DNA from: Chitinophagales bacterium 65-1 | GTDB taxonomy: Bacteria; Bacteroidota; Bacteroidia; Chitinophagales; Chitinophagaceae | Direction of reading: 5' to 3' | DNA length: 36,536 nt | NCBI GenBank assembly: GCA_002050465.1 | Contig: MWYX01000037.1 | Coordinates: 1-36,536 of the forward strand | Shown here: piece after piece, positions 1-36,536 of the stretch | Layout of the letters: each line of letters opens with the position of its first letter | Numbering within the stretch: the first letter of the stretch is position 1 | Made by a program: the position numbers and the translations under genes | Notes under the pieces: generated by a model | Told to the model about the DNA's origin: nothing | Seen by the model: the letters and a program-made list of their open reading frames with translations, nothing else | The model's database searches: none

Positions 1-699
1 TACGCCGGTAGCATTTACTACCGCTTTCGTATTGACATGATATTTGTTTCCCGATTCCTCATCCTGAATTACTGCTCCATTTATTTTTTGATCTTCACCT
101 TTTAATAAAGTTATAACCTTCATATAATTAATTGCGCATCCTCCATTTTCAAGAATACTTTGCACAAGGTTAATGGCAAGCCGTGAATCATCGAACTGTC
201 CATCATGATATAATACACCGCCCAATAAACCGTCAGTCTTAATACCTGGGATACTTTCAATTGTTTTTTTCCGGGAGATAAACAAAGAAGAGCCGAGAGT
301 TAATTTTCCTGAGATCCAGTCGTACAGTTTCAATCCCATTGTATATTTCAACATATCCCAATAATTATATATGGGAATTATAAAGGTTTGATTTTTTACC
401 AGATGTGGTGCATTACGGGTTAACAATCCTCTCTCCACGCTTGCTTCACGCACTAACAGAATATCTCCCTGGGCCAAATATCGGACACCTCCGTGTACTA
501 ACTTGGTACTTCTGCTCGATGTTCCTTTTGCAAAATCTGATTGTTCAACCAATAAAGTTTTATAACCACGGGATACAGCATCCAAAGCCACGCCTAAGCC
601 TGTGGCACCACCGCCAATTACCAAAACATCCCAAAGCTGCTCTTGATCGTTGATTTTTTGAAGCAGATTGTCTCTTATTATAAAAGGATGAGCTGGCAA
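1..699 (-). CDS. glpD: Glycerol-3-phosphate dehydrogenase, FAD-dependent (3' part beyond window)
   Basis: Membrane-associated flavoprotein that oxidises sn-glycerol 3-phosphate to dihydroxyacetone phosphate and passes electrons to quinone. The translated N-terminal part shows the FAD-binding Rossmann motif VIGGGATGLGVALDA, then GTSSRSTKLVHGGVRYL, which is characteristic of the GlpD/GlpA family, and later a DGQFDDSRLAI block. The reading frame is open to the window edge, so the gene is cut at its 3' end. The start is uncertain: the frame is open back to a stop near 757 but contains no ATG. The TTG at 699-697 is taken here, and another TTG lies at 744-742. The only nearby ATG (770-768) is in a different frame and meets a stop after 17 codons. 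A DeoR-family regulator is divergent, which fits glycerol regulation. Product is secure; the start is not. Confidence 0.88.
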   Translation of the reverse strand, partial: MPAHPFIIRDNLLQKINDQEQLWDVLVIGGGATGLGVALDAVSRGYKTLLVEQSDFAKGTSSRSTKLVHGGVRYLAQGDILLVREASVERGLLTRNAPHLVKNQTFIIPIYNYWDMLKYTMGLKLYDWISGKLTLGSSLFISRKKTIESIPGIKTDGLLGGVLYHDGQFDDSRLAINLVQSILENGGCAINYMKVITLLKGEDQKINGAVIQDEESGNKYHVNTKAVVNATGV

Positions 700-779
700 A
701 GAGTTAGTAATTTTAGTTATAAGATTTGAAAGATAACGATACAAATCAAAAGCAATTTATAAAAATTCATCCTATAAAT

Positions 780-796
780 CGAAACTAAACGAAACT
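780..796. promoter_or_regulatory. Candidate DeoR-family operator: two CGAAACT repeats
   Basis: The motif CGAAACT occurs twice with 10-base spacing (780-786 and 790-796), roughly one helical turn, in the gap between glpD and the divergent DeoR-family gene. On the other strand it reads AGTTTCG twice. Repeated TTTCG-type half sites are common for DeoR-family regulators, so this is a plausible operator. The assignment is inference from position and spacing only. Confidence 0.35.
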
Positions 797-884
797 ATTT
801 ATCCCCATTTTTTATTTTTTAGAAATACTAAACTGATTTTTGTATGTACTTTGCAAATAAATTAGCATTATTTATAATACCGGA

Positions 885-1649
885 ATGAGCACGCTTACAC
901 AAAGGCATGAATATATTATTACCAAGCTTAAAAATGAGGGAATTGTAAAAGTTTTAGATCTATGTGAGGAACTAGATGTATCATCGGTAACAATACGAAA
1001 GGATTTAAAGATACTTGAAGATAAAAAATTGCTATTTCGTACACATGGTGGAGGTACAAAAAGTAATCCTTACACAGCTGACCGGCCAGTAAACGAAAAA
1101 GAAAAAATAAATCCTGAAGAAAAATCAAGAATTGGTATGGCTGCTGCTGGTTTGATTCAGCCAAACGATTGTATTATAATAGCCTCAGGTACTACCGTTT
1201 TATCACTGGCAAAAAATATACATACGGAAGAAAACCTTACCGTTATTACAGCAGCCCTAAATATTGCAACAGAACTTATGCATAACAATCGTATAGAATT
1301 AATACAATTGGGCGGTATATTAAGAAAAAGTTCTTCGTCTGTTACCGGTATATATGCTGAGAAAATACTTGAAGATTTTTCCTGCAGTAAACTTTTTTTA
1401 GGAGTAGATGGAATTGATGTGGACTTTGGATTGACAACAACCAATATCATGGAAGCCCAGCTAAACCGGAAAATGATTGAAACAGCACAGAAAACTATTG
1501 TACTGGCAGATTCCAGTAAGTTCGGGAAAAGAGGTTTTGGTAAGATCTGCAAAATTGAAGATATTGAACAGATAATTACAGATAGTAGTATCTCCGATCA
1601 CATGGTTGAGACTCTGAAAAGTATGGGAATTGAGGTGACAGTAGTTTAA
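885..1649 (+). CDS. DeoR/GlpR-family transcriptional regulator
   Basis: A 254-residue repressor of the DeoR family. Residues about 5-57 form the winged helix-turn-helix, with the family signature VLDLCEELDVSSVTIRKDL followed by a THGG turn. The remainder is the DeoRC sugar-phosphate sensor domain: IASGTTVLSLA near residue 100, LGGILRKSSSSVTG near 141, FLGVDGID near 171 and ADSSKFGKRGFGKI near 208. Length is normal for the family. It is transcribed divergently from glpD across a short gap holding a direct CGAAACT repeat, so the natural hypothesis is a GlpR-like repressor relieved by glycerol 3-phosphate. The ligand cannot be read from sequence, so no symbol is given. It converges on mnmE with a 49-base gap and no obvious terminator. 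Confidence 0.93.
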   Translation: MSTLTQRHEYIITKLKNEGIVKVLDLCEELDVSSVTIRKDLKILEDKKLLFRTHGGGTKSNPYTADRPVNEKEKINPEEKSRIGMAAAGLIQPNDCIIIASGTTVLSLAKNIHTEENLTVITAALNIATELMHNNRIELIQLGGILRKSSSSVTGIYAEKILEDFSCSKLFLGVDGIDVDFGLTTTNIMEAQLNRKMIETAQKTIVLADSSKFGKRGFGKICKIEDIEQIITDSSISDHMVETLKSMGIEVTVV

Positions 1650-1698
1650 TTAATAAGTAAGAGGCTATGATGATAAAGCGATTAAATGATACCTGACC

Positions 1699-3078
1699 TT
1701 ACTTTCCGATACAAAATTTACTAAAGATATAATCAAGCCTGTCTTCGTTTGTTATTTCCCCGGTTATCTCTCCAAGATAATAGAGGCAACGCCTGATGTC
1801 CAGGGCTAATAAGTCCCCTGAAATATTATCCTGCATCCCTATCTTAATATCTTTTAAAGATGCATCAACCTGTTGCAACGCCTCATAGTGCCGGCTGTTG
1901 GTTACTATTATGTTCTCTGTAAGGTTTTTGTTTTCTGTAACGGATAAAAATAATTTGCTTTTCAATTCCTCTATTCCTGTTTTTTCCTTTGCAGAAATAA
2001 AAAGCACATTCGGGTTGTTATAGCTATTTGGCTGATCAGCATTTAAAGTATCTGCTTTATTACCTGCCAGAATAAATTTTTTACCTTGATCAGAAAGATC
2101 TTTACTAATTGTTTCCAGTTCGTTCTTATCAAAAACATTTACATCAAATACATACAATACTATATCCGCTTCTTTTATTTTTTCAAGGCTTTTTATTACA
2201 CCCATATTTTCTATAACATCAGCGCTATGTTCTCTTATCCCTGCAGTGTCTATCAGGCGAAATAAAATTCCGTTGATGTTAATTATCTCTTCAATTGTGT
2301 CCCGGGTAGTTCCTGCAATCTCGCTAACAATTGCTCTATTTTCATTCAACAAAGTATTAAGCAAGGTTGATTTGCCCGCATTTGGTTTACCTACAATAGC
2401 AACGCTTACGCCATTTTTTACCACGTTGCCGAGTGTAAAGGAATCCAGTAAACTTCCTGTTGATGCTGCAATTTGTTCTATTAATTCTATAAATCTTCTC
2501 CTGTCAGCAAATTCAACATCTTCTTCGCTGAAATCCAGCTCCAATTCTATTAGAGAAGAAAATTGAATAAGCTGTTCACGAAGATCTCTTAATAATTGAG
2601 AAAACCCGCCCCGCATATTATGTAAGGCAGCATTTTTGGAAGCATCTGTATTACTTGCAATAAGATCAGCTACTGCTTCTGCCTGAGTGAGATCTAATTT
2701 CCCGTTTAAAAAAGCTCTTTGTGTAAATTCACCGGGTTTGGCAATACGTGCGCCCCTGCCAATTATGGATCGTATAACCTGCTCCTGTACAAAAGCAGAA
2801 CCATGACAACTAATTTCTACAACATCTTCCCCGGTATAAGATGCAGGGTTTTTGTATAACGAGATAACTACTTCATCCAGCATTTTACCTTCATCTTTTA
2901 AATAACCTACATGAAGTGTATGGGAAGGCTGTGTTGAAAGATCTTTGGAAGGAAATATCTGGTTGGCAATATCAATAGCATTTGTACCGGTTAACCGTAT
3001 TACTCCTACCGCTCCTATACCGGGTGGCGTAGCTATAGCAACAATAGTATCGTGCCAACCTGATAGTTTATTTTTCAT
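1699..3078 (-). CDS. mnmE: tRNA uridine-5-carboxymethylaminomethyl modification GTPase MnmE
   Basis: With MnmG this GTPase makes the cmnm5 modification at U34 of certain tRNAs in the cytoplasm. The 459-residue protein has all the family landmarks: an N-terminal folate-binding domain beginning DTIVAIATPPG, then the G domain with P-loop GKPNAGKS at 230-237, TTRD at 257-260, DTAG at 277-280 and NKAD at 340-343, and the C-terminal CIGK whose cysteine (456) is the conserved one. Length is typical. It lies downstream of tonB but is separated from it by a terminator and has its own TATCTTTG promoter box almost touching the ATG, so it is probably a single-gene transcript. Confidence 0.97.
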   Translation of the reverse strand: MKNKLSGWHDTIVAIATPPGIGAVGVIRLTGTNAIDIANQIFPSKDLSTQPSHTLHVGYLKDEGKMLDEVVISLYKNPASYTGEDVVEISCHGSAFVQEQVIRSIIGRGARIAKPGEFTQRAFLNGKLDLTQAEAVADLIASNTDASKNAALHNMRGGFSQLLRDLREQLIQFSSLIELELDFSEEDVEFADRRRFIELIEQIAASTGSLLDSFTLGNVVKNGVSVAIVGKPNAGKSTLLNTLLNENRAIVSEIAGTTRDTIEEIININGILFRLIDTAGIREHSADVIENMGVIKSLEKIKEADIVLYVFDVNVFDKNELETISKDLSDQGKKFILAGNKADTLNADQPNSYNNPNVLFISAKEKTGIEELKSKLFLSVTENKNLTENIIVTNSRHYEALQQVDASLKDIKIGMQDNISGDLLALDIRRCLYYLGEITGEITNEDRLDYIFSKFCIGK

Positions 3079-3083
3079 AAGAA

Positions 3084-3091
3084 CAAAGATA
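3084..3091 (-). promoter_or_regulatory. Bacteroidota -7 box (TATCTTTG) of mnmE
   Basis: A perfect match to the TAnnTTTG -7 element used by Bacteroidota housekeeping sigma factor. It ends only five bases before the mnmE ATG, so transcription would begin at or next to the start codon and the message would be leaderless or nearly so. No clear TTG -33 element is visible at the expected spacing. Confidence 0.45.
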
Positions 3092-3203
3092 CCTTAGCTG
3101 TTTAAAATGATTATAATTAAGATGATGTCAGGTTAGCATAAAGCTAATGGAAACTAAAGCCTGCCCTCCTCACCGACCGGGAGTTGTTGTAGATGGTGGG
3201 TAT

Positions 3204-3232
3204 AAAAAAAACCGCTGCAAAATTGCAACGGT
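3204..3232 (-). terminator. Rho-independent terminator after tonB
   Basis: On the minus strand a 9-bp stem (ACCGTTGCA with TGCAGCGGT, one G-U pair) closes a four-base ATTT loop and is followed directly by a run of T residues. It lies about 20 bases after the tonB stop codon and ends the exbB-exbD-exbD-tonB operon, separating it from mnmE. Confidence 0.85.
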
Positions 3233-3252
3233 CAATATTATTTAAAGTTAAA

Positions 3253-4077
3253 CTACTGATCCTGTATTGTAAACGTTACGGGCTGCTCACGGTATGCATT
3301 TACCTGCCTGCCGTTTTGCTGGGCCGGCTTCCATGGGGGTCCTTTACGAATTGCGTTTACTGAAATTTCTGCCAGCTTTGTTCCTTTCATGGTGGTGGCT
3401 TCCACATTACTTACAGTACCATCTTTAGATACAATAAATCTAACCCGGCAAGTACCTGATTCACCTGCTTCTGTAAGTTCATCAATATTTGCCTCAATGG
3501 CCTTTTTTACGTACCTGGCCCATCCTGCATCTCCACCCGGAAATGAGGCTTCTATTTCTACTTTTGTAAATACTTTATCTTCATCTTCGGCAACTACTTT
3601 CGGCGCTTCTACAACCTGCGATTTTTCTTCTACAGGAGGAGCTACTATACCTACATCTTTAACTCCTTCCACCGTTTTTACATCAACCTTCGCCTCTTCT
3701 AACTTTTCATTTTCAACCGGTGGCTTTACTACTTCCTCATCTTTTACAATTTTTGGAGGGGTAAATTGTATAGTTTGTATTGGTGGTGGTGGTGGTAATT
3801 TTGGCGGAGGAGGTGGCGGTGGTGGTGGCTTCTCTTCTTTCGGAGCCTCTTCCAATGAAAGGTCTTTTACCTCCAACGTCGTTGCGCTGGCATCTTCAAT
3901 ATTTTTTGCAATAACACTACCCACAAATATTAATAAGGCTAAGGAAGCTGTTATTATAAGCGCCAGTCCTATTCTTTTGTTATAGGTTTTGCGCAATTCA
4001 TAAGCGCCATACTCCTTGTTCTTGCCTTCAAACAGGATATCAAGAATATCCGCACTTAGTATTTTATTAGTTTCCAT
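3253..4077 (-). CDS. TonB family energy transducer
   Basis: Links the inner-membrane ExbB/ExbD motor to TonB-dependent outer-membrane receptors. The 274-residue protein has a cytoplasmic N-terminus containing the ELRKTYNKR segment usual in Bacteroidota TonB, one membrane helix at about 35-57, a long proline-rich periplasmic spacer with a run of nine prolines near residue 85, a Val/Glu/Lys-rich stretch, and a C-terminal TonB domain from about 175. That domain includes the FPGG, RYVKKAIEAN, CRVRFIVSKDGTVSNV and WKPAQQNGR elements; the protein ends YREQPVTFTIQDQ. It is last in an operon after exbB and two exbD genes (gaps of 45-58 bases) and is followed by a strong terminator. The role is clear; which receptors it serves is not. 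Confidence 0.93.
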   Translation of the reverse strand: METNKILSADILDILFEGKNKEYGAYELRKTYNKRIGLALIITASLALLIFVGSVIAKNIEDASATTLEVKDLSLEEAPKEEKPPPPPPPPPKLPPPPPIQTIQFTPPKIVKDEEVVKPPVENEKLEEAKVDVKTVEGVKDVGIVAPPVEEKSQVVEAPKVVAEDEDKVFTKVEIEASFPGGDAGWARYVKKAIEANIDELTEAGESGTCRVRFIVSKDGTVSNVEATTMKGTKLAEISVNAIRKGPPWKPAQQNGRQVNAYREQPVTFTIQDQ

Positions 4078-4122
4078 TTTTACTCTTTTTTATTAGATAC
4101 ATAAAATGAAATAATCCATAAA

Positions 4123-4656
4123 TTATTTTATACCACCGGCCTGCTCTGTCATCTGTATAAGTTTGTATTCATCATCAGTTGGATCTATCATGGAATATCT
4201 TTTTATATCATTAATTGCCATCTCATCCAGTATATCCACAGCATTTTTATAAGTAGCATCCTTATCCGGCTTTATGGTTATATAAAAATCATCTACAGGA
4301 GTAATTTTCTTTTTATCTAAAATTATTTTCCTGATATCTTTATAACCGCTGGTTTGCAGCTTTGTGGGATCGCTGCCAAAATAATAATATACCACATCAC
4401 ATTTACCCATCATAATAGTGAGGGCGCCGGATTCTTTAACCTTATTTAATTCATCAGGCTTATCAGTATCTTTTGGCATATTAAGGTTCATTGCCGTTGG
4501 CTGTGCCATCGTAGTGGTAAAGATGAAAAAGGTAATAAGGAGAAAGCCCAGATCTACCATGGGAGTAAGATCCACCCTTGTAGAAAGCTTTTTACCTTTT
4601 TTTACTCCAGGCCCTTTTTTGTGCCCGCCCCCACTTTTCGCTTCCATTTCTGCCAT
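4123..4656 (-). CDS. exbD: ExbD/TolR family biopolymer transport protein (second copy)
   Basis: Inner-membrane subunit of the proton-driven ExbB-ExbD motor. The 177-residue protein starts with a basic, glycine-rich cytoplasmic tail and has one membrane helix at about 33-51 with the sequence DLTPMVDLGFLLITFFIF. Asp35 in this helix corresponds to the proton-carrying aspartate of the family. A periplasmic domain follows, ending in an EYKLIQMTEQAG region. It sits between the other exbD and tonB with gaps of 45 bases on each side. The two ExbD proteins differ markedly, which suggests a hetero-oligomeric motor; paired exbD genes are common in Bacteroidota. Confidence 0.92.
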   Translation of the reverse strand: MAEMEAKSGGGHKKGPGVKKGKKLSTRVDLTPMVDLGFLLITFFIFTTTMAQPTAMNLNMPKDTDKPDELNKVKESGALTIMMGKCDVVYYYFGSDPTKLQTSGYKDIRKIILDKKKITPVDDFYITIKPDKDATYKNAVDILDEMAINDIKRYSMIDPTDDEYKLIQMTEQAGGIK

Positions 4657-4701
4657 TGTAGTAAGATTTAAATTTTAAAAATATTATACAAATTATGTTT
4701 G

Positions 4702-5352
4702 TTATTCAGTGTCTTCACCGCCCGCAAGTGCTTTCTTTTCAAGTTCGCTGCCTTCCGGTATTCCCTCAGGACTGGTTACCAGTTGATACTTAAATATTTC
4801 ATTCTTTTTGAAAGAATTTATCACATCCCTGAACAAAGAGTACTTGGAATTGTTATCCCCTTTTATCAAAAAATTTATCTTTTTGCCCTTGTATGCATTT
4901 ACAGCAGCATTTATCCATGCCTGCAACTCATTATTTGTACTATCAACCGGAACGCCGGTTACTTTTACACTTTTCAGGTTTTCCGGTTTTACCCTAATGA
5001 ATTGTGTTAATTGGTTTAATGGCGTACCCACAAACATAGACTTCTTAAAAAGTGCTTTATCATCAGCGGTTAAATTAAGATTGCGGGCAGTTGATAATTC
5101 CTCGATCACATCGTCTTTCATATCATCACTCATCTCAATAAACACCTGCCCCTCTTTACTTATAGAAACCAGGAAAGCATCACTTTGCGGAGCTGCTTTT
5201 GAAGCCACTGAACTCGGCGGGGAAACCTCTACAGCTTCCGCTGGCTTAAACTCTGTCGCTAATATAAAAAATGCTAACAAAAGGAATGCAACATCGCACA
5301 TAGCCGTCATATCAATGTTGGTATTTCCCCTTTTTACTTTGGCTCTTCCCAT
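4702..5352 (-). CDS. exbD: ExbD/TolR family biopolymer transport protein (first copy)
   Basis: The larger of the two ExbD-like proteins, 216 residues. It begins with a short basic tail, then a membrane helix at about 15-32 containing DMTAMCDVAFLLLAFFI, in which Asp20 is the expected proton-binding residue. The periplasmic part is longer than in a typical ExbD and carries a central insertion around residues 75-115 (DDVIEELSTARNLNLTADDK) before the usual C-terminal fold. The C-terminus is rich in Glu, Lys and Gly. It lies 58 bases after exbB and 45 bases before the second exbD, all probably on one transcript. Confidence 0.92.
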   Translation of the reverse strand: MGRAKVKRGNTNIDMTAMCDVAFLLLAFFILATEFKPAEAVEVSPPSSVASKAAPQSDAFLVSISKEGQVFIEMSDDMKDDVIEELSTARNLNLTADDKALFKKSMFVGTPLNQLTQFIRVKPENLKSVKVTGVPVDSTNNELQAWINAAVNAYKGKKINFLIKGDNNSKYSLFRDVINSFKKNEIFKYQLVTSPEGIPEGSELEKKALAGGEDTE

Positions 5353-5410
5353 TACTTTGTTTTTATTTTATTAGATACAACATTTAAAGATTTCCATACT
5401 TCACACATGC

Positions 5411-6262
5411 TTATTTATACAACGAAGCAAAACTTTGTGTTAAAGTAAAGCCGGATTCATCAATACCATAAGTAATACTGTCAATTTTAGTGGTAAACAT
5501 ATTATAGGTAATAATAGCAATAGCAGAGGTACCGATACCTAATGCCGTATTATACAAAGCCTCGGAAATACCTTTTGATAATTCCCGTGCTGCTTCACCC
5601 CCACCTGATTCACCCAGGTTACTAAAGGAACGTATCATACCAATTACTGTTCCCAGCAATCCTAACAAGGTAGCAACTGATGCAATTGTAGAAAGGAAGA
5701 CAAGATTTTTTTCCAACATAGGTAATTCCAGCGCCGTAGCTTCTTCTACTTCTTTTTGGATGGCCAAAACTTTTTGTTCTGTATTAAGATCGCCGGCAGT
5801 AATCATTTCTTTGTATTTACGAAGGCCGGCCTTCATTACATTACCAACAGAACCCTTTTGCCTGTCGCATTCTGCAAGTGCAGCATCAACATTTTTATTA
5901 GCCAGATTATATTGAACCTTCCTTATAAAATCAGCAATAGATCCACGGCCCGTTGCTTTGATTACAGTTAACATTCTTTCGATAACAAAAGTAACTACCA
6001 CCAAAAAACAACCTATCAATATTGGTACAATTATACCGCCCTCATACATTTTTGAAAATGCGGTTTTAGGACCTTTGTGATCGGGCCAGAAGCCGCCTGC
6101 AGGATCAGGATTTGAAAAATTTGCACTTGCCCCAATTACAAAACGCCATATAACATATCCTGCGATTATACAAACCAGGGGCGCAAGCCATGAAATAACG
6201 TTACTTGATTTTTTTGCCTGAACCGAGGTAGTGGAAGTGGTAGACCTTACTGTTTCTGCCAT
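5411..6262 (-). CDS. exbB: MotA/TolQ/ExbB proton channel family protein
   Basis: Proton-channel subunit that surrounds the ExbD helices and powers TonB. The 283-residue protein has an extra N-terminal membrane helix (about 23-45, ISWLAPLVCIIAGYVIW) in addition to the three usual ones: about 74-95 (IVPILIGCFLVVVTFVIE), about 187-211 (LVFLSTIASVATLLGLLGTV, the conserved TolQ/ExbB segment) and about 235-255 (ALYNTALGIGTSAIAIITYN). The long cytoplasmic loop between helices is as expected. It is the first gene of the operon. The 252-base gap upstream is very AT-rich and no clear TAnnTTTG box was found in it, so the promoter was not located. Confidence 0.94.
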   Translation of the reverse strand: MAETVRSTTSTTSVQAKKSSNVISWLAPLVCIIAGYVIWRFVIGASANFSNPDPAGGFWPDHKGPKTAFSKMYEGGIIVPILIGCFLVVVTFVIERMLTVIKATGRGSIADFIRKVQYNLANKNVDAALAECDRQKGSVGNVMKAGLRKYKEMITAGDLNTEQKVLAIQKEVEEATALELPMLEKNLVFLSTIASVATLLGLLGTVIGMIRSFSNLGESGGGEAARELSKGISEALYNTALGIGTSAIAIITYNMFTTKIDSITYGIDESGFTLTQSFASLYK

Positions 6263-6514
6263 GATGTTAAGTTTTTGAGTGAATTAAATTTAAGTTGTAT
6301 GTGGTTAAAAAAATTGATTGTACAATTCTAATGAAAAATATTTTTAAAATCAAAAATCATTTTAATTTTTTTTGACAGGGGCACACAAGTTAATAATTAA
6401 ATAATATAAATGTATTTCTAAAAAAAATAATTATTACTGTTTTAAAAAAATCAAAAGCCCTAACATGGCCGCAATAGCACTAACTCACGGGATAACATTA
6501 AAAACTGTTCAATA

Positions 6515-7789
6515 CTATTCATAGCGTAACGCTACTATTGGGTCAAGCTTTGATGCCTTGTAAGCCGGATACAGGCCTGCAAACAAACCAACCAGGGAAC
6601 AGACAATTATCCCTGTAATTACCCAACCCCAGGGAACCACAAACCCCGTTTTCAGCACTATCCCAAAAAGATTGCCAACTAACACACCGAGTACAATCCC
6701 AAACACCGCACCTATTAAACTAATAATAATAGATTCAAAAAGAAATTGCTGCCGGATACTCTTTTTGGTACCCCCGATCGCTTTTATCAGGCCGATTTCC
6801 CTGGTACGCTCATTTACTGCCACTAACATTATATTCATTAACCCTATAGCAGCTCCAATTAATGTTATCAATCCAATAAATGCAGCAGCCGTTGTTATGC
6901 TTCCCAGACTTTTTGTGAAAGCTTCTACAATACTGTCACTCTTATCTATAAAAAAATTATTTTCTTCAGAAAAAGCCAATTTCCTTATAGGCCTGAAAGT
7001 ACCCGTAGCCTCACCTACCGCAATATCCATGTCTTTAATATTCGGGACCATTACCCCAATATTCCAGGAGGTATTTGAAGTAGGAAAAAGTCGCCTGATA
7101 TTATTATAAGTTGTTATCACCACATTATCAGCATTTAAAAAGGCGCTTGAACCTTTGTCTTTTAAAATGCCTATTATTCTATATTTAATATTGGCAACTT
7201 TTATTATTTTGTCAACAGCCCTGGCGGGATTACCAAAAATTTTTTTTGCCACACTATTTCCCAATACACAAACACTTCTTCCGCTTTCAACATCCAGTTT
7301 ATTAAAATTTCTTCCGGCAAAAACCGTATACCCGCTTAGCCGTAAATAATTTTCATCGCCCCCCTGAACCACTACATTAGGATTGGTTTTTATTTTCTCA
7401 TTATTTACAACTACGTTCCTTGGGCCTCTTATGGAAATACTTACCATTGCCGGAAATGCAAACCTTTCTTTAAAAATTTTTGCCTGTTCGTAAGTAATTA
7501 TCTTTCCTGTATTAGATCTTTTTTCTTTTAATGCTCCCTTGGTTGTTTTTTTTACGTTGCTGTTTCTGGCACCAATCCGAACCTGACTTTCTTTAAAACG
7601 AATACTGAATGCATTTGCCCCCATTGTAGAGAAATTCTCTGTTAGACTTTGATTCATTGCTTCAATAGCAGTAATAATTCCAATTAAGGCCATTATACCA
7701 AAGGCAATGATGGCAACTGTTATACCTGTACGAAGTTTATTGCTCTTTACTGTTCGTAAGGCAAGGGAAAATGTATCAGTTGTTTGCAT
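6515..7789 (-). CDS. ABC transporter permease, MacB/FtsX type
   Basis: A 424-residue permease of the MacB type VII ABC superfamily. It has an N-terminal membrane helix (about 21-43, ITVAIIAFGIMALIGIITAI), a large periplasmic MacB_PCD domain of about 240 residues, and a C-terminal FtsX domain with three helices. These are separated by the conserved NERTREIGLIKAIGGTKKSI coupling segment, and the protein ends in the usual YPAYKASKLDPIVALRYE. Proteins of this type move lipoproteins, peptides or drugs across the envelope by mechanotransmission with an ATPase. No ATPase gene is next to it, so its partner must be elsewhere. It follows nuoN across a 76-base gap filled by a repeat hairpin and probably is not functionally tied to complex I. 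Confidence 0.92.
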   Translation of the reverse strand: MQTTDTFSLALRTVKSNKLRTGITVAIIAFGIMALIGIITAIEAMNQSLTENFSTMGANAFSIRFKESQVRIGARNSNVKKTTKGALKEKRSNTGKIITYEQAKIFKERFAFPAMVSISIRGPRNVVVNNEKIKTNPNVVVQGGDENYLRLSGYTVFAGRNFNKLDVESGRSVCVLGNSVAKKIFGNPARAVDKIIKVANIKYRIIGILKDKGSSAFLNADNVVITTYNNIRRLFPTSNTSWNIGVMVPNIKDMDIAVGEATGTFRPIRKLAFSEENNFFIDKSDSIVEAFTKSLGSITTAAAFIGLITLIGAAIGLMNIMLVAVNERTREIGLIKAIGGTKKSIRQQFLFESIIISLIGAVFGIVLGVLVGNLFGIVLKTGFVVPWGWVITGIIVCSLVGLFAGLYPAYKASKLDPIVALRYE

Positions 7790-7798
7790 TTATTAAAA

Positions 7799-7872
7799 AG
7801 TCATTAGGTCAATTGTCATTAGTAAATAAAGATAAATGATTAACCTTTGACTTAATGACTAATGACTAATAG
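7799..7872. repeat. Hairpin repeat of 7-base words between nuoN and the permease gene
   Basis: Two inverted arms, 7799-7824 and 7846-7872, separated by an AT-rich loop. The right arm reads as tandem 7-base words (TTGACTT, AATGACT, AATGACT, AAT) and the left as AGTCATT, AGGTCAA, TTGTCAT, TAG. The nuoN stop codon (7868-7866) lies inside the right arm. It could form an RNA hairpin in the nuo transcript. Confidence 0.7.
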
Positions 7873-9254
7873 TAGAGCCAGTCAACAACAAGGCCAGGCA
7901 TTACACCTAAAAGTAGAATAATAGCTGCAGTAAATATCAATAACCATTTAAAAGGAGGAGGAACATCCATTTGATGAGAAGCACCTTCGGAAGGTTCTTT
8001 AAAATACATAGCCTGTATCACTTTAAAATAATAATATGCACTAATGGCAGCACATATAACAGCCAGAATTACAAGCCAGAATTGATGTCCATTTTGTAGC
8101 GCAGCCAACAGCATATAAAACTTGGCATTAAAGCCAGCAGTTAATGGAATACCGGTAAGAGATAATAAAAATATAGTAGCGGTAAAAGCCAGAACAGGAT
8201 GCGTTTTCCCTAAGCCGTTAAAGCCTTCAATTGTATAATCATTCATTCTTACCAATATAGCAAATAACCCTATTGAGGCAAGACTGTAAGCAACTGAATA
8301 TAATATCAGCCCTTCCTTTGCGGTATCATTCAGTGCAAATAATGCCAGTAACATAAAACCTGCCTGTGCAATACTGGAATATGCCAGCATGCGTTTTACA
8401 CTCTGCTGAAAAACAGCAGTTAAATTTCCTATTAACAAAGTAGCTGCGGTTATTATTACAATAAGCGTTTGCCATTGCGATTGCATAGTACCGAATGAAC
8501 TTTGAAATAAACGGATAAATGCAATAAAACCTGCAACCTTTACAATAGTTGCCATAAAAGATGTAAATACAGTTGGAGCACCATCATATACATCAGGCGT
8601 CCAGAAATGAAATGGTGCTGCCGAAACTTTAAAAGACATAGCTACTACCAGTAATACTATACCAACAGCGATCATATCAGGCAAAGCTCCCTGCCCCAAT
8701 TGCATCATATCAATATTAAAAGAACCCAATGCATTGCCTCCATACAAAAATGCAATACCCATCAACATTATACCTGTGGAAAATGCACCCATTAAAAAAT
8801 ATTTTAAAGAAGCTTCATTACTTTTTAAATTGAGTTTATCACTGCCTGTTAAAATATACAATGGAATTGACATGATCTCTATGCCTAAAAACAACATGAG
8901 CAAACTATTAAATGAAGAAGAGATGGCAACTCCACACAGAACAAAAAATATTAAAGCGAAATATTCTGAAACATGGTTTCCTACTTTTTCTATGTCTCTG
9001 CCATTTAATAAAAAATATATCAATGTACAGAAAAGAGCAACTGTATTAAAATGCAATCCGAAGTTATCAAATCGGAGCATATTTTCGGAATAGATATCAA
9101 AGATTTTCACTCCCGTAAATTCAAGGATGTTAGCAGTTAATATTATTATTAAGCCTGCAATAGCCCAATATTTTGGAACAGAGGCTTTTTTAAAAAAGAC
9201 TCCGCCAAACATCATAATTACGCCCCATACTGCAGATAATATAATTGCACTCAT
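7866..9254 (-). CDS. nuoN: NADH-quinone oxidoreductase subunit N
   Basis: One of three antiporter-like proton-pumping subunits in the membrane arm of complex I. The 462-residue protein is almost entirely hydrophobic, with many predicted helices. It has the Proton_antipo_M core: GIEIMSIPLYILTGSDK near residue 125, MSFKVSAAPFHFWTPDVYDG near 207 and KRMLAYSSIAQAGFMLLALF near 285. It ends in VDWLYY, with the stop codon inside a repeat hairpin. It is the last nuo gene. An 86-base gap separates it from nuoM, and a repeat element lies directly before its ATG. Length matches NuoN rather than NuoL or NuoM. Confidence 0.96.
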   Translation of the reverse strand: MSAIILSAVWGVIMMFGGVFFKKASVPKYWAIAGLIIILTANILEFTGVKIFDIYSENMLRFDNFGLHFNTVALFCTLIYFLLNGRDIEKVGNHVSEYFALIFFVLCGVAISSSFNSLLMLFLGIEIMSIPLYILTGSDKLNLKSNEASLKYFLMGAFSTGIMLMGIAFLYGGNALGSFNIDMMQLGQGALPDMIAVGIVLLVVAMSFKVSAAPFHFWTPDVYDGAPTVFTSFMATIVKVAGFIAFIRLFQSSFGTMQSQWQTLIVIITAATLLIGNLTAVFQQSVKRMLAYSSIAQAGFMLLALFALNDTAKEGLILYSVAYSLASIGLFAILVRMNDYTIEGFNGLGKTHPVLAFTATIFLLSLTGIPLTAGFNAKFYMLLAALQNGHQFWLVILAVICAAISAYYYFKVIQAMYFKEPSEGASHQMDVPPPFKWLLIFTAAIILLLGVMPGLVVDWLYY

Positions 9255-9256
9255 AA

Positions 9257-9281
9257 TATCCCAACCCCTATAGGGGCTTTT
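9257..9281 (-). repeat. Leader repeat directly before nuoN (same family as before nuoG)
   Basis: On the minus strand it reads AAAAGCCCCTATAGGGG followed by TTGGGATAT, ending three bases before the nuoN ATG. CCCCTATAGGGG is a perfect 12-base palindrome. Nearly the same sequence occurs in the same position before nuoG (17411-17437), so this is a repeat family and not a chance hairpin. Confidence 0.75.
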
Positions 9282-9300
9282 AATTTACAATGTTTGTTAA

Positions 9301-9335
9301 TTCTTCTCATTACTTATTTCTTATTATTTATTATT
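9301..9335. repeat. Single arm of tandem 7-base words in the nuoM-nuoN gap
   Basis: Reads as TTCTTCT, CATTACT, TATTTCT, TATTATT, TATTATT, a degenerate 7-base tandem repeat. No matching inverted arm was found beside it. The sequence is low in complexity, so confidence is moderate, but the spacing matches the word-built hairpins in other nuo gaps. Confidence 0.4.
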
Positions 9336-9340
9336 GATAA

Positions 9341-10825
9341 TTATTTATCAAACCGGCTTAAAATTGTTGTCACTGTATCTTTCGTTAAGTCAAATACAGG
9401 CTTTGGATAAACACCTAAAACAAAAATGAATAATACAATCAGCGTTAATACAATTTTTTGTTTTTTTGTAACCAACGACACAACTTTTGTGAGAATATTA
9501 TCCTGCCCATAAAAAATTTTTTGTACCATATTTAATGTATACACTGCTGCCAATATTATACTAATGCCTGCAAGAGCAGCAAACCATGGGTTATACTCAT
9601 ACAATCCTGAGAACATTGCAAATTCGCCAACAAAGGCATTTGTAAGTGGTAATGCAATATTTGCCAAGGCAATAATTACAAAAAATATGGCGAGTAACGG
9701 AGTATGAAGCGCCAGGCCGCCAAGCTCTGAAAGTTTTCTTACCCCGGTATGCTTTTCAACTATATCAACCACTATCCACAATGCAATTATATTTATGCCA
9801 TGGTTTAGCATTTGTATCATTACCCCGTGCATCCCTGTGCTGTTGATGGTAAAAATAGCTGCACACATTAAACCGATGTGTGCAATAGAAGAGTAAGCAA
9901 CCAATCTTTTAAGATCATTCTGCACCATAGCTATGCAACTGGCATATATCATTCCTGCCACAGCTAATCCAATAACTATATTGTCAAATTTTAAAACTGC
10001 TTCCGGAAAAACAGGAAGCACCCATCTTATCACAGCAAATACACCCATCTTTACCATGATACCACTCAATACCATTGTTGCCGGTGCAGGGGATTGCTCG
10101 TATGTATCAGGCTGCCATGTATGAAAAGGAAATACAGGCATCTTTACCGCAAAAGCAATAAAAAATAACCAGAATAGCCATGTTTGATCTGATAAAGAAA
10201 TATTTGCCTTATAAAAGGCAGCTATTGAAAATGAATGATCAGAAAACTGAGTGGGACCGGTTTGCAGATAAACATAAATTATACCTACCAGCATTAATAA
10301 AGAACTGACAAATGTATAAATAAAAAATTTCCAGGTAGCGGCAATCCGTCGTTCTCCTCCCCACCGGCTGCATAAAAAATAAACCGGTATTAAAGCAAGC
10401 TCCCAAAAGAAATAAAATATCAATGCATCAATAGCAACAAATACTCCCATTAACCCTGCCTGGCTTAATAACATTAACCCAAAAAATGCATTGGGATTTT
10501 TATAATCATTTTTATAGGTAGCTGCAAAAATTATCGGGAAAGAAACTGCCGTTAAAAAAGTAAGCATGTGCCCCATGCCATCAAGACCAACTGCAAAGCT
10601 GCTGCCTAAATACTGCAGCCATATATAACTAACATAATTGTAGGAAAAATACTTTGTGTTATCGGTATAACATAAACTTACAACAGAAATAACCAAAGTG
10701 ATAAGGGATGAAAATAAAGCCCATGCCTTTACCTTTTTTTGATCTTTAATAAAAAACGCAAGCAAACCGGTTATAATTGGAAACCAAAGCAGCAGTTCAG
10801 GAAATGTAATGTACTTACCCAGCAT
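9341..10825 (-). CDS. nuoM: NADH-quinone oxidoreductase subunit M
   Basis: Antiporter-like proton-pumping subunit of complex I, 494 residues, polytopic throughout. Family hallmarks are FFWELALIPVYFLCSRWGGERR near residue 140 (with the glutamate of the pumping site), AVKMPVFPFHTWQPDTYEQSP near 226, and the block near residue 300 containing NDLKRLVAYSSIAHIGLM. The C-terminus YPKPVFDLTKDTV is typical. The gene begins five bases after the nuoL stop codon, so the two are very likely translationally coupled, as in most nuo operons. Confidence 0.97.
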   Translation of the reverse strand: MLGKYITFPELLLWFPIITGLLAFFIKDQKKVKAWALFSSLITLVISVVSLCYTDNTKYFSYNYVSYIWLQYLGSSFAVGLDGMGHMLTFLTAVSFPIIFAATYKNDYKNPNAFFGLMLLSQAGLMGVFVAIDALIFYFFWELALIPVYFLCSRWGGERRIAATWKFFIYTFVSSLLMLVGIIYVYLQTGPTQFSDHSFSIAAFYKANISLSDQTWLFWLFFIAFAVKMPVFPFHTWQPDTYEQSPAPATMVLSGIMVKMGVFAVIRWVLPVFPEAVLKFDNIVIGLAVAGMIYASCIAMVQNDLKRLVAYSSIAHIGLMCAAIFTINSTGMHGVMIQMLNHGINIIALWIVVDIVEKHTGVRKLSELGGLALHTPLLAIFFVIIALANIALPLTNAFVGEFAMFSGLYEYNPWFAALAGISIILAAVYTLNMVQKIFYGQDNILTKVVSLVTKKQKIVLTLIVLFIFVLGVYPKPVFDLTKDTVTTILSRFDK

Positions 10826-10830
10826 TAAAT

Positions 10831-12759
10831 CTATTTAACAAAAATTTGAATAATAAATAAAACTATTGTGCCTATAACCATCATTAAAATATAAGCTCCA
10901 ACCTGCCCGTTCTGCAACAACCTGATCTGGCGACTTCCAAAATTTACTCCTCTTCCCACACTATTTACTAATGCATCGATTCCTGATCTCTCAATTACAT
11001 TATTTAAGAAGACTGATAATGATCTTAATGGACGAACAATTATTGCATCATACAATTCATCAACATACCATTTATTTTGAAGCACTTTTGCAAAGCCGGT
11101 TTCTTCTGTAGTTTCTGTTTGATAATTTTTATATTTCTTCCATGCCCAAAATGAAACTATTAAAATTAATATTATAGAAACACCCGTTAGTAACCATTCA
11201 GTCTGATGCGGAATCGTATGCTTTGCTAAAATTGCATTTGAGTTACTGAAGACCGGATCTAAAAATTCCGCAAGCCTGTGGCCACCACTCATTAAAAATT
11301 CAGGTATGCCAAATAATCCGCCTACAATAGATAGGAATGCAAGAATGATTAATGGAATTGTAATAGCAGATGGACTTTCATGTACATGATGTAATTGTTC
11401 TTCCATGCCACGGAATTTTCCCATGAACGTCATGGCTAATAATCTAAACATATAAAAAGCTGTAAGTAATGCTCCTCCCAAACCAACGGCATATAACACA
11501 GGATTTTCTGCAAATGCACCAGCTAAAATTTCATCTTTGGAAAAGAAACCAGAGAAGGGCGGAATACCTGCAATGGCGATACATCCTATAAAAAAAGTAA
11601 TGTAAGTGATCTTCATGTGTTTGCTCAATCCACCCATCTTCCTTATATCCTGCTCACCACCCATTGCATGAATTACAGAGCCAGCACCAAGGAATAATAA
11701 TGCCTTAAAAAATGCATGTGTCATTACATGAAATACTGCGCCGGTATATGCTCCTACTCCCAATCCTAAAAACATATATCCCAACTGACTCACCGTTGAA
11801 TAAGCCAGAACCTTTTTAATATCGTTTTGTTTTAATGCAATTGTTGCAGCAAAAATTGCGGTAGTTAAACCGATGATTGCAACAACCATCATTGTAGTTG
11901 GAGCCAGTGTGTACATAAGGTTACTCCGGGCAATCATATAGATGCCGGCAGTAACCATAGTAGCAGCATGAATTAATGCAGATACAGGTGTTGGGCCAGC
12001 CATCGCATCCGGCAGCCAAGTGTACAATGGTATTTGTGCACTTTTACCAATAGCACCAACAAACAGCAATATAGTAATGCCTACTAATGTGGGAGAATTA
12101 ATTGCAGATATAGAGTTAATTATTCCATTTTGGTGATTAAATAATTCATGAAAAGAAACAGAACCAAAAGCATTTATCATCCAAAATATTCCTAATAGAA
12201 ACCCAAGATCACCAATGCGGTTCATGATAAATGCCTTTTTTGCAGCATTATTGTAAGCAGTATTCTTAAACCAATAACCAATCAATAAATAAGAACATAA
12301 ACCTACTCCCTCCCAGCCTATGAACATGATGACATAGTTTGCTCCCATTACCAGTAACAACATCGAGAACACAAAAAGATTGAGGTAAGAAAAATATCTT
12401 GCAAAATGTGGAACAGTTTCTTCTTTCATGTATGAAGTTGAATACACATGAATAAGAAAACCCACACCTGTGATAATCAATAAAAACAATGAAGAAAGCT
12501 GATCGATCTGGAAAGCAAAATCAACTTTTATTTTGCCCACATTAATAAAATCAAAATAAGAAATTACCTGCGGCACAAATCCTTCCTGCCTAACATTAAA
12601 AAAAACAAGAACGCTTAATACAAAGGATATTAAAATAGCGCCGCTACCGATAATACTTACCAATGACTTTGACAATACGTTTCTTGCCAAACCATTAATT
12701 AAAAAACCGATTAGTGGCAGTAATGGAATAAGATAAATTAAGTCGAATGTATTAGTCAT
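10831..12759 (-). CDS. nuoL: NADH-quinone oxidoreductase subunit L
   Basis: The distal antiporter-like subunit of the complex I membrane arm, 642 residues. It has the N-terminal Proton_antipo_N part with YMKEETVPHFARYFSYLNLF near residue 110 and GWEGVGLCSYLLIGYW near 147, and the central antiporter domain with the block around residue 250 containing YTWLPDAMAGPTPVSALIHA and NDIKKVLAYSTVSQLGYM near 310. The long C-terminal lateral-helix region that distinguishes NuoL from NuoM and NuoN contains NKWYVDELYDAIIVRPLRSL. Length is close to that of other NuoL proteins. A 61-base gap containing a word-built hairpin separates it from nuoK. Confidence 0.97.
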   Translation of the reverse strand: MTNTFDLIYLIPLLPLIGFLINGLARNVLSKSLVSIIGSGAILISFVLSVLVFFNVRQEGFVPQVISYFDFINVGKIKVDFAFQIDQLSSLFLLIITGVGFLIHVYSTSYMKEETVPHFARYFSYLNLFVFSMLLLVMGANYVIMFIGWEGVGLCSYLLIGYWFKNTAYNNAAKKAFIMNRIGDLGFLLGIFWMINAFGSVSFHELFNHQNGIINSISAINSPTLVGITILLFVGAIGKSAQIPLYTWLPDAMAGPTPVSALIHAATMVTAGIYMIARSNLMYTLAPTTMMVVAIIGLTTAIFAATIALKQNDIKKVLAYSTVSQLGYMFLGLGVGAYTGAVFHVMTHAFFKALLFLGAGSVIHAMGGEQDIRKMGGLSKHMKITYITFFIGCIAIAGIPPFSGFFSKDEILAGAFAENPVLYAVGLGGALLTAFYMFRLLAMTFMGKFRGMEEQLHHVHESPSAITIPLIILAFLSIVGGLFGIPEFLMSGGHRLAEFLDPVFSNSNAILAKHTIPHQTEWLLTGVSIILILIVSFWAWKKYKNYQTETTEETGFAKVLQNKWYVDELYDAIIVRPLRSLSVFLNNVIERSGIDALVNSVGRGVNFGSRQIRLLQNGQVGAYILMMVIGTIVLFIIQIFVK

Positions 12760-12774
12760 ATAATCTTCAAATAA

Positions 12775-12815
12775 GAAGTAAGAGATAAGAAAACTTGATT
12801 CTATATTCTTACTTC
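12775..12815. repeat. Hairpin repeat of 7-base words between nuoK and nuoL
   Basis: Arms at 12775-12787 (GAAGTAAGAGATA) and 12802-12815 (TATATTCTTACTTC) are inverted copies with a short loop. Starting slightly upstream, the left arm reads as the 7-base words TAAGAAG, TAAGAGA, TAAGAAA. It fills most of the 61-base gap between the nuoK stop and the nuoL start. Confidence 0.65.
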
Positions 12816-12820
12816 ATACA

Positions 12821-13153
12821 TCAATTCTTTAACCTGTTTAAAAAGTTTATGTCAACTGAATGGGTATTTCTATACATCATTACAATAATTGCCAGACCCA
12901 CACTAACTTCAGCGGCAGCAACAACCATTATAAAAAAAACAAACAACTGCGCATCCGTTGCAAGCGCAGGAGCTTTTGCGGCTATACCACTCATATGCAT
13001 CTTTGAAAAAGCAACCAGCAACAGATTAACCGAATTGAGCATTAACTCAATGCACATAAAAACTATAATTGCATTGCGGCGTGTAAGTGCACCAATAATT
13101 CCTATACAGAATAGGGCCGCCGATAAAAATATATACCACTTTATTTCCATCAA
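12821..13153 (-). CDS. nuoK: NADH-quinone oxidoreductase subunit K
   Basis: Small membrane subunit of complex I (homologue of ND4L), 110 residues with three helices at roughly 5-24, 29-51 and 65-88. The conserved glutamates are visible in [17 protein letters not shown] (Glu36) and in [20 protein letters not shown] (Glu72). The ATG overlaps the stop of the upstream secreted-protein gene by four bases (13150-13153), an arrangement that usually couples translation. Confidence 0.96.
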
Positions 13154-13686
13154 TCGATTTTTACATATAAGCCTATACCCATTGTATTTGATGCCGGTGC
13201 AATTGAAAAAATATCTTTTATTTTTCTTGCAGCTATGCCGTTAAAAATATCTACTGCTTTATACGCCGCCCCTTTGGTTAATAATTTTACTAATACTCCT
13301 GTAGCCACACTTGTTAATCCTCCGATTAATGCACCTTTATAATTTGCCCTGCTGGCTGAATCCCCCGCCGCTTTTTTTACTACTCCATATAATGCAACTG
13401 CACTGCCAGCATAGGATGTAATCTGGAATATTGTTCTGCCTGTACGGAATGTATTGAAGAGCTTGTTCACGTCAGGATTTCTTTTCATTCCAAGTATTTC
13501 GGCTACTTTGGGGATTTTTGGTATTTTAATATTTCCTAAAAAAAACTCTGGTGAGAACCCACGTTCAACCTTCATCACCCTCCCAATAATATCATTCAGA
13601 TCTAAATTTTCGAGATCAATTTGTGCAGATGATTGCTTCGTAATTCCTAAAAATAGGATGGCAATAATTAAAATGTGTTTTTTCAT
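13150..13686 (-). CDS. Secreted protein of unknown function inside the nuo operon
   Basis: A 178-residue protein I do not recognise. Residues 1-21 form a typical Sec signal peptide ([21 protein letters not shown], likely cut before QIDL). The mature part has an Asp/Leu-rich start, an [15 protein letters not shown] segment, and two moderately hydrophobic glycine- and alanine-rich stretches (about 92-105 and 115-135) that could be membrane-active or merely helical. It starts eight bases after nuoJ and overlaps nuoK by four bases, so it must be co-transcribed and probably co-translated with complex I genes. Standard nuo operons have nothing here. Whether it assists complex I or is a passenger cannot be decided from sequence. 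Confidence 0.8.
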
Positions 13687-13694
13687 ATTATAGA

Positions 13695-14213
13695 TTAAGG
13701 GTTTACTTGTTTTTGTTCATCCTTTTTACCAATAACAACTGCACCTACCATGGCACTCAAAAACAGGATACTGCTTATCTCAAAGGGAATAACATATGTT
13801 GTAAATAATGACCGGCCGAGATTCTTTATTAACCCTACATCACTGCCTCTCGCCAACGAGACTTTAATGTCAGAAGATTCTGCCAGTGCAGCTACTAAAA
13901 CAATCATCAGGCACATCCCGGCAATAACACCTGCAAATTTTAAATATTTATTTTTCGCAGGTTCAGCGTCAGCATTCAGGTTCATCAGCATTATCACAAA
14001 TAGAAACAAAACCATTATAGCCCCGGCATACACAATAATATTTACAATAGCCAAAAATTGTGCATTCATTAAAATGTAATGACCGGAAATTGAAAAGAAA
14101 ACAACAATAAGCCATAACACACTATAGATAGGGCTTTTACTTAATACAACACCTATAGCAGCCCCAACAGCTAATACAGATAAAAACCAAAATAATATTT
14201 GTGTGACCTCCAT
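13695..14213 (-). CDS. nuoJ: NADH-quinone oxidoreductase subunit J
   Basis: Membrane subunit of complex I (homologue of ND6), 172 residues with five predicted helices. The conserved third-helix region is seen in VNIIVYAGAIMVLFLFVIML near residue 57, which includes the pi-bulge helix involved in coupling. The C-terminal EISSILFLSAMVGAVVIGKK is also typical. It lies between nuoI (80-base gap with a repeat arm) and the extra secreted-protein gene (eight-base gap). Confidence 0.95.
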   Translation of the reverse strand: MEVTQILFWFLSVLAVGAAIGVVLSKSPIYSVLWLIVVFFSISGHYILMNAQFLAIVNIIVYAGAIMVLFLFVIMLMNLNADAEPAKNKYLKFAGVIAGMCLMIVLVAALAESSDIKVSLARGSDVGLIKNLGRSLFTTYVIPFEISSILFLSAMVGAVVIGKKDEQKQVNP

Positions 14214-14217
14214 TAAA

Positions 14218-14254
14218 AGTTGCGGGTTATGAGTTGTGCGCTACGAGTTGTTAA
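14218..14254. repeat. Single arm of 7-base words in the nuoI-nuoJ gap
   Basis: From 14219 it reads as the 7-base words GTTGCGG, GTTATGA, GTTGTGC, GCTACGA, GTTGTTA. The words TATGAGTTGT and TACGAGTTGT recur at 14-base spacing. No clear inverted partner is present, so this looks like half of one of the word-built hairpins seen elsewhere in the operon. Confidence 0.55.
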
Positions 14255-14293
14255 TTGATTGAAATCTATATTCATAAACTAAACTTTCTTATA

Positions 14294-14860
14294 TCAATGC
14301 TCATTACCATGTCCTTCAGGATTTTTTGCCCTGCTGCCCCTGGCTTTTGCAAATGCTTCCGGCTCATTTACCGGGTGCGGAATTAAAAGATCATCCTTTC
14401 CATAAATAAATCCCTTACGCTGGAAATTCGATGGCGCAAAAGTTTCACTTAGATAAACTGCATCCTTAGGACAAGCCTCTTCACAAAAACCACAAAAAAT
14501 ACAGCGAAGCATATTTATTTCATACTTAGCCGCATATTTTTCTTCTTTATATAAATGTTCTTCGCCTGGTTGCCTTTCTGCTGCTTCCATTGTTATAGCT
14601 TCTGCCGGACAGGCAACTGCACACAACCCGCAGGCAGTACATTTTTCCCTTCCTTCTTCATCACGATTTAAAATCTGTAATCCACGAAAGACAGGACTAA
14701 AAGGGCGTGTCTTTTCAGGATAATTTATTGTTGGATTCTTTTTAAAAATATGGCTGAAGGTAATTGCCATACCTTTTAAGATAGCAGGCAAGTACATTCT
14801 TTCCCACCATGTCATCGGTTTTCTTGAGACAACTTCTACTTTATTTGTTAGTGCTTGCAT
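14294..14860 (-). CDS. nuoI: NADH-quinone oxidoreductase subunit I
   Basis: Peripheral-arm subunit of complex I carrying two [4Fe-4S] clusters (N6a and N6b) that pass electrons towards NuoB. Both ferredoxin motifs are intact: CTACGLCAVAC (Cys74, 77, 80, then Cys84 before PAEA) and CIFCGFCEEAC (Cys120, 123, 126, then Cys130 before PKDA). An N-terminal amphipathic stretch, MTWWERMYLPAILKGM, fits the membrane-facing helix. The 188-residue length is normal, with a charged C-terminal tail. The 42-base gap to nuoH contains a small perfect hairpin. Confidence 0.97.
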   Translation of the reverse strand: MQALTNKVEVVSRKPMTWWERMYLPAILKGMAITFSHIFKKNPTINYPEKTRPFSPVFRGLQILNRDEEGREKCTACGLCAVACPAEAITMEAAERQPGEEHLYKEEKYAAKYEINMLRCIFCGFCEEACPKDAVYLSETFAPSNFQRKGFIYGKDDLLIPHPVNEPEAFAKARGSRAKNPEGHGNEH

Positions 14861-14871
14861 TATTTGTGTTA

Positions 14872-14886
14872 GCGCAAAAGTTGCGC
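14872..14886. other. Small perfect hairpin in the nuoH-nuoI gap
   Basis: GCGCAA and TTGCGC form a perfect 6-bp stem around the three-base loop AAG (14878-14880), 12 bases upstream of the nuoI start on the minus strand. It stands out as GC-rich within an AT-rich gap. No T run follows in the direction of transcription, so it is not a standard terminator. Confidence 0.5.
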
Positions 14887-14902
14887 AAATATATTTTTAT
14901 GT

Positions 14903-15964
14903 TTAGAAATGCCAGTTGTTTTGTTTTAATAATATTAATCCCCCTGTTACTATCATATTAAAAAGCGCCATAGGAATTAAAATTTTCCATCCGAGATTCA
15001 TTAACTGGTCGTAACGAAAACGGGGAATTGTCCATCTTACCCACATGAATAAAAAAAGGAAACTAACTATTTTACCAAACAAACAAAGTCCCTGTAAAAT
15101 CGCTGCCCAGTTAATACCTATATTTTGTGCAAGATTAACATCATTTACAAAGGGAATATCATACCCTCCAAAAAATAAGCTCACCATAACAGCACTGCTT
15201 AAAAACATGTTGATGTATTCGGCAAATAAATAAAATCCAAGTTTCATGGAAGAGTATTCAGTATGATATCCTCCCACTAACTCATTTTCTGCCTCTGCAA
15301 GATCGAATGGCGTTCGATTACATTCGGCAAATGCACAAACTAAAAAAATGAGAAACCCCAAAGGCTGTTTAAATATATTCCACCAATGATCCATTTGCCC
15401 GCCAACCATTTCCTTTAAACTAAGTGTTCCTGTTACCATCAACAATGCAATTAATGAAATACCCATTGCCAGTTCGTAACTGATAATTTGTGAGGAAGCT
15501 CTCATAGCACCTAACAAGGAAAATTTATTATTGCTTGCCCATCCACCGATCATAATACCATATACACCCATACTCACCACCCCGAATATGTATAGTACGC
15601 CTATATTAATATCAGCAATCTGTAAAGAAATATCTCTACCGAATAAATGCACTTTGTTGCCCCACGGAATTACAGCGCCGATCATCATTGCAGTAAGCAT
15701 TGCCAGGCATGGCCCCAGAATAAATAAAAACTTAGATGAGAAACTTGGAATGATCTCCTCTTTAAAAAATAATTTTAGGCCATCTGCCAGTGGTTGTAAA
15801 ATACCGAACGGGCCGGCACGGCTTGGCCCTCTTCTATCCTGTAGAACAGCCGCCACCTTACGTTCCATATAAGTGGAATACATTGCAATTACCAATGACC
15901 CGCTTACAACTGAAATTATCAGAACAAGCTTTTCTATAAAAATTGCCCAATCAATTACTAACAT
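14903..15964 (-). CDS. nuoH: NADH-quinone oxidoreductase subunit H
   Basis: Membrane subunit at the junction of the two complex I arms that forms much of the quinone chamber (homologue of ND1). The 353-residue protein has about eight helices. Landmarks are YMERKVAAVLQDRRGPSRAG near residue 31, ILQPLADGLKLFFKEEIIP near 54, AECNRTPFDLAEAENELVGG near 215 followed by YHTEYSSMKLGFYLFAEYIN, and the C-terminal WVRWTIPRFRYDQLMNLGWK. These charged loops are the most conserved parts of the family. It starts two bases after the stop of the small extra membrane-protein gene. Confidence 0.97.
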   Translation of the reverse strand: MLVIDWAIFIEKLVLIISVVSGSLVIAMYSTYMERKVAAVLQDRRGPSRAGPFGILQPLADGLKLFFKEEIIPSFSSKFLFILGPCLAMLTAMMIGAVIPWGNKVHLFGRDISLQIADINIGVLYIFGVVSMGVYGIMIGGWASNNKFSLLGAMRASSQIISYELAMGISLIALLMVTGTLSLKEMVGGQMDHWWNIFKQPLGFLIFLVCAFAECNRTPFDLAEAENELVGGYHTEYSSMKLGFYLFAEYINMFLSSAVMVSLFFGGYDIPFVNDVNLAQNIGINWAAILQGLCLFGKIVSFLFLFMWVRWTIPRFRYDQLMNLGWKILIPMALFNMIVTGGLILLKQNNWHF

Positions 15965-15966
15965 TA

Positions 15967-15996
15967 TTATAGCGTATTTAGATCAGTTGAATCTGT
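15967..15996 (-). repeat. Direct repeat, copy 2 (3' end of the small membrane-protein gene)
   Basis: On the minus strand it shares about 26 of 30 bases with the 3' end of nuoG (16200-16229). Both begin ACAGATTCAACT and continue to an AAATACGC block just before the stop codon. The pair exactly brackets the extra gene. Confidence 0.65.
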
Positions 15997-16203
15997 AGCC
16001 TCCTGGTTAATATTTTTCCTCTTTTTTTTCTCAATAAAATAAAATGCAATTGAATCTGCAATAATCATGGCTATCATACCACCACCTGAAATGATTATTG
16101 ATTTTTTTAAGCTCCAATTAAATAAAAAATACATTGCCAAAAAAGCTATAATTGCATAAACAGGCACTGATATAAAGTATATCATTTTAGTTTTTTTATT
16201 CAT
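15967..16203 (-). CDS. Small two-helix membrane protein of unknown function in the nuo operon
   Basis: A 78-residue protein I do not recognise. It has two likely membrane helices, about 8-29 (YFISVPVYAIIAFLAMYFLF) and 36-56 (IISGGGMIAMIIADSIAFYF), then a very basic stretch KKKRKN and a polar tail. Its ATG overlaps the nuoG stop by four bases, and nuoH begins two bases after its stop, so it is embedded in the operon. The last 30 bases of the gene closely copy the last 30 bases of nuoG, so the gene is bracketed by a short direct repeat. This may record insertion between nuoG and nuoH. A role in complex I assembly is possible but unsupported. Confidence 0.7.
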   Translation of the reverse strand: MNKKTKMIYFISVPVYAIIAFLAMYFLFNWSLKKSIIISGGGMIAMIIADSIAFYFIEKKKRKNINQEATDSTDLNTL

Positions 16204-16229
16204 GGCGTATTTGGATTAGTTGAATCTGT
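16200..16229 (-). repeat. Direct repeat, copy 1 (3' end of nuoG)
   Basis: Partner of 15967-15996. The encoded tails are similar too: TDSTNPNTP at the end of NuoG and TDSTDLNTL at the end of the small protein, with the four mismatches spread evenly. Confidence 0.65.
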
Positions 16230-17411
16230 TCCTTTTTCATTAGGACCAGCACCAATTTTCACATCTGTTACATTATGCCCCGATGCATGAGGATCACCAT
16301 TAAAAGTTTTACCAACAGCCGGCCCTTCAATCTCACTTAAATGCACTTGGGGGGTATTCACTTCACTTTCATCATGAATATCCAACAACAAATGTGGCTT
16401 ACGCCCCTGCAATACTTTTTCCAACGGGTCAGGTGCAGCTATAGTGCCAACATAATGTCCCTGGGAAATAACGGAGTGACGATCAATTTTTGTTGCTCCT
16501 TCAATTACCCAATCATCTGTATGCTTTTTTTCAAACCTGCATGTATTGCATATCCACGCCGGTTTTCCGTCAGGCAAAGTTTGAACTTCACCCCACTGAT
16601 CTTTACGGGCCGTAACACGATACACTTCATCACCCCGGTTCCAGATCGTTACTTTACCGCAACATTTATCACAATCACGATGAGCATCCATAGGTTTTAA
16701 AAACCAAACACGATTTTTAAAACGGTAAGTTCTATCGGTTAATGCGCCTACCGGGCAAACATCAATCATGCTTCCGCTGAAATCATTTTCAATTGCTTTT
16801 GATATATAAGTAGATATTTCTGATTTATCTCCCCGGTCTAAAATTCCATGAAACCTGTTATCGGTCAACTGGTCTGCAACATAGGTACAGCGATAACAAA
16901 GTATACAACGCGTCATGTGCAGTTGTATGTACGGGCCAATATCTTCTCTTTCAAAAGTTCTTCTTGCAAATTCATAACGGGTTTGCACAGCGCCATGTTC
17001 ATAACTAAGATCCTGCAGATCACATTCTCCAGCCTGATCACAAACCGGGCAATCAAGTGGATGATTAATTAATAAAAATTCAACAACGCCTTTTCTTGCA
17101 TCCAACACTTTGTCGCTGGTAATATTTTTCACTTCCATCCCATCCATTACAGTTGTTCTGCAGGATGCAATAAGCTTAGGCATTGGGCGTGGATCTTTTT
17201 CAGAACCTTTGCTAACCTCAACCAAACAGGTACGGCATTTACCACCGCTATCTTTTAAATGAGTGTAATAACACATGGCGGGAGGAGCAACTTCTCCTCC
17301 AATCATCCGTGCAGCATTTAAAATAGTTGTACCTGCAGGAACATCAATAGTAATATTATCTATTGTTACTTTAAGATTTTGTGGTGCCGTATTTTTAATT
17401 TCTTCAGCCAT
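16200..17411 (-). CDS. nuoG: NADH-quinone oxidoreductase subunit G, short form
   Basis: Electron-transfer subunit of complex I. The 403-residue protein has the N-terminal [2Fe-2S] ferredoxin domain (Cys47, Cys59, Cys62, Cys84), then the NuoG cluster-binding domain with HPLDCPVCDQAGECDLQD near 117-134, and a [4Fe-4S] region with CILCYRC and CPVGALTD. A further DCDKCCGKV and CNTCRFEKKH region follows. The large molybdopterin-oxidoreductase-like C-terminal domain of E. coli NuoG (about 900 residues) is absent. To my knowledge short NuoG is normal in Bacteroidota, so this is not read as a truncation. The ATG is formed at the edge of a repeat element (GGGATATGG) shared with the nuoN leader. The last 30 bases are duplicated at the end of the next gene. 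Confidence 0.95.
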   Translation of the reverse strand: MAEEIKNTAPQNLKVTIDNITIDVPAGTTILNAARMIGGEVAPPAMCYYTHLKDSGGKCRTCLVEVSKGSEKDPRPMPKLIASCRTTVMDGMEVKNITSDKVLDARKGVVEFLLINHPLDCPVCDQAGECDLQDLSYEHGAVQTRYEFARRTFEREDIGPYIQLHMTRCILCYRCTYVADQLTDNRFHGILDRGDKSEISTYISKAIENDFSGSMIDVCPVGALTDRTYRFKNRVWFLKPMDAHRDCDKCCGKVTIWNRGDEVYRVTARKDQWGEVQTLPDGKPAWICNTCRFEKKHTDDWVIEGATKIDRHSVISQGHYVGTIAAPDPLEKVLQGRKPHLLLDIHDESEVNTPQVHLSEIEGPAVGKTFNGDPHASGHNVTDVKIGAGPNEKGTDSTNPNTP

Positions 17412-17437
17412 ATCCCAAGCCCCTAAAGGGCTTTTTT
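17411..17437 (-). repeat. Leader repeat directly before nuoG (same family as before nuoN)
   Basis: On the minus strand it reads AAAAAAGCCCTTTAGGGG then CTTGGGATAT, running into the nuoG ATG. It aligns closely with 9257-9281 before nuoN, both ending TTGGGATAT. AAGCCC and GGGCTT can pair around a five-base loop. On the plus strand it resembles a terminator, but no plus-strand gene precedes it. Confidence 0.75.
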
Positions 17438-17457
17438 ATTTTTATTATTTAAAATTA

Positions 17458-18825
17458 TTATGCTTTAACCAAGTCCCCTTCAGGGGATTTAGGGGTATCA
17501 GCATAATGTGCCAATCCATAATTTGTTTTTAAACATTCTTCGGGGTGTAATACATGCCATTCAAATTCATCTCTAAAATGCCTTATTGCTGCTGCAACAG
17601 GCCATGCTGCCGCATCACCTAAAGGGCAGATCGTATTGCCCTCAATCTTTCGTTGAATATCCCACAAAAGGTCAATATCTTTTAGTTCGCCCCTTCCATA
17701 TTCAATCTTCTTTAAGATCTTTTCCATCCAACCGGTTCCCTCCCTGCAGGGTGAGCATTGCCCACAACTTTCATGATGATAAAATCTTGCTAAACTCATT
17801 GTATGACGAACAATACATTGGTCTTCATCCAATACTTCAAATCCCCCGCTTCCCATCATGGAGCCTGTTGCAAAACCGCCATCTGCAAGGCTCTCATAAT
17901 TCATCAATCTTGTTTCGCCTTTGGCTGTTTTTAATAATAAGTTAGCCGGAAGAATTGGCACTGATGATCCACCAGGAATGCATGCTTTCAATCTTTTTCC
18001 ATTGGGTATGCCGCCGCAATACTCATCGCTGTAAATAAATTCCTGAACAGACATGGTCATATCAATTTCATACACACCAGGCTTATTAATATTTCCACAA
18101 GCGCTCATCAATTTTGTTCCGGTTGATTTACCAACGCCAATCTTTGCATATGCATCTGCGCCTTCATTAATGATCGGGACAACCGCTGCTAATGTTTCAA
18201 CATTATTTACAACTGTGGGGCAATCCCATACACCTCTAACTGCGGGGAATGGTGGTTTAATTCTTGGTAAACCTCTTTTACCTTCAAGGCTTTCTATTAA
18301 TGCAGTTTCTTCTCCGCATATGTAGGCTCCTGCACCACGATGCGTATAGATCTCGCAATCAAATCCGCTTCCTAAAATATTTTTGCCAAGAAAGTCATAT
18401 TGCTTTGCTTCTGCAATTGCATTATCCAGAATATCTGTTATCCAATCATACTCGCCACGTATATAGATATAAGAAACATTACTGCCCAGCGCAAATGCAG
18501 AAACGATCATTCCTTCAATTAATAAATGCGGAAGAAATTCCATCAGGTAGCGGTCTTTAAAAGTACCGGGCTCACTTTCATCTGCATTGCAGACAAGATA
18601 TCTTGCAACTCCTTCTGGCTTTGCCAAAAAACTCCATTTCATTCCCGTAGGAAAACCTGCACCACCACGACCTCGCAAACCACTTTTCTTTACTTCTTCC
18701 ACAATATCATTGGGTGCCATTTTTAAGGCTTTCTCCACACTTTTATATCCACCCTCACGGCGATATACATCATAGCCACGGATGCCTTCAATGTTTGCCT
18801 TTTCTAATAATAATTTTCTTGCCAT
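17458..18825 (-). CDS. nuoF: NADH-quinone oxidoreductase subunit F
   Basis: The NADH-oxidising subunit of complex I, binding FMN and [4Fe-4S] cluster N3. The 455-residue protein shows the FMN/NADH glycine-rich site GLRGRGGAGFPTGMKW (about 49-64), LVCNADESEPGTFKDR near 76, the GAGAYICGEETALIESLEG block near 165, the soluble-ligand binding segment, and the cluster motif ESCGQCSPCREGT with the distal cysteine in TICPLGDAAAWPV. The last 14 residues, ADTPKSPEGDLVKA, follow the normal end of the protein and are encoded by an inserted short repeat. The gene starts on the base after the NTF2-like gene's stop codon. Confidence 0.97.
   Translation of the reverse strand: MARKLLLEKANIEGIRGYDVYRREGGYKSVEKALKMAPNDIVEEVKKSGLRGRGGAGFPTGMKWSFLAKPEGVARYLVCNADESEPGTFKDRYLMEFLPHLLIEGMIVSAFALGSNVSYIYIRGEYDWITDILDNAIAEAKQYDFLGKNILGSGFDCEIYTHRGAGAYICGEETALIESLEGKRGLPRIKPPFPAVRGVWDCPTVVNNVETLAAVVPIINEGADAYAKIGVGKSTGTKLMSACGNINKPGVYEIDMTMSVQEFIYSDEYCGGIPNGKRLKACIPGGSSVPILPANLLLKTAKGETRLMNYESLADGGFATGSMMGSGGFEVLDEDQCIVRHTMSLARFYHHESCGQCSPCREGTGWMEKILKKIEYGRGELKDIDLLWDIQRKIEGNTICPLGDAAAWPVAAAIRHFRDEFEWHVLHPEECLKTNYGLAHYADTPKSPEGDLVKA
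17471..17496. repeat. Short repeat forming the 3' end of nuoF
   Basis: On the minus strand it begins ACCCCTAAATCCCCTGAAGG and continues GGACTT; CCCCTGAAGGGG inside it is a near-perfect hairpin. Read in frame it gives TPKSPEGDL, a peptide string I recall as a C-terminal tail on various unrelated Bacteroidota proteins, which points to a mobile or amplified short repeat. Confidence 0.7.
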
Positions 18826-19248
18826 CTATTTCTCAAATTTTGTACTCTGCCGTGTTAGTAATTGCCAACCTTTGTTGGTTTTCAGCCAGACCTGCACGAC
18901 ATGCAGATGTAGTTCACCAGGCTTGCCTTCTAATTCAAAACTGATGTTAGAAGTATTTCGCATGGTTGCAACATTATTAATCACCGTCCATTGCACATCT
19001 TTGCTATCAATTTTAAAATAAGATAGCTTTCCGTTTACTAAATCTTTAATCACTTCTGCTTTTGTTTCCACCCATCCGTTAGAATGACCATAAGTAACAT
19101 GCTTATGCAACAATTGTTTTAAAAGAAAAGTGTCTTTTGTAATCAATGCCTTATTAAATTTTGCTGCTGCCTCCTTTAAAAAGGAACTCTGAGCAAAAGA
19201 AAATATTGGTGTAAAACCAATTAATAATATGAATAAAATTCTTTGCAT
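18826..19248 (-). CDS. Secreted NTF2-like (DUF4440-type) protein in the nuo operon
   Basis: A 140-residue protein with a Sec signal peptide at 1-19 (MQRILFILLIGFTPIFSFA, cut before QSS). The mature part has the NTF2-like/SnoaL pattern of DUF4440 proteins: an N-terminal helix (FLKEAAAKFNKALITKD), then LLHKHVTYGHSNGWVETKAE, and a strand-rich half with VQWTVINNVATMRN, ELHLHVVQVWLKTNKGWQL and LTRQST. Such folds bind small molecules or act as simple enzymes; no catalytic assignment is possible. The gene starts eight bases after nuoE and ends directly at the nuoF ATG, so co-translation is likely. It is not a standard complex I subunit, and a periplasmic product makes a structural role in the matrix arm unlikely. 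Confidence 0.82.
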   Translation of the reverse strand: MQRILFILLIGFTPIFSFAQSSFLKEAAAKFNKALITKDTFLLKQLLHKHVTYGHSNGWVETKAEVIKDLVNGKLSYFKIDSKDVQWTVINNVATMRNTSNISFELEGKPGELHLHVVQVWLKTNKGWQLLTRQSTKFEK

Positions 19249-19256
19249 GTTTATTC

Positions 19257-19760
19257 TTAATTATTTGTTGTTGCATTCTTTACACACTCATCAATAATTG
19301 CATCTACTTTTTCTTTTGTAAGATGTTCACGATAAGTTTTACCCAGCTGCATCATTGGGGCATAACCGCAAGCACCCAGGCACTCAACTGTTTTTAAAGT
19401 GAATAAACCATCCTGGGTGGTTTCACCAACTGCTATTCCTAATTTTTCTTTTATGTAATCAATAATATTATCGCTACCGTTAACCATGCATGGGCCTGTT
19501 TGGCAAACTTCAAATACATATTTACCAACCGGCTTTAAATTATACATTGAATAAAATGTAGCCACTTCATAAACTTCTATTGGCTGCAGTTGTAGCAAGG
19601 AGGCCACATAATCCATTGTACTTACATCAAGCCATCCTCCAAACTCCTGTTGTGCTAAATGCAGAACGGGCAGCAAAGCGCTTTTTTGTTTGCCCTGCGG
19701 ATAATGAGACATCAATTCGTTAACCTTATTTAATCTCTCCTGTGAAAATTGTACTGACAT
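19257..19760 (-). CDS. nuoE: NADH-quinone oxidoreductase subunit E
   Basis: Thioredoxin-like subunit of the NADH dehydrogenase module, carrying [2Fe-2S] cluster N1a. The 167-residue protein has the N-terminal helical part with KSALLPVLHLAQQEFGGWL and VASLLQLQPIEVYEVATFYS. The four cluster ligands follow: Cys86 and Cys91 in VCQTGPCMVNG, and Cys127 and Cys131 in ECLGACGYAPMMQ. Spacing and length match the family. The gap to nuoD is ten bases. Confidence 0.97.
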   Translation of the reverse strand: MSVQFSQERLNKVNELMSHYPQGKQKSALLPVLHLAQQEFGGWLDVSTMDYVASLLQLQPIEVYEVATFYSMYNLKPVGKYVFEVCQTGPCMVNGSDNIIDYIKEKLGIAVGETTQDGLFTLKTVECLGACGYAPMMQLGKTYREHLTKEKVDAIIDECVKNATTNN

Positions 19761-19770
19761 TAAAAGTTAT

Positions 19771-20997
19771 TTATGCATCCATTTCGCCTGCGATAATATT
19801 TAAACTGCTCATAGTAATAACTGCATCGCTTAACATTCCTCCTTTTATCAATTCAGTAAATGCCTGGTAATAAATAAAACAAGGTCTGCGAAAATGAAGG
19901 CGGTATGGCGTTCTTCCTCCATCACTAATTAAGTAAAAACCAAGCTCACCATTTCCACCTTCCACTGCAGAATAAATTTCGCCTGCCGGAATATTTGTCT
20001 CTCCCATTATTATTTTAAAATGATAAATGAGTGCTTCCATTTTGGTGTACACATCTTTCTTATCAGGTAAGTAATATTCAGGAACATCTGCATGATATAC
20101 CTCTGACTCTGCGCCTTTAAACTCCTGCACTTTTTTATATGCTTGTTTTATCAGTTCAAGGCTTTGCCACATTTCACTATTACGAACCAAATACCTATCA
20201 TAACAATCACCTGTTGTGCCAACGGGAATAGTAAATTTAAAATCCTGATAACTGCTGTAAGGTGTATGCACTCTTACATCATAATCAACACCTGCGGCTC
20301 TTAAATTGGGACCTGTAAATCCATAATTCAAGGCTCTTTCAGCAGAGATAGGACCCACACCTATCGTGCGTTCCATAAAAATGCGGTTGCGGGTAAAAAG
20401 GTTTTCAAATTCTCGTAAAACAACAGGCCATTCTTTAATAAACTTTTCAAGTCTTTCAAACGCTGTTGGTGTAAAGTTTCTTTCAAAGCCACCAATACGT
20501 CCAATATTTGTTGTAAGCCTGCTTCCGCAAACCTCTTCATAAATCTCATAGATAAGTTCACGATATTGCATTACATACAAAAAGCCTGTGTATGCACCTG
20601 TATCAACTCCAACAATTGAATTGCAAATAAGATGGTCGGAAATTCGGGCAAGCTCCATAATTATAACCCGTAAGTAATCAACCCGTTTTGGCGTTTCTAT
20701 TTTTAATAGTCTTTCGCAGGTGATATGCCATCCCATATTATTTATGGGTGATGAACAATAATTCATCCTGTCAGTAAGTGTAGTAATTTGATAAAGTGGT
20801 CTACGTTCTGCAATCTTTTCAAATGCCCGGTGAATGTAACCTACCGTTTGTACCGCATCTACTATTCTCTCTCCATCCAACTCTAAAATATTTTGAAAAA
20901 CACCATGCGTAGCCGGATGCGTAGGTCCAAGGTTAAGCGTGGTGGTATGCTTGCCCAGGCTACCGGCAGGAAGTTTAATATGTTCTGTTGTTTGCAA
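19771..20997 (-). CDS. nuoD: NADH-quinone oxidoreductase subunit D
   Basis: The 49-kDa-type subunit that with NuoB shapes the quinone site of complex I. The 408-residue protein has NLGPTHPATHGVFQNILELD near the N-terminus, including the conserved histidines at the quinone head-group site, then VGYIHRAFEKIAERR, LTDRMNYCSSPINNMGW, RIGGFERNF and VGPISAERALNYGFTGPNLR. The C-terminus is RLHFRRPCFIYYQAFTELIK and ends SSLNIIAGEMDA, the form I associate with Bacteroidota. It is separate from nuoC, not fused as in E. coli; the gap is 14 bases. Confidence 0.97.
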   Translation of the reverse strand: MQTTEHIKLPAGSLGKHTTTLNLGPTHPATHGVFQNILELDGERIVDAVQTVGYIHRAFEKIAERRPLYQITTLTDRMNYCSSPINNMGWHITCERLLKIETPKRVDYLRVIIMELARISDHLICNSIVGVDTGAYTGFLYVMQYRELIYEIYEEVCGSRLTTNIGRIGGFERNFTPTAFERLEKFIKEWPVVLREFENLFTRNRIFMERTIGVGPISAERALNYGFTGPNLRAAGVDYDVRVHTPYSSYQDFKFTIPVGTTGDCYDRYLVRNSEMWQSLELIKQAYKKVQEFKGAESEVYHADVPEYYLPDKKDVYTKMEALIYHFKIIMGETNIPAGEIYSAVEGGNGELGFYLISDGGRTPYRLHFRRPCFIYYQAFTELIKGGMLSDAVITMSSLNIIAGEMDA

Positions 20998-21011
20998 TTT
21001 TTAAAAGTAAA

Positions 21012-21596
21012 TTAGTTTTTCTTCATTGCTTCTTTATCATCATCAGATATAGTTCCATGATATGACCTTTCGTTTCCGGGGCCAAAAGAACCACCTCTTC
21101 CAAACATTTCATCATCTTTATCAATCCTGCTTTGCTCTTCTAAAGGATATTCTTTTCGTTGTGGAAAATATTCCATTTCTTCCACATTTTGTATCCTAAT
21201 TAAATTTGGATGGCCAACAAAATTAACTCCGTAGAAATCATAAGCTTCTCTTTCCATCCAGTTAGCCGATTGATATAAAGCTGTCGCACTAAACACATCA
21301 GGTTTCAAAATATCAGTAAACACCTTAAATCGGATGCGTATATTATCAATAAGATTGTGAAGGTGATAAACTACGGCAAGTTCTTCGCATTTTCTATCCG
21401 GATAGTGTACAGCAGTAAGATCAGTAAGAAATTTAAATTTTAGTTCTGGATCATCAAATAAAAACTGGAGTATTTTAAGATTTAGATCTTTTGAAGCAGA
21501 AAAAGTAAGCATTCCGTAAGGTTCTTCCCAATCAATTAACTGGTCACCAAATTTCTCCGTTAATCTGCTTTTAATTATTCCGTTAGATAACGCCAT
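21012..21596 (-). CDS. nuoC: NADH-quinone oxidoreductase subunit C
   Basis: The 30-kDa-type peripheral subunit of complex I. It has FLTDLTAVHYPDR, VVYHLHNLIDNIRIRFKVF and the family signature NWMEREAYDFYGVNFVGHPN, followed by FPQRKEYPLEEQ. The ATG at 21596 (MALSNGIIKSRL, 194 residues) is chosen. An in-frame ATG at 21644 would add 16 residues, but that stretch lies in the loop and arm of a repeat hairpin and encodes nothing NuoC-like. The C-terminal tail is acidic and glycine-rich. The quinone-binding core is NuoD, next downstream. Confidence 0.95.
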   Translation of the reverse strand: MALSNGIIKSRLTEKFGDQLIDWEEPYGMLTFSASKDLNLKILQFLFDDPELKFKFLTDLTAVHYPDRKCEELAVVYHLHNLIDNIRIRFKVFTDILKPDVFSATALYQSANWMEREAYDFYGVNFVGHPNLIRIQNVEEMEYFPQRKEYPLEEQSRIDKDDEMFGRGGSFGPGNERSYHGTISDDDKEAMKKN

Positions 21597-21600
21597 ATTT

Positions 21601-21679
21601 AGCTTTGAGCCTACAGCCAGGAGCTGTGAGGAATTATCAATCAAATAAGCTCGTAGCTCCTAGCCCGTAGCTCATAGCT
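21601..21679. repeat. Hairpin repeat of 7-base words between nuoB and nuoC
   Basis: Arms 21601-21630 and 21649-21679 are inverted copies with an AT-rich loop. The right arm reads as 7-base words CGTAGCT, CCTAGCC, CGTAGCT, CATAGCT. It occupies nearly the whole gap and would form a long RNA hairpin just before the nuoC start. Confidence 0.8.
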
Positions 21680-21684
21680 TTATT

Positions 21685-22269
21685 TTATTGTATTCCGTAA
21701 CTTTCCAATAATTGTTGATACTGCTCAGAATTTCTTCTTCTTATACTTTCTTTGCCAACCAGTTCCTGCACTTTCATAAAACCATCTAAAACAGCTTCCG
21801 GCCGTGGAGGACATCCAGGCACATAAACATCCACGGGAATAATTTGGTCAATGCCCTGCAATACAGAATAGCTATCAAATATTCCTCCGCTGCAGGCACA
21901 TGCACCCATTGCCAAAACCCAGCGTGGCTCTGCCATCTGTAAATAAACCTGTTTTACAATGGGGGCCATTTTTTTGGCGATGGTTCCCATCACCATTAAC
22001 AGGTCGCACTGACGGGGAGAAAAACTTACTCTTTCCGAACCAAACCTGGCAAGGTCATAGTGAGACCCCATTAATGCCATAAATTCAATGCCGCAACAGC
22101 TTGTTGCAAAGGGCAAAGGCCAGATAGAATTTTTTCTTGCAAGACCCACTACATCGCTAAGCTTCGCTGCAAAAAAACCTTCCCCGGTATAACCCTCCGG
22201 CGCAATTACAGTACCAATAGGAGCTTCCATTGGTTTTTCCCTGATATTATATTGTACCGGACGTGGCAT
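21685..22269 (-). CDS. nuoB: NADH-quinone oxidoreductase subunit B
   Basis: Subunit holding the terminal [4Fe-4S] cluster N2 that reduces quinone. The 194-residue protein shows the four ligands with family spacing: tandem Cys58-Cys59 in ATSCCGIEF, Cys124 in GACACSGG and Cys153 in PGCPPRPEA. Also present are ARFGSERVSFSPRQCDLLMV and the MAEPRWVLAMG block. The C-terminus is a short charged extension. It sits between two repeat-filled gaps: 110 bases to nuoA and about 90 bases to the chosen nuoC start. Confidence 0.97.
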   Translation of the reverse strand: MPRPVQYNIREKPMEAPIGTVIAPEGYTGEGFFAAKLSDVVGLARKNSIWPLPFATSCCGIEFMALMGSHYDLARFGSERVSFSPRQCDLLMVMGTIAKKMAPIVKQVYLQMAEPRWVLAMGACACSGGIFDSYSVLQGIDQIIPVDVYVPGCPPRPEAVLDGFMKVQELVGKESIRRRNSEQYQQLLESYGIQ

Positions 22270-22270
22270 A

Positions 22271-22378
22271 TTAATTTGATGATTTTATGATATGCTAATG
22301 TGCTGATTGAACAATGCATATTAAATAATAATTCACGTTATCATTAGTTAATTATCACATCAGCTAATTAGCTAATTG
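22271..22378. repeat. Hairpin repeat of 8-base words between nuoA and nuoB
   Basis: Two inverted arms, about 22271-22309 and 22331-22378, fill the gap. The left arm reads as 8-base words ATTTGATG, ATTTTATG, ATATGCTA, ATGTGCTG. On the minus strand the other arm reads CTAATTAG, CTGATGTG, ATAATTAA, CTAATGAT. The hairpin starts two bases after the nuoA stop codon. Confidence 0.75.
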
Positions 22379-22379
22379 T

Positions 22380-22772
22380 TTAATCTTCCCACTTTAATGC
22401 CCCTTTCTTAATTATATAAAAAAAACCGGAAAGAAAAAAGCCTACAAACATTAATACTGCTATAAAACCGTGCCACCCCAATTCCCTGAAATTTACTGCA
22501 TAAGGATAAAAAAATATTACCTCCACATCAAACAAAACAAATAATATAGCTACCAAAAAATATTTAATAGCCATGGGTTGACGGGCATTTCCTCTTGAAG
22601 CAATTCCGCTTTCAAAATTGGTAAGTTTATCTGATGTTTTCCTTTTAGGTCCGAACAAATGGGTTAATGCCATCATACCTCCTATAAATACAATTGCAAA
22701 AAGTAATTGAATACCTATGGGAAGATAATTTACTGTACTATTTACATCATTGGATGCCTGTAAAAAAAACAT
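22380..22772 (-). CDS. nuoA: NADH-quinone oxidoreductase subunit A
   Basis: Small membrane subunit of complex I (homologue of ND3), 130 residues with three helices at about 18-40, 72-92 and 98-120. The conserved loop and second-helix pattern is present: KLTNFESGIASRGNARQPM, where this clade lacks the ECG cysteine form, then IKYFLVAILFVLFDVEVIFFYPYA with the acidic residues of the E-channel. It is the first gene of the nuo operon, with a clear promoter and a short leader. Confidence 0.96.
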   Translation of the reverse strand: MFFLQASNDVNSTVNYLPIGIQLLFAIVFIGGMMALTHLFGPKRKTSDKLTNFESGIASRGNARQPMAIKYFLVAILFVLFDVEVIFFYPYAVNFRELGWHGFIAVLMFVGFFLSGFFYIIKKGALKWED

Positions 22773-22793
22773 ATGGGTTTATTAACTGCAGGG

Positions 22794-22823
22794 CAAAATT
22801 AACACAGCAATATCAATTTTCAA
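22794..22823 (-). promoter_or_regulatory. Promoter of the nuo operon
   Basis: A -7 box TAATTTTG (22801-22794), a perfect TAnnTTTG match, lies 19 bases after a TTG -33 element (22823-22821). Predicted transcription starts near 22788, giving a leader of roughly 15 bases before nuoA. This is the best promoter match in the window and would drive all fourteen nuo genes unless internal promoters exist. Confidence 0.65.
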
Positions 22824-22827
22824 TCTT

Positions 22828-22846
22828 TTAAAAAACGGTTTTTTAA
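22828..22846. promoter_or_regulatory. 19-base palindrome just upstream of the nuo promoter
   Basis: TTAAAAAAC and GTTTTTTAA form perfect 9-base inverted halves around one central base, four bases upstream of the -33 element. The position suits an activator site or an AT-rich UP-like element. It could also act as a weak structure after the TPR-gene terminator on the other side, but the symmetry favours a protein site. Confidence 0.4.
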
Positions 22847-22879
22847 TGATTAACTAAAGTGTTTTAATAACCTTATGTT

Positions 22880-22916
22880 TATAAAAGAAAATCCCCGGAA
22901 TTTATATCCAGGGATT
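22880..22916 (-). terminator. Rho-independent terminator after the TPR gene
   Basis: On the minus strand AATCCCTGG pairs with CCGGGGATT (one mismatch) around a nine-base AT loop, and a T-rich tract TTTTCTTTTAT follows. It lies 19 bases after the stop codon of the TPR gene and isolates that operon from the nuo promoter. Confidence 0.75.
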
Positions 22917-22934
22917 ATTATATCAGTACACTTA

Positions 22935-24650
22935 TTACTTTGGCTTGACCTTACTTTTAGTAGGTGTAACTTTTTGTTTAGTATCGGAGGTTTTGGCCTT
23001 AACCTTATCATCCTCAACTTTTACTTTGGCTTTTGGAGCGTTAAGCGCTGCCTGTAATGCGGTTTTATTTGCTAAAGCCTGCGCATTAGCTGGTTCAAGA
23101 ACTAAGATTTTTTCATTCCATGTTAATGCTGAAGCATAATCTTTGTTTTTATGATAATGTGCCAGCATATAATTATATGCAGGTATTAGCTGCTGCTTAG
23201 CATTTGCCGTATCTTTAGAAGCAGATGCAAGCTGTATCACTTTTTCATAAGTAGGTTTTGCTAAACCTAAAGTCCCCGTAGAGTCTATATATGCCTGGGA
23301 ATATGCACCCAATTGAAACCCTAAAATATCATCAGGATATTTTTGCTGATATATTTTAAATATGGAATCAGCAGCTGTATAATTACTACCGCGGTAATAA
23401 TTATAGCCCGCATTGTATAAATCCGTTTTAGTAACATTCTTTTTTACACCGAGAACTCTCGAATACCATTTACCTGCTTCATTATAATTTTTAGCTGCCA
23501 GATAATTATTAGCAACTGAAGTTATATACTCAATTTTATTTACTTCTAAAGTATCTAACGTAATGGCTTTTTGAATATAATCAGCTGCTTTAGCCTCATT
23601 GCCCGGAAATTTTAATAATACCCTGCCATAGGTAGCATAGTCTCCGGATAAAAGATTTTCAGGTTTTTGTTTTTGAAAATAGGTTTCAAAAAACGTTTTT
23701 GCACTGGCAGAATCACCTACCTTATCGTATGCAAATGCCTTTAATCCATATAAGCTAGGGTAAGGATTTTGTCCGCCTGCAGCTATGCATTCATTAGCTT
23801 TAGTAATGGACTCCTGGAATTTGCTGGAAGCATATAGAAAAGAAGCCTGGTAATAACAGTTTTTGCTATCCGGATCTGCAACGCCTATGTATTTATCAAG
23901 ATATTCCCTTGCCTTATTAATATCCCTGCGATAATAATATTCTGACAACCATGCGTATACCGGGGCATATTTTGGATCCTTTTGCATGGCCTCATTATAA
24001 TATTTCATATAGTATGGCTCCTGTGAAGTTCCCTGGGTTTGATATAGTCTTCCTATCATAAAACTTGCCCTGGTATAGTTGGGGTCTACACCTAAAGCGC
24101 TTTGATAAGATATCTGCGCATTTGCACCATCTGTCATTTTACGATAGGCATCACCTAACGTAGTCCACATTTCGGCGGTTCTTTTATTCTCAGGAATCAT
24201 TTTTATTTTTTCTATAGCATATGCAGCATCGCCGGATCTTGCATCTACATTAGCACGGGCAATTGCATTTAATATATTATAATCTTTCCCTTTTGTAAGG
24301 CTGATTGCAGTTTCAAAGCGATTACGGGCCTCATTGTTTTGACGATCCATAAGAGCCATTTGACCCATTGCTACTAACATTAAAGGAGAATTTGCATTTG
24401 CACTTAATGTTTTTTGATATAATGTTTTTGCAGAAACACTATCTTCCTGCCCTAGGTAAGTTTGTCCAAGCCAGTAAGCGGCTTCAACATTATTAGGATT
24501 AGCATTTACCATTTTACTAAATACATCCCTGGCGCTATTATATCTTTCATAATATAAAAAACGTTTTCCTTCGTCAATAGTTTGGGCAAATAATATATTG
24601 CCGGTAAAAAGAAGGGTAATTAATGAGCTGATGATTTTTACTTTATGCAT
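22935..24650 (-). CDS. Tetratricopeptide-repeat protein, exported
   Basis: A 571-residue protein with a signal peptide at about 1-22 (MHKVKIISSLITLLFTGNILFA, cut before QTID). The rest is a long solenoid of TPR units, clear at NVEAAYWLGQTYLGQEDSVS, TAEMWTTLGDAYRKMTDGAN, YTRASFMIGRLYQTQG and the unit near residue 385 containing NYNEAGKWYSRVLG. The C-terminal 45 residues are a lysine-rich, low-complexity tail (KVKVEDDKVKAKTSDTKQK). It lies 39 bases after a PstS-like lipoprotein gene. To my knowledge the pair pstS-like and TPR usually follows exbB-exbD-exbD-tonB in related genomes, so a role with the TonB system is plausible. A scaffold function is inferred from the repeats only. Confidence 0.85.
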   Translation of the reverse strand: MHKVKIISSLITLLFTGNILFAQTIDEGKRFLYYERYNSARDVFSKMVNANPNNVEAAYWLGQTYLGQEDSVSAKTLYQKTLSANANSPLMLVAMGQMALMDRQNNEARNRFETAISLTKGKDYNILNAIARANVDARSGDAAYAIEKIKMIPENKRTAEMWTTLGDAYRKMTDGANAQISYQSALGVDPNYTRASFMIGRLYQTQGTSQEPYYMKYYNEAMQKDPKYAPVYAWLSEYYYRRDINKAREYLDKYIGVADPDSKNCYYQASFLYASSKFQESITKANECIAAGGQNPYPSLYGLKAFAYDKVGDSASAKTFFETYFQKQKPENLLSGDYATYGRVLLKFPGNEAKAADYIQKAITLDTLEVNKIEYITSVANNYLAAKNYNEAGKWYSRVLGVKKNVTKTDLYNAGYNYYRGSNYTAADSIFKIYQQKYPDDILGFQLGAYSQAYIDSTGTLGLAKPTYEKVIQLASASKDTANAKQQLIPAYNYMLAHYHKNKDYASALTWNEKILVLEPANAQALANKTALQAALNAPKAKVKVEDDKVKAKTSDTKQKVTPTKSKVKPK

Positions 24651-24689
24651 ATTTGTGAGTTTATTTTATGTGTGTGTTGATTTTAGTTA

Positions 24690-25616
24690 TTAGTTAGTTG
24701 TTGCTGAGCGAACATTAAATTGCATTCTTGTTGGCCCAAGATAAGCACGCCAAAAAATGAGTTGGCCTTTTTCATATTCCATAAAATTTGCAAAGCCACT
24801 ACCCAGTCCGTCATAGTTTTCTTTGAGGATATAATACAAACCACGTACCAACGGGTAACGCCTCGATAAAATGTTATACTGATATGGCTTTACAAACTTT
24901 TTTTCAGGGCAATTGCATTCCAATGCAGCAATTTTAACTTTTTTCAAAAAACTAAGTTGTGCGGTATCCTCTTTATTCCCTATCCAGCTAACACCTACAA
25001 AACCAATAGCATTATCATTTGAAGAAACATAATTAATTACTTCCTGGCTGCTTTTAGCGGCAAATACTTTTTTAGGATCAAAAGGTTTTCCTTTTAATAT
25101 TGAATCTACAGCAAAGCGCACAGTACTGGTAGCGGATAACCCATCAAATACTGCAATCTGTTTGTCACCGGTTGTGCCATCTAAAATGCCCTTTATTTTT
25201 GCTAAGGATAGAATTGTATCTTTTGACCTGGTATTTACAATTACTGCAATAGCATCATTAGCTACTTTGTTCCATGTTGGCCCATACTTCAATGAATCTT
25301 TATAAAATCTTTCTTCCTGTGGTGTTAAACCACGGGTAACAATTATCATTCTGGTACTGTCTTTAATAAGATCCCTGAAACATTCAGCTTCCGGTTTATA
25401 TTCTGCTATAACTTTTGCCTGTGGGTATAATGCCTCAAATACCTGTATCTGAGAATCTATTACCGGTTTAAATGATTCATCAACGCTAATATGAATTCTG
25501 CCTTTTTCAGGAGTATCTGTATCTGTTCGCTCATGTTGACCACTACAGCTACACAATACATATACAATTATATTTATTGATAATAATTGTAGCCCCGATA
25601 ATTTATATAATCTCAT
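24690..25616 (-). CDS. PstS-like substrate-binding lipoprotein
   Basis: A 308-residue protein with a lipoprotein signal peptide; the lipobox is LCSC near residues 21-24. The mature part is a type 2 periplasmic-binding-protein fold of the PstS-like group (PBP_like_2): GRIHISVDESFKPVIDSQIQ, then MIIVTRGLTPQEER, AIAVIVNTRSKDTILSLAKI, the FDGLSATSTVRFAVDSIL block and NAIGFVGVSWIGN. It ends with a FANFMEYEKGQLIFWRAYLG segment. No PstA, PstB or PstC gene is nearby, so phosphate uptake is unlikely to be its direct job. It overlaps the upstream 84-codon gene by four bases and precedes the TPR gene. Confidence 0.85.
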   Translation of the reverse strand: MRLYKLSGLQLLSINIIVYVLCSCSGQHERTDTDTPEKGRIHISVDESFKPVIDSQIQVFEALYPQAKVIAEYKPEAECFRDLIKDSTRMIIVTRGLTPQEERFYKDSLKYGPTWNKVANDAIAVIVNTRSKDTILSLAKIKGILDGTTGDKQIAVFDGLSATSTVRFAVDSILKGKPFDPKKVFAAKSSQEVINYVSSNDNAIGFVGVSWIGNKEDTAQLSFLKKVKIAALECNCPEKKFVKPYQYNILSRRYPLVRGLYYILKENYDGLGSGFANFMEYEKGQLIFWRAYLGPTRMQFNVRSATTN

Positions 25617-25867
25617 CTTTCTTTTAAATAATGTTTTTTAATACCCCGGTAAACCCGCCATATACCATATAATATAAACAGACCGGCAAAAAATTTTCCC
25701 CATATGCTTTCGGCAAATTCATTATGGAGACCAAGTTGATTTGCAAAGAAAATCACAACTGCTATACTTATATATATGGCTCCCATTCCGATGTCCATTA
25801 TACTTCTTCTTAAAATATACCTTTTGGTTTTGGGATCTGTGTTATCTTCCAATTCTTCCATGTTCAT
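25613..25867 (-). CDS. Small two-helix membrane protein of unknown function
   Basis: An 84-residue protein with an acidic N-terminus (MNMEELEDNTDPKTKR) and two likely membrane helices, about 24-43 (MDIGMGAIYISIAVVIFFAN) and 57-74 (KFFAGLFILYGIWRVYRG), then a basic tail KKHYLKER. An alternative start two codons downstream is possible. Its last four bases overlap the start of the PstS-like gene, so the two are translationally coupled. I do not know the family; its place at the head of the pstS-like/TPR operon suggests an envelope role. Confidence 0.75.
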   Translation of the reverse strand: MNMEELEDNTDPKTKRYILRRSIMDIGMGAIYISIAVVIFFANQLGLHNEFAESIWGKFFAGLFILYGIWRVYRGIKKHYLKER

Positions 25868-25963
25868 TATTTATATTTAATAAAGAGGGGAAAGATAAAT
25901 AATTTCCATAATCATGATAGCAAATGTTTACCAAAAATTACTAATCACTTAGATACAGTCAAC

Positions 25964-25971
25964 TATCTTTG
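25964..25971 (+). promoter_or_regulatory. -7 box (TATCTTTG) of hisS
   Basis: A perfect TAnnTTTG box 40 bases before the hisS ATG, giving a leader of about 34 bases. No clear TTG -33 element stands at the normal distance. Confidence 0.4.
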
Positions 25972-26011
25972 TTATTAATCGAAACTAAAACATTTTCTCA
26001 CGGGATTGCGC

Positions 26012-27391
26012 ATGAAACCAACATTACCACAGGGCACCAGAGATTTTTCTGCTCAAGTCATCAGAAAACGGGGATATATTTTTGATACCATAAGAACCGT
26101 TTTTGAATTGTATGGATTTGAGCCGTTGGAAACTCCTGCATTAGAAAATCTTGATACACTAACAGGAAAGTATGGGGATGAGGGAGATAAACTAATCTTT
26201 AAAATTTTGAATAATGGTTTGGATAATTCCCAAAAACACGAGCAGGCAAAAGAAGATTTCAAAAAAATTTTACGGGGGAAAAGTGTAAAAACACTTACAG
26301 AAAAAGCTTTACGCTATGATCTTACGATTCCCTTTGCAAGATATGTAGCGATGAATTATGGGCAACTTACAATGCCTTATAAGCGTTACCAGATGCAGGC
26401 TGTATGGAGGGCAGACCGACCGCAAAAAGGAAGATATAGGGAATTTTATCAATGTGATGCCGATGTGGTAGGCAGTTATTCATTTATGTATGATGCAGAG
26501 TTTGCATTCATCTATTGGGAGGTATTTAAACGACTGGGAATTGACATAGAATTAAATTTAAATAATCGAAAAATCTTAACCTCGCTTGCAGCACTTTGTA
26601 ATGCTACAGATAAAATGATGAGCATTACTGTAGCCATTGATAAGCTTGATAAAATTGGAATAGAAAAAGTAAAACAAGAGTTAGAAAAGAACGGATTAGG
26701 GCCCCGGCAGATTAAAATTATCGAGGATTATCTAAATATCAAGGGTACCAACCAACAAAAGCTCGACAGTCTAAAAACGCTATTCTTAAATATTGAAGAA
26801 GGAAAAAAAGGTATTGAAGAACTAGAATTTATTTTAAGTCTGCTTCATGATGCTCCTGAAGGTGCTTTCGGCAAGCCTAAGGTTAATATTCATCTTACCC
26901 TTGCAAGGGGTTTAAACTATTATACCGGCGTTATCTATGAAGTAAAAGCAAAGAATATAGAAATTGGAAGTATTGGCGGCGGCGGTAGATATAATGATCT
27001 TACCGGATTATTTGGCGTACCTGATATGCCGGGAGTAGGAATAAGTTTTGGTGTTGACAGGATTTATGATGTAATGGATGAATTAAATTTGTTTCCTGAA
27101 AAAATGCAGAAAGGAGCAACAGCTTTATTTTTTAATATGGGAACTGAGGAAAGTAAATTTGCATTTTTCCAAATGCAGCAACTAAGAGCCAAAGGGATTA
27201 GTTGTGAGCTTTTTCCCGAACCAGCTAAAATGGATAAACAATTTAAATACGCCTCAAAAAAGAATATTAACTATGCTGTAATTATAGGCAGTGAAGAAAT
27301 TAAGACGCAAAGCTGTGTTGTAAAAGATCTTGTAAAAAATGAACAGGTAACAATCGGTTTAAATGAAATTAAAGATTATTTTACCAAATGA
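26012..27391 (+). CDS. hisS: Histidyl-tRNA synthetase
   Basis: Charges tRNA-His with histidine using ATP. The protein is 459 residues from the ATG at 26012; a TTG two codons upstream is not needed. Class II motifs are visible: N-terminal LPQGTRDFSA, motif 2 region QAVWRADRPQKGRYREFYQC near 131-150, the histidine-specific ARGLNYYTGVIYEVKA near 303, and motif 3 containing SIGGGGRYNDLTGLFG with VGISFGVDRIYD. The C-terminal anticodon-binding domain follows from about 365. Length fits the bacterial enzyme with a moderate insertion. Confidence 0.97.
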   Translation: MKPTLPQGTRDFSAQVIRKRGYIFDTIRTVFELYGFEPLETPALENLDTLTGKYGDEGDKLIFKILNNGLDNSQKHEQAKEDFKKILRGKSVKTLTEKALRYDLTIPFARYVAMNYGQLTMPYKRYQMQAVWRADRPQKGRYREFYQCDADVVGSYSFMYDAEFAFIYWEVFKRLGIDIELNLNNRKILTSLAALCNATDKMMSITVAIDKLDKIGIEKVKQELEKNGLGPRQIKIIEDYLNIKGTNQQKLDSLKTLFLNIEEGKKGIEELEFILSLLHDAPEGAFGKPKVNIHLTLARGLNYYTGVIYEVKAKNIEIGSIGGGGRYNDLTGLFGVPDMPGVGISFGVDRIYDVMDELNLFPEKMQKGATALFFNMGTEESKFAFFQMQQLRAKGISCELFPEPAKMDKQFKYASKKNINYAVIIGSEEIKTQSCVVKDLVKNEQVTIGLNEIKDYFTK

Positions 27392-27434
27392 TAAAAGGGT
27401 ACTTTCTGCTTTTTAATAATTAATAAAAAAAATT

Positions 27435-29126
27435 ATGAAATATATTAAACTATTCCCCTTCATTGTATTGTTTACAGTACTTATTGCTTCATGCAGCAAA
27501 AAAAGTAACCTGGGAAAAATGGTTCCCAAAGAAGCTGCTATGATTATTGAATTTAATACAAAATCGTTGCTTTCTAAAGTAAGCTGGGACGAAATAAAAA
27601 ATACACAGTGGTATAATGAATTAATGTCTGACAGTGCAATACCTGTAACATCAAAAGCATTTATTAACGATCCTGCAAAAACCGGGATCGATGTAAAATC
27701 AAATATTGTTTTTTTTATTTTAAAGCCTAATAATGCAGGTCAAGCTGTTGTTGAAGGCAGTTTAAAAGACAGTAAAGCATTTTCTGACTTTGTAAAAAGC
27801 ATGCTTCCAAATGCTCCTGTTACTAAAGAAGGGGAACTTAACATGCTTAAAACTGATACATCAGTAATTGGATGGAATGATGAAAGGTTTGCCTTTATTA
27901 CAAGTTCAGATTATCGCAAATTCCAACGAGATTCATTAAATGATTCTTCTTTTAGCCCCATACCTTTGGCCCCTGTTTCTCCGGATACTTTGGTAAGTGT
28001 TTGCAAAAGGTTGTTTTCATTAAATGATGACAACAGCCTTTACAAAAATGAGAAATTTGCAAAGCTTATTGATGAAGAAGGCGACATACATTTTTGGTTA
28101 AATACAAATGAGCTTTCCAAAGGCTCGATGCCGGGAATGCCCGGGATGGCAGGTATGGTAAAACTTGATAAATTTCTGGAAGATAATATTTCAACAGCAA
28201 CAATAAACTTTCAGGATGGAAAAATCACGGGTACCCACAAGCAGTACTTTGGTAAAGAGCTTTCTGACATTCTAAAAAAAGGGGAAGGAAATATAAATAC
28301 AGATATGATTAAAAGGCTTCCTTCACAAAATATTGCTGCAATTTTTTCTTTACACGTTACACCGGGAAGCATACTGGAAATAATCAAACTTACGGGGCTG
28401 GATGGATTCATTAATTTATTTCTTTCTGCCGAAGGGATTTCTTTAGATGACATTGTAAGAGCTACCAAAGGAGATATTTTGTTTGCGGTAAGTGATGTAA
28501 CAGTGAAAAATGATTCACTTAAATTACCAGGTTTAAAAGATACAATTAGTGATTATTACAACAAAACTGATGCAACATTTTTATTTGCCGTGGCTATAGG
28601 AGATAAAGATGCCTTTAATAAATTACTCAACTTCAGCAAAAAAATGGGGAAAGATGTACCGCAAAAAAATAGTTTTCAAAAAATGGATGACCGTTATTTT
28701 GCGATTGGCAATTCGCAGGATGCAGTAAATAAATATTTTGCCGGTACACAGATTAATCCGGATTTTCTTTCTAAAATAAGTAATCATCCCATGGGAAGTT
28801 TTGTTAACATACAAATGATTTTAAAAGCCTTACAAACAGAGCTTACGAAAGACAGTGTAAAAAAACGTTATTACGATCAAAACATCCGCATGTGGAATAA
28901 TTTTTATGGTATCGGCGGAGAATATAAAAATGGTAGCCTGGTGAGCGAAACGGAAGTAAATCTTGTTGATAAAAATACTAACAGCTTAAAGCAACTCAAT
29001 AAATATATTGATGCACTATCGATAATAGCAAGAGAAGAAAAAAAGAAACAAAAAGAAGAATGGACAAGAGATAGTACTATTAGAAAAGTAATAGATTCGG
29101 CTAAGGGCAGGGAAATAATGCAATAA
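27435..29126 (+). CDS. DUF4836-like lipoprotein
   Basis: A 563-residue lipoprotein with a hydrophobic signal segment and lipobox IASC (Cys20). The N-terminal part (MVPKEAAMIIEFNTKSLLSK, then a DEIKNTQWYNEL block) matches what I know of DUF4836, a Bacteroidota envelope family without known function. A short low-complexity methionine/glycine/proline run, GSMPGMPGMAGM, lies near residues 231-242. The C-terminus is strongly charged (REEKKKQKEEWTRD). It follows hisS by 43 bases and precedes an ABC ATPase gene by 21 bases, so the three ABC-side genes may share a transcript. No enzymatic motif was seen. Confidence 0.8.
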   Translation: MKYIKLFPFIVLFTVLIASCSKKSNLGKMVPKEAAMIIEFNTKSLLSKVSWDEIKNTQWYNELMSDSAIPVTSKAFINDPAKTGIDVKSNIVFFILKPNNAGQAVVEGSLKDSKAFSDFVKSMLPNAPVTKEGELNMLKTDTSVIGWNDERFAFITSSDYRKFQRDSLNDSSFSPIPLAPVSPDTLVSVCKRLFSLNDDNSLYKNEKFAKLIDEEGDIHFWLNTNELSKGSMPGMPGMAGMVKLDKFLEDNISTATINFQDGKITGTHKQYFGKELSDILKKGEGNINTDMIKRLPSQNIAAIFSLHVTPGSILEIIKLTGLDGFINLFLSAEGISLDDIVRATKGDILFAVSDVTVKNDSLKLPGLKDTISDYYNKTDATFLFAVAIGDKDAFNKLLNFSKKMGKDVPQKNSFQKMDDRYFAIGNSQDAVNKYFAGTQINPDFLSKISNHPMGSFVNIQMILKALQTELTKDSVKKRYYDQNIRMWNNFYGIGGEYKNGSLVSETEVNLVDKNTNSLKQLNKYIDALSIIAREEKKKQKEEWTRDSTIRKVIDSAKGREIMQ

Positions 29127-29147
29127 AAACAAGGAAGTAATTTTATT

Positions 29148-29789
29148 ATGCATATCCGCCTGCAGGAAATTATTCCTACCTATTTTGAAAAAGCACAAAC
29201 TACCGATTCAGAAATATGGGGGGAAAAAATAAGCTTTAATAAAGGAGAACATATACATATTGTGGCACCATCCGGCAGTGGTAAAACCTCTCTTATCCAT
29301 TTTATTTACGGTTTGCGAAAAGATTATGAGGGTACTATTTCTTACCTGGATGAGAACATAAAAAAGTTTTCCTTAGAAAAATTTTCAACCTTTCGCCAAA
29401 AGAATTTAAGCATTGTTTTTCAGGATCTCAGGTTGTTTACTAACCAAACGGTTAGTAATAATATTGAATTAAAGAGGCAACTAAATCCTTATCATCCTGC
29501 TGAAAAAATTGAGGAGATGGCCGAGCGATTAGGGATAGTAAACAAATTGAACAGGCTGGCCAGTACCTGTAGCTATGGCGAGCAGCAACGTATTGCAATT
29601 ATCCGTTCCCTTATGCAGCCTTTCGATTTTTTATTGCTCGATGAGCCTTTCAGTAACCTGGATGAGAATAACCGAAACAAAGCTTTTGAATTAATTAATG
29701 AAGAATGTGAAGTGCGTAATGCTTCAATGATATTTGCAGACTTAAAAGAATTGGATTTTTTTAAGGGAGAAAGAATTTTAAAATTATAA
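29148..29789 (+). CDS. ABC transporter ATP-binding protein with degenerate H-loop
   Basis: A short (213-residue) ATPase of the MacB/LolD-like group that would drive the adjacent permease. Walker A is APSGSGKTS at 40-48, the Q-loop glutamine is at 92 (VFQDLRLF), the signature is CSYGEQQR at 141-148 in place of LSGGQ, Walker B is FLLLDE at 161-166, and the D-loop is SNLD at 169-172. Where the H-loop histidine (usually VTHD) is expected the sequence is MIFADLKE, with no histidine, and the C-terminus is short. Hydrolysis may be slow or may rely on another residue. It starts 21 bases after the DUF4836-like gene. A 146-base repeat-filled gap separates it from the permease gene. Confidence 0.92.
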   Translation: MHIRLQEIIPTYFEKAQTTDSEIWGEKISFNKGEHIHIVAPSGSGKTSLIHFIYGLRKDYEGTISYLDENIKKFSLEKFSTFRQKNLSIVFQDLRLFTNQTVSNNIELKRQLNPYHPAEKIEEMAERLGIVNKLNRLASTCSYGEQQRIAIIRSLMQPFDFLLLDEPFSNLDENNRNKAFELINEECEVRNASMIFADLKELDFFKGERILKL

Positions 29790-29791
29790 TA

Positions 29792-29949
29792 TCTGAACTG
29801 GGATTTATGGGAGTTTTAGGAATTAATGGGAAAATGTTACTAGTATTTTTTTCGAAAGATTAAATTTTTATTTATTGTATTAATCCCATTAATCTTCTAA
29901 TCCCATAAATCATGGTTCAGACAATCCTGTAATCAATGGTTCAGACAAT
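29792..29949. repeat. Long hairpin repeat, copy A, between ATPase and permease genes
   Basis: Left arm about 29792-29832 (TCTGAACTGGGATTTATGGG onward); right arm about 29877-29925, ending GGTTCAGACAAT. The arms are inverted copies built from degenerate 9-base words (such as GATTTATGG, GATTAGAAG, ATTAATGGG). The right end is partly duplicated 24 bases further on (29936-29949, ATGGTTCAGACAAT), and this second copy contains the permease start codon. Copy B of the same family lies at 31106-31250. Confidence 0.85.
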
Positions 29950-31114
29950 TTTACCCCTTCTTAACACAAGTAAAAACAAGATAAGTAAATGGATCAGTTA
30001 TTTTGGTTTAGGCATTGGCGTAGTGCTGCTGCTAAGTTCTATGCAAATGTTTCTGAACATAAATAATTTATTAAAAGAAAATAATCCCCGGAAAGATGGA
30101 TTTGATTTTTTCTCTGTAACTAAAGTGATCACGAATGAGAATATGGGGAAAGACAATACTTTTAAAGATGATGAGCTCAATGAATTAAAAAACCATCCGA
30201 CTGTTGAAGATGCTGCTCCATTAATATCTAACCAATACAGGGTGAAAGCAAGTGCCGGAAATATAATTCCTTTCAGCACTGATCTATTTTTAGAAAGTAT
30301 TGATGATGCATTTATTGATACAGTGCCTCCTGGATTTAAATGGGAGCCCGGTCAAACTACTGTGCCGATTATTTTTTCTTCAGACTTCCTTGAGTTGTAT
30401 AATGTATTTGCACCCAGCCAGGATCTTCCCCAGCTTTCCGGTAAAACAATTTCAGCTGTAAATATTATTCTGGAAGTTTATGGAGCCACCGGGGTACAAA
30501 ATTTTGCAGGAAATATTGTAGCGCTTAGTGACCGTATAAATTCTGTTATTGTACCTAAATCTTTTATGGAATGGAGTAATCAGACTTTTGGTGGTGTATC
30601 AAAAGTAAATCCATCAAGAGTTTATATCAAGACAAAGGATGCTAATAACCCGCAGCTGATCTCGTTTTTAGATAGTAAAAAATATCATCTAAATAAAGAC
30701 AAAACAAAATTTGGAAGAATTAAAAAAGTACTGCAAAATATTGTAAGCGCCCTGGGTGTGTTTGGAATTCTTGTAATTGTTCTTGCATTAATATTGTTCT
30801 CTTTTTACTTACAGCTGATGATAGCAAAAAGCAAAGAGAATTTGCAGTTATTGCTTACACTGGGTTATTCCCCGGATTGGCTGAGTAAAACGGTTGCCAA
30901 AACATGGATTCCTATATATGTTTTTGTAGTTATCGCTGCTGTTATCATCACGGCTACAATGCATTATACGTTTGTAAAAGTATCTTTTGTTGAAGGAAAT
31001 GATCTCTCTTATTTTTTGCATTGGAGTGTACTCGCAATTGGACTGTTATTACTTGCACTTTCTATCTTTACGAATTACAGATTGGTGAAGAAAGAATTAT
31101 ATAGAATTGTCTGA
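29936..31114 (+). CDS. FtsX-like ABC transporter permease
   Basis: A 392-residue permease. It has one N-terminal membrane helix (about 19-41, WISYFGLGIGVVLLLSSMQM), a periplasmic domain of about 220 residues, and three C-terminal helices (about 269-296, 318-342 and 354-376) of the FtsX type. Together with the upstream ATPase it forms a MacB/LolCDE-like transporter. The start codon and first residues, MVQTI, come from the end of repeat copy A. The same MVQTIL codons occur in frame 24 bases upstream but are followed by a stop. There is no other ATG before the first helix. The stop codon lies in repeat copy B. The gene thus appears to be framed by repeats at both ends. Confidence 0.88.
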   Translation: MVQTILPLLNTSKNKISKWISYFGLGIGVVLLLSSMQMFLNINNLLKENNPRKDGFDFFSVTKVITNENMGKDNTFKDDELNELKNHPTVEDAAPLISNQYRVKASAGNIIPFSTDLFLESIDDAFIDTVPPGFKWEPGQTTVPIIFSSDFLELYNVFAPSQDLPQLSGKTISAVNIILEVYGATGVQNFAGNIVALSDRINSVIVPKSFMEWSNQTFGGVSKVNPSRVYIKTKDANNPQLISFLDSKKYHLNKDKTKFGRIKKVLQNIVSALGVFGILVIVLALILFSFYLQLMIAKSKENLQLLLTLGYSPDWLSKTVAKTWIPIYVFVVIAAVIITATMHYTFVKVSFVEGNDLSYFLHWSVLAIGLLLLALSIFTNYRLVKKELYRIV

Positions 31115-31250
31115 ACTGAGATTTATGGGATTAAAGGAGTATTGGATTAAAAAATATTCAATTCCAATTCTATTTAATTAGGGAAGGCATTTATTTTCCT
31201 CTTAATCCCATAAATCTCAAAAATCCCGGTTCAGACAATCACGGTTCGGA
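31106..31250. repeat. Long hairpin repeat, copy B, between permease and thiolase genes
   Basis: Left arm from 31106 (ATTGTCTGAACTGAGATTTA) and right arm to 31239, ending GGTTCAGACAAT, are inverted copies; the arm words are GATTTTTGA, GATTTATGG, GATTAAGAG on the minus strand. A second partial end unit (CACGGTTCGG) follows, as in copy A. The permease stop codon (31112-31114) is in the left arm and the thiolase stop codon (31241-31239) is in the right-end unit. The hairpin spans the convergent gap and could serve as a bidirectional terminator. Confidence 0.85.
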
Positions 31251-32453
31251 AAATATTACCGCAGCCCCCTGCCCTACTCCTACGCACATAGTAGCCAAAC
31301 CATATTTAGCTTTTCGTCGTTTCATTTCATGCAATAAAGTTGTTGAAATTCTTACGCCACTGCAGCCCAATGGGTGGCCAATGGCAATAGCACCGCCATT
31401 TACATTTACTTTTTCAAGATCAAGACTGAGATCATGAATGCATGCAATAGCCTGCGATGCAAATGCTTCATTCAATTCTACCAGGTCTAGATCGCTGACA
31501 CTTAAACCTGCCCGCTGTAAAGCTTTAATAGTGGCAGGTACCGGGCCCATTCCCATTACCGCCGGATCAACTCCAGCAACAGCCATACTTACTACCCTTG
31601 CCATTGGTTTTAAATTATATTTTTTTACAGCTTCTTCACTTGCCAACAACATAGCTGCAGCTCCATCATTAATTCCTGAAGAATTTCCGGCTGTTACTGT
31701 ACCGTCTTTTGCAAAAGCCGGTTTTAAAGATGCCAGTTTTTCCATGCTTGTTTTTCTTGGATGTTCATCGCGGTCAAAAATTATTTTTTCATTTTCAAAT
31801 TTGTCACCCTGAGCTTGTCGAAGGGTTTCAACCGGAACGATTTCATCCTTCCATCTGCCGGAATCTAACGCATCAAAATATTTCTGCTGACTTTCAAAAG
31901 CAAATTCATCCTGTGCGTGCCGGGATATTCCCCATTTTTTTGCAACATTTTCTCCGGTTTCTCCCATAGAATATGGATAGTGCATGCCTGATAATTTATT
32001 ATTTTGGAAGCGCCAACCCAATGTGGTGTCATAAATTTCAGGCTTACGGTTAAAAGCGGTTTCAGCTTTTGCCATAACAAATGGTGCCCTGCTCATACTT
32101 TCTACTCCAGCTGAAATAAAAAGTTCCCCATCACCACAGATAATTGCACGTGATGCATCCATGATTGCCTGCAGACCGCTGGCACATAACCTATTTACAG
32201 TATTACCGGGAATTGTAAATGGCAATCCTGCAAGTAGTGCAGACATTCTTGCTACATTCCTGTTATCCTCTCCTGCCTGGTTTGCATCACCAGCAACAAC
32301 GTCTTCAATTTTATTAATATCGATCTTCGGATTTCTTATTATCAATTCTTTTATTACATGGGCCAAAAGATCATCTGGCCGAACGGAACTTAATGCGCCC
32401 CCATATTTACCTATCGGTGTTCGTATTGAATCGATTATATAAACTGCTTTCAT
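31239..32453 (-). CDS. Thiolase, 3-oxoadipyl-CoA / acyl-CoA thiolase type
   Basis: Acetyl-CoA acyltransferase that cleaves a 3-oxoacyl-CoA with CoA. The 404-residue protein (ATG at 32453; an upstream GTG overlaps a promoter box) has the nucleophile Cys90 in NRLCASGLQ, His360 in [10 protein letters not shown] and Cys390 in MCVGVGQG. The segments [28 protein letters not shown] and [16 protein letters not shown] followed by DTTLGWRF resemble PaaJ/PcaF 3-oxoadipyl-CoA thiolase, so an aromatic-degradation or beta-oxidation role is likely. No other pathway gene is present, so the substrate is inferred. Residues 211-217 (LRQAQGD) come from an in-frame short repeat in a surface loop before DRDEHPR. 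The C-terminal SEP and stop codon are inside hairpin copy B. Confidence 0.93.
31803..31826. repeat. Short repeat inserted in frame in the thiolase gene
   Basis: On the plus strand GTCACCCTGAGCTTGTCGAA then GGGT, with ACCCT and AGGGT as inverted ends. I recall this sequence as a frequent dispersed repeat of Bacteroidota, and its translation LRQAQGD as a recognisable insert in their proteins. Family thiolases lack these residues at this loop. Confidence 0.8.
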
Positions 32454-32470
32454 AATTTTTAAACTTGCCA

Positions 32471-32493
32471 CAAATGTAAATGTCGCAAAGTTA
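32471..32493 (-). promoter_or_regulatory. Two -7 boxes upstream of the thiolase gene
   Basis: Two perfect TAnnTTTG boxes lie in tandem: TAACTTTG (32493-32486) and TACATTTG (32478-32471). The second gives a leader of about 12 bases before the ATG at 32453. It argues against the GTG at 32471 as the start, since that codon begins in the box. Confidence 0.5.
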
Positions 32494-32528
32494 TACTACT
32501 TCACTTAACAGTACATTAGGCTTAATCA

Positions 32529-32559
32529 TTGCTTAACAAAATCTGCAATCGTACCTTTG
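32529..32559 (+). promoter_or_regulatory. Promoter of rlmN
   Basis: A TTG -33 element (32529-32531) and a perfect -7 box TACCTTTG (32552-32559) are separated by 20 bases. The ATG follows the box by only four bases, so the message is predicted to be leaderless or nearly so, as for mnmE. Confidence 0.55.
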
Positions 32560-32563
32560 CAAA

Positions 32564-33661
32564 ATGGATGAGTGGAAAAAGAAAAATATCAGAACCCTTA
32601 CGTTCAAAGAACTTCAGACTTATTTTGAAACGATAGGAGAAAAGAAATTCCGCGTTAAACAGGTGTGGGAATGGCTATGGCAAAAACATGCCCATAACTT
32701 TGATGAAATGACTAACCTAAGCAAAGAATTGCGTCAAACACTATCAGATACTTTTTCATTACAAGCCATTAGGTTGGATGTTTCTCAATACAGCAGCGAT
32801 GGAACCATTAAAACCCGATTTAAAACGCACGATAATCATCTTACAGAAGGAGTTTTAATCCCTGTTGACAACCTGCCTACCGGACAGGCAGGCAGGCAAA
32901 CGGCATGTGTTTCTTCACAGATAGGCTGCAGCCTTAGTTGTAAATTTTGTGCCACAGGCTATATGGAAAGAAAAAGAAACCTTGAATTTGATGAAATATA
33001 TGACGAAGTGGTTTTGCTTAACCTAATGGCAGAAAAGACCTACGGAAAAAAATTAACCAATATTGTTTTTATGGGAATGGGCGAACCATTGCTTAATTAC
33101 AAAAACGTTTTAAAGGCTATAGAGAGAATAACCGCTAATGATGGATTAGCAATGAGTGCAAGAAGAATAACAGTATCAACTGCAGGTGTTGCAAAAATGA
33201 TCAAACAGCTGGGAGATGATGGAGTAAGATTTAATTTAGCCTTATCGCTTCATGCGGCAAATGATGCAAAGCGCAATGAAATAATGCCGATAAATGAAAC
33301 CAATAACATTGCAGCATTAATTGAAGCACTAAATTATTTTCACCAAAAAACCGGTAATGATATCACCTTTGAATATATATTATTTAAAGGCGTAAATGAT
33401 AGTATGCAGGATGCCGATGATCTTATAAAAATTTATAAACAAGTTCCTGTTCATCTCGTAAATATTATTGAATACAACCCTATAGATGCTGCAGACTTTA
33501 CAAAACCCGACAAGGATGCGACTCAAAAATTCATGGACTATCTTGCTAATCACCGGGTGAATGTGCGGCTAAGGATAAGCCGAGGTAAAGATATTGACGC
33601 TGCCTGTGGCCAGCTGGCAAATAAAGTTTCAATTCCTGTGGCGACTTCACAACTGGTATAA
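32564..33661 (+). CDS. rlmN: Dual-specificity RNA methyltransferase RlmN (23S rRNA A2503 / tRNA A37)
   Basis: Radical SAM enzyme that methylates C2 of adenosine 2503 in 23S rRNA and A37 of some tRNAs. The 365-residue protein has the N-terminal accessory domain (KKFRVKQVWEWLWQK, then NFDEMTNLSKELR), the radical SAM cluster motif CSLSCKFC (Cys122, 126, 129), GMGEPLLNY, and the second catalytic cysteine Cys348 in GKDIDAACGQL. Residues 103-110 (NLPTGQAG) come from an inserted short palindromic repeat between GVLIP and the TACVSSQIGC segment, where homologues have only a few residues. The reading frame is kept and all catalytic residues are intact. It is divergent from the thiolase gene. Confidence 0.96.
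   Translation: MDEWKKKNIRTLTFKELQTYFETIGEKKFRVKQVWEWLWQKHAHNFDEMTNLSKELRQTLSDTFSLQAIRLDVSQYSSDGTIKTRFKTHDNHLTEGVLIPVDNLPTGQAGRQTACVSSQIGCSLSCKFCATGYMERKRNLEFDEIYDEVVLLNLMAEKTYGKKLTNIVFMGMGEPLLNYKNVLKAIERITANDGLAMSARRITVSTAGVAKMIKQLGDDGVRFNLALSLHAANDAKRNEIMPINETNNIAALIEALNYFHQKTGNDITFEYILFKGVNDSMQDADDLIKIYKQVPVHLVNIIEYNPIDAADFTKPDKDATQKFMDYLANHRVNVRLRISRGKDIDAACGQLANKVSIPVATSQLV
32872..32896. repeat. Palindromic repeat inserted in frame in rlmN
   Basis: CCTGCCT (32872-32878) and AGGCAGG (32886-32892) are perfect inverted arms around ACCGGAC; an extra CAGG follows. It is GC-rich in an AT-rich gene and encodes LPTGQAG, close to strings I recall as repeat-derived inserts in Bacteroidota proteins. 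Confidence 0.8.
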
Positions 33662-33664
33662 TAT

Positions 33665-33737
33665 CCGTGAAAAAAGCACGCCATACATGAGATACGAGTT
33701 CCGCTCTTTCACGTCTCACTTTTCACGTCTCACGTTC
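33665..33737. repeat. Tandem 7-base-word repeat downstream of rlmN
   Basis: The words TTTCACG, TCTCACT, TTTCACG, TCTCACG run from 33707 to 33734, so TTTCACGTCTCAC occurs twice at 14-base spacing. A weaker inverted arm (CCGTGAAAAAAG to ATGAGATACGAG) precedes it from 33665. It lies in the gap after rlmN and before the Spy-like gene. Confidence 0.65.
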
Positions 33738-33821
33738 TTAACATTTCTTTTAAATTATTGGTTAAACTATGGATGTAATAATCTATCTATTATCCATTAT
33801 CAACTTAAAAAAAATAATAGT

Positions 33822-34295
33822 ATGAAAAAAATAATAACCGGTTTATTTGCAATTGCTGCATTTACATTCAGTGCGGTAGCACAAGATCAAAAAACAGACG
33901 TTGAAAGAAAATTAAATAAGGAAAGACATGGTATGCACAAAGGTGGTGAAGGTAAGGGAATGCGGGGTATGGAAAACCTTAATTTAACCGAGACACAAAG
34001 ACAACAAATAAAATCCATAAATGAGGATTTTACTACAAGGTTACGTGCCTTAAATCAAAATGACAACCTGCTTGTTAAAGACATGAAAGCACAAAGAAAA
34101 GCTTTGATGCAGGAAAGGAAAGATAAAATATCTGCGATCTTAACTCCTGAACAAAAAACCCAATTTGCGCAATTACAAAAACAGCATGGAGAAAGGAATA
34201 AAGGTGAATGGAAAAACAAAACTAAAGGTGAAGACTGGAAGCAAAAAAGAAAAATGGAAGACGGAAAGGGAAAAGTAAAAGTAAAAACAACATAA
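33822..34295 (+). CDS. Spy/CpxP-like LTxxQ-motif periplasmic protein
   Basis: A 157-residue protein starting at the ATG at 33822; the frame is open further upstream, but that part is intergenic repeat sequence. Residues 1-21 are a clear signal peptide (MKKIITGLFAIAAFTFSAVA, then Q). The mature protein is highly charged. It contains a His/Gly/Met-rich segment (RHGMHKGGEGKGMRGMENL) and two LTxxQ motifs, LTETQ and LTPEQ, separated by a helical arm as in Spy/CpxP chaperones. The C-terminus is very rich in Lys (WKNKTKGEDWKQKRKM). A role in envelope stress or metal handling is inferred from the family. A strong terminator follows. Confidence 0.82.
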   Translation: MKKIITGLFAIAAFTFSAVAQDQKTDVERKLNKERHGMHKGGEGKGMRGMENLNLTETQRQQIKSINEDFTTRLRALNQNDNLLVKDMKAQRKALMQERKDKISAILTPEQKTQFAQLQKQHGERNKGEWKNKTKGEDWKQKRKMEDGKGKVKVKTT

Positions 34296-34318
34296 TTTTT
34301 GTTTAGTTGTACAGGTGA

Positions 34319-34348
34319 AGCGAATTCTGAAAGAGTTCGCTTTTTTTT
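34319..34348 (+). terminator. Rho-independent terminator after the Spy-like gene
   Basis: AGCGAATTC pairs with GAGTTCGCT (9 bp, one G-U) around the loop TGAAA and runs into eight T residues. It stands 23 bases after the stop codon. Confidence 0.88.
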
Positions 34349-34378
34349 AAAAAGAACTATTTGAAATAACGAAGGATA

Positions 34379-35398
34379 TTACTTCCACGGGCAGGGAATA
34401 TTTTTAGATGGTTCCTTAGAGCCTCTTAAAATTATTGAAAGCTCTACGGTTCTTGGTTTACGGGCAGCATCATTTAATTTGGAAGTAGTAATCTCATATG
34501 TAAACCCAAATTGTAAATTATTATATACTAAACCAATATAAGGAATAAAACCATTTTCATTCCAATACCATACTCCTCCATTTATAATAGGGCCTCTGGA
34601 ATCTCCTAAATAATACCCAAGGCTACCCCCAACTGATAAGTATCTTGCACTTCTGGATGTTGCACTTTGTAATTGATATATGGCATTGGCATTTAAAATG
34701 GTCCTGTCATTTAAATAGGTTTCAAAATTTACATGAGCTACCTGCCTGATGGCCAGGCGCTGATTTTCATCTTCTAAGAATGTTTGTCTTGGTCTGTTTA
34801 AGTGAAAGGCCGCAACACCAAGGTCCATATTGCTGTTTTCACTTGTAATACTGTAACTAACCCCTGCATTTGCCGAGAAAAAGTCTTTCATATTAGATAG
34901 TGCCGTTTCCCCTGTAGGAAGATTTGTATTAAATCCAAAACCTGTCCACTGATCCTCAAAATTAAGCCTGCTATAATCTACAGTTCGGTGCCCATAACTT
35001 CCCCCAAACCCGGCACCAATTTTATGTTTACTCTTACCATCAATGATTTTTACATTGTAAGATAAATTTAAAGAGGCAAAGGTTCCTTTTGCAACGCCTT
35101 CCATAGCACGATCAAACATTAACATGCCTCCTAAACCTAAAAAACTATTATTCTCAATAAAAGCATTTTTATTTTGTAATATTTTACTGTCATAGGAAAT
35201 TGTTCCGGTAACATAAGGGCTGGGGGCGCCCATCCATTGGCTTCTGTAATTACTTATAGCTCTCCAATCAGCATTAATATTTGCAGTTAATGCCGGGTTG
35301 ACATTTAAAGGCGATGAAAAAAATTGCGAAAATGTCGGATCCTGAGAATAGCTTTTATTCATTAGGATCATAAAAAATATAATAATAGTGGTTTTCAC
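34379..35398 (-). CDS. PorP/SprF family type IX secretion system membrane protein
   Basis: A 339-residue outer-membrane protein with signal peptide MKTTIIIFFMILMNKSYS (cut before QDP). It has the typical PorP/SprF start DPTFSQFFSSPLNVNPALTA, then repeated amphipathic strands of a beta-barrel (LGGMLMFDRAMEGVAKGTFA, the block near 125-135 including GAGFGGSYGHRTVDYS, and a C-terminal LQFGFTYEITTSKL). Such proteins act with type IX secretion and anchor partner adhesins. It starts 11 bases after the upstream CHU_C-domain gene on the same strand, an arrangement common for dedicated SprF/SprB-like pairs. Confidence 0.93.
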   Translation of the reverse strand: MKTTIIIFFMILMNKSYSQDPTFSQFFSSPLNVNPALTANINADWRAISNYRSQWMGAPSPYVTGTISYDSKILQNKNAFIENNSFLGLGGMLMFDRAMEGVAKGTFASLNLSYNVKIIDGKSKHKIGAGFGGSYGHRTVDYSRLNFEDQWTGFGFNTNLPTGETALSNMKDFFSANAGVSYSITSENSNMDLGVAAFHLNRPRQTFLEDENQRLAIRQVAHVNFETYLNDRTILNANAIYQLQSATSRSARYLSVGGSLGYYLGDSRGPIINGGVWYWNENGFIPYIGLVYNNLQFGFTYEITTSKLNDAARKPRTVELSIILRGSKEPSKNIPCPWK

Positions 35399-35409
35399 CT
35401 TTTCATAGT

Positions 35410-36536
35410 TTATCTTAATAAAATTGATGTTCCTCGTTTATTATGTTGTCGCCCATCCAAACCTATGCCCTCAACCGTCCAGGTAAATACATCGGTTCCC
35501 TGAAGTACCCCCTTAAATATACCATCCCATCCTTCTCCCCTTATATTAGTTTCAAACATAAGTTGCCCCCAGCGGTTAAACACCCTAAAGTATTTTATCT
35601 CTTTGATTTTGTATAGCAGCGGTGTTAATTTATCATTATGTCCATCCTTATTTGGCGTCCATGCTTTGGGAACAAATATATCTGAGTGTATTGCCGGTGG
35701 ATCTGAAGCCGGAAATACTTTTACTAAGACAGTATCAACAACGGTGCAACCATTTCCTGCCATTATCGTGATCAGGTATTCAGTAGTTGTATTATAATTA
35801 AATATAGGATTGCTTATGGTATAATTATTTAGACCTACAGCAGGATTCCATGAATATTGATCAATTGGTGTAAACATACGTGCCTGCAATTGTTTAGGAA
35901 GATCCGCAGTTGCATTTACTGTTGGATATCGTATAGCTGGTATTGGTGTACCAATTGTAATGTCAGCAGAACTTGTAGCAGCATTTGAACATTTTGCATC
36001 TGCAACACTTATAAGAGAATATGTTGTATTTACAGTAGGTGAAACAATGAGTTTATATGGAGAAGAAGTAATTGAATTAATGGTTAATGTTGCAGCACCA
36101 TCAGAATAAGTTACCGTCCATGGAGCTGTGCCGGTTAAAGTAATATCTAATGTTCTGCTTAAACCAAGACAAAGGGCTCCCCCCCCACTTAATACAGCAG
36201 TTGGTAAGGCATTAATTATAACTGTAACCGGCTTAATCGAAACACACCCTGCAGCTGTAGTTGCTTTTATATAATAAGTACCACTTGTATTAACGGCATT
36301 GGGATTGGTAAGCACATTTACAGCGGCAGAATCTGTAAAATAAGTTAATGATAAACCTGTATTACCTCCTATTACTGCCGGAGATGTGATATCAACTGTG
36401 GCAGGTGAACATACCCCGGCAGGATCAGTTATCCTAAGGTTTGGTAATGGATTAACACTTACGGTAACAGTTACTGGTTGAATATTGAAACATCCTGCAG
36501 CACTTGTTCCTTTAATATAATAAATACCACTTACTG
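35410..36536 (-). CDS. Secreted repeat protein with gliding-motility C-terminal domain (5' part beyond window)
   Basis: The frame is open to the window edge, so at least 374 residues are the C-terminal part of a larger protein. It shows tandem Ig/PKD-like units of about 80-85 residues with recurring SGTYYIKATTAAGCVSIKPV and SGIYYIKGTSAAGCFNIQPV. The last 100 residues are the CHU_C/type B sorting domain: FVPKAWTPNKDGHNDKL, KYFRVFNRWGQLMFET, GEGWDGIFKG and DVFTWTVEGIGLDGR. This domain directs export through the type IX system and surface attachment. The GTG at 36315 is not a start, because repeat sequence continues beyond it. The porP/sprF gene follows at 11 bases. Confidence 0.9.
   Translation of the reverse strand, partial: VSGIYYIKGTSAAGCFNIQPVTVTVSVNPLPNLRITDPAGVCSPATVDITSPAVIGGNTGLSLTYFTDSAAVNVLTNPNAVNTSGTYYIKATTAAGCVSIKPVTVIINALPTAVLSGGGALCLGLSRTLDITLTGTAPWTVTYSDGAATLTINSITSSPYKLIVSPTVNTTYSLISVADAKCSNAATSSADITIGTPIPAIRYPTVNATADLPKQLQARMFTPIDQYSWNPAVGLNNYTISNPIFNYNTTTEYLITIMAGNGCTVVDTVLVKVFPASDPPAIHSDIFVPKAWTPNKDGHNDKLTPLLYKIKEIKYFRVFNRWGQLMFETNIRGEGWDGIFKGVLQGTDVFTWTVEGIGLDGRQHNKRGTSILLR

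Follow-up and report, generated by a model that had tools for sequence, protein, structure and literature searches.

Hairpin repeats resembling REP elements at gene edges in the nuo operon of a Chitinophagales bacterium

Repeat copies in the nuo operon

The window analysed in this study is the whole 36,536-nucleotide stretch of contig MWYX01000037.1 from Chitinophagales bacterium 65-1, the source genome (G000). The nuoF, nuoG and nuoN genes in the window matched the expected Pfam families, and three copies of a short repeat were located at their ends:

7866 to 9254, minus strand, nuoN (PF00361, E 2.2e-64)
9258 to 9281, minus strand, repeat copy before nuoN, AAAAG-CCCCTATAGGGG-TTGGGAT, tail toward the nuoN ATG (9252 to 9254)
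9265 to 9276, minus strand, palindromic core CCCCTATAGGGG of the nuoN copy, an exact match and one of 13 sites in the genome
16200 to 17411, minus strand, nuoG (PF22117, PF10588 and PF13510)
17412 to 17437, minus strand, repeat copy before nuoG, AAAAAAG-CCCTTTAGGGG-CTTGGGAT, directly adjacent to the nuoG ATG (17409 to 17411), which is ancestral
17458 to 18825, minus strand, nuoF (PF01512 and PF10589)
17471 to 17498, plus strand, third, inverted copy, AAGT-CCCCTTCAGGGG-ATTTAGGGGTAT, tail into the 3' end of nuoF

On the sense strand the copies before nuoN and nuoG read AAAAGCCCCTATAGGGGTTGGGATATT and AAAAAAGCCCTTTAGGGGCTTGGGAT, respectively, each followed by ATG. As the original prediction had stated, a repeat thus lies directly before both start codons. 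It had also proposed that the nuoG ATG is made by the repeat edge, which is not the case, as relatives that lack the repeat, among them the closely related G008, start at the same ATG (ATGGCTGAAG...). Repeat-less relatives also share the nuoN start, and the element as a supplier of the start codon was ruled out for both genes. The two copies noticed originally are real; the inverted copy in the 3' end of nuoF had been overlooked. This third copy codes for part of the last nuoF residues (...TPKSPEGDLVKA), and comparison with relatives indicates that it has rewritten the C-terminal end. Together with the nuoG copy, it forms an outward-tailed pair which spans the nuoF-nuoG junction and is absent in G008.

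The nuoG copy is a shorter variant with a CCC/GGGG core, and is therefore missed by the strict core pattern. With three mismatches allowed, the window contained seven matches compared with 1.97 expected, and one of 100 shuffles reached the same number, so the window by itself constitutes moderate evidence only. An Rfam search of window positions 9000 to 17700 returned no match above the gathering score. The window also contains a second repeat family, GTTCAGACAA, with too few copies to judge (10 in the loci examined, one of them abutting).

Repeat unit and occurrence across genomes

The repeat unit comprises a palindrome, whose core was CCCCTNNAGGGG in the copies studied, followed by 2-6 nt and a G-run "tail" that usually ends in T or C. 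In the whole 1.96-Mb draft of the source genome the exact core was found at 13 sites, compared to 0 for the reversed control; the corresponding numbers were 86 and 0 in G046, and 63 and 0 in G015. The core plus tail was present in 57 of 196 genomes, and the reversed control in 5 of 196 (12 matches). A chance origin of the copies was ruled out by these copy numbers and by the gene-edge placement described below. According to a home-made gene caller, 124 of the 130 exact copies in the named genomes were intergenic. The four bases most commonly found 5' of the core were AAAG (84/415). Other hairpin cores show the same tail layout (72 by the tail and 15 by the head, among 804 hairpins), a ratio that is only indicative because the loci were mostly chosen for carrying the main core, some of the hairpins are due to chance and one site is present twice.

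A tandem run of copies was observed in Labilibaculum, and 14 stretches with the 20-base pattern were observed in viral contigs. A search of titles and opening abstracts, in which subscription papers were thinly covered, returned no description of this hairpin family. When six repeat strings were sought in print, the only one among the matches listed was TAAATCCCCT, in unrelated work.

Placement at gene edges

The position of the repeats relative to coding sequences (CDS) was assessed without a gene caller by scoring a tail or head within -2 to +6 nt of the stop or start of a 100-codon frame. The tail was at a CDS edge in 100 of 241 copies, and the head in 6 of 241; 842 of 27,120 random positions satisfied the same test. 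The 100 copies were divided between 61 stops and 39 starts, the start count being the looser of the two because any ATG opening 100 codons was accepted. The copies sampled included 50 of the 86 sites in G046 and 44 of the 63 in G015, as well as 11 copies in G032 and 8 in G131, where ten loci each were taken out of 77 and 80 sites, respectively. Some of the 141 copies which failed the test represent missed genes or displaced starts, and others lie free in long gaps; before rpoA, the tail ends 26-27 nt short of the ATG. In G100, no abutting copy was found in the ten loci examined (of 43 sites), and most of those examined resemble satellite copies. The gene caller likewise gave 0 of 11 for this genome, although it was poorly trained there (ten 3-kb loci each for G032, G131 and G100).

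In the named genomes, the gene caller placed the tail within 15 nt of a gene in 61 of 98 copies and the head in 5 of 98 (Fisher 1e-18). Abutment by the tail was also seen in gaps of 150-300 nt (15/26, with 2.2 expected) and of 300-2000 nt (8/28, with 0.9 expected). Among single copies in gaps of 150-2000 nt, 14 of 33 abutted by the tail and 1 of 33 by the head. The head flanks of start-abutting copies were A-rich (A 0.49, n = 57), like natural leaders (0.42 for nuo leaders, n = 658), those of stop-abutting copies were not (0.31, n = 99; P 4e-13), and those of the remaining copies were intermediate (0.37, n = 221).

The original prediction would have been contradicted by genome copies without positional bias relative to start codons. 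The bias is real: in the three most deeply sampled genomes, 56 of the 107 copies lie directly at a CDS edge. Twenty of these are at starts, as expected from the proposed insertion preference for start regions, but 36 are at stops, so the bias is towards CDS edges with a fixed polarity. The bias at both edges therefore partly supports the idea of an insertion preference; it does not support the proposed role in setting subunit ratios.

Lineage distribution

The copies are lineage-specific. The nuoG copy was present in only 1 of 10 readable junctions in the genus, and the nuoF-nuoG junction of G008 is a 4-bp gap where G000 holds the pair. A copy at parA was found in 4 of 19 loci within the genus and in 0 of 11 outside it. 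At rpsD-rpoA, a core pair was present in 2 of 30 loci, and G010 and G032 bear other hairpins beside the rpsD stop. These comparisons of filled and empty junctions are between different species, and some copies may have arisen by mutation in place. The element as a supplier of the stop codon at nuoK and nuoL of G046 was dismissed by eye from the C-termini.

Pairing, folding and alternative explanations

Adjacent copies within 300 nt of each other had their tails outward in 75 of 81 cases, the arrays of the L264 and G100 loci having been removed beforehand. This arrangement would be expected if a paired unit, similar to a BIME or REPIN, were dropped whole into tight operon junctions, with abutment as a survivor bias where only a few intergenic bases tolerate it. 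The nuoJ-K, K-L and L-M gaps of G046 (106, 128 and 133 nt) contain such pairs and are as short as 4, 1 and 4 nt in single relatives, and the filled nuoF-nuoG junction of G000 points the same way. Three long spacers of G046 also have about 80 nt in common. However, abutment holds in long gaps and for the single copies described above, and at L126 of G046 the starts of two divergent genes both carry a copy, with 47 nt between. A MITE or REPIN that moves as a single paired unit is expected to have a conserved internal spacer and a fixed length; here, the copies of a pair were 33-270 nt apart, and no match to another spacer was found for 15 of 22. A paired unit accounts for part of the data and fails in long gaps and in the spacer comparison; as a general explanation it is improbable. 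Weak transcription terminators evolved behind genes, with a hairpin and then CTTT in tail-to-head reading, appear very improbable. The frequent AAAG 5' of the core gives GGGGCTTT when read in that direction and the stop-abutting copies occupy the positions expected of terminators, but the stem is short, the start-abutting copies run the opposite way before the ATG, and pairs sit within operons such as nuo and rpsD-rpoA.

A selected RNA element, kept because a hairpin before the AUG or behind the stop tunes initiation, termination or operon coupling, is also an unlikely explanation, albeit with more in its favour. The hairpins have an exact position at gene edges and other hairpin cores fill the same slot. 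Inspection by eye showed some hairpin at this position of the nuoN leader in 9 of the 19 genus members that could be read, which is the point in favour of the translation-start hairpin originally suggested. The stems also appeared to be altered on both sides in G005 (CAC/GTG) and G008 (TCCGT/ACGGA), again as read by eye, since the MAFFT alignment of ten nuoN leaders misaligns the stems; palindrome repair or a different hairpin family could also account for these changes. In E. coli, REPs less than 16 nt from the stop codon have been reported to lower translation, according to the part of that paper drawn on here (PMC12306157). Against this, the nuoN and nuoG hairpins fold, but not clearly better than dinucleotide shuffles (-9.4 kcal/mol, z -1.03 for nuoN; 7 bp, -9.8 kcal/mol, z -1.30 for nuoG). 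The third copy gave a z of -2.83 on the plus strand and -1.67 on the minus strand, which is the nuoF sense strand. No general hairpin signal was detected in the nuo leaders (mean z per gene -0.45 to 0.02 for nuoG to nuoM), and the nuoN leaders as a set (-0.26) were no stronger than those of nuoM (-0.45). Bacteroidota mRNAs are described as being without Shine-Dalgarno sequences, and in Flavobacterium johnsoniae initiation is favoured by an A at -3 and affected by structure, in the portion of the study cited (PMC6847099). At -3, the nuoG copy places a G, but with the nuoN copy an A remains. The sense strand of stop-abutting copies is the C-rich complement, so one RNA function hardly covers both placements. 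The presence of the same unit, inverted, at stops and the absence of the nuoG copy from 9 of 10 genus junctions also leave the suggested control of subunit ratios unsupported.

Interpretation

The copies are probably members of a class of short, dispersed, REP-like hairpins of Bacteroidota, small non-autonomous insertional elements lodged tail-inward at CDS edges far above chance. This reading brings together the observed family, its polarity, edge abutment and outward pairing, its lineage-specific presence, and the junctions filled in one species and empty in another. The hairpins at nuoN and nuoG look like REP-type insertion and not like a device built for the nuo operon. Such elements would arrive or spread as small insertions, lodging either immediately after a stop codon or between the A-rich leader of a gene and the ATG, and their gene-edge precision may come from either insertion or retention. 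The elements before nuoN and nuoG would form part of the transcribed leader, where the core ends 10 and 8 nt, respectively, upstream of the AUG, and their effect is likely to be incidental, probably a mild change of initiation with no designed ratio control.

A broader, more tentative proposal is that a phylum-wide process of insertion or retention recognises CDS edges. Unrelated cores with a common G-tail would then be placed tail-inward at the first base of a start or right behind a stop, and the same edge would be hit independently across lineages. If this is true, the CDS-edge precision implies either that insertion is coupled to the boundaries of translation or transcription, or that the tail is under strong selection at those sites. 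Dispersed hairpins are usually regarded as loosely intergenic, whereas those described here are placed precisely and with a fixed polarity at both gene ends in several Bacteroidota lineages, and hairpins of differing sequence follow one layout. This makes the relationship between REP placement and translation testable in a phylum whose mRNAs, on the part of the study cited above, are without Shine-Dalgarno sequences (PMC6847099). There is also a warning for annotation, as a start can be displaced by such a copy, and conserved proteins can gain short extensions at the N- or C-terminus.

Comparison with known systems

TnpA-REP (RAYT) repeats, including subclass 2.4, are reported to be abundant in Bacteroidetes and, as far as the cited part describes them, resemble the present repeats in being hairpins with inverted pairs and occasional in-frame copies inside genes (PMC6006769). 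Mobilisation by RAYT/Y1 proteins was supported neither by co-occurrence in genomes, as judged by eye, nor by neighbourhood. Y1 matches were found in 149 of 196 genomes, and G100, G130, G031 and G043 carry repeats without a Y1 match, although drafts may miss genes. The REPtron layout, in which repeats flank a Y1 gene, was sought in 20 Y1 regions of 3.2-4.5 kb in length, taken from ten relatives, and the core was present in one. In G000, both Y1 loci lack a CCC..GGG palindrome of the present kind; one of these genes (L014) is surrounded by a different palindrome, GTTCCGTAGGAAC. In the RepRanger table, two Flavobacterium species and Thermoflavifilum have high palindrome counts, and the part of that paper cited treats Bacteroidota palindromes without analysis of family, tail or start codons (PMC12306157).

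REP/BIME elements of the GTAG and CGTC families are described, in the section of the source used, as short palindromes with many, mostly intergenic copies and opposite-orientation dimers; many lie less than 20 bp from ORF 3' ends, and their termini may overlap coding ends (PMC3733652). The present hairpins are likewise short, dispersed, numerous and mostly intergenic palindromes, and form inverted dimers with one end outward. They differ in having a G-run tail in place of the GT[AG]G/CGTC foot tag; GTAG, GTGG or CGTC occurred within 8 nt of the core in 4 of 415 cases on the head side and 0 of 415 on the tail side, and was thus rarer than in control windows (15/414). They also abut starts as well as stops, and several cores have one tail layout. 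The REPs within 15 nt of stops in E. coli, as far as the source outlines them, share a hairpin just behind the stop and a possible effect on translation, while the hairpins described here have a fixed CDS-facing end and abut starts too (PMC12306157).

Definition and distribution of the repeat family

The repeat is a hairpin unit made up of the palindromic core CCCCTNNAGGGG, 2-6 nt and GGG(G), usually followed by T or C; the G-run end is termed the tail and the opposite end the head. The genome containing the window (G000, a 1.96-Mb draft, 79.5% complete) held 13 core sites and none of the reversed pattern. Core plus tail was present, with patchy counts, in 57 of 196 genomes (G000 counted), and the reversed control in 5 of 196, with 12 matches in total. 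In named genomes, GCCCCTTTAGGGGTTTGGGGT was found in at least 120 stretches. Among the matches listed, 80/80 titles were Bacteroidota by name, from Pedobacter, Carboxylicivirga, Terrimonas, Marinifilum, Draconibacterium and other genera. The hairpin also occurred in tandem (period about 130 nt) or satellite-like arrangement away from gene edges, at locus L264 of Labilibaculum filiforme (6973-7775) and at loci L354-L381 of genome G100.

Copies in the nuo operon

The nuo operon lies on the minus strand of the window. As originally predicted, the repeat is immediately 5' of nuoN and nuoG, with two hairpin copies ending right at these genes. Contrary to what had been proposed, the nuoG ATG is not created by the repeat edge, since repeat-free relatives use the same ATG. 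The core of the nuoG copy is one base short, and this copy was therefore kept outside the abutment counts. A further copy was present at the upstream gene:

17471-17498: third copy, inverted, within the final codons of nuoF

Together with the nuoG copy, it makes the nuoF-nuoG junction an outward pair, that is, two close copies in opposite orientation with both tails pointing outward. By reading, copies overlapping gene edges are translated as short terminal extensions: ...PLGDGGK... at N-termini in genome G046 (L118, L126), and ...SPEGDLVKA at the nuoF C-terminus in the window. Between nuoJ and nuoK, a 178-aa ORF (13150-13686, minus strand) had no Pfam match; the nuoJ-nuoK gap measured 526-568 nt in nine genus members, G000 among them.

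Contact of tails with gene edges

Of 130 distinct exact copies in the named genome set, a home-made gene caller placed 124 in intergenic regions. Among intergenic copies flanked by a gene on the tail side, 56 of 108 had the tail no more than 15 nt from a predicted CDS edge; for the head side the figure was 3 of 105. The calling was then relaxed and repeated on 98 copies with a gene on each side, after exclusion of the tandem locus L264, of copies inside genes and of those close to the end of a locus. Here 61 tails and 5 heads were that close to an edge (Fisher 1e-18), and 39 of the 98 tails lay -1 to 3 nt from it. As gene calls could mislead, a second, gene-caller-free test was applied, requiring that a frame 100 codons or longer stop, or an ATG open one, within -2 to +6 nt. 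Tails abutted in 31/50 copies tested in G046 (86 core sites), 18/44 in G015 (63 core sites), 7/13 in G000 and 37/115 in the named set, and in 4/11 and 3/8 copies of G032 and G131, taken from ten loci each where CCCCTTTAGGGG sites number 77 and 80. Heads abutted in 6/241 across all sets, and 842 of 27,120 random positions passed. The ten loci examined in G100 (43 sites in the genome) are a counterexample to this rule, with no abutment; most copies there look satellite-like.

Tight operon gaps alone do not force this contact, as it was also found in long gaps: tails abutted in 15/26 copies in gaps of 150-300 nt (2.2 expected; heads 0) and in 8/28 in gaps of 300-2000 nt (0.9 expected; heads 1). 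Tails pointed outward in 75 of 81 pairs. The pairs are nevertheless not generally one fixed unit: their spacing ranged between 33 and 270 nt, and 15 of the 22 spacers had no match among the others.

Hairpins with different cores and a G-run behind were also compared (n=804, from loci not randomly chosen and including chance hairpins); in 72 of them the tail abutted an edge, against 15 for the head, examples being TCCGCCGCGGCGGATTTAGGGG and TCCCGATGTTTCGGGATTTGGGG, each followed directly by TATG.

A second intergenic repeat, around GTTGCGTCGCACTC with the related form GAGTGACACAACGATGATG, occupied longer gaps in both orientations. It was found in G046 at L119, L121 and L145 by match and at L123, L124, L125 and L137 by eye, as well as at L112 and L159 of G015 and L005 of G000; by eye, this type was also seen in the rpsD-rpoA gaps of G010, G019, G026 and G035. 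Another repeat, AATCCCATAAATC..GGTTCAGACAAT, lies in the window at 29886-29950, 31100-31145 and 31208-31240. Inverted copies overlap the start and stop codons of an FtsX-like ORF (29936-31114), and a further copy adjoins the stop of the next ORF; few copies occurred among the loci examined.

History of individual junctions

In the close relative G008, nuoF and nuoG are separated by a gap of 4 bp. At this place G000 carries the outward pair together with a rewritten nuoF end, and was alone in this among 10 readable genus junctions. The parA copy (30 loci compared, from 59 genomes with a match) was present at 4 of 19 genus loci (G000, G008, G010 and G015) and 0 of 11 outside the genus, where G031 carries another hairpin with a CAGGGC tail. 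The rpsD-rpoA pair was found in G000 and G015, 2 of 30 loci (55 genomes with a match); exceptionally, the tail there does not reach the ATG but stops ahead of the conserved A-rich leader of rpoA. Different hairpins stand beside the rpsD stop in G010 and G032. Head flanks were A-rich, resembling natural leaders, in start-abutting copies and not in stop-abutting ones, which is consistent with an element sitting between the leader and the start codon.

In relatives, the nuoF-nuoG junction repeatedly holds inserts about 430-590 bp long and bounded by short terminal inverted repeats, e.g. L174 (G010), L173 (G015), L192 (G047) and L193 (G058). Two types of small ORF occur in these inserts: the first matches PF13366 PDDEXK_3 (G010 piece), the second has no Pfam match (G057 piece). 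The junction seems to be an insertion hot spot used by elements of several kinds.

The nuoN leader and possible function

The exact core precedes nuoN in 3 of 19 readable genus members, and by eye some hairpin lies 5' of its ATG in 9 of 19 and in G029 outside the genus. Two stems, in G005 and G008, were altered on both sides. The nuoN leader thus gives the best hint that structure may have been retained, but its alignment was too poor for pair counting, and measured against shuffles, nuoN leaders as a group showed no more structure than nuoM leaders (mean z -0.26 for nuoN and -0.45 for nuoM). PMC6847099 reports that in F. johnsoniae an A at -3 favours initiation and that secondary structure matters. 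The nuoG copy supplies a G at -3, and an A is retained with the nuoN copy (trailing ATT). We infer that the two copies might affect expression mildly. A role in setting the ratio of nuo subunits, also part of the original prediction, is unlikely because the presence of the repeat is spotty.

Relationship to REP elements

The literature searched, as far as its text was available, yielded no description of start-codon abutment, the tail-in rule or a tail shared with other cores. The REP foot tag is absent or rare beside the repeat, and only 1 of 20 regions around genes for a RAYT-type (TnpA-REP) Y1 transposase, the possible mover considered here, contained the core in ten relatives. The stronger Y1 match of G000 (L014, G000:C23:3517-3858 plus flanks) is surrounded by another palindrome, GTTCCGTAGGAAC, which may be a REP-like partner of that gene. 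On the evidence of foot tag and Y1 neighbourhood, the hairpin repeat is placed outside the REP/RAYT members. Like REP families as described in PMC3733652, it consists of dispersed palindromes, forms outward pairs and lies close to stops; it behaves as a REP family and is classed as REP-like.
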